Of a DNA stretch of 46,329 bases, positions 1 through 46,329 are shown piece after piece (the first letter of the stretch is position 1; every line of letters begins with the position of its first letter). The stretch comes from an uncultured Acidobacteriia bacterium (GTDB lineage: Bacteria > Acidobacteriota > Terriglobia > Bryobacterales > Bryobacteraceae), in NCBI GenBank assembly GCA_903929755.1, contig CAIYVZ010000174.1, positions 1 through 46,329 of the forward strand. The letters are read 5' to 3'. The notes below the pieces were generated by a model. The model did not search any database and was not told the origin of the DNA. It saw only the letters and a list, made by a program, of their open reading frames with translations. The position numbers and the translations under genes are program-made.

Positions 1-34
1 AAACCTGCCGCATGCAGAACCGTCACCCTCTCGA

Positions 35-988
35 CTACCTCAACAGCGCCATCCGCTCACACCGCCTGGCACAACCGCCCACGTCCCTACTCAAGAATTC
101 CCGCCCTACCTGAACTGTTACGAACTCTTTGTCGGAATAAACCACCGGCATAGCAAACAGCCCCATCGTCAAAGCCCATCCCAGCGCGTTCGACTTATTG
201 AAATGTTCCAGCTGCAGCAGCGCTGCCTTGTTCATTAGCCACAGTCCGGGGCTGATCTTTAGCTCGAACAGCGGCACCTTATGAATGGCTGCAAAACCAT
301 GCTGGCCCTCAGCCACCATGTCGATATGGTGGCCCTTGTCGCCTTCGCTCTCTACGTGAATCTCGAAGCGTTCGCGGTCATAGTAGATCCACCGCTGCTC
401 TTTCTTCCACCCAAGGGTCTGCACTGTATCCTGTTTCAGGCAAGTCGTGCGGATCACGGCCCACTCCAGCTCGCCCTTCTGGTCGCGGCTCCAGTTGATC
501 ACCTCGTCTGCGCCGTAAGCCGTCAGATAAGCCCGACTCCGTCCCAGTGCATCTTCCTCGGCCCGCGTCAGCGCTGGCCCGCCCTGTTGCGGAAAATCCA
601 CAGCAAGCCACGACTTGCCCTCCACCAGCAACTCTGTCATCTGATCCCGAAAGAACTGCGGCAGGGTCGTCCCCCGCAGATCGCAATTATGAATGAACTC
701 GTTAAAGAACTGCTTCGTCGAGTCCCCCGCGCCCAGGAACTCAATCACCGGTTCCTTCCGCAGCAGCGTCGCCGTATACCAGTCAATAATCGAACCGATA
801 TAGTTTTCGTAAAACACCCGGTTCAGCCGTTCGTGATAGACGTCCATCGGCTCGCGTTGCCGCGCCACCAGATACTCGCCCGCATTCTGCCGGAAGCGCT
901 CACCGCCCGAATACAAATCTCGATACCGCCGCCACATCTGCGAGTTCGTCGTGAAGTCGGGATGTTCCTGTTTGATGTAAGAAGTCAT
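35..988 (-). CDS. phage portal-like protein, C-terminally truncated
   Basis: A 317-residue protein resembling phage portal proteins of the DUF4055 type, which form the ring through which DNA enters the capsid. The N-terminal part has the look of this family: an RYRDLYSGGERFR opening, NRVFYENYIGSIIDWYTATLLRK, and a FFRDQMTELLVEGKSWLAVDFP stretch in the middle (read as separate blocks). The family is usually about 450-500 residues, so this one is short. After about residue 295 (VVYSDKEFV) the sequence stops looking like a portal protein and becomes Arg/Cys-rich until a TAG at 35-37, which suggests a frameshift or a recombination junction near position 100. It lies just downstream of the terminase in the usual phage gene order, 18 bp away. 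The phage assignment is fairly firm; whether the protein works is doubtful. Confidence 0.65.
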   Translation of the reverse strand: MTSYIKQEHPDFTTNSQMWRRYRDLYSGGERFRQNAGEYLVARQREPMDVYHERLNRVFYENYIGSIIDWYTATLLRKEPVIEFLGAGDSTKQFFNEFIHNCDLRGTTLPQFFRDQMTELLVEGKSWLAVDFPQQGGPALTRAEEDALGRSRAYLTAYGADEVINWSRDQKGELEWAVIRTTCLKQDTVQTLGWKKEQRWIYYDRERFEIHVESEGDKGHHIDMVAEGQHGFAAIHKVPLFELKISPGLWLMNKAALLQLEHFNKSNALGWALTMGLFAMPVVYSDKEFVTVQVGREFLSRDVGGCARRCERMALLR

Positions 989-1006
989 TTGTCCTTTTCC
1001 TCGCCC

Positions 1007-2323
1007 TTAAAACAGCCGATTCCCGCGTTCACCCACCGGCGGCCTGCTGCCTTCCTCGCAGATCAGATAACCCAGCGCATCAGAAAGATGCGTGCGTCGC
1101 CGATCCTTGTTCTTATCGATTTCCGTCGTGCTGTCCTTGTAAGTAACCTGCTCAAAATCCGCCACCAGCTCCTTACAGCGCGGATCGATCACCAGCGTCG
1201 TCTCACCCCGTGCATTTCTCAACCGCGCATTCATTGCATTCACCCGGTCCCGTACAGCCGGGTTTGCCTTCGGAACGTTGTATGTCACCTTCGCCGCTCG
1301 CGTTGCAAAGTAATCCCGAATCACCTGATAGTCAGAAAGCCCGGTCGTCTGCATCGCAGCGCCCGAAGCGTCCCCATAAATCAAAAGGCCTGCCCTCGGC
1401 AGACCCCATCGCCGTTCCAGTTCCTTGCACGCCTGCTCAGTCGTTGCCCGATGCAGAACAATTTCGTCCAGCACCCGCACCGTTCCCTTTGAAACCTGAG
1501 CCACCACCGACGACATCGGATCCACATTGAAATCCACCGCCCAGCAAAGCGGCAGCGAGGGATCCATCTCGCTCCCCGCCACCACATTCACGACCCGGGA
1601 AAACGCACTATAGACCAGCGACCCATTCGCATTCAGGTAATTACCAAGCACTTCCTGCTGGAAGAATGTCTCGTCATAGCTGTCCTTCAGGCGGTCATAG
1701 AAGTCCGGAACCTTATCCAGCAGAAACCGGTTTTCATAAGGCTGAGCCAAAATCACGTCATATCCCGGCCGCTGCTTCTCAATGAACTTCCGATAAACCC
1801 AATCAAACCCTTTCGGCGTCCAGACCCCAAACCCGGTCAACTGCGCCGCCTTCGGATCCCGCAGCCTGCCTTCCAGTCGCAACCACGCGCCTTCCGGCGC
1901 ATAACTCAGTTCATCCACGCCAAACCATGCCAGATTCGTGCCCCGAAGCCGCTCAAACTCATCCACAGCCCGCAGCAAAATTTTTGAACCCGTATCGCGC
2001 AGTACCAGGACGTTCTCCGCCTTCAGGTGTTCATACTCAATCTCATTCGCGCTCAGCACTTCCAGCAGTGAAGCCACCGTTGCATCCCGCAACATCGGGT
2101 ACGTCGGAGCTCCAATCAGCCCCGTCCGCCCCGGATTCAGGTAGCTCAACCGGATCGCTTCCTGGCACAGTGCCTGACTCTTGCCCGATCCGATCGGTCC
2201 CGAAAAACCCTTGAACCGCGCCATCGACCGGTGGAACTTTTCCTGACTCGGTAGCGGTGAGTACTCTATTCGTCCTCGTCCTCCTCGTTCGTCTCCTGAG
2301 CCTTCTCGTCGCAGTTGACCCAT
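1007..2323 (-). CDS. phage terminase large subunit
   Basis: The ATP-driven DNA packaging motor and nuclease of a tailed phage. Seen in the sequence: a Walker A loop GPIGSGKS at residues 42-49, a Walker B strand WFGVDELSY at about 133-141 with the catalytic Asp-Glu, and C-terminal RNase H-like nuclease acidic residues in CWAVDFNVDP, IYGDASG and THLSDALGYL. At 438 residues it has the normal length and appears intact. The ATG start at 2323 overlaps the upstream small gene by 58 bp; the first 20 residues are low-complexity Gly/Arg and the true start may be slightly internal. It is followed by the portal gene. No capsid, tail, integrase or lysis genes are in the window, so this is a remnant or the edge of a larger element continuing to the left. 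Confidence 0.88.
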   Translation of the reverse strand: MGQLRREGSGDERGGRGRIEYSPLPSQEKFHRSMARFKGFSGPIGSGKSQALCQEAIRLSYLNPGRTGLIGAPTYPMLRDATVASLLEVLSANEIEYEHLKAENVLVLRDTGSKILLRAVDEFERLRGTNLAWFGVDELSYAPEGAWLRLEGRLRDPKAAQLTGFGVWTPKGFDWVYRKFIEKQRPGYDVILAQPYENRFLLDKVPDFYDRLKDSYDETFFQQEVLGNYLNANGSLVYSAFSRVVNVVAGSEMDPSLPLCWAVDFNVDPMSSVVAQVSKGTVRVLDEIVLHRATTEQACKELERRWGLPRAGLLIYGDASGAAMQTTGLSDYQVIRDYFATRAAKVTYNVPKANPAVRDRVNAMNARLRNARGETTLVIDPRCKELVADFEQVTYKDSTTEIDKNKDRRRTHLSDALGYLICEEGSRPPVGERGNRLF

Positions 2324-2532
2324 CGAACCACCAACTTCTTTCTGCCCTCATCGGCGATTAGTAACTCCAGTTCGGCCAGCTTCAGATAGTCCGCAAGCTT
2401 CAGTTCCGCTCGCGGCAGTTCCTCGAAGTAGCGCTTCAGGCACCCGTCAATCATTTCGATCCAACCTGCAACCAGCGCCCTGTCTCGGCCCGGCCATTGC
2501 CTGTCCATTCCCACCCGACCTCCAAACGGCAC
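2266..2532 (-). CDS. small protein upstream of terminase (possible small subunit)
   Basis: An 88-residue acidic protein starting with GTG at 2530-2532, preceded by a strong AGGAGA ribosome binding site six bases upstream; an in-frame stop lies just before that. Its core (MIDGCLKRYFEELPRAELKL and a following LAELELLIADEG) is helical and charged, and the end is a run of Glu/Asp. Position directly before the large terminase and the overlap with it suggest a terminase small subunit, but no helix-turn-helix is visible and the family was not recognised by sequence. Inference rests on gene order only. Confidence 0.45.
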   Translation of the reverse strand: MPFGGRVGMDRQWPGRDRALVAGWIEMIDGCLKRYFEELPRAELKLADYLKLAELELLIADEGRKKLVVRWVNCDEKAQETNEEDEDE

Positions 2533-2769
2533 CAGATTCTCCTGTCTTCAGGCCCGAGCCGCGCCGGTTGCGCTTGCCTTTCCCTGGTTGAAAGTTAGCA
2601 GCGGAAAAATTCAGGATCCTGCCGGATGGCTTGTAAGTAATTGATTCGATGAGGAAAAAAACTTCAAATAAGTTGTGATCGTTCTTTTCGTTCGCTGCGG
2701 CGCCTGCCGGCATACCACGAATCTCTCTTGTTACCCGCAATTCCAGGGGACACGCTACAATCGAAACTT

Positions 2770-3156
2770 ATGTTCCAGGGAATTGAACACACCGCGATCT
2801 CATCACCTGACCCCCAGAAGCTTGCCCAGTGGTATGTGGATCATCTTGAGTTCCGCATCAACTACACGTATTCCGGCAACTACTTCGTCCGGGCCGCCAA
2901 TGGCACTATGCTGGAAATCATCCCGGCCGCAACGCCTCTCGCAGCGCCGCAGACCACAGCCAACAATAAAGACGGCGGTATCCGGCACCTCGCCATTGCA
3001 AATGACGATTTCGACGCCGCCTATGCCTTCCTCCAGGCCAAAGGCGTTCACTTCGTCGGTGAACCCTTCGAAGCTCAGGGCAATCGTCTCGTCTTCTTCA
3101 ACGATCTCGATGGCAACCTGCTCCACCTCATTCAGCGCGCCAACCCGCTGCCGTAG
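2770..3156 (+). CDS. VOC (glyoxalase/bleomycin-resistance fold) protein
   Basis: A 128-residue protein of the vicinal oxygen chelate fold, made of two beta-alpha-beta-beta-beta modules that build a metal site. The start is placed at ATG 2770 because the protein then begins MFQGIEHTAISS, the usual first strand. Candidate metal ligands are His7 in IEHTAI, Glu in TMLEII, His in IRHLAI and His in NLLHLIQ; the last position is Glu in classical glyoxalase I, so a different ligand set or substrate is likely. A TACAAT hexamer at 2756-2761 ends eight bases before the ATG and no good ribosome binding site is seen, which suggests a leaderless start. First gene of a six-gene plus-strand operon. Substrate unknown. 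Confidence 0.8.
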   Translation: MFQGIEHTAISSPDPQKLAQWYVDHLEFRINYTYSGNYFVRAANGTMLEIIPAATPLAAPQTTANNKDGGIRHLAIANDDFDAAYAFLQAKGVHFVGEPFEAQGNRLVFFNDLDGNLLHLIQRANPLP

Positions 3157-3170
3157 ACTTCGGACCCCGA

Positions 3171-4376
3171 GTGCTAGGACGAGTCTTTAAGGCCTTTCAT
3201 TACCGCGATTTCCGTCTCCTCTGGATCGGTGCCTGTACCTCGAGCATCGGTACCTGGATGCAGGAGATCGCCCAAAACTGGCTCGTCCTCGAAATCACCA
3301 AGTCGCCCTTCCTCCTTGGCCTCGACGCCTTCCTCGGCGACATCCCGATCTTCATGTTCTCGCTGTTCGGGGGCGTCGTCGCCGACCGAATGGACCGCCG
3401 CCACCTGCTGATCATTTCGCAATTGATCCAGATGGCTTCCGCGCTGACTCTCGCCTTCCTGATCGCCACGGAACGGATCGAAGTCTGGCACATTCTCGTT
3501 TCGTCTTTCGTGGTCGGTACAGCCCAGGCCTTCGGAGGCCCTGCCTATTCCGCTCTCGTTCCCAGCCTCGTCGAGAAGGAAGACCTCCCCAACGCCATTG
3601 CGCTTAACTCCATTCAGTTCAACCTCGCTCGCGTAATCGGTCCTGTTCTCGGAGGCCTGGCCCTTAAATACGTCGGCTCGGCCTGGTGTTTCGGGCTCAA
3701 CTCGCTCTCTTTCATTGCCGTTATCATCACCCTCCTCCGCCTCGACATCAACTTCAAGCCGCCCGCCACAACCGAATCCATCATGGGCAGCATGAAGAAG
3801 GGCTTCGTCTTTATTCGAAGCCAGGGAGCCATGGAAACCCTCATCGGCATCGCGTTCTGCATGACGGCGCTGGCTATTCCGATGATTACCTTCCTCCCGG
3901 TCTTCGCCAAGGACGTCTTTCAGCGCGATGCTTTGACCTACACGCTGTTCCTGGTCGCCTCCGGCCTCGGTTCCATCACAGGCGCGCTCTCCGTCGCCGC
4001 CATGGGTAACATCGCGAATAAAGGCCGGCTGGCGCTGATAATGCTCGTCGCCCTCGGCACCGGCATGTCGATCTTCGCCCTCTCCACATCCCTCTTCCTG
4101 AGCGTGTTCACGCTCTTCTGCACTGGCGCTGTCCTCCTTTGCGCCTTCGCCATGTTCAGTTCGCTCGTACAACTCAACACCCCCAATGACATGCGTGGCC
4201 GCGTCATGAGTGTGTACAACGTCGCCTTCCGCGGCGGCATGCCCATGGGCAGCCTCCTTACCGGATGGCTTGTACCCATGTACGGCGCACCACACGTCCT
4301 CGCAGTGAATGGCTTTTTCCTTGTTCTCCTCGGGCTCTACTTCCTTCTTGTCCAGCGCAAGGTCGCCGCGCTCTAA
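3171..4376 (+). CDS. MFS transporter, EntS-like drug/metabolite exporter
   Basis: A 401-residue major facilitator superfamily inner-membrane transporter that would use the proton gradient to export small molecules. It begins MLGRVFKAFHYRDFRLLWIG, typical of the EntS/2A0121 branch, and carries the MFS loop 2-3 signature as GGVVADRMDRRHLL. Around twelve hydrophobic segments are visible and the length is usual. The start is GTG at 3171, 14 bp after the VOC stop codon, so translation is probably coupled. The TPR gene begins 7 bp after its stop. Substrate cannot be read from the sequence. Confidence 0.88.
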   Translation: MLGRVFKAFHYRDFRLLWIGACTSSIGTWMQEIAQNWLVLEITKSPFLLGLDAFLGDIPIFMFSLFGGVVADRMDRRHLLIISQLIQMASALTLAFLIATERIEVWHILVSSFVVGTAQAFGGPAYSALVPSLVEKEDLPNAIALNSIQFNLARVIGPVLGGLALKYVGSAWCFGLNSLSFIAVIITLLRLDINFKPPATTESIMGSMKKGFVFIRSQGAMETLIGIAFCMTALAIPMITFLPVFAKDVFQRDALTYTLFLVASGLGSITGALSVAAMGNIANKGRLALIMLVALGTGMSIFALSTSLFLSVFTLFCTGAVLLCAFAMFSSLVQLNTPNDMRGRVMSVYNVAFRGGMPMGSLLTGWLVPMYGAPHVLAVNGFFLVLLGLYFLLVQRKVAAL

Positions 4377-4383
4377 TAGTGGT

Positions 4384-5076
4384 GTGCTGCCAAAATCACT
4401 GATTCTCGCCGTAGTGCTCGCCGTATCAGCCACCGCCGCGACCGGCGAACTGGAGAAACTTCGCAACGCTCAGGACCGCGCCGCACTCGACGCCCGGGCC
4501 CAGTCGATCCACGCCGACGCTGAGAAATCTGCAAGCGACCCCAAAAAGTGGATTGCTGCTGCCTCCGCCTACTCCTATGCCGCCGAAGTTGCCTATGAAC
4601 TTCGCGACAAAGGCGGTTCCATGCGAGCCGCTGAAGCCGGAGTTCGCGACGCTGAGAAAGCTATCGCCATTAACGGCAACGTCCCCGACTATTACCGCGT
4701 TCTCGGCACCCTCTGCGGTCAGGTAATCCCGGCCAACCCCATCATCGGAGCCCTCTCCTACGGCCGCAAAGCCAAGGATGCGCTCGACAAAGCCATCCAA
4801 ATGGATCCAAAATCCGCCATGGCGCACGTCGCCCACGGAGTCGGCTACTACTACCTGCCCGCCAACTTCGGCGGAGGCCCCGACAATGCCATCAAGGACT
4901 ACAAACAGGCCCTGACCCTCGACCCCAGGAACGCCGACGCCTACCTCTGGATGGGCATCGCTCTCGCCAAACAGCACCAAAATAAGCTCGCACGTGAAGC
5001 CTTCACGAAGGCTCTCCAACTCGAACCCGACCGCCGCTGGACCAAACAGCAACTGGAAAAAACTCCCGCACAATGA
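4384..5076 (+). CDS. secreted TPR-repeat protein
   Basis: A 230-residue protein with a signal peptide (MLPKSLILAVVLAVSATAATG) when the GTG at 4384 is used as start; this is preferred because it falls just after the transporter stop and gives a clean export signal. The mature part consists of helical tetratricopeptide-like units, clearest near the end (AIKDYKQALTLDPRNADAYL and REAFTKALQLEPD). TPR proteins act as protein-binding scaffolds; this one would be periplasmic. Its stop codon overlaps the next gene in an ATGA, so the two are translationally coupled. No enzyme function is evident. Confidence 0.75.
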   Translation: MLPKSLILAVVLAVSATAATGELEKLRNAQDRAALDARAQSIHADAEKSASDPKKWIAAASAYSYAAEVAYELRDKGGSMRAAEAGVRDAEKAIAINGNVPDYYRVLGTLCGQVIPANPIIGALSYGRKAKDALDKAIQMDPKSAMAHVAHGVGYYYLPANFGGGPDNAIKDYKQALTLDPRNADAYLWMGIALAKQHQNKLAREAFTKALQLEPDRRWTKQQLEKTPAQ

Positions 5077-5624
5077 TCATCTCCCCCGAAACTGCACTCC
5101 GGGAAATCACCGCTTTCCATCCCAACGGTGACGATCTCTCAGCCAAGAGCCAGGACCTCGTCTCCGGCCTCCTGCAATACTCCGAAAACCCTTTCTCGCG
5201 CCACCAGTTCACGCCCGGCCACATCACCTGCACCGCCCTTGTGCTCCACCCGAGTGAGCGCGCCGTGCTCCTCATGTATCACCACCGCCTGAACCGCTGG
5301 CTCCTCCCCGGTGGCCACGTCGAACCCGACGATCTCTCCCTCCGCCACGCCGCCGCCCGCGAAGCTATGGAGGAAACCCACGTCCAGCTCGGCGAGATCA
5401 GCCACTCCGTCCTCGCCGGCATCGACGTCCACGGCATCCCCCGCCGTTCCAACGAGCCCTATCATCTCCACCACGACCTTCTCTGGGCCTTCCGCGCCTC
5501 CTCTGACTGGATCGAAACCACCGAAGAAGCCCCGCGCGTCACCTGGGCCAAAGAAGACGTCTGGAAGGCTCACAATCTCTCCGAGAATATCTGCCGGGCC
5601 GCACGTCGCACCTTTGAGGCCTAA
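5073..5624 (+). CDS. Nudix hydrolase
   Basis: A 183-residue Nudix-fold pyrophosphohydrolase, a family that cleaves nucleoside diphosphates linked to another group. The Nudix box is visible as GGHVEPDDL followed by AAAREAMEETHV at about residues 89-111; the REAMEE helix carries the metal-binding glutamates, while the usual Gly after EET is His and there is one extra residue before the RE. The start ATG overlaps the TGA of the TPR gene. Substrate is not predictable. It lies within the 2.8-8.7 kb operon. Confidence 0.85.
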   Translation: MIISPETALREITAFHPNGDDLSAKSQDLVSGLLQYSENPFSRHQFTPGHITCTALVLHPSERAVLLMYHHRLNRWLLPGGHVEPDDLSLRHAAAREAMEETHVQLGEISHSVLAGIDVHGIPRRSNEPYHLHHDLLWAFRASSDWIETTEEAPRVTWAKEDVWKAHNLSENICRAARRTFEA

Positions 5625-5633
5625 GCTTCCCAC

Positions 5634-7766
5634 ATGAAGCTTCTGGCCGCTCTCTCCACTATTGCCGCCTGTTGGGGAGCCGGTCGTTGCCTCTTTGATC
5701 GCCTCGGTCTCCGTCTCCATCGCCACGAGCACGATATCCTTGCCGCCTTCACAGGCGCCTCGCTGGTCAGTCTCTACGTCTTCGTTCTCTGCGCCCTGCG
5801 CCTCGCCTGGCCAATGGCCCTGATCCTGCCTCTGGGCTTCGTCTGGTTCCTGCGCCCAACTCAGAGACCAACCCTCCCCGCTCTCCCCAAGCCCGCGCTC
5901 TACCTGTTCCTCGCCCCCTTCGCCTTCTACGCCGCCATCTACCTCGCCAACAGCCTCGCACCCGAAAAGAGTCCTGATGGCATGGCCTACCACCTCGGCC
6001 TCGTCGCCCACTACCTCAGAAACCACGGTTTCGACCCCACCCTCACCAACATGTACGGTTACATGCCGCAAGGCATGGAAATGCTGTTTCTCCCCGCCTT
6101 CGCCTTCGGAGGCCACGCCGCTGCTGCCACCGTCCACTGCGCGGCCCTCCTCGCCCTCCCATGGCTGATCCTGACCTACGCCCGCCGCATCGGCCGCCCC
6201 TTGGCCGGAGTTGCCGCCGCCCTCGTCTTGCTGTCGCCCCTCGCCGGTATCGACGGGGTTAGCGCCTATAACGACATTGCGATCGCGGCCTCAGCTTTCG
6301 CCCTTTTCTACCTCCTCGAAATCTGGCGAGAAGATCCCTCGTCCACCCTCCTCATCCCCGTCGGCCTTCTCTCAGGGTTTTGCTTCTCCCTCAAGTACAC
6401 CGGTTTCGCCGCAGCCCTCTACGCAATCCTCGTCGTCCGCCGCCGCTTCACCCTCGCGATGGCCTCCTCAGCCGCCGCCATCGCCCTACCCTGGCTCGCA
6501 AAGAACTGGTTGAACACCGGAAACCCCGTCGCGCCCCTCTTCAACGCCTGGTTCCCCAACCCCTTCATTCACATCACCTTCGAAACCTTCTACCGGAACT
6601 ACTTCCACACTTACAACCTCCCCAGCCTCCTGCCCCTGCCGTGGATGCTCACCGTCACCGGCCAGCTCGGAGGCCAGCTCGGCCCCCTCTTCGTCCTTGC
6701 CCCCCTCGGCCTTCTCGCCGCCCGAACCCGCCCCGGACGCCACATTCTTCTCGCCGCAGCCTGCTTCCTCATCCCTTATCCGGCCAACCTCGGAGCCCGC
6801 TTCCTACTCCCCGTCCTTCCTTTCGCCGCGCTCGCCATCGCCCTCGCTCTCCCCACCTGGCGGCCCCTGACCGCTATCCTCGTAGCCACCGCAGCCCTCC
6901 TCGCCTGGCCCCGCGTGATCGACAAATACCGCGCCCCCGCCGGAGGCTGGCAGATCACCACAGTTCCCTGGCAAGCCGCCCTCGGCCTCGTCCCCGAGCA
7001 CACCTGGCTCCTCGCTCACTCCAGCGAATACGAACTCGCCGACCTCATCAATCGCAACGTTCCGCCCACCGCCACTCTCTGGACTACCGATGTCCTCGCC
7101 GAGTCTTACATCAAAGCCAATGTCCTGGTGAACTACTACTCCGCCCCAGGCGAATCCATCCAGGATACCCTCAACATCCCTCTCCATGGCGATCTGCAAC
7201 CCCTCTGGAACTGGCGCTTCACCTTCCCCAATCGCACCGTCTCCACCCTCCGGGTCATCCAAACTGCAGCCAGCGATACCGACCCCTGGAGTGTCGGCGA
7301 AGTCCGTTTCTATTCCGGCCAAACCGAGATCCGCCCCCAAAAAGCCACTGCAAACCCCTTCCCCTGGGACATCAACCTCGCTCTCGACAACAATCCCACC
7401 ACCCGCTGGCGCTCCTGGCAACCCCACCGCCCCGGCATGCACCTCGATTTCACCTTCGCCCCCAACTCGACCCTCGACCGCGTGGAACTGGCCACTTCCC
7501 ACGATCAGTGGAATCTCGATCTCCACCTCGACCAGGTCCCCGCCGTCTTAGAAAAGGTCGAACTCCCCCCCCTCCCCGACCTTCGCCGTCAGGCCACCCA
7601 AACCGTCAAAGCCCGCGGCATCCACTACCTCCTCATCGGTCGAAATTCACCCCTTGCCGCCGATATGAAAGCCGACCCCGGCCGCTGGGGACTTCGCCCG
7701 ATAGCCGACAGGCACGCGCCTGGGCGTGATTCCAGCGATGTGGACGCGCTATACCAGATTCAATGA
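5634..7766 (+). CDS. multi-pass GT-C-like membrane protein with C-terminal discoidin-like domain
   Basis: A 710-residue protein. The first about 440 residues hold roughly ten hydrophobic segments, with an acidic loop EKSPDGMAYHL after the second or third one, as in ArnT/PMT-type GT-C glycosyltransferases, which take lipid-linked sugars and work on the outer face of the membrane. After a linker comes a soluble part in which SVGEVRFYSGQTEI, DNNPTTRWRSW and LDFTFAPNSTLDRVEL resemble an F5/8-type C (discoidin) carbohydrate-binding module. The start ATG lies 9 bp after the Nudix stop; its stop overlaps the next gene in ATGA. Transfer activity is an inference from topology and the acidic loop; the fusion to a sugar-binding module supports a role in surface glycans. 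Codons are strongly C-ending as in neighbours. Confidence 0.7.
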   Translation: MKLLAALSTIAACWGAGRCLFDRLGLRLHRHEHDILAAFTGASLVSLYVFVLCALRLAWPMALILPLGFVWFLRPTQRPTLPALPKPALYLFLAPFAFYAAIYLANSLAPEKSPDGMAYHLGLVAHYLRNHGFDPTLTNMYGYMPQGMEMLFLPAFAFGGHAAAATVHCAALLALPWLILTYARRIGRPLAGVAAALVLLSPLAGIDGVSAYNDIAIAASAFALFYLLEIWREDPSSTLLIPVGLLSGFCFSLKYTGFAAALYAILVVRRRFTLAMASSAAAIALPWLAKNWLNTGNPVAPLFNAWFPNPFIHITFETFYRNYFHTYNLPSLLPLPWMLTVTGQLGGQLGPLFVLAPLGLLAARTRPGRHILLAAACFLIPYPANLGARFLLPVLPFAALAIALALPTWRPLTAILVATAALLAWPRVIDKYRAPAGGWQITTVPWQAALGLVPEHTWLLAHSSEYELADLINRNVPPTATLWTTDVLAESYIKANVLVNYYSAPGESIQDTLNIPLHGDLQPLWNWRFTFPNRTVSTLRVIQTAASDTDPWSVGEVRFYSGQTEIRPQKATANPFPWDINLALDNNPTTRWRSWQPHRPGMHLDFTFAPNSTLDRVELATSHDQWNLDLHLDQVPAVLEKVELPPLPDLRRQATQTVKARGIHYLLIGRNSPLAADMKADPGRWGLRPIADRHAPGRDSSDVDALYQIQ

Positions 7767-8722
7767 GCCAATTCTTTCTCGGAGTCGACGGAGGCCAGTC
7801 CTCCACTACAGCCGTAATCGGCGACCGCAACGGTGAAATCGTCGGCTGGGCCACCGCCGGACCCTGCAATCACGTAGGCGCTGCCGAAGGTCGCCCCAAA
7901 TTCCTCCGCGTCATGCGCGAATGTCTCGGCCAGGCCGCTGAACGAGCCGGTCTCAATCCGGACCGCCCCACCTTCGAAGCCGCCTGCCTCGGCATGAGCG
8001 GAGGCCCCGACGATAAAGCCGGCCTCATGAAAGAACTCCTCGAAGCCCGCCACCTCGAAGTAACCCATGACGGCCAAATTGCCCTCGCCGGAGCCACCGG
8101 AGGCAAACCCGGCATCATCGTCATAGCCGGAACCGGCTCCATCTCCTTCGGAGAAAACAAACAGGGCGAAACCGCCAGAGCCGGCGGCTGGGGCTACATC
8201 TTCGGTGACGAAGGAGGCGGTTTCGGCATAGCGAGGCAGGCTCTCCGGGCGATCCTGAGAGAACACGAAGGCTGGGGTCCAAGAACAGCCCTAACGCCCG
8301 CGCTCCTCGAAGCGACGGACACTTCCAACGCCAACCAACTCCTCCACGCCTTCTATACGGCCGAGTGGCCCAGAGCCAGAGTAGCGAAACTAGCGCGGGT
8401 CGTGAGCACAATCGCGGAACAAGGCGACCCGACAGCCCTCGACATCCTCAAGGGAGAAGCCCACAGCCTCGCCATGTTCGGAACCGCAGTCCGCCAACAA
8501 CTCTGGTCCGATGCCGCCACGGACCCTATAAAACTAGCCTGGATCGGAGGAGTCTTCGCCAGCCCCATCCTCCTCCATCGCTTCTGCGAGTTAGTCGAGC
8601 TCGATGAACGAGTCCAGTCCGGTCCGCCTGAGCACAGCCCGGCCGTAGGAGCCCTGATCCTCGCATGGAGAGCCGCCGGACTCCATCTGAACCCCGGTCC
8701 GGTCCCTCACCTCAAGTCCTAA
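7763..8722 (+). CDS. BadF/BadG/BcrA-type ATPase, N-acetylglucosamine kinase-like
   Basis: A 319-residue member of the ASKHA (actin/hexokinase/Hsp70) fold. The phosphate-1 loop GVDGGQSSTTAVIGD is near the N-terminus, the phosphate-2 loop IAGTGSISFG near residue 118, followed by GGWGYIFGDEGGGFGIA, which is typical of NagK-like kinases of amino sugars from cell-wall or chitin turnover. Length matches the NagK branch rather than the longer (R)-2-hydroxyglutaryl-CoA dehydratase activators, which also need a Cys-ligated iron-sulfur cluster not seen here. Its ATG overlaps the TGA of the preceding membrane protein gene, and it ends the operon. Phosphorylation of GlcNAc is the best guess. Confidence 0.8.
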   Translation: MSQFFLGVDGGQSSTTAVIGDRNGEIVGWATAGPCNHVGAAEGRPKFLRVMRECLGQAAERAGLNPDRPTFEAACLGMSGGPDDKAGLMKELLEARHLEVTHDGQIALAGATGGKPGIIVIAGTGSISFGENKQGETARAGGWGYIFGDEGGGFGIARQALRAILREHEGWGPRTALTPALLEATDTSNANQLLHAFYTAEWPRARVAKLARVVSTIAEQGDPTALDILKGEAHSLAMFGTAVRQQLWSDAATDPIKLAWIGGVFASPILLHRFCELVELDERVQSGPPEHSPAVGALILAWRAAGLHLNPGPVPHLKS

Positions 8723-8904
8723 ACTCTCCCCCCTTTTCTCCCGATAGATAGTCACAGCCCCTCGAAAGATTTTCATCACGCTACTAACATGCTGAAAAGA
8801 AAGATGTTACTCCGGCGCTCCTCAATACGGTTCCAACCCGAAAATCAGATGTGCGCGCTGACGAATGCAAATGTGAAGGCACACGGAAGGTAACGAACTG
8901 AGCT

Positions 8905-9291
8905 ATGATCAGACTAGAAACTATGGCAACGCCGCAAATGGCAGGGCCGAAATTGACGGAGTCCGGCGCGGCGGTCGTTGTCCACGAACTAACACTTGTC
9001 CTCGGTCGCAGGCTAACCGCATTTATCGCGGGCGCGAAAAGCACCAACGATGTCGAACGCGCCAGCGCCAACCAAACCCTGAGCCTCGAAGCGCAGTCGC
9101 GCCTGCGAACCGCTCTCGAAATCGTCAGACTGTTGTCCTCGCGAGAGCCAAAAGATGTCGTACAGGCATGGTTCATGGGCCTCAACCCCGTACTAAGGGA
9201 CTCGCCCATCCTGATCCTTGCCCAAAAAGACCCCGCAACCACGCGGGAACCCTTGGTCCGTGCCTCGATGGCGTTTCTGGCAAAGGCCTGA
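8905..9291 (+). CDS. MbcA/ParS/Xre-type antitoxin
   Basis: A protein of up to 128 residues whose C-terminal half (EAQSRLRTALEIVRLLSS, then VVQAWFMGLNPVLRDSPILI) matches the toxin-binding domain of Xre/MbcA/ParS antitoxins (DUF2384). The N-terminal helices would dimerise and bind the operator. Two in-frame starts exist: ATG 8905 and ATG 8923. A perfect TATGAT at 8904-8909 overlaps the first ATG; if it is the -10 element, the true start is 8923 on a nearly leaderless mRNA. The gene overlaps the following RES toxin, the standard order for this toxin-antitoxin class. Confidence 0.8.
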   Translation: MIRLETMATPQMAGPKLTESGAAVVVHELTLVLGRRLTAFIAGAKSTNDVERASANQTLSLEAQSRLRTALEIVRLLSSREPKDVVQAWFMGLNPVLRDSPILILAQKDPATTREPLVRASMAFLAKA

Positions 9292-9907
9292 TCCCCTCTT
9301 GTCCGGGTCCCAGCCGAACATAGTCTTCAGGGTTGGCTACAAGCCTCTGTGGACCCCGCCACCACCGCAATACGCCGGTGCCAGCCGCTTCGATGACCCC
9401 CTCGGGCAATACCGCGTTGTCTACGCCGCCTCCAGCCAACTCGGCTGCGTCGTCGAAATCCTCGACCATTTCCGGGTAAACCCCGCCCTCGTCGCAGCCC
9501 TGGCCTCCAGCGAAGAACCGGAAGACCACATCCCACCCGGCGTTGTGCCACCCGGCTTTTTCTGCCGTGTCACCGGCAGCGCCAGCCTGTCTGACTATTT
9601 CGCCGACCGTTGCCACAGCGAATGGCTCGCGCGCCTGCGCCGCTTGCCAGAACATCACGCCCTCGACACCTCCGACCTCCAGGGCCGCGACAGAACCCTC
9701 ACGCAAGCCGTCGGTCACTTCGTCCATGAAGATCCCGCCGCCTTCGACGGCATCCGCTACCCCTCACGCCTCGGCCACGACTTCGAGAACCTCGCAATTT
9801 TCGACCGAGCCCCCATTACCATCGAAGTCGATGAAACGCCAATTCGCCCGGACGACCTGCATCTCCTGCAGGCCCTGACGCTGCTCCATCTCACTCTGCC
9901 CGAATAG
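9260..9907 (+). CDS. RES-domain toxin (NAD+ phosphorylase/glycohydrolase family)
   Basis: A RES-fold toxin; characterised members destroy NAD+ and stall growth until neutralised by the MbcA/Xre partner. Signature residues are the Arg in VFRVGY, the conserved stretch YAGASRFDDPLGQYRVVYAA, and the Glu in CVVEILD. The start is uncertain: TTG 9218, GTG 9260 and TTG 9299 are all in frame; GTG 9260 gives 215 residues and overlaps the antitoxin by 32 bp, which suits translational coupling. The reading frame is intact to TAG at 9905-9907. A second VOC gene begins 16 bp downstream with its own promoter-like hexamer. Confidence 0.82.
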   Translation: MPRWRFWQRPDPLLSGSQPNIVFRVGYKPLWTPPPPQYAGASRFDDPLGQYRVVYAASSQLGCVVEILDHFRVNPALVAALASSEEPEDHIPPGVVPPGFFCRVTGSASLSDYFADRCHSEWLARLRRLPEHHALDTSDLQGRDRTLTQAVGHFVHEDPAAFDGIRYPSRLGHDFENLAIFDRAPITIEVDETPIRPDDLHLLQALTLLHLTLPE

Positions 9908-9910
9908 GGT

Positions 9911-9916
9911 TATACT
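9911..9916 (+). promoter_or_regulatory. -10-like hexamer directly before an ATG
   Basis: TATACT lies seven bases before the ATG of the VOC gene at 9924, so transcription would begin at or next to the start codon (leaderless mRNA). No ribosome binding site and no clear -35 element are visible. Inference from spacing only. Confidence 0.4.
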
Positions 9917-9923
9917 GGACCTC

Positions 9924-10292
9924 ATGGCTCTCGAATCCGCCACCCTTGGCCAAATCGCCATCACCGTCCAGGACGTCCCCCGAGCCGTCGCCTTCTACCG
10001 CGACACCCTCGGCCTCCCGCTCCTCTTCGAAGTCTCCGGCCTGGCTTTCTTCAACATCGGCGGTATCCGCCTGATGCTCTCAAAGCCCGAACAACCAACT
10101 GCCACCCACAACTCCATCCTGTACTACAAAACCGCAGACATCCGGGCCACCGCCGCCGACCTCGAAGCCCGAGGCGTCACCCTCGAATCCAAACCCCACA
10201 TGATCGCCAAAATGCCCGATCACGAACTCTGGATGGCCTTCTTCCGCGTTACCGAAAATAACCTCCTCGGTCTAATGTCCGAGGTCCGCTAA
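9924..10292 (+). CDS. VOC (glyoxalase/bleomycin-resistance fold) protein
   Basis: A 122-residue single-unit VOC protein: the opening LGQIAITVQDVPRAVAFYRD and the LGLPLLFEVSGLAFFNIGG strand pair are typical, as is DIRATAADLEARGV in the second half. The usual last metal Glu may be replaced, since the final strand reads NNLLGLMSEV; the first metal His is Gln in GQIAIT, so a catalytic metal site is doubtful and a binding or sequestration role is possible. The start ATG 9924 follows a TATACT hexamer by seven bases. Not homologous in detail to the first VOC protein of the window. Substrate unknown. Confidence 0.78.
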   Translation: MALESATLGQIAITVQDVPRAVAFYRDTLGLPLLFEVSGLAFFNIGGIRLMLSKPEQPTATHNSILYYKTADIRATAADLEARGVTLESKPHMIAKMPDHELWMAFFRVTENNLLGLMSEVR

Positions 10293-10319
10293 GTGGTGGT
10301 CCGCTAACCCGCGCGGCAG

Positions 10320-11858
10320 CTACGCAACGCAAGCCTCAATCAAACGAGGCCCCGGTCGCCCCATCGCGTCCCCAAACTGCTCCGCAAACTCACGCGCCGT
10401 CCGGGCGCGAGAAGCCTCCACCCCCATCCCCTCCGCCAGTCTCACGAAATCCAGATCCGGCCGTGAAATATCGATCATGTCGTTCGCCAGTGGCCCAAAG
10501 CCATTCGCCCCTGTCCGCCGCATCTCAATCTCCAGAATCTTGTACCGGCGGTTATTCATAATCACCACCGTGACATCCAGATTCTCCCGAACCATCGTCC
10601 ACAGCGCCTGCAGCGTGTACATCGCGCTGCCATCCGCCTCCAGCGAAATCACCTTTCGATGCGGAGCCGCAATCGCCGCCCCTACCGCCACCGGCAACCC
10701 CTGGCCAATCGACCCGCCCGTCACCGGAAGAAAATCAAACGGAGCGGCATGCCTCAGTTGCGCATGAACCTCACCGGCGGACGACACCAGTTCGTCCGCA
10801 ATGATCGCGCCCTCCGGCATCAAAGCCGCCACCGTCCGGCCCACCGCTTCCAGCGTCAAAGCTGCATCATCCGACGGCGCTGTCAAACTCTCGGCATCGC
10901 CCAGCCACACCCGCGGACACCCATCCGCCAGCGCCAGCATCGCCGCCGTACCATCCTCGCTCCGCGAAGCCAGCACAAAATCCACGCACCCCGGAGCCGT
11001 CATTTCACTCGGAATCCCCGGATACGCAAAGAACGAAACAGGCCGCTCCGCCTCCACCAGAATCAAATTCTGCACGTCCGCAAACATCGGCAGCGCGCCT
11101 TCCGGGAAGTACGGCACCTGCGGTATGTCATACGAATCCCGCCCGCCCACCTGCGATCCAGAATTCCGAGCCACAATGATCTTCACGCCCGTAGCCGCCG
11201 CCAACCGTGCCCCGGCTTCCAGCGCCTTTCGGTTCGAAGCCGCCCCGCCCAGCAGAATCGCCGTCCCCGGCTTCCGCACCAGTTCAGCCGCCTTCTCCAG
11301 ACGCCCAAATTCCGGCATCGTCCGAACCTTCGGAACCACCACCGGGCCACCCACCGTCGCCTGCGACCACGAGTAATCCGCCGGAATAATCAGGCTCGCC
11401 ACCACGCCCGGAGGCCCCCACGCCGCCAGAATCGTCTCCGCCGTCGCCTGCCCAATGTCGTCTGCAGACGTAGCGGTCCGCACATACCCCGACACCGTCT
11501 TCGCGAACGTCGCAATATCCGCGCTCAGAGGAGCATCCACCACCAAATGCTGCGTGGCATGTTCCCCGACGATATTCACAATCGGCGACCGCGCCTTCCG
11601 CGCATTATGGAAATTCGCCAGGCCATTCGCCAGCCCCGGCCCCAAATGCAGCAGCGTCGACGCCGGTTGCCCCAGCACCCTCGCATAGCCATCCGCCGCC
11701 CCGGAACAAACGCCCTCAAACAGGCAAAGCACGCCCCGCATCCCAGGCACGCGATCCAGCGCCGCCACGAAATGCATCTCGGACGTGCCCGGGTTCATGA
11801 AGCACGTATCAACGCCATTCGTCACAAGCGTCCGCAGTAAACTTTCCGCACCGGTCAT
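10320..11858 (-). CDS. thiamine-diphosphate enzyme, acetolactate synthase-like (IlvX-type)
   Basis: A 512-residue ThDP-dependent enzyme with the three-domain build of acetolactate synthase large subunits and benzoylformate decarboxylases. The cofactor-activating Glu is in CLFEGVCSGAADGYAR (about residue 48), and the ThDP/Mg motif runs from LEADGSAMYTLQALW to IMNNRRYKI near residue 405-440. The opening MTGAESLLRTLVTNGVDTCF and NPGTSEMHFVAALD resemble the short branch annotated in mycobacteria as IlvX, whose substrate is not established; the canonical enzyme is longer and uses a regulatory subunit, not seen here. It is divergent from the FadB-like gene, with about 22 bp between starts, so their promoters must overlap. 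Confidence 0.8.
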   Translation of the reverse strand: MTGAESLLRTLVTNGVDTCFMNPGTSEMHFVAALDRVPGMRGVLCLFEGVCSGAADGYARVLGQPASTLLHLGPGLANGLANFHNARKARSPIVNIVGEHATQHLVVDAPLSADIATFAKTVSGYVRTATSADDIGQATAETILAAWGPPGVVASLIIPADYSWSQATVGGPVVVPKVRTMPEFGRLEKAAELVRKPGTAILLGGAASNRKALEAGARLAAATGVKIIVARNSGSQVGGRDSYDIPQVPYFPEGALPMFADVQNLILVEAERPVSFFAYPGIPSEMTAPGCVDFVLASRSEDGTAAMLALADGCPRVWLGDAESLTAPSDDAALTLEAVGRTVAALMPEGAIIADELVSSAGEVHAQLRHAAPFDFLPVTGGSIGQGLPVAVGAAIAAPHRKVISLEADGSAMYTLQALWTMVRENLDVTVVIMNNRRYKILEIEMRRTGANGFGPLANDMIDISRPDLDFVRLAEGMGVEASRARTAREFAEQFGDAMGRPGPRLIEACVA

Positions 11859-11880
11859 CTTGGCATACTAGCAATTGGTT

Positions 11881-13983
11881 ATGAACGAACTCGTAAAGCT
11901 CTCTGTCCATATTGAGTCAAACAAAGCCGCCGTCGCGGTCGTCACCATCGACAATCCGCCAGTGAACGCCCTCAGCCCCGGAGTCCCCGAAGGCCTCCAG
12001 GCCAGCGTCCGGGAGGCAGTCGCGAATCCGGCTGTATCCGCCATCGTCGTCATCGGCGCGGGCACCACCTTCATCGCCGGAGCCGACATCCGCGAGTTCG
12101 GTAAAGTCGTCGCCGGAACCACCAAACCGGTCGATCTTCCCGCCATCATTCGCAGCCTCGAAGACTCGCCCCTCCCCGTCGTCATGGCCCTCCACGGCAC
12201 CGCCTTCGGAGGTGGTTTTGAAGTTGCCATGGGCGGCCACTACCGCGTCATCTCCCCCACCGGCAAAATCGGCCAGCCTGAAGTCAAAATCGGCCTCATT
12301 CCCGGAGCTGCCGGAACCCAGCGCCTTCCCCGTCTCGCCACCGACTTCGCCGTCGCCGCCCGCATGTGCGTTTTCGGCGAACCCATCGGAGCCAAAGCCG
12401 CTCTCGCCGCCGGTCTCGTTGACCGCATCATCGAAGGCGACCTGCTCGAAGGTGCCCTCGCCTTCGCCCGCGAAATCGCCTCGCAACCCTTCCGCAAAAC
12501 CCGCGACCGTGACGCCGTAATAACCGACCCCGCCATCTTCGATCAGCTCCACGCCGAAGCCACCCGCACCCGCCGAGGCCAGCAAGCTCCCCTCGCAGCC
12601 CTCGAATCCGTCCGCAACGCCACCCTCCCGTTCGATGAAGGCTGCCGCCGCGAACGCGAAATCTTCGTCCGCTGCCTTCACGGCACCCAGTCAAAAGCCC
12701 TGATTCACGCTTTCTTCGGCGAACGCACCGTAGCCAAAATCCCCGACGTCCCCAAAGAAACCCCAACCACCGCCATCCGCCGTGCCGCCGTCATCGGAGC
12801 CGGCACCATGGGCGGTGGGATCGCCATGAACTACGCGAACGCAGGAATCCCTGTCATCCTTCGCGAAACCACCCACGAAGCTCTCGACAAGGGCGTCGGC
12901 ATCATTCGCAAGAACTACGCGAATTCCGTCAAGAAAGGTCGCTTCTCGCAGGAAGAAATGGACCGCCGTATGGCCCTCATTACCCCCCAACTCACCTGGG
13001 ACGGGTTCGATCAGGCCGACATCATCTGCGAAGCCGTCTTCGAAAACATGGCGCTCAAGAAGGAAATCTTCTCAGCCCTCGACGCCATCGCCAAACCCGA
13101 CGCCATCCTCGCCACCAATACTTCCACCCTCGATATCGACGAAATCGCCAGCGCCACCAAACGCCCCGAAGCCGTCATTGGCCACCACTTCTTCAGCCCC
13201 GCTAACGTCATGCGGCTCCTCGAAATCGTGCGAGGCAAGGCCACCAGCAAGACCGTCATCGCCACCTCCATGGCCCTCGCCAAAAAGCTCGGCAAAATCG
13301 GTGTCCTGGCCGGAAACTGTCGCGGCTTTATCGGCAACCGCATGGTCCACGTCTACCTCCGCGAAGCCCAGTTCCTGGTGGAAGAAGGTGCCACGGTAGA
13401 AGACGTCAACAGCACCCTCCACGACTTCGGCATGGCCATGGGCCCCCTCGCCATGACCGACCTCGCCGGCATCGACGTCGGCTGGCGCATCCGCCAGGAA
13501 TCAAAGCACCTCGAACACCCAGGCGTTCGTCGCCCCCTCATCTCCGACCGCCTCTACGAAGCCGGACGCTGGGGCCAAAAGACCGGAGCCGGCTTCTCCA
13601 AATACGATGAGAACCGCAACCCCTCGCCCGACCCCGCCGTCCTGGAACTCATCGAAGAAGTAGCAGCCACAGTCGGCATCACTCGCCGCCATGTCTCCCG
13701 CGAAGAGATCCTCGACCGCTGCATCTACGCCATGGTCAACGAAGCCGCCAAAATCCTCGAAGAAGGCATCGCCATCCGAGCCGTCGACATCGACATCGTC
13801 TACCTCAACGGCTACGGCTTCCCCGCCTGGCGAGGCGGCCCCATGTTCTACGCCGATACCGTCGGTCTCTCCCAGGTCCTCGCCCGAATCGAAGAGTTCG
13901 AAAAGGTCCACGGCTCCGAATTCTGGGCCCCTGCGCCCCTCCTCTGCCAACTGGCTACAACCGGTGGCAGATTTAATGGTTGA
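11881..13983 (+). CDS. bifunctional enoyl-CoA hydratase / 3-hydroxyacyl-CoA dehydrogenase (FadB/FadJ-like)
   Basis: A 700-residue fusion catalysing two steps of fatty-acid beta-oxidation: hydration of trans-2-enoyl-CoA and NAD+-dependent oxidation of 3-hydroxyacyl-CoA. The N-terminal crotonase domain has the oxyanion-hole region [15 protein letters not shown] and the second glutamate in [15 protein letters not shown]. The dehydrogenase domain starts with the Rossmann motif [17 protein letters not shown] near residue 306 and has the catalytic His in [15 protein letters not shown], followed by the C-terminal repeat domains. ATG 11881 is chosen over TTG 11875; CATACT at 11863-11868 may be its -10 element. 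Its stop overlaps the 3' end of the opposite-strand gene by 11 bp. No thiolase is adjacent. Confidence 0.9.
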
Positions 13984-15265
13984 ACGGGTAATCCTGCACC
14001 CAGCGGAAGCCCCGGCTGACCAGCGGGAGCCTGGTGTGGTCAAAGAGGCGAAGTTTCATGTGGATATTTCCGCCGTCCATCATGCCGTCCAGAGTCAGTA
14101 CGTCCTTGTCGCGCTGATAGGTGACTGTTGTGCCTGAACTGGCGCCGCCGCTTGGCATGAATACAATTGTTCCTTCCTTCGCGTGAATCGTTGCGGCGTA
14201 CCTGACGAATGCATCGTCCGTCTTCAGCACGAAGGCCAGTCCCGGCCGGTCAAATGCGATCCGCCGCCACCGGCTCCGGTCCGTGGCGAGCGGTGGACGG
14301 ACCGCGCCGTTTGTGACCGTTTCTTCCACGTTCCAGATTCCATAAAGCGGTGATTTTGGGCGGTCGGGCCCGAACGCCCGCCACAGGCTCCGGTCGCCAT
14401 AAAACTGCGTGCCCATCAGCCAAAGGCCCAAAAGCACCTGTGCAGCCAGTGCCCACTGGTTTGCCCGCGGCGAACGAAAGAGCGGCGGATGTTCCGATGG
14501 CTCCACGACTCGGTCTGTCAGCAAGACTCCGGCAAGACGGCGCAGATCGGGCGCCACCAGAAACAGCGACAGCAGGATCAGGTGGAACGAGAGAATCTTG
14601 ACCGGCACGTCGTAGGTCATATTGAGCGCAAAAACCTGAATCATCGCCGCCAGGCCAATCAGCGATCCTGGCAGCGTTGTGCGGGGCAAGATCAGGAGCA
14701 TTCCACCGAAGAGTTCCACTGCACCCGCAAAAGATTCATAGGCCGGCGAACTGCCGATCGACGACCACAGCACCCCCATCGGAGAGAATTGCCCGTAGGG
14801 TTCGATCAGCCTCCCCAGGTAAGGAAAGGGCATCTGTAAAGGGATGACCTTCATCAGGCCGTAAACAATCAATTGCCCGGCCAGCGCGAATCGAATGAAG
14901 AGCCGGAACCAGATGAACAGCTTGACATAGGCGGCGCGCCTGCGGTCCAGCAGGGACCAGACACCCGTGGCGATCAGCGAGAACACCAGCACGCAAATCA
15001 TCCACGCCCAGTCGAATACCTTGTCCCCGCTTCCACTGCCCGAATAGACGAGCGGCAGTCTTGCGTCAAACACGTGAGCGCCCACCCAAAATGTAAGTTC
15101 CCGGAGCGGCCCGAACTCGTTGATGTTGGGCGGATCCTCCATTCCCGGCAGGGCGATTATTGCCGTTCCGATCTGGGTGGACAGGCAAAACAGGCCTAAA
15201 TACACAACGCAGAAGCGGAATGCGAGGCGGGTTGCGGGGCTCCAGCGCGGACTTTGCGACTGCAT
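13973..15265 (-). CDS. DoxX-like multi-pass membrane protein
   Basis: A 430-residue membrane protein. From ATG 15265 it begins MQSQSPRWSPATRLAFRFCV, a cytoplasmic tail before the first of about seven to eight hydrophobic segments; the ORF could extend upstream but that would run into the divergent thioredoxin-like gene. The middle part (RFALAGQLIVYGLMKVIP, then ESFAGAVELFGGMLLILP) resembles DoxX/DoxD-type quinone-oxidoreductase-associated membrane proteins. The last 120 residues are soluble (PLYGIWNVEETVTNGAVRPP to WVQDYPFNH) and look like a small beta-barrel. Function unknown. The 3' end overlaps the FadB-like gene tail to tail. Confidence 0.65.
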   Translation of the reverse strand: MQSQSPRWSPATRLAFRFCVVYLGLFCLSTQIGTAIIALPGMEDPPNINEFGPLRELTFWVGAHVFDARLPLVYSGSGSGDKVFDWAWMICVLVFSLIATGVWSLLDRRRAAYVKLFIWFRLFIRFALAGQLIVYGLMKVIPLQMPFPYLGRLIEPYGQFSPMGVLWSSIGSSPAYESFAGAVELFGGMLLILPRTTLPGSLIGLAAMIQVFALNMTYDVPVKILSFHLILLSLFLVAPDLRRLAGVLLTDRVVEPSEHPPLFRSPRANQWALAAQVLLGLWLMGTQFYGDRSLWRAFGPDRPKSPLYGIWNVEETVTNGAVRPPLATDRSRWRRIAFDRPGLAFVLKTDDAFVRYAATIHAKEGTIVFMPSGGASSGTTVTYQRDKDVLTLDGMMDGGNIHMKLRLFDHTRLPLVSRGFRWVQDYPFNH

Positions 15266-15309
15266 GGGTAAATGTCTTGGGCCAGTGTACCATAACGAGC
15301 CAAACGGGC

Positions 15310-15315
15310 TAGACT
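15310..15315 (+). promoter_or_regulatory. -10-like hexamer before the thioredoxin-like gene
   Basis: TAGACT ends 11 bases before ATG 15327. A transcript from it would carry only a few untranslated bases. No ribosome binding site is visible. Weak evidence on its own. Confidence 0.3.
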
Positions 15316-15326
15316 GATAGAAGTCC

Positions 15327-16253
15327 ATGAAAGCCCGCTGGTTTGCTGTGTTTCTGCTCTGTTTCTGCCTGTCCGCCGAGTCCCTGATTGTCTATCAGGT
15401 TCGAATCGCCGCCATGGCCGGAGACTTCGCCCGTGCCCGCCAGACCCTCCAGCTCTATCAAAAAGCAGCCGGCAATACACCCGAATACCTCGAATGCCTT
15501 TCCTGGGTAGCGCGCGGCGAGCTCCGGTCCAAAAACTACGCCAAAGCCGAAGAAACCGCAGCAGAAGTCCGAAAGCTGACCCTCGCCCGCCTCGGAAAAG
15601 GCAATCTCGACGCCTCTCCCGCCCTTGCCACCGCCCTCGGAGCCTCCATCGAAGTCCAAAGCCAGGCCGCCGCAGCCACCGGACGCCGCGACCAGGCCGT
15701 CGGCTTCCTCCGCGACGAAGTCACCCGCTGGAAATCCACCTCCATCCGAGCCCGCATCCAAAAGAACCTGAACCTCTTGTCTCTCGAAGGGAAACCGGCG
15801 CCCGCTCTCGAAGCCGCCCCCGGCCTCACCAATCGCCAACCCCAACCCCTCGCCAAACACCTCGGCCACCCCGTCCTGCTCTTCTTTTGGGCCCACTGGT
15901 GCGTCGACTGCAAGAACCAGGTCGCCATCGTCACCCAGCTCCAGCAGCGCTTCGGCAAGCAAGGCCTCGAAGTCATCGCCCCCACCCAGCATTACGGCTA
16001 CGTCGGGGGCGGGGAAGACGCCCCCCGCAACGTGGAGACCGCTTACATGAAGGCCGTCCACGCCCGCTTCTACAGCAGCTTAGGCGATGTCGAAGTTCCC
16101 GTCTCAGAAGAAAATTTCAGCGTTTACGGAGTCAGCAGCACCCCGACACTTGTCCTCATCGACGCTGCCGGAACCGTACGCCTCTACAATCCAGGCAACG
16201 CAACTCTCGATCAGCTGGCAGCCAGGATAGAGCCCCTTTTGGCCCGCCGATAA
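15327..16253 (+). CDS. TlpA/ResA-type thioredoxin-like protein with helical N-terminal region
   Basis: A 308-residue exported protein. A signal peptide (MKARWFAVFLLCFCLSAES) leads into a helical, TPR-like region (residues about 30-150), then a thioredoxin fold with the redox pair Cys192-Val-Asp-Cys195 in AHWCVDCKNQ and the cis-Pro in SSTPTLVLID. Such proteins reduce or shuffle disulfides in the periplasm, for example during cytochrome c maturation or in envelope stress. The CVDC active-site pair is not the common CGPC or CxPC, so redox potential may differ. Its last 43 bp overlap the APC permease gene on the other strand. Confidence 0.82.
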   Translation: MKARWFAVFLLCFCLSAESLIVYQVRIAAMAGDFARARQTLQLYQKAAGNTPEYLECLSWVARGELRSKNYAKAEETAAEVRKLTLARLGKGNLDASPALATALGASIEVQSQAAAATGRRDQAVGFLRDEVTRWKSTSIRARIQKNLNLLSLEGKPAPALEAAPGLTNRQPQPLAKHLGHPVLLFFWAHWCVDCKNQVAIVTQLQQRFGKQGLEVIAPTQHYGYVGGGEDAPRNVETAYMKAVHARFYSSLGDVEVPVSEENFSVYGVSSTPTLVLIDAAGTVRLYNPGNATLDQLAARIEPLLARR

Positions 16254-17545
16254 ACAAAGTACCCCGACCCCACCACCGCCGCCGTCCCCAAAGCCAGTTT
16301 CATCTCAAACACCCACACATTGTGAATGTCCGCAGAAGGCACCAGCGAGCACAGAATCGCCAGCGCCGACACCGACCATCCCAGCACCGGACTCACCCGT
16401 TTCCCGGCCTTCCACGCGCTCCCAAACACGTAAACATACGGCAAAAAGCCCGAAATCACCATCAGCGAAACCACCGTCTGATACGCCGCCCGTGCCGTGT
16501 CGCCCAACTGAATCAAAACCAGCAAAATCGAAGCCACCAGCCCCAGCGAGGTAATCGATAACCACGGAGTCCGCCACTTCGGATGCACCCGCCCGAACGC
16601 CGCTGGCAGTAACCCATCCACGCCTGCCGCAAATGGCATCCGCGACGCCGACGACCCCAGCCCCCCAAGCTGTCCCACCGCCGAGCAAAGCACCAATACC
16701 GCAATCACCGGCGCCAGCCAACCCGCACCCAGAAGTCGCCCCGCCGCCGCCCCCGCCTGCGCCAAACCATTCAAATCGCTGATCTGCTCCGGTCTCATCA
16801 ACACCAGCAAAGCCGCCGTAGCCCCCGCATAAAACACCACACTGAACAACGCGGAAAGCCACGCCGCCCGGGGCAGCACCCGGCCCGGATCCCGAATCTC
16901 GCCGCCCATCATGCCGGCAACCTCAAACCCCGTCATCCCATAAGCGATCGAAGCCCAAAAACTGACCGTATTCCAGTCAAGATTCGGCAGCAGATGAAAC
17001 TCGGTCGCCGGACCCCTCTGCCGCCACACCAGCATCGCCGCCCCGCCCAGCAGCAGCGCCAGAATCCACGAAGCAATCGCCCCCAGATTCTCCGTCCACT
17101 TCCCAATCCGGACGCCCACAATATTCGTCCCCAGTGCAATCCAGATCGCCACCAGTGACGCCACCACCAGGTAAATTCGGTTGTCCGCCAGACCTTGATA
17201 CTTTGGCCCCAACGCGAACGCCGCCGCGCTCATGTAGAACATCGCGGCGCCAGGAAACCAGAACGCAGTCCCCATCCAGTACACCCAGAAGCAAAGGAAC
17301 CCATGCCACGGACCATAATCCGTCCGCGCCCATAAGTACATCCCCCCGGCCTCAGGCTGGCGAACCGTCAAAGCGGTCACCGCTACAGCCAGCGGAAGCA
17401 GAAAGAACAGTGCCGCAAGCCCCCAAAGCAGGATCGCTCCCGGTCCCGCATGTGCCGCCGACGCAATCCACCTCGCGCCCACAATCGTGGCGATGGAGAA
17501 CAACGTTAAGTCGCGAGCGCCCAGTTCTCGCCGAAGTCCCGGCAC
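16211..17545 (-). CDS. APC-family amino acid permease
   Basis: A 444-residue inner-membrane transporter of the amino acid-polyamine-organocation superfamily. About twelve hydrophobic segments are visible; the first contains the substrate-backbone-binding region IATIVGARWIASAAHAGPGA, where the usual unwound GxG stretch is altered. The motif YGMTGFEVAGMMGGEIRDP before helix 7 is typical (a Glu-containing loop that binds the proton or substrate). Last gene of a probable operon behind threonine synthase (16 bp gap), consistent with amino-acid metabolism. Substrate unknown. Confidence 0.85.
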   Translation of the reverse strand: MPGLRRELGARDLTLFSIATIVGARWIASAAHAGPGAILLWGLAALFFLLPLAVAVTALTVRQPEAGGMYLWARTDYGPWHGFLCFWVYWMGTAFWFPGAAMFYMSAAAFALGPKYQGLADNRIYLVVASLVAIWIALGTNIVGVRIGKWTENLGAIASWILALLLGGAAMLVWRQRGPATEFHLLPNLDWNTVSFWASIAYGMTGFEVAGMMGGEIRDPGRVLPRAAWLSALFSVVFYAGATAALLVLMRPEQISDLNGLAQAGAAAGRLLGAGWLAPVIAVLVLCSAVGQLGGLGSSASRMPFAAGVDGLLPAAFGRVHPKWRTPWLSITSLGLVASILLVLIQLGDTARAAYQTVVSLMVISGFLPYVYVFGSAWKAGKRVSPVLGWSVSALAILCSLVPSADIHNVWVFEMKLALGTAAVVGSGYFVYRRAKRGSILAAS

Positions 17546-17561
17546 TCGTCCAGTCTAAACC

Positions 17562-18881
17562 CTAACTGATCAGTTCGGTGATGCGATCCGTATCATTCGG
17601 CACAACTACCGGCGCATTCCCAAACGTTGCCCGAATTGCAGCCCCATCCGGACCCTGCAACTGCCCCGTGTGATAGCGATAGATGTAATCCGGGTCTTTC
17701 AGGACATTGCCCGTCAGCACCGCCACCACATCCGCATCTCGATCGATCACGCCAGCCGCCACCAGCTTCTTGATCCCAGCCAGAGTCGCGGCCGAAGCCG
17801 GTTCACACCCAATGCCCGACGCCCCGATTACAGCCTTGGCGTCCGCAATCTCCTGCTCATCCGCCTTCTCCACCGTGCCGCGCGTAGTCTCAATCTCCAA
17901 CTGCGCCTTAGGCCACGAAACCGGATCGCCAATCTTGATCGCCGTCGCCAGCGTCTCCGGATGCCCCTGTGCCACAAACGGAGCCGAGCCCTTCGCCGCC
18001 ATGTACTCGTAAAACGGAGACGAACCCGCCGCCTGAATCACCGCCAGCCGGGGCAGCTTATCAATCAGCCCCAGCGCCAGCATTTCCCGCAGACCCTTGC
18101 CGAACGCCGACACGTTCCCCAGGTTCCCGCCCGGCAGCACAATCCAGTCCGGCACCTTCCAGTCGCGCTGATCCATCATCTCGATCACAATCGACTTCTG
18201 ACCCTCAATCCGGAACGGATTAATCGAGTTCAGCAGGTAAATCCCCAGCCGCTCCGCCAACACCCGCACCAAAGCCAGAATTTGGTCAAAGTTCGCGTCC
18301 ACCTGGAACGTCTTCGCCCCATACTCCAGAGCCTGGGCCAGCTTACCGTACGAAATATTCCCGTTCGGGATGAAAATCAACGGTTCCAGCCCACCCGCGC
18401 TCGCGTAAGCTGCCATCGACGCCGAAGTGTTCCCAGTCGAAACACAGGCCACCCGTTTCATGCCCAGCAAACGCGCCTGCGCCGCCCCCGCCGTCATCCC
18501 GTTGTCCTTAAACGACCCCGTCGGATTAAAACCCTGGTGTTTGAACGTAATCGCCTTCAGCCCGCCGTACGCCGCCGCCCTGGGGGCCGAGAGAAGCGGC
18601 GTATTGCCCTCCCGCAGCGTCACCACATGCTGGGTATCGTCCAGAAACGGGAACAGTTCCCGATACCGCCAAACCCCACTCTGCTCCAGCGGAGCGTTAT
18701 CCATCCGCCTCTCGCGCCACAGTTTCTTCAGCCCTGCGGCATCGCCGGCAATCCGCACGTAAGCGGCTTCCAGCAAGCCACCACACTTCGGGCAGTTATA
18801 GAGAACGTCGCGGACATCGTACTGCGCACGACAGGAAGATTCAAAACAAACGAGATAAGCTTGCGAGCCTGAAGACACCAT
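17562..18881 (-). CDS. thrC: threonine synthase
   Basis: A 439-residue fold-type II PLP enzyme that converts O-phosphohomoserine to threonine. The PLP-binding lysine is Lys125 in FNPTGSFKDNGM, and the phosphate-binding loop is VLPGGNLGNVSAFGKG. The N-terminus has a zinc-ribbon-like set of cysteines (C12, C17, C30, C33 in CPKCGG), found in the class of threonine synthases with this extension. No ribosome binding site is seen before ATG 18881; the gene starts 15 bp after the M1 peptidase and may rely on coupling. Downstream lies an amino acid permease. Confidence 0.9.
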   Translation of the reverse strand: MVSSGSQAYLVCFESSCRAQYDVRDVLYNCPKCGGLLEAAYVRIAGDAAGLKKLWRERRMDNAPLEQSGVWRYRELFPFLDDTQHVVTLREGNTPLLSAPRAAAYGGLKAITFKHQGFNPTGSFKDNGMTAGAAQARLLGMKRVACVSTGNTSASMAAYASAGGLEPLIFIPNGNISYGKLAQALEYGAKTFQVDANFDQILALVRVLAERLGIYLLNSINPFRIEGQKSIVIEMMDQRDWKVPDWIVLPGGNLGNVSAFGKGLREMLALGLIDKLPRLAVIQAAGSSPFYEYMAAKGSAPFVAQGHPETLATAIKIGDPVSWPKAQLEIETTRGTVEKADEQEIADAKAVIGASGIGCEPASAATLAGIKKLVAAGVIDRDADVVAVLTGNVLKDPDYIYRYHTGQLQGPDGAAIRATFGNAPVVVPNDTDRITELIS

Positions 18882-18896
18882 GGGGAACTTCTAATT

Positions 18897-21299
18897 CTAC
18901 CTGTGCAGTACCGTCATCCCCGGGTCCAGCACCGCCTTCGCCCCCGGACCCGGTACCGGCACACTGAATTCCACCGCGTCTGCAGCCGTCCGCACCAGCT
19001 TCACAATCGGCTTCGTCTTGCCAAACTGTATCTCCACCGGAACCTGTATCGACACGTCATCCCCCGCCTCCGACTGCGTAATCTTCCCCGTCAGCTTATA
19101 GGCCCCCGGCTTACCCTGAACCGAAGAAGTCAGCTTCAAAGTCGGCACGCCGGTCCCATAAACCCACTGGTCAAAGAATCCCTCCAGCTTGCCATCCGGC
19201 GACCCTGGCGGCAGAAATTCCGCGCACACCAACCGGAACGAATCCGTATCCAGCGCCTTCCATTCATACCGCCGCCGCAATTCCGCCAGCATCTTCAGGA
19301 ACCGTTCGTCGCCCATCCGCCGCCGCAGCATGTGCATGATCCACGTGCCCTTCCCATAGATCACCGCGTTCGAAGCATTCGGATTATTCGAACTTTCCAG
19401 CCGCCGCCCCTGCACCACCGCGCCCTCAGACTCCGCCGTCTCTCCATCCGGCCCCACGGCGAACATGTTCTTCTTGTACGTCTCCAGCGCCAACTCCACC
19501 GACTTAGGCCCCAACTTCGTTTCCAGGAACATAATCGCCGAATAGTTCGCCAGCGATTCCATCAGCCATTCATGGTGATACGACCCCGAAGTCACCACGT
19601 TCCCCCACCACTGGTGCGCCACCTCGTGCGCCACCAGCAGGTCACGCAGGTAGTGCACGGTGTTCTGATTCATATCGCCGTTAAACACCGCCGCATCCAG
19701 ATAATTCACCGTGGGCAGGTAGATCATCCCGGCGAAGCCCTGTCCGAAACGCCCAGGCACCGGTGATACTTCCAGTCTCTTCAGTGGTGGTTCTCCTAAG
19801 TGCTTCCGGTAGAATGCCGTCGCTTCGTCAACTTCCTCGGTAATCCGGCTTAAGCTGTTCAGGGGGTTCGGCATGCGCGTCGGCATGGTCGTCTGCCCCA
19901 GCTCAGGGTTTCCCGACATCGGGCGTCGCCGCAGACGCATACTTTCCGGAATCACCGGAGGCTCCGGTGTCTTCGGACGAAGTGCATCTTCCAGTTCCCG
20001 GTTCGCCGAAATCTGAACCGTCATCCCGTCCCGCGTCGCTTCCCGCTGCTCATACTTGCCCAGGTTGAACCCCAGCAGACGGACGGGCCCTTCCGTCACC
20101 CGCCGTGTTGTCCGAACGCCATTCTGCTGCTTGTCTTCCTTTACCGGCCCCGCCGCCACCAAATCCAGACCCGCAGGATAGCGGTAAGTTACATCGAAAT
20201 CTGCGAACTGCAAACCCCTGCTCGGATACCAGGTCCCCCGCGCACTCACGTAGAAGACTCCGTGCCCTGCGTCCATCACCACCTTGCCCTCGTGTACGAT
20301 CTGAATCTCGTACTCCCGCCCCGGCACCAGCGGCTTCGAAGGCAGAATCAGCAGCAGTTCATTTCCCGTATTCCGAACCAGCCCTTCCCGCACCGATTCC
20401 CGCTGATAGATCTCCGCCTCAACCCCATCCACCTTCGCCGAAAGGACCTTCATCTGTCCCGATAAATCCAGCGGAATCACATTTTGAGAGTCGGGCGTCG
20501 CCTGAACCGTGATCCTGGTCACGCACTTCATCACCAGCGAATCGCTCAATTCCGCGTCAATCTTGTACCGCAAAACCTTCACCTCGGACTGCGCCGGCTG
20601 CTTGCCCCGGTTGCTCCGGCTGGCAAAACTGGTCCACGTATCCCACCACATCTGCTCTTTCCGCGTGGTGATCTGGCCCGCCACAATCTGCTCATACCCG
20701 CGCTGGTCGAAAATGACATCGAAATTCCCCAGCTTTCGCCCCTGCAGCACGGCTTCAACGAAGCCACCCCGCCCCCCCGGCGTCAGCAAGTCCAGCACGA
20801 TCCGGGCTTCAAAGCTCGTCATCAGGTTCGCCACAATCCGGCTCCAGCGGTCGTTCATCACCGCCGCGAACTCCGGAGCCTTTTTCGCGCCGCTTGCCTG
20901 AATCTGCTCCAGCAGGCTCTTCGCCGTGTCATCGGTGAACAGGAAAGCTCCCTGCTCGAAATGCTCATTCAGGTTCGGCGATCCGATGTACGCCGCCATT
21001 GATTTCCGCTCACTTCGGTCCGGCGGCATCAGCAGGATCTCTCCATCGCCGCCATCCGTGTCAGCAGAGAACACAGCCGTCAGCGGTTGCCCGTTAATCG
21101 GCTTGCCGAACATCAGGTAGCCCTCGGTCAGCGAAATCCGCATCTCATCGTGGGTGATCTCGATGTCGCGAACTTTGTAGCAGTTGTCCAGGTCCAGACC
21201 AGCTGCGGCCACCAGCTTTCCCAGCTCAGCGGCCGTGCGTGTTTGCCCCGTCGCGAGCGTGGCGGAGACCATGGCGAAAAGGAGGGCAATTTTCTTCAT
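18897..21299 (-). CDS. M1-family metallopeptidase, exported
   Basis: An 800-residue zinc peptidase. ATG 21299 is preceded by a GAGG site seven bases upstream and gives a signal peptide (MKKIALLFAMVSATLATGQ). The zinc site is HEVAHQWWG at about residues 556-564 with the third ligand Glu in WLMESLANYSA. In most M1 enzymes the exopeptidase motif is GAMEN or GGMEY; here the matching place reads GFAGMIYLP, so the Glu that holds the substrate amino group seems missing, which points to an altered or non-aminopeptidase specificity. The N-terminal 250 residues form the family's beta-sandwich region. Probable role: periplasmic peptide degradation feeding the downstream amino-acid genes. Confidence 0.82.
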   Translation of the reverse strand: MKKIALLFAMVSATLATGQTRTAAELGKLVAAAGLDLDNCYKVRDIEITHDEMRISLTEGYLMFGKPINGQPLTAVFSADTDGGDGEILLMPPDRSERKSMAAYIGSPNLNEHFEQGAFLFTDDTAKSLLEQIQASGAKKAPEFAAVMNDRWSRIVANLMTSFEARIVLDLLTPGGRGGFVEAVLQGRKLGNFDVIFDQRGYEQIVAGQITTRKEQMWWDTWTSFASRSNRGKQPAQSEVKVLRYKIDAELSDSLVMKCVTRITVQATPDSQNVIPLDLSGQMKVLSAKVDGVEAEIYQRESVREGLVRNTGNELLLILPSKPLVPGREYEIQIVHEGKVVMDAGHGVFYVSARGTWYPSRGLQFADFDVTYRYPAGLDLVAAGPVKEDKQQNGVRTTRRVTEGPVRLLGFNLGKYEQREATRDGMTVQISANRELEDALRPKTPEPPVIPESMRLRRRPMSGNPELGQTTMPTRMPNPLNSLSRITEEVDEATAFYRKHLGEPPLKRLEVSPVPGRFGQGFAGMIYLPTVNYLDAAVFNGDMNQNTVHYLRDLLVAHEVAHQWWGNVVTSGSYHHEWLMESLANYSAIMFLETKLGPKSVELALETYKKNMFAVGPDGETAESEGAVVQGRRLESSNNPNASNAVIYGKGTWIMHMLRRRMGDERFLKMLAELRRRYEWKALDTDSFRLVCAEFLPPGSPDGKLEGFFDQWVYGTGVPTLKLTSSVQGKPGAYKLTGKITQSEAGDDVSIQVPVEIQFGKTKPIVKLVRTAADAVEFSVPVPGPGAKAVLDPGMTVLHR

Positions 21300-21343
21300 C
21301 ACGTGACCTCGATTATCTCAAGCGGCGCGCATGCACTTGTTCG

Positions 21344-22246
21344 TTACCTCTGGAAATGGAACTCCTGCCCAATCTCCGTCATCGCCAATCTGTGTGCCGC
21401 GCCCCGCAGCGACGCTTCCAGCCTCTCCATCGGCTCCCGCCGGGGCTCACTCCCCAGTTCAAAAGTCTGGTGGTGCACCCCAAGGAAGAACTCCCCGCCC
21501 GCCGCATTCGCCATCAGAACCGCCTGTTCCGGCGAGCAGTGCGCCCGAATCCAGGGATTGTAAGCTCCCACCGGCATCACCGTCAGGTCTATTCCCCGAG
21601 TGGTCCGCAACTGCCCGAACGTGTCGCTCATTGCCGTATCCCCGCCGAAAAGGACACGGTAGCGGGGCGACTCAATCACATACCCGTTATAGCCACGCCA
21701 CGTGTCCGTTTGCACTCTCGCGCCCCAGTGCCGAACCTCAAATGCACGAATCGCCAGGGGCCCGATCTGCGCGCTCTGTCCCCACGCCAGCTCCGTCACG
21801 CCGCACCATTGGTCCACGCGCAGCAAATCGCTCGTCTTCGCCGCCGTTACCACCTGAGTTTTCTTCGACTCCAGACTTCGCAGGCTCGGCAGGTCGAAAT
21901 GGTCCATGTGGGCATGCGACAGCAGCACCACATCAATCGGCGGCAGCTCATCAGTCCGCAGTGCCGGCGTCACCAGGCGTTTCGGGCCCACCGTCGCGAC
22001 ACCCAGATTCACCCCGACCCGATCACTGAAGACCGGGTCGGTAAGGAGCGTCGTTCCTTCCAGCTGAAGCAGAACCGTGCTGTGTCCCAGCCAGGCCGCG
22101 TGCAACCCCGTGTCGTCCCAAAGCCGGGGCGTTGGACGATGCGGAGCTGCAACCGTGTCCCGCTGTAGTTCCCTCTGGTATCGCTCCCACATATGGGGAG
22201 CCATCCGCAAAACCGCCGAGCCGAAGCGCAAAGTTTGATTCAGCAC
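21344..22246 (-). CDS. metallo-beta-lactamase-fold hydrolase (NAPE-PLD/UlaG-like)
   Basis: A 300-residue hydrolase with the full metal motif HAHMDH at residues 111-116, an Asp in LFGGDTA and a His in GVHHQTFELG, giving a two-metal site. The architecture resembles N-acyl-phosphatidylethanolamine-hydrolysing phospholipase D and UlaG-like lactonases. It lies 44 bp upstream of the M1 peptidase and 45 bp downstream of the oxidoreductase, same strand. Substrate cannot be read; a phosphodiester or lactone is likely. Confidence 0.82.
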   Translation of the reverse strand: MLNQTLRFGSAVLRMAPHMWERYQRELQRDTVAAPHRPTPRLWDDTGLHAAWLGHSTVLLQLEGTTLLTDPVFSDRVGVNLGVATVGPKRLVTPALRTDELPPIDVVLLSHAHMDHFDLPSLRSLESKKTQVVTAAKTSDLLRVDQWCGVTELAWGQSAQIGPLAIRAFEVRHWGARVQTDTWRGYNGYVIESPRYRVLFGGDTAMSDTFGQLRTTRGIDLTVMPVGAYNPWIRAHCSPEQAVLMANAAGGEFFLGVHHQTFELGSEPRREPMERLEASLRGAAHRLAMTEIGQEFHFQR

Positions 22247-22291
22247 TACTTCAGTAGACGCTGCAGCCCGTCCGCCAGGTTCAAACTCTGA

Positions 22292-23437
22292 TTACTTGAC
22301 CGGTACCCACGCCTGTTTCGCCGAACTGTCCAGCACCGTCTCCAAAATCCGAAGCTGCCGCAGACCATCCTCGAACGTCGGATACTCCACCGCCGCCGAC
22401 CGGTCGGCCACGGTCTTGTAGAAACGGCGGAAAACTTGCTTGAAGGTGTCGTCATAGCCTTCGCTGTGGCCACCCGGCAGGTCCGCATAGCTCCGCGCCT
22501 TCTCCTGCATCAGCGACGGATCTTTCACAATCAGCTTGTTCGGGCTATTGCGCTGGCCAACCCACAGTTCGTCCGGCTTTTCCTGATCCCACGTGACCGA
22601 GCCCTTCGTGCCGTAAATCTCCACACACAGGCGGTTTTTCCGTCCAGCTGAAATCTGGCTCACCGTCATCGCACCGCGCGCCACATCCCCCAGCTTCATA
22701 ATCATGGAGCCGAAGTCTTCCGTGTCGATCGCGACATCGGTGTAATCTTCCGGTTGCAGCGTCTTCCCCGTGAAGGTCTCAACCGAGCGATTCGGCTTCT
22801 TGCGCGTCTTGTGGAATGTCTGCAGGTCGGCGCACAACGAGGAAATCCGCAGCCCCGTAACGTGCTCCACCATGTCACACCAGTGCGTGCCGATATCGGC
22901 GAAGCACCGTGACGGGCCATTCGCGGCAGACTCAATCCGCCAGTTGTAGTCGGTGTCGTACAGCAGCCAGTCCTGGGAATACGTTCCCTGCACGGCATAA
23001 ATCTCGCCCAGTTCGCCCGCTTCTCTCATCCGGCGCATGTTCTGAACTTGCGGGTAATACCGCAGGTTGTGGAACGTGCAGTTCGCCAGATTCCGTTCCT
23101 TCGCCAGCCGGACCATCTCGGCCGCCTGTTCCGAAGACATGGCCAGCGGTTTCTCGCAAATCACATGTTTGCCCGCCTCCAAAGCCGCCTTCGACATCGG
23201 AAAGTGCAGCGCATTCGGCGTGCAGACGTGGACGGCGTCAATTTCCGGATCTGCCAGCAATTCATGGTAATCGCCCGTCGAGCGCTCCACAGAGATCTCG
23301 TCGGCAAACGCCCGCGCTTTATCCGCGCTGGACGCCGCAATTCCAACAATCTCCACATTGCCCAGTCGCCGGATTCCCTCGCTGTGGACCCGGCCCATAA
23401 AACCTGTTCCGAATACTGCCGTCTTAAGCTTCTTCAT
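22292..23437 (-). CDS. Gfo/Idh/MocA-family NAD(P)-dependent oxidoreductase
   Basis: A 381-residue sugar or cyclitol dehydrogenase-type enzyme. The Rossmann motif is [10 protein letters not shown] at residues 9-18, the family signature is [11 protein letters not shown] near residue 92, and the C-terminal alpha/beta domain has the catalytic-region Asp-His pair in [11 protein letters not shown]. Length is usual. It probably heads the minus-strand run that continues through the hydrolase, M1 peptidase, threonine synthase and permease. Substrate unknown. Confidence 0.87.
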
Positions 23438-23501
23438 GCCTCTAACAACTTACCGCATCCTGTCCCAACGGAGAACGCTATAGTGAGAGCACAGGGTTCC
23501 T

Positions 23502-23831
23502 ATGATCGTCAGAATTCGCTTCGGACGCGGTCCGGTCGTCACGCGAAAGAAGGGCAAGAACGCCAAAATTGCGCTTCTCGGCGGTAGCCTTCTCACCCTC
23601 GTTGCCATTTGCCTGGCTTTTATGGGGTTCTGGCGCTTGCTCGGCGATGTGGACCTGGCCAGCGAATTCATTTACACCGAGGGCCTGTTTTCTCACTGGC
23701 AAATCTGGCTCGGCAGCGCTGGTGCAATCCAATACGCCGCCTGGCGACTCACGCAGTACTCGCGCGGGGTTCCCGTAGACGAGGCCGCTGCTGGTTCGGG
23801 AACTAGTAGCCCAGCCGCACTTCGCCCTTAG
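23502..23831 (+). CDS. small membrane protein of unknown function
   Basis: A 109-residue protein with a basic N-terminus (RIRFGRGPVVTRKKGKNAK), one clear hydrophobic segment (IALLGGSLLTLVAICLAFMG) and a weaker second one (IWLGSAGAIQYAAW). ATG 23502 follows a TATAGT hexamer at 23479-23484 and an AGGG that could serve as ribosome binding site. No family recognised. The 3' end overlaps the opposite-strand hydrolase by 29 bp. Confidence 0.6.
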   Translation: MIVRIRFGRGPVVTRKKGKNAKIALLGGSLLTLVAICLAFMGFWRLLGDVDLASEFIYTEGLFSHWQIWLGSAGAIQYAAWRLTQYSRGVPVDEAAAGSGTSSPAALRP

Positions 23832-24933
23832 CTGTCCCGCCAACTTTTCCCGTCGTCAGCCACTCCAGCGATGCTTGAAACAGCAGCGTATGGTTCCGCT
23901 CCCAGAGCGCGTTGTGCGAGGAGCAGGCCAGGTCGGCAAATACCTTCGATTCCGACCCAAGTGCGTCGTACAGAACCTTCACCGACGCCGGTAGTACCTG
24001 CTTGTCATGCGCTCCCGCCACCAGCAGAGCCGGGATCTTCAGGCTTCCCGCCATCTGGGCATTCCAGCCCCAACTCGTCACCTGTGGAGCGCGGCGAACG
24101 CCGGTTCCCCACGTAGCCCCAACCGGATCGGATTCCAGCATCGCGCTCCAGACGGCCGCAGCCGAAGCCGGGTCAATCTGAGTCGGACACCCAACCTGCC
24201 GGTCCCAGTTCGCCATAAACTCGGCATGCGACTGGGTATTAAATGCCGCACCCGCCGCCGGTACCGTAGCCGGTGGCGTTGCACTCCCGTTTCGGTTGAA
24301 AGCCGGAGCCAACAGCACAATTTTGTCGATCTTGTCCTGATGCTGCGCCGCATACCCCCCCGACCTCGGACCGCCCAACGACCATCCAATCAGACTCAGT
24401 TTCTGCACCCGCCGAGCCGCCAGAAGATAATCCACCACCCCGCCGATGTCGTTCCAGTCGGACGCAATCGTGGTCATCTGCTGCCCGTACGACGCCGGGC
24501 AGGGCGTCATCGGCAAGCTTGGCACAAAGGCCACCTGCTGGTCCTTTGTCAGGTTGCAGGGATCGTTCATGGCTGGTGGGCGCGTAGACCTGCCGTAGCC
24601 GGTCATGTCCATGGAAAAGACATCAAAACCGGCATTTGCCAGATACGCCATCCAGCTGTAGTCCTGAAACTGCTCGTCGAAGGCGACTTCAGCCGGAGTT
24701 CCGGCGCCATGCACGAACAACACGACAGGCCCCGACGACGTCCCGCGCATATTGCCTGCCCGTATCACTTCACGGACGTAGATCGCCGACAGTTGCGCGG
24801 AAATAGCCGGAACAGTCGATTTCACTCGGACGTAGTGGTCCAGGCGCAATAGACGTTGTCCGTCGTCAGCAAACGACAGTGAAGAAAAAACAAAGCCAAA
24901 CAGGAGAGCGAAACCAGCAGCGGTGCGATTCAT
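23803..24933 (-). CDS. exported alpha/beta hydrolase
   Basis: A 376-residue serine hydrolase. ATG 24933 gives a signal peptide (MNRTAAGFALLFGFVFSSLS); seven extra codons upstream are less likely. The nucleophile elbow is GWSLGG, the acid lies in AGAHDKQVLP and the base in the SSHNALWERNH region. The oxyanion-hole strand is VLFVHGAGTPAEV. Several Cys residues in the cap region (NDPCNLT, MTPCPAS, VGCPTQ) suggest disulfides in the periplasm. Esterase, lipase or related activity; substrate unknown. Confidence 0.8.
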   Translation of the reverse strand: MNRTAAGFALLFGFVFSSLSFADDGQRLLRLDHYVRVKSTVPAISAQLSAIYVREVIRAGNMRGTSSGPVVLFVHGAGTPAEVAFDEQFQDYSWMAYLANAGFDVFSMDMTGYGRSTRPPAMNDPCNLTKDQQVAFVPSLPMTPCPASYGQQMTTIASDWNDIGGVVDYLLAARRVQKLSLIGWSLGGPRSGGYAAQHQDKIDKIVLLAPAFNRNGSATPPATVPAAGAAFNTQSHAEFMANWDRQVGCPTQIDPASAAAVWSAMLESDPVGATWGTGVRRAPQVTSWGWNAQMAGSLKIPALLVAGAHDKQVLPASVKVLYDALGSESKVFADLACSSHNALWERNHTLLFQASLEWLTTGKVGGTAKGEVRLGY

Positions 24934-24966
24934 ACCGCTGCCAGTATACGCCAAAGGCGATCGGAG

Positions 24967-25893
24967 TTAAGCGCCGGCCCCGCCTTCTTCAATCCACTCG
25001 CGATAGATTCCCATCAATTCGCGGACATCTGCGACATCTGCCGGACGCGTGTTCATCAGCGGAGGCCGAACCGGACCGGCCGTCATCCCGAGAATCTCCA
25101 TTGCGTCCTTCATCACCGAAACTTCATAGCCCTTCGCGCGTTCCCGGATTGCGTACAGAGGATTCACGTACCGGGCCATCAGCTTATCCAGACGGTTGAA
25201 GTCGCGCTTCATTCCGGCATCCGCCAGTTCCAGCGAAAGCTTTGGGGCAATATTCGAGATGCTCGAAGTGTAGCCCTGCACACCCGCGGCGAAATACGTG
25301 GGGATGCAATCATCGCCCAACCCCCCGAGCCAGGCCAAACGATCGCCGTTGTAATTCATGATGCGCTGGTAGACGCGGCCATTACCCTGGCCATCTTTCC
25401 ATGCAGCCAGCGTCGGTACCCGGTCTGCCAGCTTCGCAACCTGCTGCGGCGAAAAGACCGCCCAGTCCCGGCTGTAAATCATCAGGGGCAGGGGAGTGGC
25501 TGCCCCAATCGTCTCGTAATACTGAAAAAGGCCTTCTTCCGGCGCATGTGAATAGTAAGGAGGCAGCACCAAAACACACTCTGCTCCGGCACGTTCCACT
25601 CGGCGGGCGATATCGGCACCCATCACGGAGTTGAATCCGGTTCCAGCCACCACCGGCATCCGGCCGGCGACCGCTTCAACCGACACTTTCACCACCAGTT
25701 CGATTTCCTCCGGCGTCATCGAATACATTTCGCCAGTGCCGCCTGCCGCCACCAGAGCGCAAAACGGATAGCGCGCCATCTCGTCCACATTACGAGCCAG
25801 GGCGTCCAGATCCAGGGAAAGGTCTTTGTGAAACGGGGTGACCGGAAAACCAAAAACACCCGTCAGTTTTGATGTGAATTGTCGCGGAGTCAT
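24967..25893 (-). CDS. kdgD: 5-dehydro-4-deoxyglucarate dehydratase-like (DapA superfamily)
   Basis: A 308-residue TIM-barrel lyase of the dihydrodipicolinate synthase superfamily. The Schiff-base lysine is Lys166 in LAAWKDGQGN and the catalytic Tyr is Tyr140 in IYSRDWAV; the AAGGTGEMYSMTPEE loop is typical. The N-terminal LTGVFGFPVTPFHKDLSLD and the KDGQGN variant after the lysine match the KdgD branch, which turns 5-dehydro-4-deoxy-D-glucarate into 2-oxoglutarate semialdehyde with loss of CO2 and water in glucarate/galactarate use. The start ATG has an AAGGA site. No glucarate genes are adjacent, so another 2-keto acid remains possible. Confidence 0.78.
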   Translation of the reverse strand: MTPRQFTSKLTGVFGFPVTPFHKDLSLDLDALARNVDEMARYPFCALVAAGGTGEMYSMTPEEIELVVKVSVEAVAGRMPVVAGTGFNSVMGADIARRVERAGAECVLVLPPYYSHAPEEGLFQYYETIGAATPLPLMIYSRDWAVFSPQQVAKLADRVPTLAAWKDGQGNGRVYQRIMNYNGDRLAWLGGLGDDCIPTYFAAGVQGYTSSISNIAPKLSLELADAGMKRDFNRLDKLMARYVNPLYAIRERAKGYEVSVMKDAMEILGMTAGPVRPPLMNTRPADVADVRELMGIYREWIEEGGAGA

Positions 25894-26021
25894 CTAAGTC
25901 CTTTGTATCACGCGCCATCCCCGTTCGGTCCCGTTTACCGGCCAGTCACCATCCCAAATTTCAATGAGAATAATTCCTCCTGCCGCCACTTATTACGCAT
26001 AAGGACCTTGTTGCCCCCAAC

Positions 26022-26399
26022 ATGCCCACCCAGCCGACCCCGAAAAACCTCAACCAGAACACCGATGCCCTCTTTATTGCCTGGCGACTCCAGCCGGATG
26101 ATCGGGCCTCTGCCCAAAGAACCCGACGGAAGCTAAACTCCGGTGAATCCCGGAAGCTGTTCCGCCTTCGTTCGTGGGTCATCGTTCAGGGCGAAGTCCA
26201 GGCGCTGCTTTCCCCGGCGGTTTCGCTGGACCGTATCGCATCCTCCATATGGGGCGATAATTCATCTCCCACTTCCAGTCGGTGGATCCGGCGGAACGAA
26301 TGCGCCAAAATCGTTCGCGATATGGAAACCATCCCTGTAATCCTCGGCCTGGCGGCACGACCGGAGCAATGGCCCTGGTCCAGCGCCAGTTGTCTCTGA
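26022..26399 (+). pseudogene. decayed REP-associated (IS200-like) transposase
   Basis: The open frame reads like a RAYT transposase with damage. DALFIAWRLQ corresponds to the usual start strand (HFVTWRL-type); the next expected residues GSLPKEP appear in the +1 frame (GPLPKEPDGS at about 26102-26136), so there is a frameshift. SWVIVQGEVQALLSPAVSLD corresponds to the catalytic MPNHVHALLTP region, but both histidines of the HUH motif are lost (EVQ). The end ARPEQWPWSSASC is the conserved family tail. A relic with no activity expected. Directly followed by the tail of the sigma factor gene on the other strand. Confidence 0.7.
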
Positions 26400-26406
26400 A
26401 CGGCGC

Positions 26407-27159
26407 TCACAGCAGACTCTGACTGCACTTGATCCCCGACTGCTGCAGGTTTTCGTTCAGCTTGTCGAGCGCCGCTTTGTGGATCTGGGAGACACGGCTT
26501 TCGTTAATCCCGAGCTCATCGCCGATTTCCCGCATCGTCCGTTCCCCCGAATAATACATCTTGATCACGGTCTGATATCGCTCAGGCAGGCACTTCACCG
26601 CAGTTGCCAGTACCTCGGTCAGTTCCCGTCTTCCGGTTAGAACATCAGGATTCAGGTCATCCTTCGCCGGGAACTCGGGTACCGTCTGGTTTTCGCTCTC
26701 CACCGCACGGCTGGACGCAGACATCAGCCCGACCATTCGTAGTTCGGACGCGACCAGTCGCCACCGGTCCACGTCCATTCCCATCCGCTCGGCAATTTCC
26801 TGCTCGGTGGGGTTCCGTTCCAGCGTGGCCTGCATTTCCCGCGTTATCTCTTCCAGCATCTTGTGGCGCCGCCTCAGATCGCGGGAAGCCCAGTCCATGT
26901 CCCGCAGGCTATCCAGAATCGCACCCTTGATCCGGTGTTTGGCGTAGCTCTGGAATGTTACCTGCTTGGAATCGTCGTATTTTACGGCTGCATCGAAGAG
27001 ACCCATTACTCCGGCATGCACCATATCGTCCAGATCGACGTGTACTGGCAGGTTTTCGTAAACCCGAACCGCAATTGCTCGAACCAGTGGCAGATGCTGG
27101 AGCACGAGGCGGTTTCGTTCCGGTTCATTGAGGGCGGCGGTAGCGGCGGACGATGTCAT
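26407..27159 (-). CDS. fliA: FliA/WhiG-type RNA polymerase sigma factor (sigma-28)
   Basis: A 250-residue group 3 sigma-70 factor. ATG 27159 is preceded by AAGGAG four bases upstream, which decides the start. Region 2 is seen in VDLDDMVHAGVMGLFDAAVKYD and FQSYAKHRIKGAILDSLRDMD, region 3 in TLERNPTEQEIAERMGM, region 4 with its helix-turn-helix in RTMREIGDELGINESRVSQI (quoted as separate motifs). FliA factors direct RNA polymerase to flagellar, chemotaxis or, in WhiG-like members, developmental promoters. No flagellar gene is in the window, so its regulon cannot be inferred locally. Confidence 0.87.
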   Translation of the reverse strand: MTSSAATAALNEPERNRLVLQHLPLVRAIAVRVYENLPVHVDLDDMVHAGVMGLFDAAVKYDDSKQVTFQSYAKHRIKGAILDSLRDMDWASRDLRRRHKMLEEITREMQATLERNPTEQEIAERMGMDVDRWRLVASELRMVGLMSASSRAVESENQTVPEFPAKDDLNPDVLTGRRELTEVLATAVKCLPERYQTVIKMYYSGERTMREIGDELGINESRVSQIHKAALDKLNENLQQSGIKCSQSLL

Positions 27160-27344
27160 TCTGACTCCTTGCGAGATCAGTAAATGCACGGAGACCGCCA
27201 AACAGAAAAACGCGTATAAGTGTCTTATTATCTTTCGATTAGATGCGTTCAAGAAGAGGCGAAGTTTAGCGAGGTTTCAATCTGAAACCCCACATTGGGA
27301 CGCGTGGTTCAGAGTGAACCGCGCGCCCTGAAAACTCGTGCCAC

Positions 27345-27391
27345 AAAAAGAAAAGGGCGGTGTCTGCATAACCTCGCAGCCCACCGCCCTT
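27345..27391 (-). terminator. Rho-independent terminator of the ECF/STAS operon
   Basis: A 10-bp perfect stem, AAGGGCGGTG at 27353-27362 with CACCGCCCTT at 27382-27391, separated by 19 bases. Read on the minus strand the hairpin is followed by TTCTTTTTGTGG, a U-rich tail. It lies about 37 bp after the STAS gene stop. Confidence 0.8.
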
Positions 27392-27427
27392 AGTTAGTTA
27401 GCCCCCGAAGTCTGGCTTCGGAGTGCC

Positions 27428-27934
27428 TTAGTTGAAGCTCTTAACGGCTTCCTGTTCATCGTTGAATGAACGGATCAACGAACTGATTCCTGTCATATCC
27501 ATAACTTTTTTCACTTCAGGAGTCACATTGACCACCTTCAGTGAGCCCTGATTGCGAACCAAATGCGAGTAACAACTCATCAGTTGGCCCAAGCCTGCGC
27601 TGTCGATCCGTGTGACGCGGCTCAGGTCCACAATCACGCGTGTGTCACTCTGTTCGAGGACTTCCCGCCGCAATTGGTCCAGGTCGGCCGCCGAGTGCGT
27701 CAGTTCCGCAGAATGACTGAACTGCAGCACTGCAACGCCACCATTCCGCCGCCAAGTCAGATTCGACCTTCGCAGTTCCGCCACCATCCGCTCGCTGAGT
27801 CGCAACTCATCGAAACACTCGTCACAGCCGAGGAAGTGGCCTTCGAACTCCTCCACCGCATCGGCATCGAGCGTCCGCGAAAGGTATTTCGCGATGACTT
27901 GTTCCCGTTGAATTGGTTCCATTCTGCAGTTCAT
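27428..27934 (-). CDS. anti-sigma zinc-finger / STAS anti-sigma-antagonist fusion
   Basis: A 168-residue protein with two regulatory modules. Residues about 8-55 form a short zinc-finger anti-sigma-type domain with His33, Cys37 and Cys40 in HFLGCDEC; residues about 65-165 form a STAS domain like SpoIIAA/RsbV, with the phosphorylatable Ser112 in RIDSAGLGQL. Normally the zinc-finger domain inhibits an ECF sigma factor, while STAS proteins relieve inhibition by kinase-type anti-sigma factors, so the fusion joins opposite roles. ATG 27934 is preferred; a GTG at 27949 directly abuts the ECF stop. It is the second gene of a two-gene operon ending in a good terminator, so it most likely controls the ECF factor beside it. 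Confidence 0.78.
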   Translation of the reverse strand: MNCRMEPIQREQVIAKYLSRTLDADAVEEFEGHFLGCDECFDELRLSERMVAELRRSNLTWRRNGGVAVLQFSHSAELTHSAADLDQLRREVLEQSDTRVIVDLSRVTRIDSAGLGQLMSCYSHLVRNQGSLKVVNVTPEVKKVMDMTGISSLIRSFNDEQEAVKSFN

Positions 27935-27949
27935 GTTCCGTCCATCCAC

Positions 27950-28465
27950 CTAGTGCATCTGCTCGCCGCGATGTTTCACTTCGCCTACATACACCTTACG
28001 GAATCGTTCTTTAGCTCGGAACAAGACCACCCGGAACTGCGCGTCGGACATTTTCCACTCTGCACAAATCTCTTCTTTGTCGCGGCCATCCAGAAAAAGT
28101 GCCCGCAGGATAGCTCTGTCTCTATCCGCCAATTCCGCCAGGCCAGAATCGATCGCGTCTCTCAATTCCAGAATCTCGGCATCTGGCCGCACGCCAACTT
28201 CCGGGATCTGGTTGTCGTCATCAAGCGTCGGTTCGCGTTTCACCCTTCGCCGATACTCCAGAATTACGTTGCGGCAAACGCCATTGATAAACGCCCCAAA
28301 CTCTTCGGTGTTGCGGATTTGGTCTCGTTGCACTGCGCGAATAAAACGAGAGAGTGTCTCCTGCACAAGGTCGTCAACGTCCGCGCAATTGTGCCCTACG
28401 TGGTACAGCACTTTATAACGGAGTTTCAGCCTTAGGCGTTCGAGAGAGGGTTCGCTTAGGTCCAT
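27950..28465 (-). CDS. ECF-type RNA polymerase sigma factor
   Basis: A 171-residue sigma factor with only regions 2 and 4. Region 2 is seen in DVDDLVQETLSRFIRAV and FGAFINGVCRNVILEYRRRV; region 4 in LADRDRAILRALFLDG and KEEICAEWKMSDAQFRVVLF, where the helix-turn-helix lies. An acidic linker (TLDDDNQIPEVGV) separates them. Its stop is followed immediately by the zinc-finger/STAS gene, a likely cognate regulator. The cue is unknown. No Shine-Dalgarno is visible before ATG 28465. Confidence 0.85.
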   Translation of the reverse strand: MDLSEPSLERLRLKLRYKVLYHVGHNCADVDDLVQETLSRFIRAVQRDQIRNTEEFGAFINGVCRNVILEYRRRVKREPTLDDDNQIPEVGVRPDAEILELRDAIDSGLAELADRDRAILRALFLDGRDKEEICAEWKMSDAQFRVVLFRAKERFRKVYVGEVKHRGEQMH

Positions 28466-28663
28466 TGGTAAGGTGATTGGCGTTTCGGATCAGTCGCGCC
28501 CTGCGTATATTCTACAGGCAGGCGTCCGCTGCAGGCACACGTACGCTGCAGGTACATCAATGAGTGCGGATTCCGTCAGGTTGGCTTGAAATTGGCGGGG
28601 TTGTCCCCGGGCTGAGGCAAACAGACGCTCCGGCGCAAACCAACACCACACCCTTGCCTTACG

Positions 28664-28840
28664 CGTTGGACGCCTTTGCTCTATGCCAGCGATGGGCAGT
28701 TAAACGCCGCCATCCCCTACGGCATTCCAGCCAACACCACGGCGCAGGTACTCGCGTCGCGCGGGGCCAGCCTTTCGGCTCCACAGTCGATTGTCATTGC
28801 CGCTGCCGCTCCCGGTATCTTCACAACGGATGGCGAACCT
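28664..28840 (+). pseudogene. remnant of a Solibacter-type surface-protein C-terminal domain
   Basis: In one frame the DNA encodes WTPLLYASDGQLNAAIPYGI, then NTTAQVLASRGASLSAPQSI and VIAAAAPGIFTTDG, the heart of the TIGR03437-like C-terminal domain that many Solibacter surface proteins carry. There is no start, the upstream part is in other frames, and the downstream sequence loses similarity after TTDG. The rest of the 1-kb gap between 28466 and 29485 holds no convincing gene. A decayed relic that helps to place the organism. Confidence 0.7.
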
Positions 28841-29425
28841 TCCAGACATCTGCGCAGTGGATTCGGCGTTTGCACGGCCAGACGAATGCGGCATCCAGCA
28901 CCGCGCAGGTGGCCACGTTGTGTATGCCGATGAAGTCCAGCCCTCCGTCCCATCTGATGTCGATCCGTTACGGGCATGGCGACGCACGGCCCAGGCCAAG
29001 GACTTGCTCCGAAGCGAGGGCTGAATAAACCCCGCGGTCCGAAGAGTTTCATTTTGGAGCTCATTGCTTTGGTGAAGTTCTGAGTGAGGGCCTGGACGCC
29101 GAAACCTTAAAGAATTCCCCGGGGGGGCTGGATCTGCGCGGGTAACGCTCCACATAGTGGTTGTTTACAACTGCCACAGTGGAACTTTCGCAGAGGGCCC
29201 GGCTGCACAAAGAATGCGCAGAACATCAACCTCCAGCGCCAGCCATGCTGGTGAGAGTTGATGGATCGCGACAATAGCCTGGCCGTAAGCTGAAACTATT
29301 TCCCTGGCGCTGCGCTGTCGGCGAACGCCAACCGTAAGTGCACGAAACTGAGGGGCCTTCCCGCCGTGGTGGCCTGTAGCGGTTTCCGTGGGGCTTCGGA
29401 AGCTTGCGGCAAGTTTTTGATGCTG

Positions 29426-29471
29426 GAAACGCGAAAGAGGCCAGCGTTTCCGCTGGCCTCTTTCGCGTTTC
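29426..29471 (-). terminator. perfect 21-bp inverted repeat after the LRR gene
   Basis: Two perfectly complementary 21-base arms (29426-29446 and 29451-29471) with a TTTC loop, 14 bp beyond the stop codon of the LRR gene. The position and strength suggest transcription termination, but neither strand shows a proper U-tract after the hairpin, so it could instead protect the mRNA 3' end. Confidence 0.6.
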
Positions 29472-29485
29472 GTGCTTTACAGAGT

Positions 29486-32020
29486 CTACTGCAGTGACAC
29501 GGTTGCGGTGTTCTGGGTCGGTGTCCCATTCACTGTCAGCACAATCGGTACAGAGGTTCCAGCGGGGGCGCCGGCAGGAATCTGCAGATTGAACTGTTGC
29601 AGAGCCTCCGGACTTCCGGGAGCCTCACCGGCATAAAGGACCTTGGCATCGATGCCACCGATAGTCGCCGTTACCGTACCGGCCAGAGTCCGCAGGCCAT
29701 TGGCTGCGGCTGCATTGAAGACACCGAAACCGGTGCCATAAATTGACAGCCAGCTGCCTCGTGTGGCGAGCTTCGTGCTGCCATTGAGGGTGCCGTCACT
29801 GTTGACGATGGCGGCCTGACCGTTCCCCGTACCCGTCCGCGTAAAAATGCCGGGCACAACGGCTGCCGTTGTCAGACCATTGAAGCTCCACGCCGTCGTC
29901 CCGTTACAGGCCACCGTTAAGGCTGCGGGCTGGGTGATATTGGCAGGCACCGCGTAATTGAGCTGACCGGGCACGTAGGAGCTCCAACTCACCGCTGTGC
30001 CGTTGATACTGACTGCCGGGGCTGTCGCGCAACTAAAATCTGTCAGGTAAAGCGTTACCAGTTCATTCGGGGCAACGGTATGATCCGGCCCGGCCTGCGT
30101 CGCCGCATTCACCTGCTGGGGCAAGGTTGCCATGAAGCCCGATACCGCCATCTTCACCGGTACCGTAACACTGGCCACACCCCCACTGCTGACCACGATG
30201 GAATCGGTGTAAGTTCCCGGAGTTGCCTTACTGGGATCCAGCGTCACTATGATTGGCGTCGGCGCGATTCCGGAAGCGGGGCCAACAGTGAGCCAGCCAG
30301 CCGAACTGGCCGAAGTCAAGGCAGTGAAAGCCAGTCCAGGTTCGCCTGTCTGAATCGTGTAACCTGTTGCCGAGCCAGCCGGATAGCTGGAAGCCATAAA
30401 TATCGACGTGGGACTGGCTGTCAGAGCGGCGGGGCTGTTCACCGTCAATGTAACCGGAATCGTGATGGTCTGTGCCCCACCCACGGCGGTTCCGGCCACC
30501 GAAATACTGCCGTTATAGCTGCCTGCGGCAAGACCCGCTGCACTCGCTGTTGCGGCGACAACGCCCGGAAAGCCACCGCTGCTCTGCGTCAACGAAAGCC
30601 ACGGTGTCGCGCTAGTTGCTGTCCAAGTCCCGCTCTGATTCGCCACCACTGTGACCGCACCGGTTCCCAGCAGCGATTGATTCGGCACCACGGAAATACC
30701 CATGGAACTGAGGGAGGTGATGATAAGAGCCGCCATCGGAGTCACTGAATTTGAGGCTGAAGAGTAAACCCCGGATCCAAACGCATTCGTCGCCGCAACC
30801 GTGCAGGTATACGCCGTTCCGTTGATCAAACCCGTCACCGTAATCGGACTCGTTGTTCCCGTCGCCGTCACCGAACCACAGGTAGCCGTATAGCTCGTGA
30901 TCGCCGATGCACCGGTGAACACCGGCGCTGTGAATGTTACCGACATCCTTGTGTTCCCGGCCGAAGCTGTCCCAATCGTTGACGCTCCCGGTACTACGCA
31001 ACTGCTGTCGTACAAAAAAGTGCCCGCGTACCATTGGGTGAGGCTTGCCGTCGCAATATCCCAATCTGTACTTACCGATGGCGTTAAATAGTTGGGGCAC
31101 AGTTCCGACTGCCCTGGTACCAAAGCCGACGGAGACGGGGGCACTGGCACTACACCGGTGAGATAGTTGTGTCCTGCTTGGAAAGTCCCCAGGTTCGTCA
31201 GCCCGGTCAGCGTTGGGATGTTCCCGGTGAGCCGGTTGTAGTAGACAGCGAAAGTCTGCAGGTTCGTCAGCCCACTCAGCGGCGGAATGCTGCCGGTGAG
31301 ATTATTGCCGGCGACATAGAAAGTCTGCAGGTTCGTCAGCCCACTCAGCGACGGAATGCTGCCGGTGAGCTGATTGAACTCGACACGGAACTCCTGCAGG
31401 TTCGTCAGCCCGGTCAGCGACGGAATACTGTCGGTTAGCTGGTTTAAGCTAACATTGAAAACGTGCAGGTTCGTCAGCCCGATCAGCGCCGGAATGCTGC
31501 CGGTTAGCTGGTTGTTGGTGACATAGAAAGTCTGCAGGTTCGTCAGCCCGGTTAGCGACGGAATACTGCCGGTTAGCTGGTTGTTGTTGACATAGAAAAA
31601 CTGCAGGTTCGTCAGCCCGGTCAGCGCCGGAATGCTGCCGGTTAGCTGGTTGGAAGAGACAACGAAAGTCTGCAGGTTCGTCAGCCCGGTCAGCGACGGA
31701 ATACTGCCGGTTAGCTGGTTGTTGTTGACATAGAAAAACTGCAGGTTCGTCAGCCCTGTTAGCGACGGAATACTGCCGGTCAAGTTGTTAGACGGCATAT
31801 TGACAAAATACACGTGATTACTGGAACAGGAAATCCCAAACCAGGCACATTCTGTTCCTGCCGCACTGAAGATGCCAGCTGATTTCCAGTTCGACTTTGT
31901 TGTCCAGCTATCCCCGTTGGTGCTGTTGTACAAACCAATTAGCACATCTCGTTCCGACTGTGGGATTGCCGCACTCGCCACACCCGCCACCAAAACCAAC
32001 AACCCAACAAGCTTCTTCAT
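29486..32020 (-). CDS. exported plant-type leucine-rich repeat protein with Fn3, BACON-like and Solibacter C-terminal domains
   Basis: An 844-residue surface or secreted protein. ATG 32020 gives a signal peptide (MKKLVGLLVLVAGVASA). Residues about 20-77 form an N-cap with CAWFGISC, as in plant LRR receptors; residues 79-285 are nine 23-residue repeats of the form NQLTGSIPSLTGLTNLQ, the plant-specific LTGxIP type. A fibronectin-III-like domain follows (SVTFTAPVFTGASAITSYTA), then two BACON-like beta domains (ANQSGTWTATSATPWLSL; SSAGWLTVGPASGIAPTPI) and the TIGR03437-like C-terminal domain (QAAIVNSDGTLNGSTKLATR to the end). Such proteins likely bind other proteins or glycans. No catalytic residues seen. 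Repeats are nearly identical at DNA level, so copy number may vary between strains. Confidence 0.85.
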   Translation of the reverse strand: MKKLVGLLVLVAGVASAAIPQSERDVLIGLYNSTNGDSWTTKSNWKSAGIFSAAGTECAWFGISCSSNHVYFVNMPSNNLTGSIPSLTGLTNLQFFYVNNNQLTGSIPSLTGLTNLQTFVVSSNQLTGSIPALTGLTNLQFFYVNNNQLTGSIPSLTGLTNLQTFYVTNNQLTGSIPALIGLTNLHVFNVSLNQLTDSIPSLTGLTNLQEFRVEFNQLTGSIPSLSGLTNLQTFYVAGNNLTGSIPPLSGLTNLQTFAVYYNRLTGNIPTLTGLTNLGTFQAGHNYLTGVVPVPPSPSALVPGQSELCPNYLTPSVSTDWDIATASLTQWYAGTFLYDSSCVVPGASTIGTASAGNTRMSVTFTAPVFTGASAITSYTATCGSVTATGTTSPITVTGLINGTAYTCTVAATNAFGSGVYSSASNSVTPMAALIITSLSSMGISVVPNQSLLGTGAVTVVANQSGTWTATSATPWLSLTQSSGGFPGVVAATASAAGLAAGSYNGSISVAGTAVGGAQTITIPVTLTVNSPAALTASPTSIFMASSYPAGSATGYTIQTGEPGLAFTALTSASSAGWLTVGPASGIAPTPIIVTLDPSKATPGTYTDSIVVSSGGVASVTVPVKMAVSGFMATLPQQVNAATQAGPDHTVAPNELVTLYLTDFSCATAPAVSINGTAVSWSSYVPGQLNYAVPANITQPAALTVACNGTTAWSFNGLTTAAVVPGIFTRTGTGNGQAAIVNSDGTLNGSTKLATRGSWLSIYGTGFGVFNAAAANGLRTLAGTVTATIGGIDAKVLYAGEAPGSPEALQQFNLQIPAGAPAGTSVPIVLTVNGTPTQNTATVSLQ
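31166..31786 (-). repeat. 69-bp tandem repeats encoding the LRRs
   Basis: Nine in-frame 69-bp units (23 codons). Most share long identical blocks such as CTGCAGGTTCGTCAGCCCGG on the plus strand. Two units containing GTTGTTGACATAGAAAAACT recur 138 bp apart (about 31580 and 31718), showing that a two-unit block was duplicated after the single unit. Confidence 0.9.
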
Positions 32021-32105
32021 CTTCAATTCACGCTTCCGGCCCTGCGAGCCTGCGCAGGCAAAGAATCGGCATCGAATGGCCGACCATGAATGCACTCAGA
32101 AAATG

Positions 32106-32138
32106 GTACCACTATAAGCTACAGTACCGCTATAAGCT
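32106..32138. repeat. 15-bp direct repeat upstream of the LRR gene
   Basis: GTACCACTATAAGCT at 32106-32120 and GTACCGCTATAAGCT at 32124-32138, 18 bp apart, 14 of 15 identical. On the minus strand each contains a -10-like TATAGT/TATAGC, so this could be the promoter or operator of the LRR gene, about 90 bp before its start. The rest of the gap 32139-32576 shows no gene; a frame at 32156-32389 on the minus strand looks like a degenerate fragment. Confidence 0.45.
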
Positions 32139-32576
32139 TTGATACCGTAGAGCACTTATTGCACCACCACCCGCCAGGTATGCCTGATGGTGGGTAGATT
32201 CCGGTCAAGAGCAGGGTTCCGGGAGGCGTGCCTGCCGTTTCCAAACCTCACGTCCGTCGCCCCCGAAACCTCCAGCGCCAGCCATACTCGACCCCGCGTT
32301 GTGAAATCATCCCACAACCGAATTGGTCCAGGGATGACAATAGCCATTCGAGGCCTGGCCGCAATCACAACCGTCCCACAAAAGCACAACGCGCAAGCGG
32401 CTGACCGTTCAACTGTTGATTACAAACGGTTTTCCAGAAAACGCAATTTCACCTCAGGCGCACTGAAGTTGCACATTTGTTCCACACGCTGAATTCACCC
32501 CGCGAAGTTGCTGCTTCCGAAGCCACACACAGCAGTATGACTATTGAGCGGGAATGATTACCACGCGGTTCCCGCG

Positions 32577-32927
32577 CTAGTCCCGGCCGACGTTCCGCTT
32601 GGCCCGGCGGAGCAGGAATTCAACCCGCATATCGGCGTCGGGGTGTGAGTCGACGGAGAAATGCAGGTCGGGTACGCGACGCAGATTAAGCCGCGACGCG
32701 AGTTCCATTTTGAGGAAGTTTTTGGCATGCTCCAGCGCAGACAAAACTTTCTTATCCATGCCGGATTCCACGGCTACCTTCACGTGGGCGTTGCGCATAT
32801 CCGAGGCAACATCAACCAGGGTGACGTTCACGTCGTCCAGCCGCGGATCGTCCATTTCAAAGCCAATCAATTCCGCGAGTTCTTCGCGGACTGCTTCCGA
32901 TACCCGTCTTGTTCGATTCTCATCCAT
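32577..32927 (-). CDS. rbfA: ribosome-binding factor A
   Basis: A 116-residue KH-like protein that helps mature the 30S subunit by acting at the 5' end of 16S rRNA. It has the typical opening NRTRRVSEAVREELAELI, the DPRL motif and the closing LHFSVDSHPDADMRVEFLL. Four bp after the ylxP-like gene, at the end of the rimP-nusA-infB operon, its usual place. No truB or other follow-on gene is present. Confidence 0.93.
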   Translation of the reverse strand: MDENRTRRVSEAVREELAELIGFEMDDPRLDDVNVTLVDVASDMRNAHVKVAVESGMDKKVLSALEHAKNFLKMELASRLNLRRVPDLHFSVDSHPDADMRVEFLLRRAKRNVGRD

Positions 32928-32931
32928 TTGA

Positions 32932-33216
32932 TTACAACCACTCCCGGTCGGCGCGGATCAGCATGGGCCCTACAAGGGATTCAGCTTCACGCTCCACACC
33001 GTCTAATACCTTCGACGCGAAGTCACGACTTGGGGATACCACAGCCGCGGCCAGCACGGCGCTGTTATGCAGGTCCATATCGTCGATCTCGGAGATCGAC
33101 ACATTGAACTTCTCCCGCAGCCTGTCTTTCAGGCTGCGGACGACATGACGTTTCTCTTTCAGGGAGTGCGCATGTTCAATGCGCAACTCCATGGTAAGAA
33201 CTCCGACACAAGCCAT
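32932..33216 (-). CDS. YlxP-like DUF503 protein
   Basis: A 94-residue protein with the DUF503 signature: LTMELRIEHAHSLKEKRHVV, SLKDRLREKFNVSISEI and ending in IRADREWL. Members sit between infB and rbfA in many bacteria, exactly as here (6 bp from infB, 4 bp from rbfA), and are thought to help ribosome maturation; the molecular role is not settled. Confidence 0.9.
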   Translation of the reverse strand: MACVGVLTMELRIEHAHSLKEKRHVVRSLKDRLREKFNVSISEIDDMDLHNSAVLAAAVVSPSRDFASKVLDGVEREAESLVGPMLIRADREWL

Positions 33217-33222
33217 AAGGCT

Positions 33223-36200
33223 TTAGATGGTTTCGACTGCAACCCTCTGCATAGTGAAGCCTTCGATAATGTCGCCCTGGTGGACGTCATTGAAGTTGTC
33301 GATTGTAATACCGCACTCCATACCGAAGCGGACTTCGCTGGCGTCGTCTTTGAAGCGACGGAGCGAGCCGATCTTACCGGTATGAACCACAATATTGTCG
33401 CGCAGGATACGAACCTGCGAGTCGCGCGAGATGCTGCCATCGACCACAAGACAACCAGCCACGGTACCGATCTTCGAAACGCGGAAGACTTCGCGAATCT
33501 CAGCCCGACCCTTGTACTGTTCCTTGTAGACCGGAGCCAGCAGGCCCGACATGGCCTTCTTCATCTCGTCGATCAATTCGTAGATGATCGTGTGGAGACG
33601 AAGGTCGACCTTTTCACGCTCAGCAAGCGCCGAGGCATTGCGTTCCGGACGGACGTTGAAGCCGATAACGATGGCTTCCGACGCGACCGCCAGATCGACG
33701 TCCGATTCGTTGATGGCGCCGACACCGGCACGCAGCACACGAATCGTGACCTTTTCGGTAGAGAGCCGTTCGAGGGTGTCCTTGAGAACTTCAGCGGAAC
33801 CACCGACGTCGGCTTTAAGGATGATCGGCAGTTCTTTAACTTCGCCGGCCGCACCCATCTTGTTGAACTGCTCGAGCGTAATGCGCCCGCCCTTCGCCAT
33901 CTGTGCCGCACGTTCCTTTTCAGAACGATAGATGACGATCTGTTTCGCCTTCGCAAGGTCGGTAACCACCTGGAAGCTGTCGCCAGCTTCGGGGAGATTT
34001 TCCAGACCGAGAACTTCGACGGGCATGGACGGCGGAACTTCCTTCGTCTGCTCGCCAAGATCATTGAGCATGGCGCGGACACGCCCGAAGACGGTGCCGC
34101 AGATGAAGTAATCGCCGACACGGAGCGTACCGTTGCGGACGAGTACCGTCGCAACCGGGCCACGACCACGGTCGAGTTTAGCTTCGAGAACGGTCGCCAT
34201 GGCGGGCCGACTGACGTTGGCCTTGAGGTCAAGCATTTCGGCCACCAGGAGGATCATTTCGAGCAGCAGATCGAGGTTCTGGCCATTACGGGCTGAGACC
34301 GGGACCATGACAACGTCGCCGCCCCAATCTTCGGCCAGGAGGCCGCGATCAGAGAGCTGTTGCTTGATACGGTCAGGCTGGGCATCGGCCTTATCGATCT
34401 TGTTGATGGCAACAATGATCGGGACTTTCGCCGCTCTGGCGTGATCGATGGCTTCGAGCGTCTGCGGCATAACGCCGTCATCCGCCGCAACTACAAGGAC
34501 CACGATATCCGTTACTTTGGCGCCGCGGGCACGCATGCGGGTAAACGCTTCGTGACCAGGCGTATCGATGAAGACGATCTTGTTGCCGTTCTTCTCCACG
34601 TGATACGCGCCGATGTGTTGGGTGATACCACCGGCTTCGCGTCCGGCCACGTTGGCGGAACGGATGGAATCGAGCAGTGATGTTTTACCGTGATCGACGT
34701 GACCCATGATGGTGACGACGGGGGGACGGCGGGTGAGGTCTCCGGAAGATTCCGCGACTTCCACATCCCACATGGCTTCTTCTTCGTAGGTAACCGTAGA
34801 AGTAGACGCCCCGAATTCACGGGCGATATCGTTGGCGAGCTTGCCATCAAGAGTCTGGTTGATGGTGGCGAAGATGCCCCGGTCCACCAGCTTCTTGATG
34901 ACGAAGTTCGACTTAACATCCAGCTTTTCGGAAAGCTCCTTAACGGTGATGCCTTCCGAGATGGTAATGTCGCGGTTGATTGGCGGAGGAGCCGCCATTT
35001 CGCGGCGCGAGGGCCGGAGAAGCTTCTCGTGATCTTCCCGGTGACGCTGCCGAGGCCGACTCTGGTGTGGCGCGGGGCGACGTCCAGCCTGATCTGGCGA
35101 GGGTGGCGGAGCTCCGGGAAGGAGCGGGCCGCCACGCGAAGTGGGGTGCATCGGCCGGGGGCCGCCGGGGCGGTAGGCGCCGGGACCACCGGGGCCGCCG
35201 GGACCGGGCATACCCGGACGGGGACCACGAGCCTGCGGGGCAGACGGCTGGCCGGGACGGGCGGGACCCTGATAGAGAGGCTGGCCCGGACGCGGAGACT
35301 GCGGCCGGAGTGGAATATTTGGACGGGGCGGGGCCTGGCCCGGCATGGGCGCACGCTGCTGCTGTTGCTGTCCGAGTTTCGCTACAAGATCGGGACGCGG
35401 CGGCACTGTGGGGCGAGCCATGGGCTGGCCGGCCAGCGGAGGCCTGTTACCTTGCGGTGCCTGCCCGGGAGGCGGACCAGCCGGACGGCGGGGCGGAGCT
35501 CCGGGAGGAGGACCACCGGGACCGGCGGGATGACCATGGCCCTGGGCCGAAGGAATTCTGGGGCCGGGGGCGCCGGGAGCGGCAGAAGCCGGCCGGGGCG
35601 GCGGCGCAATGGGCGCACCGGGCCGTACCTGAGAAGGTGGCCGGGGCATGGGCGGCGCTGCGGGAGGCAGGGGCTGCCGGGGGCCGGACAGAATCTGGCC
35701 AGGGCGCGTGGGCGCACTGGGAATCGGACGGGCCGGAGGCGGCGTGGGCCGACCAGGAATGGCGGAAACGGGCGGGGGCAGCGGAACGGCCGCCGGACGC
35801 GCTTCCGGAACTCTGGGAGCAACTGCGTCGCCTGGTTTTAAATCAGGGGCCTTTAGGTCCACAGGCCTGGCTTCGGCTTGCTTGGCTTCCGACACGGGAG
35901 CTTCCGAGACCTTCGCCTCAGCAGGCTTGCTTTCGACAAGTCTGGCAGCAGGCCGGGGTTCGGCATGCTTTGGTTCAATATGTTTCGCGTCGAGTGAAAC
36001 CGGGCGCGGTTCAAACGGAGGGCGGACCGGAGGTGCAAGACCGGCGGGCGCGCGGTTGCCGAGCGGCGGCTGAATCGGCGTGGCCCGACCCATAAGTGGT
36101 GGCCGCAGAGGCAGGGAGCGAGGCCGGAACTCTTCCTTATCTTCTTCCTTTGCAGTCTCAGCAGGCGCGGACTTGCCAGCTTCCGCCGGGGGGGCGGTTT

Positions 36201-36582
36201 CGACGGGAGTGGAGCGTCCGGCTGCCATCGCGACTTCGCGAACGGCAGGGCGAGGCTCAGACGCCGCAGCACCTGATTCGCCGGGCGAACTCGGTTCGGC
36301 GGCAACCGGCCGTGGCCGGAGTTCTAAAGACTTATCGCCCGCATAATATCGGCGGACCTGATCAGCCAGGTCGTCGTCGATAGAGCTCGAATGTGTCACA
36401 TTCTCGGCGATGCCGAGTTCCCGGATTTTGTCGATGAGGTCTCGCGACTTGACTTCCACCTGCCGCGCTAACTCATTGATTCGGATCTTGCTCGTATTCA
36501 AAAGTTTCGTTACCTGCCCGCTGCCGGCGCCGTTGCCTTCGCGCCAATCAGCATTCCACAACCAAAGCGTTCCGGCAGACAT
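33223..36582 (-). CDS. infB: translation initiation factor IF-2
   Basis: A GTPase of about 1119 residues that brings initiator tRNA to the 30S subunit. Order: an N-terminal IF2_N helix ([20 protein letters not shown]), a very long Pro/Gly/Ala-rich linker of about 450 residues, a second IF2_N module ([20 protein letters not shown]), the G domain with [17 protein letters not shown] and NKIDKADA, then domains II-IV ending [12 protein letters not shown]. The start is uncertain: ATG 36582 is chosen, but the frame opens at a TTG at 36624, and an internal TTG just before NTSKIRIN would suit the family. The linker makes it longer than the roughly 890 residues of E. coli IF-2. Confidence 0.93.
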
Positions 36583-36637
36583 AGAGCGCCGGATTCTCCC
36601 ACGAGCCGTACCGCGGCACACCAATGTGCCGACATAG

Positions 36638-38152
36638 TTAGGCTTGTACTTCTGGTTCCACTATCGTAGCAGAGCCGTCATCCTCTGCGATTTCACCACT
36701 TTCGGGGGCTGCGGCTTCCTCGGCAACAGCTTCCGATTGGGCTGACTCACCTTCGGCGGGAACAGCTTCTTCTGCCACAGCTTCTTCCGTCACAGCTTCT
36801 GCCAAAGCTTCTTCCGCAACAGCTTCTTCCGCAACAGCTTCATCCGCTTGAGCGTCGTCGGCCGCAGCCGCAGCCGCTTCAGCTTCCTGCGTATATTCCT
36901 GACCGTAATACGAATTGATGGCCTGTTGGATATGTGCCACAGCCTGACCGTCGATGCCGGGGATGGATTCCAGCTCTTCCGGGGTCATGCTGCCGACCTT
37001 CTCCACTGTGCCGATGTCGCCCTTAACGAGCGCATCCACGGTGGATTCGGCCAGACCGTAGTCAATGAGAGAAGATACCGGGACGCCGGTGGAGAGGAGC
37101 GTCATGGCGTTCTGCATCTCCTGGCGCTTCTCTTCCTCACTCTTAATGTCGATTTTCCAGCCCATCAGCTTAGCCGCCAGCCGGACGTTCTGGCCGCGCT
37201 TCCCGATGGCGAGCGAGAGCTGCGTGTCATCCACGATTACTTCCATGTGGCGCTCTTCGGGATTCAGGATATTAACGCGGGTGATCTTGGCCGGACTCAG
37301 CGCGTGCGTAGCGAAACCGACGGCGTCTTCCGACCACTCAATGATGTCGATTTTTTCGCCGCGGAGCTCGCGGATGATGGACTGGACGCGCATGCCCTTC
37401 ATGCCGACGCAAGCGCCGACCGAATCGACGTCGCGGTCCTTGCTCTGCACGGCGATCTTGGTACGTTCCCCAGCTTCGCGGGCACAGGCCTTGATGGTGA
37501 CGGTGCCGTCGTAGATTTCGGGAACTTCCTGTTCGAACAAGCGACGGACAAGATCCCCATCGGCGCGAGACACAACAACGCCGGGGCCTTTGGCCGACTT
37601 ATCCACCATTTTGATCACGCAGCGGACGCGGTCGCCGGCGTTGAACGTTTCAAGCCGGGACTGTTCGCGCTTCGGCAGACGAGCTTCGGTCTTGCCAAGA
37701 TCGACCACGAGGTCCATGCCTTCCACGCGCTTGATAGTGGTGTTCACCAGTTCACCGACGCGGTCGGCGTATTCGCGATAAATGGTGTCGCGTTCGGCTT
37801 CGCGAACTTTTTGGAAGATGACCTGTTTGGCAGTTTGCGCGGAAATGCGACCCAGCGCGTCCGTCGGCTTTGCGATGCGGATGACGGAACCGATGTCGGC
37901 AGTGGGGTCAATGCGCTTCGCTTCGTTGAGCGTCATTTCAAGCGCGGGATCGGTGATGACTTCTGCAACCGTCTTGACGGCGTAGAGCTTCAGGCCTTCT
38001 TTGCCGCTGAAATCCGCTTCGTAATTTTCATTGGTGCGGAAGTGCTTGCGGGCAGCCAACAACATAGCGTCCTTCACGGCGTCAAGTACGATCTGAGCGT
38101 CAATGCCCTTCTCTTTACTCAGGATTTCAATCGACTGATATATGCTGTCCAC
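36638..38152 (-). CDS. nusA: transcription termination/antitermination factor NusA
   Basis: A 504-residue RNA polymerase-associated factor controlling pausing, termination and antitermination. GTG 38152 with a GAGG site six bases upstream is taken as start, giving VDSIYQSIEILSKEKGIDAQ, the standard opening; an ATG 45 bp upstream lacks family similarity. Domains: N-terminal RNAP-binding, S1 (VGELVNTTIKRVEGMDLVVD), two KH domains (the second with LSLAIGKRGQNVRLAAKL), a helical C-terminal module (TPEELESIPGIDGQAVAHI), and an Ala/Glu-rich acidic tail of about 75 residues built from repeats of AVAEE, not part of the core family. It sits between rimP and infB as usual. Confidence 0.93.
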   Translation of the reverse strand: MDSIYQSIEILSKEKGIDAQIVLDAVKDAMLLAARKHFRTNENYEADFSGKEGLKLYAVKTVAEVITDPALEMTLNEAKRIDPTADIGSVIRIAKPTDALGRISAQTAKQVIFQKVREAERDTIYREYADRVGELVNTTIKRVEGMDLVVDLGKTEARLPKREQSRLETFNAGDRVRCVIKMVDKSAKGPGVVVSRADGDLVRRLFEQEVPEIYDGTVTIKACAREAGERTKIAVQSKDRDVDSVGACVGMKGMRVQSIIRELRGEKIDIIEWSEDAVGFATHALSPAKITRVNILNPEERHMEVIVDDTQLSLAIGKRGQNVRLAAKLMGWKIDIKSEEEKRQEMQNAMTLLSTGVPVSSLIDYGLAESTVDALVKGDIGTVEKVGSMTPEELESIPGIDGQAVAHIQQAINSYYGQEYTQEAEAAAAAADDAQADEAVAEEAVAEEALAEAVTEEAVAEEAVPAEGESAQSEAVAEEAAAPESGEIAEDDGSATIVEPEVQA

Positions 38153-38186
38153 GTTATGCCTCGATTTACCGTATGGGAAAGAAAAA

Positions 38187-38720
38187 TTACCACTCAAACT
38201 TCAGATGTGCCTTACTGACAAGGTCAAAAGGGAAAGTGACGGAGCGGCCTTTACCAAGATCCACTGTAAGCGTCTTGTCGGCCTCCGAGGTTTCCAGAAT
38301 CAGCCCCTCGAAACTCTTCACCTTACCGTCTTCGATGGCATCCCGAAGCGTGACCTTAGCGGCCTGACCCCGAAAACGCTCCCAATCTTTCCACTTCCGG
38401 AGAGGGCGCTCGATGCCTGGAGACGAAACTTCCAGGCTGTACGTACCTGGGATGGGATCCTCTTTGTCGAGGAGTTCGCCCAAGTCGCGGGAGACTTTCT
38501 CACAATCCTCGTGGGTGACGCCTGGCTGGACTTCCTCAGGCGCATCGTCACCCGGCGTGGCCGTTTCCGAGAGCGGTTTGTCGATATAGACGCGGAGATA
38601 ATGACTGCGACCGGTACCTTTGAGCTCAACCTCAAACAATTCGAGGCCAGCCGCTTCCGCCACCTGGGTGGCGAGGCGTTCGATGGCGGCGATCATCTCT
38701 TCTTTTGTTTTTAACGGCAT
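38187..38720 (-). CDS. rimP: ribosome maturation factor RimP
   Basis: A 177-residue protein needed for 30S assembly. Family marks: IERLATQVAEAAGLELFEVE at the start, LRVYIDKPLSE, the VSRDLGELLD segment, YSLEVSSPGIERPLRK, then the C-terminal SH3-like part ending LVSKAHLKFEW. An inserted ETATPGDDAPEEVQPG loop lies between the strands. ATG 38720 is within a set of 17-bp tandem repeats and has no visible ribosome binding site. First gene of the operon with nusA, infB, ylxP-like and rbfA. Confidence 0.92.
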   Translation of the reverse strand: MPLKTKEEMIAAIERLATQVAEAAGLELFEVELKGTGRSHYLRVYIDKPLSETATPGDDAPEEVQPGVTHEDCEKVSRDLGELLDKEDPIPGTYSLEVSSPGIERPLRKWKDWERFRGQAAKVTLRDAIEDGKVKSFEGLILETSEADKTLTVDLGKGRSVTFPFDLVSKAHLKFEW

Positions 38721-38757
38721 AGCGTTTTTAACGGCAGAGCGTCTGTAACGGCATATT
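38707..38757 (-). repeat. three tandem 17-bp repeats across the rimP start
   Basis: GTTTTTAACGGCATAGC (38707-38723), GTTTTTAACGGCAGAGC (38724-38740) and a diverged GTCTGTAACGGCATATT (38741-38757) follow one another with no gap. On the minus strand each contains ATG or CTG followed by CCGTTA; the lowest-coordinate copy provides the rimP start. The uppermost copy begins an eight-codon open frame MPLQTLCR with stop TAA at 38728-38730, ending 7 bases before the rimP ATG. Confidence 0.85.
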
Positions 38758-38775
38758 AGGCTTCGTGCAATAAAA

Positions 38776-38795
38776 AAGTGGGCTTGCGCCCACTT
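38776..38795 (-). terminator. Rho-independent terminator or attenuator before rimP
   Basis: An 8-bp perfect stem AAGTGGGC/GCCCACTT with a four-base loop, followed on the minus strand by TTTTATTGCAC. It lies 55 bp before the rimP ATG. It may stop readthrough from the ATP-grasp/lasso operon upstream, or act as an attenuator in the rimP leader, as seen in other bacteria at this place. A TAATAT at 38753-38758 (minus strand) could be the -10 of a promoter just after the hairpin. Confidence 0.8.
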
Positions 38796-38799
38796 CTTT

Positions 38800-39130
38800 G
38801 GCTCGACCTTGCAAATCCCAGTATACCAGAAATGGAAACCGAGTGTTGCAGAATGGGACGAATTGACACCGCCTCGAAGGGGTGCGGTAGCTACTTGGAC
38901 GCAGACTGGCGGAAACCTCGTGGATCGGGAGTAGCGTTCTGCCATTCAAGAGGGGGGCCTCGTCCTGGGCTTTGAAGCGACGCAGTCACGGCTTGTGACT
39001 TCTTCATCCCCTGGTGCGTGATTCACCGCCTGCGTGGACTCGGACTCGGACTCGGACTCGGACAGGACCGGCACGGAGACGTTCGCGCGCGGTCGCCCTC
39101 CAGGATATTGTGGCCCCCATCGACCTCGAA
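38800..39130. other. non-coding gap between rimP leader and ATP-grasp gene
   Basis: No gene is supported here. A short repeat of GGACTC (four units, 39036-39059, plus a partial one) is the only clear structure; the minus-strand open frame across it (62 codons, Glu-Ser repeats) has no family features. Confidence 0.5.
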
Positions 39131-40261
39131 TCAAGAGGCGGTTTCCGCACTCGCAGCCGCCCAGCGGCGTAACAGGGGCTCCAGGCGCGGCGTATCCAAT
39201 TCCTGGAGGGCAGAGAGGTTGGTTAAGATCCAGTCGCCGCAGGTGTTGCCCTCCAGAATGACCGGGCCCTCGGGTGTCAGCATCAAGTCCCAGTTCACCA
39301 GCGGCAGCCCAGGCAAGAGCACCATCGCCTGTAGCGCCATTTCTGCGGCCCTGAGGAAGTCCGGTACGGGCCCCCCGGCAAGCGGTGCCTTGTTCCAGGG
39401 CAGGGCCACATAATCGATACCGGGGTGGAGAAACCAGATCCCGGCCCCCATGAGAGCGGTGCGGGGATGAACCGGAACACGGATCTGCCCCCTGATGAAG
39501 TTACGGGGATTTTCGCCCGGTACGTCGAAGGCGAGGAAGGCGCTGTGGAGGAAGGGAGCCTGGCCAGGATTCCGAGCGGTGGTCAGGCGGAGCACGGGGC
39601 CGCTGAGCAGCGGCTGCACCAGAGTGTCCCGTGAGACGTCTGCGGGGATTGACGCCGCATCCTGAATCACCCTCGCCCCCCGACCTCCTGAGCCGTGCCG
39701 GGGCTTGATGAACAACTGGCCCGGATGCGTCCATGCGGGAGCGTCCGCAGGAAGGCCCGTCCCTGGGCGAATCACACCCAATAAGGTTGGTACGGCCAGC
39801 CCGGCCCGCCGCAGCATCTCGCCGGTAGTAAGTTTATCGCTGAGCAGGCTGTGTTCCGCCGCGGCGCCAAGTGTGGAAAGGAAGCGGCCCGCTGCCCTGC
39901 CCGGCAGGGGATGCACGCCAGGCGGCGAAAAGAACTGGCGCCAGATCCACGCCTCGTTGGGGCGCGCCCCACTTTGCAAACAATCGAGGAATAACCGCAG
40001 CGTGCGGCCTGGCGGGTAACTCCAAACGTGACCAGCGCAGGCGACGAGCCAGGCGAGCCGGGCAAGCGGGATCAACAGAGGGCGACTCCACCACGGCACG
40101 CGGCGCCAAAATACGGCCGCCGCACTTTGTCGGAGGTCCGCAAAGACTCCTGTCGGGGAAGGGAACAGGCCCTGGCCATCGTACGGCAGACTTTGCCACA
40201 ACCGGCTCTGCCACAACCGACTGTGCCACAACCGACTTCGCCAGAACCGGGGTGTCCGCAT
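39131..40261 (-). CDS. ATP-grasp protein (sugar-transfer-associated type) in the lasso locus
   Basis: A 376-residue ATP-grasp ligase-fold protein. The ATP-binding glycine loop is FIKPRHGSGGRGA at residues 184-196 and the metal-binding end is NWDLMLTPEGPVILEGN at 323-339, with Asp, Glu and Asn in the expected places. The closest recognised look is the family called sugar-transfer-associated ATP-grasp, found in surface-polymer clusters. The start ATG 40261 lies 4 bp after the stop of the cyclase gene, so it belongs to the lasso operon. The first 24 residues are a repeated SRLWQ stretch, possibly an amphipathic or membrane-contacting tail. It could attach an amino acid or similar group to the peptide, but the reaction is unknown. 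Confidence 0.75.
   Translation of the reverse strand: MRTPRFWRSRLWHSRLWQSRLWQSLPYDGQGLFPSPTGVFADLRQSAAAVFWRRVPWWSRPLLIPLARLAWLVACAGHVWSYPPGRTLRLFLDCLQSGARPNEAWIWRQFFSPPGVHPLPGRAAGRFLSTLGAAAEHSLLSDKLTTGEMLRRAGLAVPTLLGVIRPGTGLPADAPAWTHPGQLFIKPRHGSGGRGARVIQDAASIPADVSRDTLVQPLLSGPVLRLTTARNPGQAPFLHSAFLAFDVPGENPRNFIRGQIRVPVHPRTALMGAGIWFLHPGIDYVALPWNKAPLAGGPVPDFLRAAEMALQAMVLLPGLPLVNWDLMLTPEGPVILEGNTCGDWILTNLSALQELDTPRLEPLLRRWAAASAETAS
40196..40255 (-). repeat. 15-bp repeats encoding the ATP-grasp N-terminus
   Basis: Four 15-bp units (40196, 40211, 40226, 40241), the first three sharing CCACAACCG on the plus strand, the last diverged. In frame they encode repeated Ser-Arg-Leu-Trp-Gln/His at the protein N-terminus. 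Confidence 0.75.
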
Positions 40262-40265
40262 GCCC

Positions 40266-42074
40266 TCAGCCCCGTCGGGCCACGGCCTCGGCGAACTCAA
40301 GGGCTCGCGCCGCCGACAGGACACTCCCGAGTTCTGCCCCAATCGCGTCCAGGTCGAACATTTCGCGGGCGGCGGGCGAGCGACGGACCAATTCCAGCCG
40401 GACGCGGAAAGCGGATGCCTCTAAAGCCAGGTTCGAAAAGACGTCCGGGAACGGCAAAAACTTAGACGTGCGCCAGCGGATCGATTCCGGCAGGATTCCG
40501 GCCATCGCATTGCGGTAAGGCTGACGGGCGAAGCCGCCATCCACCAACCGATTGAGGGGCAGCGACTGCGTGAAATCCAGAATACGTCTGTCCGCCAGTG
40601 GATACCTAAAGGCAATGCCGTGGCGCGCCCCCAGAATGGACCAGTTGTCAGCACGGGTTACAAGGTAGCTTTCAGTCAGCATTTGAACCCTGTCTTTGGG
40701 CCGATTCTTCCACTCAAATTGTGCCGGGAGCGATTGCCGCACTTGTTCTGCGAAAGGAGGGCGCAGGAAGGACAATGCGGCCTCGCGACCCTGCACGGGG
40801 TCGCTCTGCCCAAATTTGGAAGGGAGGAGGTGCTCCGTCCAGTCAGGCAAAAACGGAAACAGAAGGCGGCCGACGGCGACCCGAAGCAACGATTTACCTT
40901 CGCGCCGGGCAATCGCCCGCAATTCCCGAGGCAGGGGCCGCAGGCAGCCGGAGCGTAATACCGCAGCATACAGGCCTGCGCCATTGTAGGTTGCGCCCTC
41001 ATCCCCCCCGGCGCCGGACAATAACACCTCGCAGCCGGCGGCGGCGGCTTCTGCGCAAATCAGCGCCGCGGACCAGCTTCCGGGTCCGCCGAGGGGGAGG
41101 TCGGGATCGGAGACTCCGGTTTCATCCGGGGTGGGCTGATAGGCGGGCGACCATTCAATATCGGGTTCCTGAGCCAGCACGGCCTCCACATACTCCCGCT
41201 CGTCCCGCACCTTGCTTTCGGGTCTGGCCAGTTGGGAGAACGTGTGCAGTTTCCGCCGAGCCTCGCGAAGACGTCTGGCCGCAAGAACTACTACGGCAGA
41301 GGAATCGAGCCCCCCGCTCAGGTGCGCGGCGACGGGCCCCGCAGCGGGTAACCGGCAGGAGACCGCCTCCTCCACCAGGGTGCGCAGGGTTGCGGCAGCC
41401 TCCTCCGCTGAGCCACGCCAGGTTCCCACCTGACCCGGCTCGGGCCGCCAGGCACGGTGGACCCGCAGGGCTTCCTTGGTCACTTCCAGGCTGTGACCCG
41501 CAGGCAGCCACGAGATCTCTTCGAATACGGTGGTACTTTCGCGAAGTCCGGCCTGGACATACCGCCGGCCGAGCGCCACCAGATCCAGGCGCGGGGCTAC
41601 TACCCCGGATGCATGCAGGCCGCGCGGCAGGGAAGCGAATGCGAACAGCTTGCCGGGCCGGTAAACGTAGCAAAGAGGCCGGACCCCCATAATGTCGCGG
41701 GCGCAACGCAGCCGTCGCTGTCGCGGATCCCATGCCGCCAGAGCGAAATCCCCGTGTAGCCGGTCGGGTAAATCCAGACCCCAGCGTTCCAGCCCAGTGA
41801 AGGCGGCAGTGAAGGCGCTTGCATCATTCAGGCAGCTGGAGGGCTGGTCGGGACGAAGATCGGCAGCAAGCCAGCTCCCGTCGGGGCCGGTCGGCAAGGT
41901 GGCCGATACGGTTGCCCTGGAGAAATCCAATACGGCCAAACCGGCGGGGCCGTCCACCCGCTGCTGCACCTGCGCTTTGAGGCCTGGAGCCGAAAGCGCT
42001 GCGATCATTCGGGCAAGCGTGGTGGCGTCTGCGGGCGCGCCATCCAGTTGCACGATTCCGCAAATCAGCCGCAT
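40266..42074 (-). CDS. lasso peptide cyclase (asparagine synthase-like, C protein)
   Basis: A 602-residue homologue of asparagine synthase B that would adenylate an Asp or Glu side chain of the core and close the macrolactam with the free N-terminus. The PP-loop SGGLDSS is at 253-259 and the second ATP-site motif LLSGAGGDEG at about 351-360. The N-terminal glutaminase-like half begins MRLICGIVQLDG; the Cys is residue 5, not the exposed N-terminal Cys needed for glutamine hydrolysis, as expected for lasso cyclases. Its ATG overlaps the TGA of the PqqD-like gene. An ordinary asparagine synthase is less likely given the RRE, leader peptidase and precursor beside it. Confidence 0.87.
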   Translation of the reverse strand: MRLICGIVQLDGAPADATTLARMIAALSAPGLKAQVQQRVDGPAGLAVLDFSRATVSATLPTGPDGSWLAADLRPDQPSSCLNDASAFTAAFTGLERWGLDLPDRLHGDFALAAWDPRQRRLRCARDIMGVRPLCYVYRPGKLFAFASLPRGLHASGVVAPRLDLVALGRRYVQAGLRESTTVFEEISWLPAGHSLEVTKEALRVHRAWRPEPGQVGTWRGSAEEAAATLRTLVEEAVSCRLPAAGPVAAHLSGGLDSSAVVVLAARRLREARRKLHTFSQLARPESKVRDEREYVEAVLAQEPDIEWSPAYQPTPDETGVSDPDLPLGGPGSWSAALICAEAAAAGCEVLLSGAGGDEGATYNGAGLYAAVLRSGCLRPLPRELRAIARREGKSLLRVAVGRLLFPFLPDWTEHLLPSKFGQSDPVQGREAALSFLRPPFAEQVRQSLPAQFEWKNRPKDRVQMLTESYLVTRADNWSILGARHGIAFRYPLADRRILDFTQSLPLNRLVDGGFARQPYRNAMAGILPESIRWRTSKFLPFPDVFSNLALEASAFRVRLELVRRSPAAREMFDLDAIGAELGSVLSAARALEFAEAVARRG

Positions 42075-42343
42075 CAGGCGACGTCGCCCAGCAAATTGTG
42101 TTGTCGCAACTCGGCCAGGAATGTCTCCACTTCTGCGCTACAAACCTCTGCTGTTACCTCGTACTCCACCAGCAAGGTGGCTACCAGGGCCGCCTGCGTA
42201 GTCGGATGCTCCAGCAACTCCCAGATCCGGGTTGCCATCGCATTCAGGCTAAAATACTGACCCTTCTGTAAGTCCATCATGAGTAACGTCTTCTCAATGT
42301 AGGCTGCCGACTGTTCGCCCGACCTCTGAATCCTGCCGTTCAT
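42074..42343 (-). CDS. PqqD-like RiPP recognition protein (lasso B1)
   Basis: An 89-residue protein with the PqqD winged-helix fold that binds RiPP leader peptides: LLMMDLQKGQYFSLNAMATR then IWELLEHPTTQAALVATLL and VETFLAELRQHNLL. In lasso pathways this protein (B1) delivers the precursor to the leader peptidase B2 and the cyclase. The ATG overlaps the TGA of the sulfotransferase gene, and its TGA overlaps the cyclase ATG, so the order kinase-sulfotransferase-B1-C is fully coupled. Confidence 0.87.
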   Translation of the reverse strand: MNGRIQRSGEQSAAYIEKTLLMMDLQKGQYFSLNAMATRIWELLEHPTTQAALVATLLVEYEVTAEVCSAEVETFLAELRQHNLLGDVA

Positions 42344-43233
42344 GCGATCCCCTCACCCTTCGTTACAAGTTCGTAGCCCAGCCGCGCCATGGTCGCCGCG
42401 TGGGCGCCTTCAATCTCACATACCTGAGCGTTACTCAGCTGTTCTCTCCAGGCTCCGGACCGGCCCTCGCGAAAGAACATTGCCTGTTCCGGGCCGCGCT
42501 CGCGGAACCCCTTGGCGCTTTCCTGGCGCCGGAGTTCACTGAAATCGGCGTGACGTACCGCTCTGGAGACGGCATCGGTGGCGGCGAGCTCATCAGGGAA
42601 TGCAGCCCCCAGAAACTCCAGCGCCCGCCGGAACACGCCGCAGGTATCGGCCCGCAAATCTTCGTAGCGGATCAGGTGAACGCGGACCACGGTCTGGTCG
42701 AGCCAGCTCCGGACGTGCCCGCTCCAGTCATCCAACTGCTGCGGAAAGTGAAATTGCCCCCCTGCCAGAAAATTCCCCGGACGGTTCAACCTCTCTATAA
42801 CCTGATCGACGGTCCTGGCCTGGTGGAAGGCGAAAGAAATGGCCACATCCCTCGGGTCGCGCACCAGGTACAGGGCGGCCCGCGCCCCCCGGCCCAACAC
42901 GGGCCGGCCATCGGGCAGGCACCGCCAGACATCGTGTACCTTCACGAAGCGCGCGGTGGTGCCAGTCGCCGTATTTGCGTCGTGGACGGCGGGGAGCAGG
43001 TCTTCAATTTCGTGCGGGCGAAGCAGCGAGGAATCCAACAGAGTCTGCTCCTCAAACTGTTCCCGGTTGCAAGCCATCCCGTCATGCAGGGCAAGGTTGT
43101 TGATGTCCTCCGGGCTCTCGCTGCCGGAAAGCAAATTGGACAGCAAAATACGCATCCAGGTGTTGCCCGATTTCGGATACGAGGCGATCCATACATGGCC
43201 CGGCGGAAAGACTTGACCCGGCGGCAGGCTCAT
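42340..43233 (-). CDS. PAPS-dependent sulfotransferase in the lasso locus
   Basis: A 297-residue sulfotransferase. The 5'-phosphosulfate loop is YPKSGNTW at residues 19-26, the 3'-phosphate site RDPRDVAISFAFH starts at 125, and a candidate catalytic His is in FVKVHDVW near 100. ATG 43233 is chosen because it makes an ATGA overlap with the kinase stop; a start at 43251 is possible. It would move sulfate from PAPS to a hydroxyl. Neither predicted core contains Tyr, so Ser or Thr side chains (or another molecule) would be the acceptor. Placement between kinase and B1 in a coupled operon makes tailoring of the lasso peptide the best guess. Confidence 0.82.
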   Translation of the reverse strand: MSLPPGQVFPPGHVWIASYPKSGNTWMRILLSNLLSGSESPEDINNLALHDGMACNREQFEEQTLLDSSLLRPHEIEDLLPAVHDANTATGTTARFVKVHDVWRCLPDGRPVLGRGARAALYLVRDPRDVAISFAFHQARTVDQVIERLNRPGNFLAGGQFHFPQQLDDWSGHVRSWLDQTVVRVHLIRYEDLRADTCGVFRRALEFLGAAFPDELAATDAVSRAVRHADFSELRRQESAKGFRERGPEQAMFFREGRSGAWREQLSNAQVCEIEGAHAATMARLGYELVTKGEGIA

Positions 43234-44186
43234 TGGGGAAGTCCGCTCCAATGGGTCCGCAGCTCCATCACCGTTTGGGCGAGATGGTCCAGGCCAGACG
43301 GCCGGGTCAAAGTGAAGACCGGAACACGACTCACCACTGCGGCAGTTACGGCAACCTGAGAACCGCCCCGAACCATCGCCAGGGAAACCCGGCGACGATA
43401 GCTCTGGCCGTGCAGCACCTGCGCACTCTCCAGAGCAGAGAGCCGTTCGATCACTGTCTCGCTGGACAATTTGTCGGTTTGCAGGATGTACACGGCGGCC
43501 AGACGGAGGGGCGCTCCTGCTTCTCGGGTGGAAATCTCATGGGGAGACGGAGGGGGCTCGACGTAGAATTTTTCTACGCCCGGACGCACCTCGCCACGCC
43601 GCTGCGCTGCCAGCTTGAGATGGGCAATGCTGTTTTCGAGCAGCTTCAACTGACGCCCGTCCGGCCAGATCACGGGACCACCGGCTTCGGTCAGGCTCAC
43701 GGAGCAGACATCGTCGTTGACAAAGCGAGTGCCATTCTGGCAGAGAGCTGCCGCCAGGGTGGATTTCCCCATGCCACTCCTGCCACAGAAGACATAGGCG
43801 CGGCCTTCAGCATCTGCCACGGCAGAACCATGCAGCACCAAGCCACCGCGTTGCAGCAGTAAGACACCCAGACCGGTACCAAGCACGAAAGGGAGAGCCT
43901 CGTGCGGGTCTGTTCCGGGTGCGGGATCGAGGTCAACTGTATGGCCATCAGTGCAAAGCATCCCCCCAATCCCGGCCAGCCGCAGCAGGAACTGGTTGGC
44001 GTTGAGCTCCCAGCCGGGGCCTTGTTGGGCTGGAGATGCCAACTGGCCGGGAACCGGACGGAGCCGAATGCGCACATCAGGCTGCCTGAGGGGGGCCGGA
44101 ATCGGATCTACACCGGGCAATTCCAGCTCAGAACTAACCATTAGACCCGAAATCCGAAACGTCCAAATATTCATCTGAAATTTCAT
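43230..44186 (-). CDS. HPr-kinase-like lasso peptide kinase
   Basis: A 318-residue protein related to the C-terminal catalytic domain of HPr kinase/phosphorylase. Walker A is GRSGMGKST at 135-143, a conserved His precedes it in VLHGSAV (119), and FVNDDVCSV at 155-163 supplies the acidic pair. In known lasso clusters such kinases phosphorylate the C-terminal Ser of the core; both precursors here end in Ser. HPr kinase itself is unlikely, since no ptsH is near and the N-terminal domain differs. The start may be ATG 44186, 44174 or 44141; the region in front is shared with the divergent precursor promoter. Confidence 0.82.
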   Translation of the reverse strand: MKFQMNIWTFRISGLMVSSELELPGVDPIPAPLRQPDVRIRLRPVPGQLASPAQQGPGWELNANQFLLRLAGIGGMLCTDGHTVDLDPAPGTDPHEALPFVLGTGLGVLLLQRGGLVLHGSAVADAEGRAYVFCGRSGMGKSTLAAALCQNGTRFVNDDVCSVSLTEAGGPVIWPDGRQLKLLENSIAHLKLAAQRRGEVRPGVEKFYVEPPPSPHEISTREAGAPLRLAAVYILQTDKLSSETVIERLSALESAQVLHGQSYRRRVSLAMVRGGSQVAVTAAVVSRVPVFTLTRPSGLDHLAQTVMELRTHWSGLPQ

Positions 44187-44239
44187 GCTAACATGACTTC
44201 AGCTCCTGTAAGCTAGTGGAGGCAGGGAGATCAAACACG
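44187..44239 (+). promoter_or_regulatory. divergent promoter region of the lasso locus
   Basis: Between kinase and precursor A1. TAACAT at 44189-44194 is a candidate -10 for the precursor; the matching TAAGAT in the duplicated unit is at 45200-45205. A shared block GCTCCTGTAAGCTAGTGG (44202-44219) recurs at 45213 and 45803, and GGGAG at 44225-44229 is the ribosome binding site, ten bases before the ATG. Promoter call rests on conservation between the copies. Confidence 0.5.
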
Positions 44240-44401
44240 ATGAACACGATGAAAACGAACGAGATGGAAGTTAAGCATCAGGGCGTGACACTTCAGCGCC
44301 AACCGTGGGAGACGCCGCAGATTGACGCTGCGGCGGTCGTATTATCGACGCAAAAAAATGTCGACACAACCGAATCAGGGCTACGGAAGAATGGCTCGTA
44401 A
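44240..44401 (+). CDS. lasso precursor peptide A1
   Basis: A 53-residue peptide starting at ATG 44240 with GGGAG upstream. The leader has WETPQI at residues 23-28, which fits the YxxPxL motif read by B1 with Trp for Tyr and Ile for Leu. Thr37 stands 11 residues after the Pro, near the usual spacing for the Thr at position -2 before the cleavage site. This predicts cleavage after Gln38 and the 15-residue core KNVDTTESGLRKNGS, with Glu7 or Asp4 as possible ring acceptors (rings of 7-9 are normal, so Glu7 is preferred). An N-terminal Lys would be unusual; the alternative core STQKNVDTTESGLRKNGS with Ser1-Asp7 is possible. It ends in Ser, a kinase target. The leader is shared with A2. Confidence 0.82.
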   Translation: MNTMKTNEMEVKHQGVTLQRQPWETPQIDAAAVVLSTQKNVDTTESGLRKNGS

Positions 44402-44435
44402 CTAAGCTGGTTGTCGTTCGGTGGCGGTGAACGCT

Positions 44436-44933
44436 ATGCCTCGTCTGGCGAGAGCGGTTCGTCATTTTCTAGCTTGGCGGGCGTCTGAGCAGGTTCTTTT
44501 GCCGGCTGCGTGGATTGTGCTTGGCTACAGTCGACTGCTGGTAGCTGCGCTTCCGTTCCGATATTTCGCACCTTGGCTTGGTGCCTCCCTGGGGGCGTCC
44601 CCTTGGATTCCTCTGCTCAGCTCCGGAACCGAGACTCGCGCCGCGTCCATCGGTAAGGTGGTCCGGGTCGCTGCTCGCTATACGCCGTGGAAATCGAGTT
44701 GTTTGCCCCAGGCGATGACCGCCGCAGTCTTGCTGCGATTCTTTGCCATACCCTACAGTTTTTTCCTGGGCGTGGCCCGAACCCCCAACCATTTGACTGC
44801 CCATGCCTGGGTTGCCGCTGGTCGCGTCCAGGTTACCGGCGGCTCGGGGTTTGGTGAATTTTCCGTGGTCTGTTGCTTCGTCCGTGCGGCTTCAAAGCGC
44901 AGGGCTCCTTCCTCCTCTAGCACCCCCCTCTAA
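44436..44933 (+). CDS. lasso leader peptidase (transglutaminase-like, B2)
   Basis: A 165-residue member of the transglutaminase-like cysteine protease family that removes the precursor leader. The start ATG 44436 gives MPRLARAVRHFLAWRASEQV, the usual basic helix; GTG 44421 and 44427 are in frame just upstream. After a hydrophobic segment (LLPAAWIVLGYSRLLVAALP) comes the catalytic Cys in WKSSCLPQAMTAAVLLR and the His in TAHAWVAAGRVQ. The third residue (Asp) is not obvious: the segment after the His reads VQVTGGSGFGEFSVVCCF. It is the only intact B2 in the window and would serve both precursors. Confidence 0.83.
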   Translation: MPRLARAVRHFLAWRASEQVLLPAAWIVLGYSRLLVAALPFRYFAPWLGASLGASPWIPLLSSGTETRAASIGKVVRVAARYTPWKSSCLPQAMTAAVLLRFFAIPYSFFLGVARTPNHLTAHAWVAAGRVQVTGGSGFGEFSVVCCFVRAASKRRAPSSSSTPL

Positions 44934-44964
44934 CGAACTCAGCTGATCAGAAACACAAGCTGGT

Positions 44965-45185
44965 TTATCCAAACCTTTCCAGCAGCCGGCATGACGTTTC
45001 GTCGCTGGCCAGAAAGCGCACGGCGGCAGCAACTTCCTCGGCGAGACCAATGCGTCCCATCGGGATGGCCTGGGTGACGTGGGTTTTCTGCTCGTCCTTC
45101 GCGAGTTCCTGCGCAAGGGACTTGGTGAGGCCGAGGAGACCGGCGTTGGCGGCGACATAGGGCGAAATGACCTGCTTTTTTCCGA
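44965..45185 (-). pseudogene. C-terminal fragment of a short-chain dehydrogenase (copy 1)
   Basis: On the minus strand the DNA encodes KQVISPYVAANAGLLGLTKS, then LAQELAKDEQ and IPMGRIGLAEEVAAAVRFLA, ending LLERFG with TAA at 44965-44967. This is the last 70 residues of an SDR/FabG-like reductase. The catalytic Tyr is kept but the Lys four residues on is Asn (YVAAN), and the whole N-terminal Rossmann part is missing: homology stops where the duplicated precursor unit begins. Non-functional. Confidence 0.75.
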
Positions 45186-45190
45186 ACTTA

Positions 45191-45246
45191 AAATCATAGT
45201 AAGATCACTTTAGTTCCTGTAATCCAGCGGATGGAGATCAAACTCG
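45191..45246 (+). promoter_or_regulatory. duplicated promoter region before precursor A2
   Basis: Parallels 44187-44239: TAAGAT at 45200-45205, the block GTTCCTGTAATCCAGCGG at 45213-45230 and a GGAG ribosome binding site at 45233-45236, ten bases before the ATG. Conservation of all three elements suggests A2 is still expressed. Confidence 0.45.
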
Positions 45247-45399
45247 ATGGAAAAAAACGCGATGGAAGTTACACATCAGGGCGTGACACTTCAGCCCCAA
45301 CCGTGGGAGACGCCACGGATTGACGCCGAGGCGGTCGCATTATCGACGCAGAAGGATGCAGCTTTAGAAGAAACAACTCCCCAGAAGAATGGCTCGTAA
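45247..45399 (+). CDS. lasso precursor peptide A2
   Basis: A 50-residue second precursor. It keeps the leader blocks HQGVTLQ, QPWETPRIDA and ALSTQ of A1, but the predicted core after the STQ cleavage site is KDAALEETTPQKNGS: same length (15), same first residue, same Glu7 and same KNGS end, with the middle changed. Acceptors could be Glu6 or Glu7; if the core began at Ser, Glu9 or Glu10. The reading frame is intact although the neighbouring B2 copy is deleted, so it probably depends on B1, B2 and C of the main cluster. The gene is too short for most annotators and is easily missed. Confidence 0.8.
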   Translation: MEKNAMEVTHQGVTLQPQPWETPRIDAEAVALSTQKDAALEETTPQKNGS

Positions 45400-45433
45400 C
45401 TAAGCTGACTGTTGTCCAGTGGTGGTGAAATCT

Positions 45434-45580
45434 ATGCCTCGTCTGGCGAGAGCGGTTCGTCATCTTGTCGCCCGGCGGGCGTCCCCGTGGATTCCGCTGC
45501 TCAGCTCCGGAACCGAGGCTCGCGCCGCGTCCATGTTTCGCCCACACGCCTGCAAAACGTGCGGCACCTTCCTCCTCTAA
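45434..45580 (+). pseudogene. deleted B2 leader-peptidase copy
   Basis: An open frame of 48 codons. Its start MPRLARAVRHLVARRAS matches the first residues of the intact B2, then jumps to PWIPLLSSGTEARAAS (matching B2 residues about 50-70) and ends in a DNA stretch like the B2 3' end, in another frame. The catalytic Cys and His regions are gone, so two internal deletions removed the active site. Confidence 0.8.
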
Positions 45581-45623
45581 CGCCGCCTCTCACGAACCCG
45601 GCTGATCAGAGACACAAGCCAGT

Positions 45624-45790
45624 TTATCCAAACCTTTCCAGCAGCCAGAATGACGTTTCCGACCGTTTGCGCAGGTGGATGAGCGCAAACGGCGGCAGCA
45701 ACTTCCTCGGCGCGACCAATCCGTCCCAACGGGATGGCCTGTATGTGACTTGGTGAGGCCTTGGCCAACCCCGGCATGACCAGGGACAAC
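45624..45790 (-). pseudogene. C-terminal fragment of a short-chain dehydrogenase (copy 2)
   Basis: A second, more damaged copy of the SDR tail. IQAIPLGRIGRAEEVAAAV is in one frame and SETSFWLLERFG, ending at TAA 45624-45626, in another, so there is a frameshift; the AANAGLLGL region is deleted. Same position relative to the B2 stub as copy 1 has to the intact B2. Confidence 0.7.
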
Positions 45791-45802
45791 CTTCCCTCCG
45801 CC

Positions 45803-45820
45803 GCTCCTGTAAGCCAGTGG
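45803..45820 (+). repeat. third copy of the precursor-upstream block
   Basis: GCTCCTGTAAGCCAGTGG, 17 of 18 bases identical to 44202-44219, placed just beyond the second SDR fragment. No precursor follows. A trace of a third tandem unit. Confidence 0.65.
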
Positions 45821-45839
45821 CGGCGCACTGGTTCAGTTG

Positions 45840-46177
45840 AAATGTGAAAAAAACTGTAAAGGTTTTCGGTATCTCGACGATAGAGATATGTGGAGCGAGA
45901 CACATGACAAAAGAACGCCGAAGGACATGCTCGAAGGCCGTCGCGCGTACATCCACGCCGCGCGGACCGCAAGCTCGAACAGGCCCGGCGCAGCCGCGAT
46001 GCGGCCGCAGGAAAAGAACAAAAGAAATTGATTCCGGCCTCAAGTCGGGAAGCCGCTTAGCCGATAGACATGTGTCGGCCAAAACAGAAGCAGGCTCTGC
46101 GGGGACGCAACCTGCCAGGGTAGCCTGGATTCCCATGCCTTAAAAATCCCCGCCCGAAGGGGGGAATCTCTCGCCGT
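45840..46177. other. gene-poor stretch with possible decayed coding sequence
   Basis: No intact gene is supported. From about 45966 one plus-strand frame reads DRKLEQARRSRDAAAGKEQK and then KLIPASSREAA before a stop near 46060, and a neighbouring frame reads DMLEGRRAYIHAA just before it; together they look like a frameshifted helical protein. Family not recognised. A small GC-rich inverted repeat lies at about 46147-46166. Confidence 0.35.
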
Positions 46178-46329
46178 CGGCTCGCCTCCCGGCTCACCTC
46201 CCGGCTCACCTCCCGGCTCACCTCCCGGCTCACCTCCCGGCTCACCTCCCGGCTCACCCCCCGGCTCACCTCCCGGCTCACCTCCCGGCTCACCTCCCGG
46301 CTCACCTCCCGGCTCACCTCCCGGCTCAC
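46178..46329. repeat. 12-bp tandem repeat running off the window
   Basis: Twelve full units of CGGCTCACCTCC plus a partial one, the first with G for A and the seventh ending CCCCC. The minus strand encodes (Arg-Glu-Val-Ser)n in an open frame that continues beyond the window. Copy number cannot be known from here. Confidence 0.9.

Follow-up and report, generated by a model that had tools for sequence, protein, structure and literature searches.

Does a kinase, a sulfotransferase and an ATP-grasp ligase encoded beside one lasso-peptide precursor all act on the same peptide? The question is raised by a locus in the window, the whole stretch of DNA that was analysed (46,329 nucleotides, one entire contig). 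The first-pass annotation had assigned seven genes to a lasso-peptide locus, and all seven are confirmed. The acidobacterial host it had proposed, here a soil bacterium, is right as well, same-genus contigs being titled Bryobacterales, Bryobacteraceae, Terriglobia or Acidobacteriia. The features are as follows.

39131..40261, minus strand: ATP-grasp ligase of PF14397 (E-value 3e-17), with relatives in the lasso loci of a second phylum
40266..42074, minus strand: C, lasso macrolactam cyclase (PF00733, 3e-35; MRLICG start; SGGLDSS; tree)
42074..42343, minus strand: B1, PqqD-like RiPP recognition element (PF05402, 6e-20; best NCBIfam model lasso_PqqD_Bac, below cut-off)
42340..43251, minus strand: ST, PAPS sulfotransferase (PF00685, 7e-25; YPKSGNTW, RDPRD, FFREGRSGAW)
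43230..44186, minus strand: K, HprK-like peptide kinase (GRSGMGKST; H119, K141, S142, D158, D159)
44240..44401, plus strand: precursor A1 (53 aa), WETPQI leader; homologues adjoin the operon in genomes G022 and G006
44421..44933, plus strand: B2, transglutaminase-like leader peptidase (PF13471, 9e-22; NCBIfam NF033537 above cut-off)
45247..45399, plus strand: second precursor A2 (50 aa), lying 998 bp downstream in a duplicate of the A1 block
45419..45580, plus strand: shortened copy of the B2 start, after A2 (repeat families D3, D5, D7)

All Pfam matches listed with an E-value exceed the gathering score. B2 scores 82.6 on the NCBIfam model lasso_biosyn_B2 (cut-off 33), and the best model of B1, lasso_PqqD_Bac, gives 61.6 (cut-off 80). 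By Pfam and NCBIfam, the recognition element B1, the peptidase B2 and the cyclase C of a lasso cluster are present. The ATGA overlaps previously described along K-ST-B1-C are found at K/ST and ST/B1, but B1 and C share TGATG; the ATP-grasp gene does follow C by 4 bp, with its ATG at 40261. No RNA families were found at 38700-46329.

Grouping of the cyclase with housekeeping asparagine synthases had been named as grounds for abandoning the lasso reading. Among NCBIfam models, C matches the lasso cyclase model NF033535 best (249 bits, cut-off 525). That model alone does not discriminate, because three AsnB-like paralogues from the same genome obtain 207-299 with it as well. These paralogues, however, reach 474-534 on the AsnB model, above its cut-off of 267, whereas C reaches 142; they start with MCGI, and C with MRLICG, lacking the Cys2 start. 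In the tree, the paralogues form their own group (100/99) and C belongs to a group of 17 rows (100/99), together with the cyclases of K-bearing, mostly ST-bearing lasso loci, the split at the root being weak (74/53). A housekeeping asparagine synthase is therefore rejected, and the lasso reading stands.

Both precursors carry the features of lasso substrates: a [WY]xxPx[ILV] leader motif (WETPQI in A1, WETPRI in A2), Thr at -2, and an acidic residue within core positions 7-9, in both cases Glu7. The leader of A1 ends in LSTQ and is followed by the core KNVDTTESGLRKNGS, with Lys1 and a C-terminal KNGS; A2, which lay outside the span of the first-pass annotation and was overlooked there, is intact, has the same STQ-Lys junction and bears the core KDAALEETTPQKNGS. 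Ser is the last residue of both. A2 sits in a duplicated block with the shortened B2 copy, and its bases match those of A1 at 92/105 positions of the leader, 15/33 of core residues 1-11, 15/15 of the last four codons plus stop, and 71/84 of the 3' flank.

The same gene set recurs in two phyla. K-ST-B1-C with a nearby precursor is present in four further genomes from the same genus (G022, G015, G011 and G006, where it is split over two contigs), three of which also hold the ATP-grasp gene, the fourth contig stopping before its place. It is likewise found with a nearby precursor in eight alphaproteobacterial genomes (Ancylobacter, Falsiroseomonas, Azospirillum, Novispirillum, a marine alphaproteobacterium, G754, G692 and G821), all eight with an ATP-grasp relative somewhere, although that of A. 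griseum lies on another contig and has one in-frame stop. Arrangements differ: the ATP-grasp gene comes after C in G754 and in four genomes of the Bryobacteraceae type, and five of the eight alphaproteobacteria have it next to their precursor; in Novispirillum it lies ~7 kb from K, with C ~2.9 kb beyond B1. Trees of K and of C (the latter built without Novispirillum and G006, whose stretches hold no C of enough length) place the Bryobacteraceae sets next to the alphaproteobacterial ones; the ST tree does not conflict with this pairing, but does not resolve it. The absence of a conserved precursor beside the operon in related genomes, the other ground given for doubting the locus, is rejected, since precursors adjoin it in same-genus and alphaproteobacterial genomes.

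These direct observations (genes, operon, precursors, conserved catalytic residues and the recurrence of the set across two phyla) make it fairly probable that the locus encodes a lasso-peptide pathway whose three tailoring enzymes act on one precursor family. We infer all of the chemical steps and their order. B1 would bind the WETPxI leader and present the precursor; K would phosphorylate the C-terminal Ser; ST would place a sulfate on a Ser or Thr; and the ATP-grasp enzyme would form a tail amide, most likely at the Lys(n-3) side chain or the C-terminal carboxylate. B2 would then cleave behind T-Q, and C would link the N-terminus of Lys1 to Glu7, closing the ring around the tail. The joint action of three extra enzymes on one peptide, as first proposed, is suggested by the cross-phylum conservation; the kinase-sulfotransferase pair, on the other hand, is not new, because it was in print in 2014 and 2021 (PMC4289311, PMC8498205). 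The newer element of the cluster is the ATP-grasp enzyme.

The role of the ATP-grasp enzyme is where the strongest alternative arises: the lasso peptide would be phosphorylated and sulfated, while the ATP-grasp enzyme works in a different pathway or loads a small molecule, and K-x-G-S is a tail motif confined to this clade, with a recognition or steric role. Its best Pfam match, PF14397, is a family named for sugar-transfer loci, and a relative whose identity is similar to that of the G930 enzyme described below (locus L089, genome G1279) adjoins a polysaccharide-deacetylase-type gene on a 19.5-kb stretch where none of K, ST, B1, B2 and C was detected. The predicted model is of moderate quality (pLDDT 69), and its unspecific fold matches (TM 0.31-0.41; D-Ala-D-Ala ligases on top, PylC and RimK lower) indicate only an ATP-grasp ligase. 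Among solved structures, sequence searches returned two unconvincing matches (best E-value 0.017); a plasmid search gave one weak match, and a literature search for the PF14397 family name as a phrase found no paper. Nevertheless, the gene is linked to lasso genes in differing arrangements in both Acidobacteriota and Alphaproteobacteria, which makes a chance neighbour unlikely.

The tails of the precursors bear on the same point. Lys at n-3, in K-x-G-S-like tails, occurs in 14 of the 15 precursors with a close ATP-grasp relative and in none of the 16 without one, counts that are uncorrected for ancestry, and in both precursors whose contig ends before the ATP-grasp place. The exception, G006, has the enzyme but Gln at n-3, with two extra residues ahead of its Lys. 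In the K and C trees, the distribution of Lys(n-3) follows the clade. The association amounts to few independent events, namely the main clade and perhaps G930. The latter, although in another C and ST clade, still combines a KAGS tail with an ATP-grasp enzyme (only ~31% identical, its gene forming one run with B2 and an ABC transporter gene; no K or B1 was seen in the stretch examined), which speaks against a mere clade motif.

The 33 tabulated precursors were chosen by eye from pattern listings, and all 33 end in Ser, the established site of such kinases and a residue that some of the searches required. One part of the pattern searches required neither C-terminal Ser nor Lys; the search for L077-1, L082, L085, L086 and L087 required the Ser, and that for L050, L053, L057a, L075a/b, L083 and L084 used K-x-G-S or a general Ser-ending pattern. 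The table excludes L079, L080, L081, L058 and L061, where no precursor could be recognised, along with candidates from L019, L020 and L060, a further candidate from L057, and the precursors that belong to separate lasso clusters within L013, L015 and L016. On inspection by eye, Lys does not stand at n-3 in any of the omitted candidates. Same-contig loci were counted once (e.g., L013/L041, L018/L049, L043/L075, L044/L078).

Taken together, an ATP-grasp enzyme working outside the lasso pathway appears unlikely, albeit a serious contender, and its action on the precursor is preferred. A graspetide-type Lys-Asp/Glu bond is disfavoured for the family, as the ring Glu is the sole acidic residue in 10 of the 15 close-grasp cores (extra acids being present in A1, A2, G015, one Novispirillum core and G930); such a bond may form in A1 and A2 themselves, because they hold further acids (D4; D2 and E6). 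The boldest reading, a natural lasso bearing phosphate and sulfate whose tail is acylated or closed by the ATP-grasp enzyme through a Lys(n-3) side chain-Ser carboxylate ring, is a distinctly speculative proposal. With its second ring across the N-G/P-G/A-G turn, such a lasso would be locked twice and doubly charged, and its producers would span two phyla.

As for the other two tailoring enzymes, K scores 23.8 bits on PF07475, below the gathering score of 33.3, but the residues of the lasso-kinase motif described in the literature (His...GxxGxGKS...DD) are present in it, and its substrates end in Ser; H119, G135, G138, G140, K141, S142, D158 and D159 are invariant in an alignment of six kinases. 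ST, probably starting at an ATG at 43233, bears motifs that we take to be PAPS-binding and whose residues are invariant in five orthologues; the best solved relatives of its profile are Teg14 and Teg12, StaL being listed too.

The C-terminal Ser is the only hydroxyl position common to the 15 close-grasp cores, among which no other fixed sulfation site was found; A2 lacks a ring hydroxyl, and G692 lacks any other tail hydroxyl. K and ST might thus both work at this Ser, ST either replacing the nucleotidyltransferase of pseudomycoidin-type clusters and capping the phosphoserine, or competing with K. A phosphate-sulfate anhydride would be labile, however, each of the 15 cores holds at least one further Ser/Thr, and ST may accept a variety of sites. 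According to the available part of PMC9266682, the phosphate is extended by known kinases, and phosphoserine receives a hexose from PsmN; some HprK-like kinases modify Ser3 instead of the C-terminal Ser, as parts of PMC10368454 and PMC13381572 describe. A shared site is, on balance, improbable. That the cluster is decayed or silent, as the shortened B2 copy and the lack of a recognised transporter among the open reading frames of 39131-46329 might suggest, is very hard to sustain against open enzyme frames, conserved catalytic residues and an A2 that retains K1, E7, K12 and S15 although its core has diverged.

Our literature search found neither a sulfated lasso peptide nor any natural case of an ATP-grasp enzyme in a lasso cluster or acting on a lasso peptide, while ATP-grasp-modified lasso tails are now built artificially by chemists (available part of PMC13003496). 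The locus allows product masses to be predicted, and for its PF14397 enzyme it points to Lys(n-3) as a residue open to testing. The calculated monoisotopic masses are 1586.8012 for the A1 lasso, 1666.7676 with phosphate, 1666.7580 with sulfate and 1746.7244 with both, and 1569.7634 for the A2 lasso; phosphate and sulfate are 0.0095 Da apart. The same tailoring set is present in the named strains Ancylobacter rudongensis, Falsiroseomonas algicola and Novispirillum itersonii, which are open to study.

Among known systems, as far as the accessible portions of the sources describe them, the paeninodin-type clusters (PadeK, ThcoK, SyanK; PMC9266682, PMC8498205) share A, B1, B2, C, an HprK-like kinase with the conserved His-Lys-Asp-Asp, and the C-terminal Ser; the window adds ST, the ATP-grasp enzyme, a predicted Lys1 and 7-residue ring, and the K-x-G-S tail. 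Clusters of anaerobes and Firmicutes with a putative HPr kinase and a sulfotransferase, of unclear role (PMC4289311; Zhu 2016 via PMC8498205), have both enzymes in common with the window, but belong to other phyla and come with no mention of an ATP-grasp enzyme in those portions. The BsfK cluster of Bradymonas (PMC10368454) likewise has split B1/B2 and an HprK-like kinase, whose spacing from Walker motif to Asp pair equals that of K, with the His one residue further off; it differs in a kinase acting on Ser3, Ile at -2, a nucleotidyltransferase and an ABC transporter, with neither a sulfotransferase nor an ATP-grasp enzyme named in the part available. Like the window, albusnodin clusters conserve a core Lys alongside a Lys-modifying enzyme, which there is a GNAT acetyltransferase rather than an ATP-grasp ligase (PMC9266682). 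Finally, the engineered lasso-graspetide chimeras (PMC13003496, 2026) also join a lasso to an ATP-grasp-modified tail, although as artificial fusions with modifications described in the abstract as 'not seen in nature', made by a graspetide synthetase rather than a PF14397 enzyme.

The locus is a variant lasso-peptide cluster, conserved in two phyla, with putative modified products. It lies on a complete contig of a 6.86-Mb genome and holds the following genes:

44186-43230, minus strand: HprK-like kinase (K)
43251-42340, minus strand: PAPS sulfotransferase (ST), with its ATG likely at 43233
42343-42074, minus strand: PqqD-like RRE protein (B1)
42074-40266, minus strand: macrolactam cyclase (C)
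40261-39131, minus strand: PF14397 ATP-grasp protein (grasp)
44240-44401, plus strand: precursor A1
44421-44933, plus strand: leader peptidase (B2)
45247-45399, plus strand: second precursor A2

K scores under the Pfam HPr-kinase threshold, while C and B1 have lasso models as their best NCBIfam matches, yet score under the cut-offs of those models. The region directly adjoining the cluster (33223-38945) is a housekeeping neighbourhood of infB (IF-2), nusA, and a rimP-like gene; the first two exceed their NCBIfam cut-off, and the last scores under the cut-offs. A 12-bp tandem repeat, CCCGGCTCACCT, occupies 46178-46329 and reaches the contig end.

Both precursors hold a leader with the W-E-T-P-x-I motif and Thr at -2, followed by the cores KNVDTTESGLRKNGS (A1) and KDAALEETTPQKNGS (A2), which share Lys1, Glu7, and a C-terminal K-N-G-S; Glu7 is predicted to close a seven-residue ring. 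A2 belongs to a repeated copy of the block, 998 bp downstream. The variable part of the core is more diverged between the copies (15/33 identical bases over residues 1-11) than its flanks (92/105 in the leader and 71/84 in the 3' flank), whereas the tail is unchanged (15/15 over the last four codons and the stop). Within 44924-45741, a repeat fragment trails both copies of the A-B2 block; its reverse strand resembles, by eye, the end of a short-chain dehydrogenase.

At E<=1e-40, a search of 257 genomes of the order found the cyclase in seven, including that of the window. Five of these seven (that of the window, G022, G006, G015, and G011) contain K-ST-B1-C plus a precursor, with the G006 cluster spread over two contigs, and the operon was not seen in G009 and G186. 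A precursor near the operon in related genomes, whose absence would have counted against the first-pass annotation, was found in these four other genomes of the genus. C is followed by the grasp in four of the five, the contig of G011 stopping within C. Seven precursors, A1 and A2 included, are encoded in the five genomes, and six exhibit the pattern Lys1...Glu7...Ser; the exception, from G006, has its Lys two residues further on. A second, unlike lasso cluster adjoins in G022 (L013:9714-11637) and G006 (L016:3392-5505), with cores that apparently begin GGPNP and Ile/Val at -2. G011 holds a further lasso cluster (L018:1-4075) comprising K, B2, B1, and C, plus an ST that the contig edge cuts off after its start; the core ends in FGPS, and the grasp is absent from the 8.5-kb contig.

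The lasso-cyclase NCBIfam model by itself does not decide whether C is a lasso cyclase, because three AsnB-like paralogues from the same genome match it too (207-299 bits, versus 249 for C). Under the AsnB model (cut-off 267), C scores 142 and the paralogues 474-534. C starts with MRLICG and the paralogues with MCGI (within a longer frame in locus L002). In the tree, the paralogues cluster as their own group (100/99), and C falls inside a group of 17 rows (100/99) made up of cyclases from lasso loci that carry a kinase. Support is weak at the deepest split (74/53), as it is for the placement of a second-cluster cyclase on a long branch (L013_9726) with the paralogues. Separation from the paralogues, together with the AsnB score below the cut-off, upholds the original reading of C as a lasso cyclase rather than a housekeeping asparagine synthase.

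Scanning a collection of species genomes with the cyclase gave 21 distinct loci. K-ST-B1-C, with the grasp adjoining the precursor, occurs in Ancylobacter rudongensis, Falsiroseomonas algicola, and one marine alphaproteobacterium. Azospirillum griseum holds K-ST-B1-C and, on a different contig, a grasp with one internal stop; an unassigned open frame lies between its precursor and kinase (L048:810-1508). In Novispirillum itersonii there are two precursors, which share Lys1 and Glu7 with the acidobacterial ones, and a grasp ~7 kb from K. Trees of K (26 rows; joint group 97/97) and C (26 rows; 100/99) both place the alphaproteobacterial set as sister to the acidobacterial one. The ST tree (24 rows) recovers the same alphaproteobacterial group, with its placement unresolved, and the window and alphaproteobacterial groups are seen again in the grasp tree (16 rows), where L087 and L089 form long branches.

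The grasp is rare: searched for alone (E<=1e-40), it was found in 6/385 alphaproteobacterial genomes (two already known), in 3/82 of the order of A. griseum, in 1/220 of the Falsiroseomonas order (the starting genome), and in 1/247 sampled Acidobacteriota (the window's genome). The complete set is present in genomes G754, G692, and G821; lasso genes were not detected at L089, a grasp locus from the order of A. griseum. In G930, a more distant grasp (~31%) shares a gene run with B2 and an ABC transporter gene, and the cyclase and ST belong to another clade. Loci from Pseudomonas, Acidovorax, and Tistrella hold K and ST, with the grasp absent from the stretch examined and, for the two Pseudomonas and the Acidovorax, from the whole genomes (E<=1e-10). 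A remote grasp adjoins C in L050, L078, and L082. Within a K/ST lasso subgroup (L082, L050, and L077:671-829), the cores read xKxxxxxP[ST]E[AS]SP, that of L077 being one residue shorter.

Of the 33 precursors tabulated, 14 of the 15 with a close grasp have Lys at n-3 (the third residue before the C-terminal Ser), versus none of the 16 without (Fisher 5.7e-8, a figure that ignores ancestry); so do both of those whose contig ends ahead of the grasp position. Few independent origins stand behind this link, which has one exception. Lys anywhere in the core occurs in 15/15 precursors with a close grasp, 4/4 with a remote one, and 3/11 without, or 4/12 when L077-1 (core Lys, own grasp not found) is included. 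The ring Glu is the sole acidic residue in 10/15 close-grasp cores; if Lys supplies the amine in those ten, it must bond to the C-terminus or an outside acid. The A1 and A2 cores contain further acids.

The ST profile is nearest to Teg14 and Teg12, with StaL listed as well; these are glycopeptide-antibiotic sulfotransferases, a kinship that would sensibly fit peptide tailoring. The grasp was modelled at a pLDDT of 69, and its predicted fold is similar to those of D-Ala-D-Ala ligases, PylC, and RimK. No paper was found under the PF14397 name in the open literature, nor, among the matches listed from openly accessible sources, a natural ATP-grasp lasso cluster. Kinases and sulfotransferases in lasso clusters were already noted in 2014 and 2021, their role being given as unclear (PMC4289311, PMC8498205).

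The invariant residues of K fit the motif of BsfK, and the distance between the Walker motif and the Asp pair is also the same (PMC10368454). The kinase site is the C-terminal Ser in paeninodin-type systems (PMC9266682) and Ser3 for BsfK and LppK (PMC10368454, PMC13381572); in the present precursors the C-terminal Ser is conserved and position 3 is not. For the ATP-grasp, the cluster yields a specific, testable prediction, and the pairing of Lys(n-3) with this protein resembles albusnodin, a precedent in which a conserved Lys is paired with a Lys-modifying enzyme (PMC9266682).
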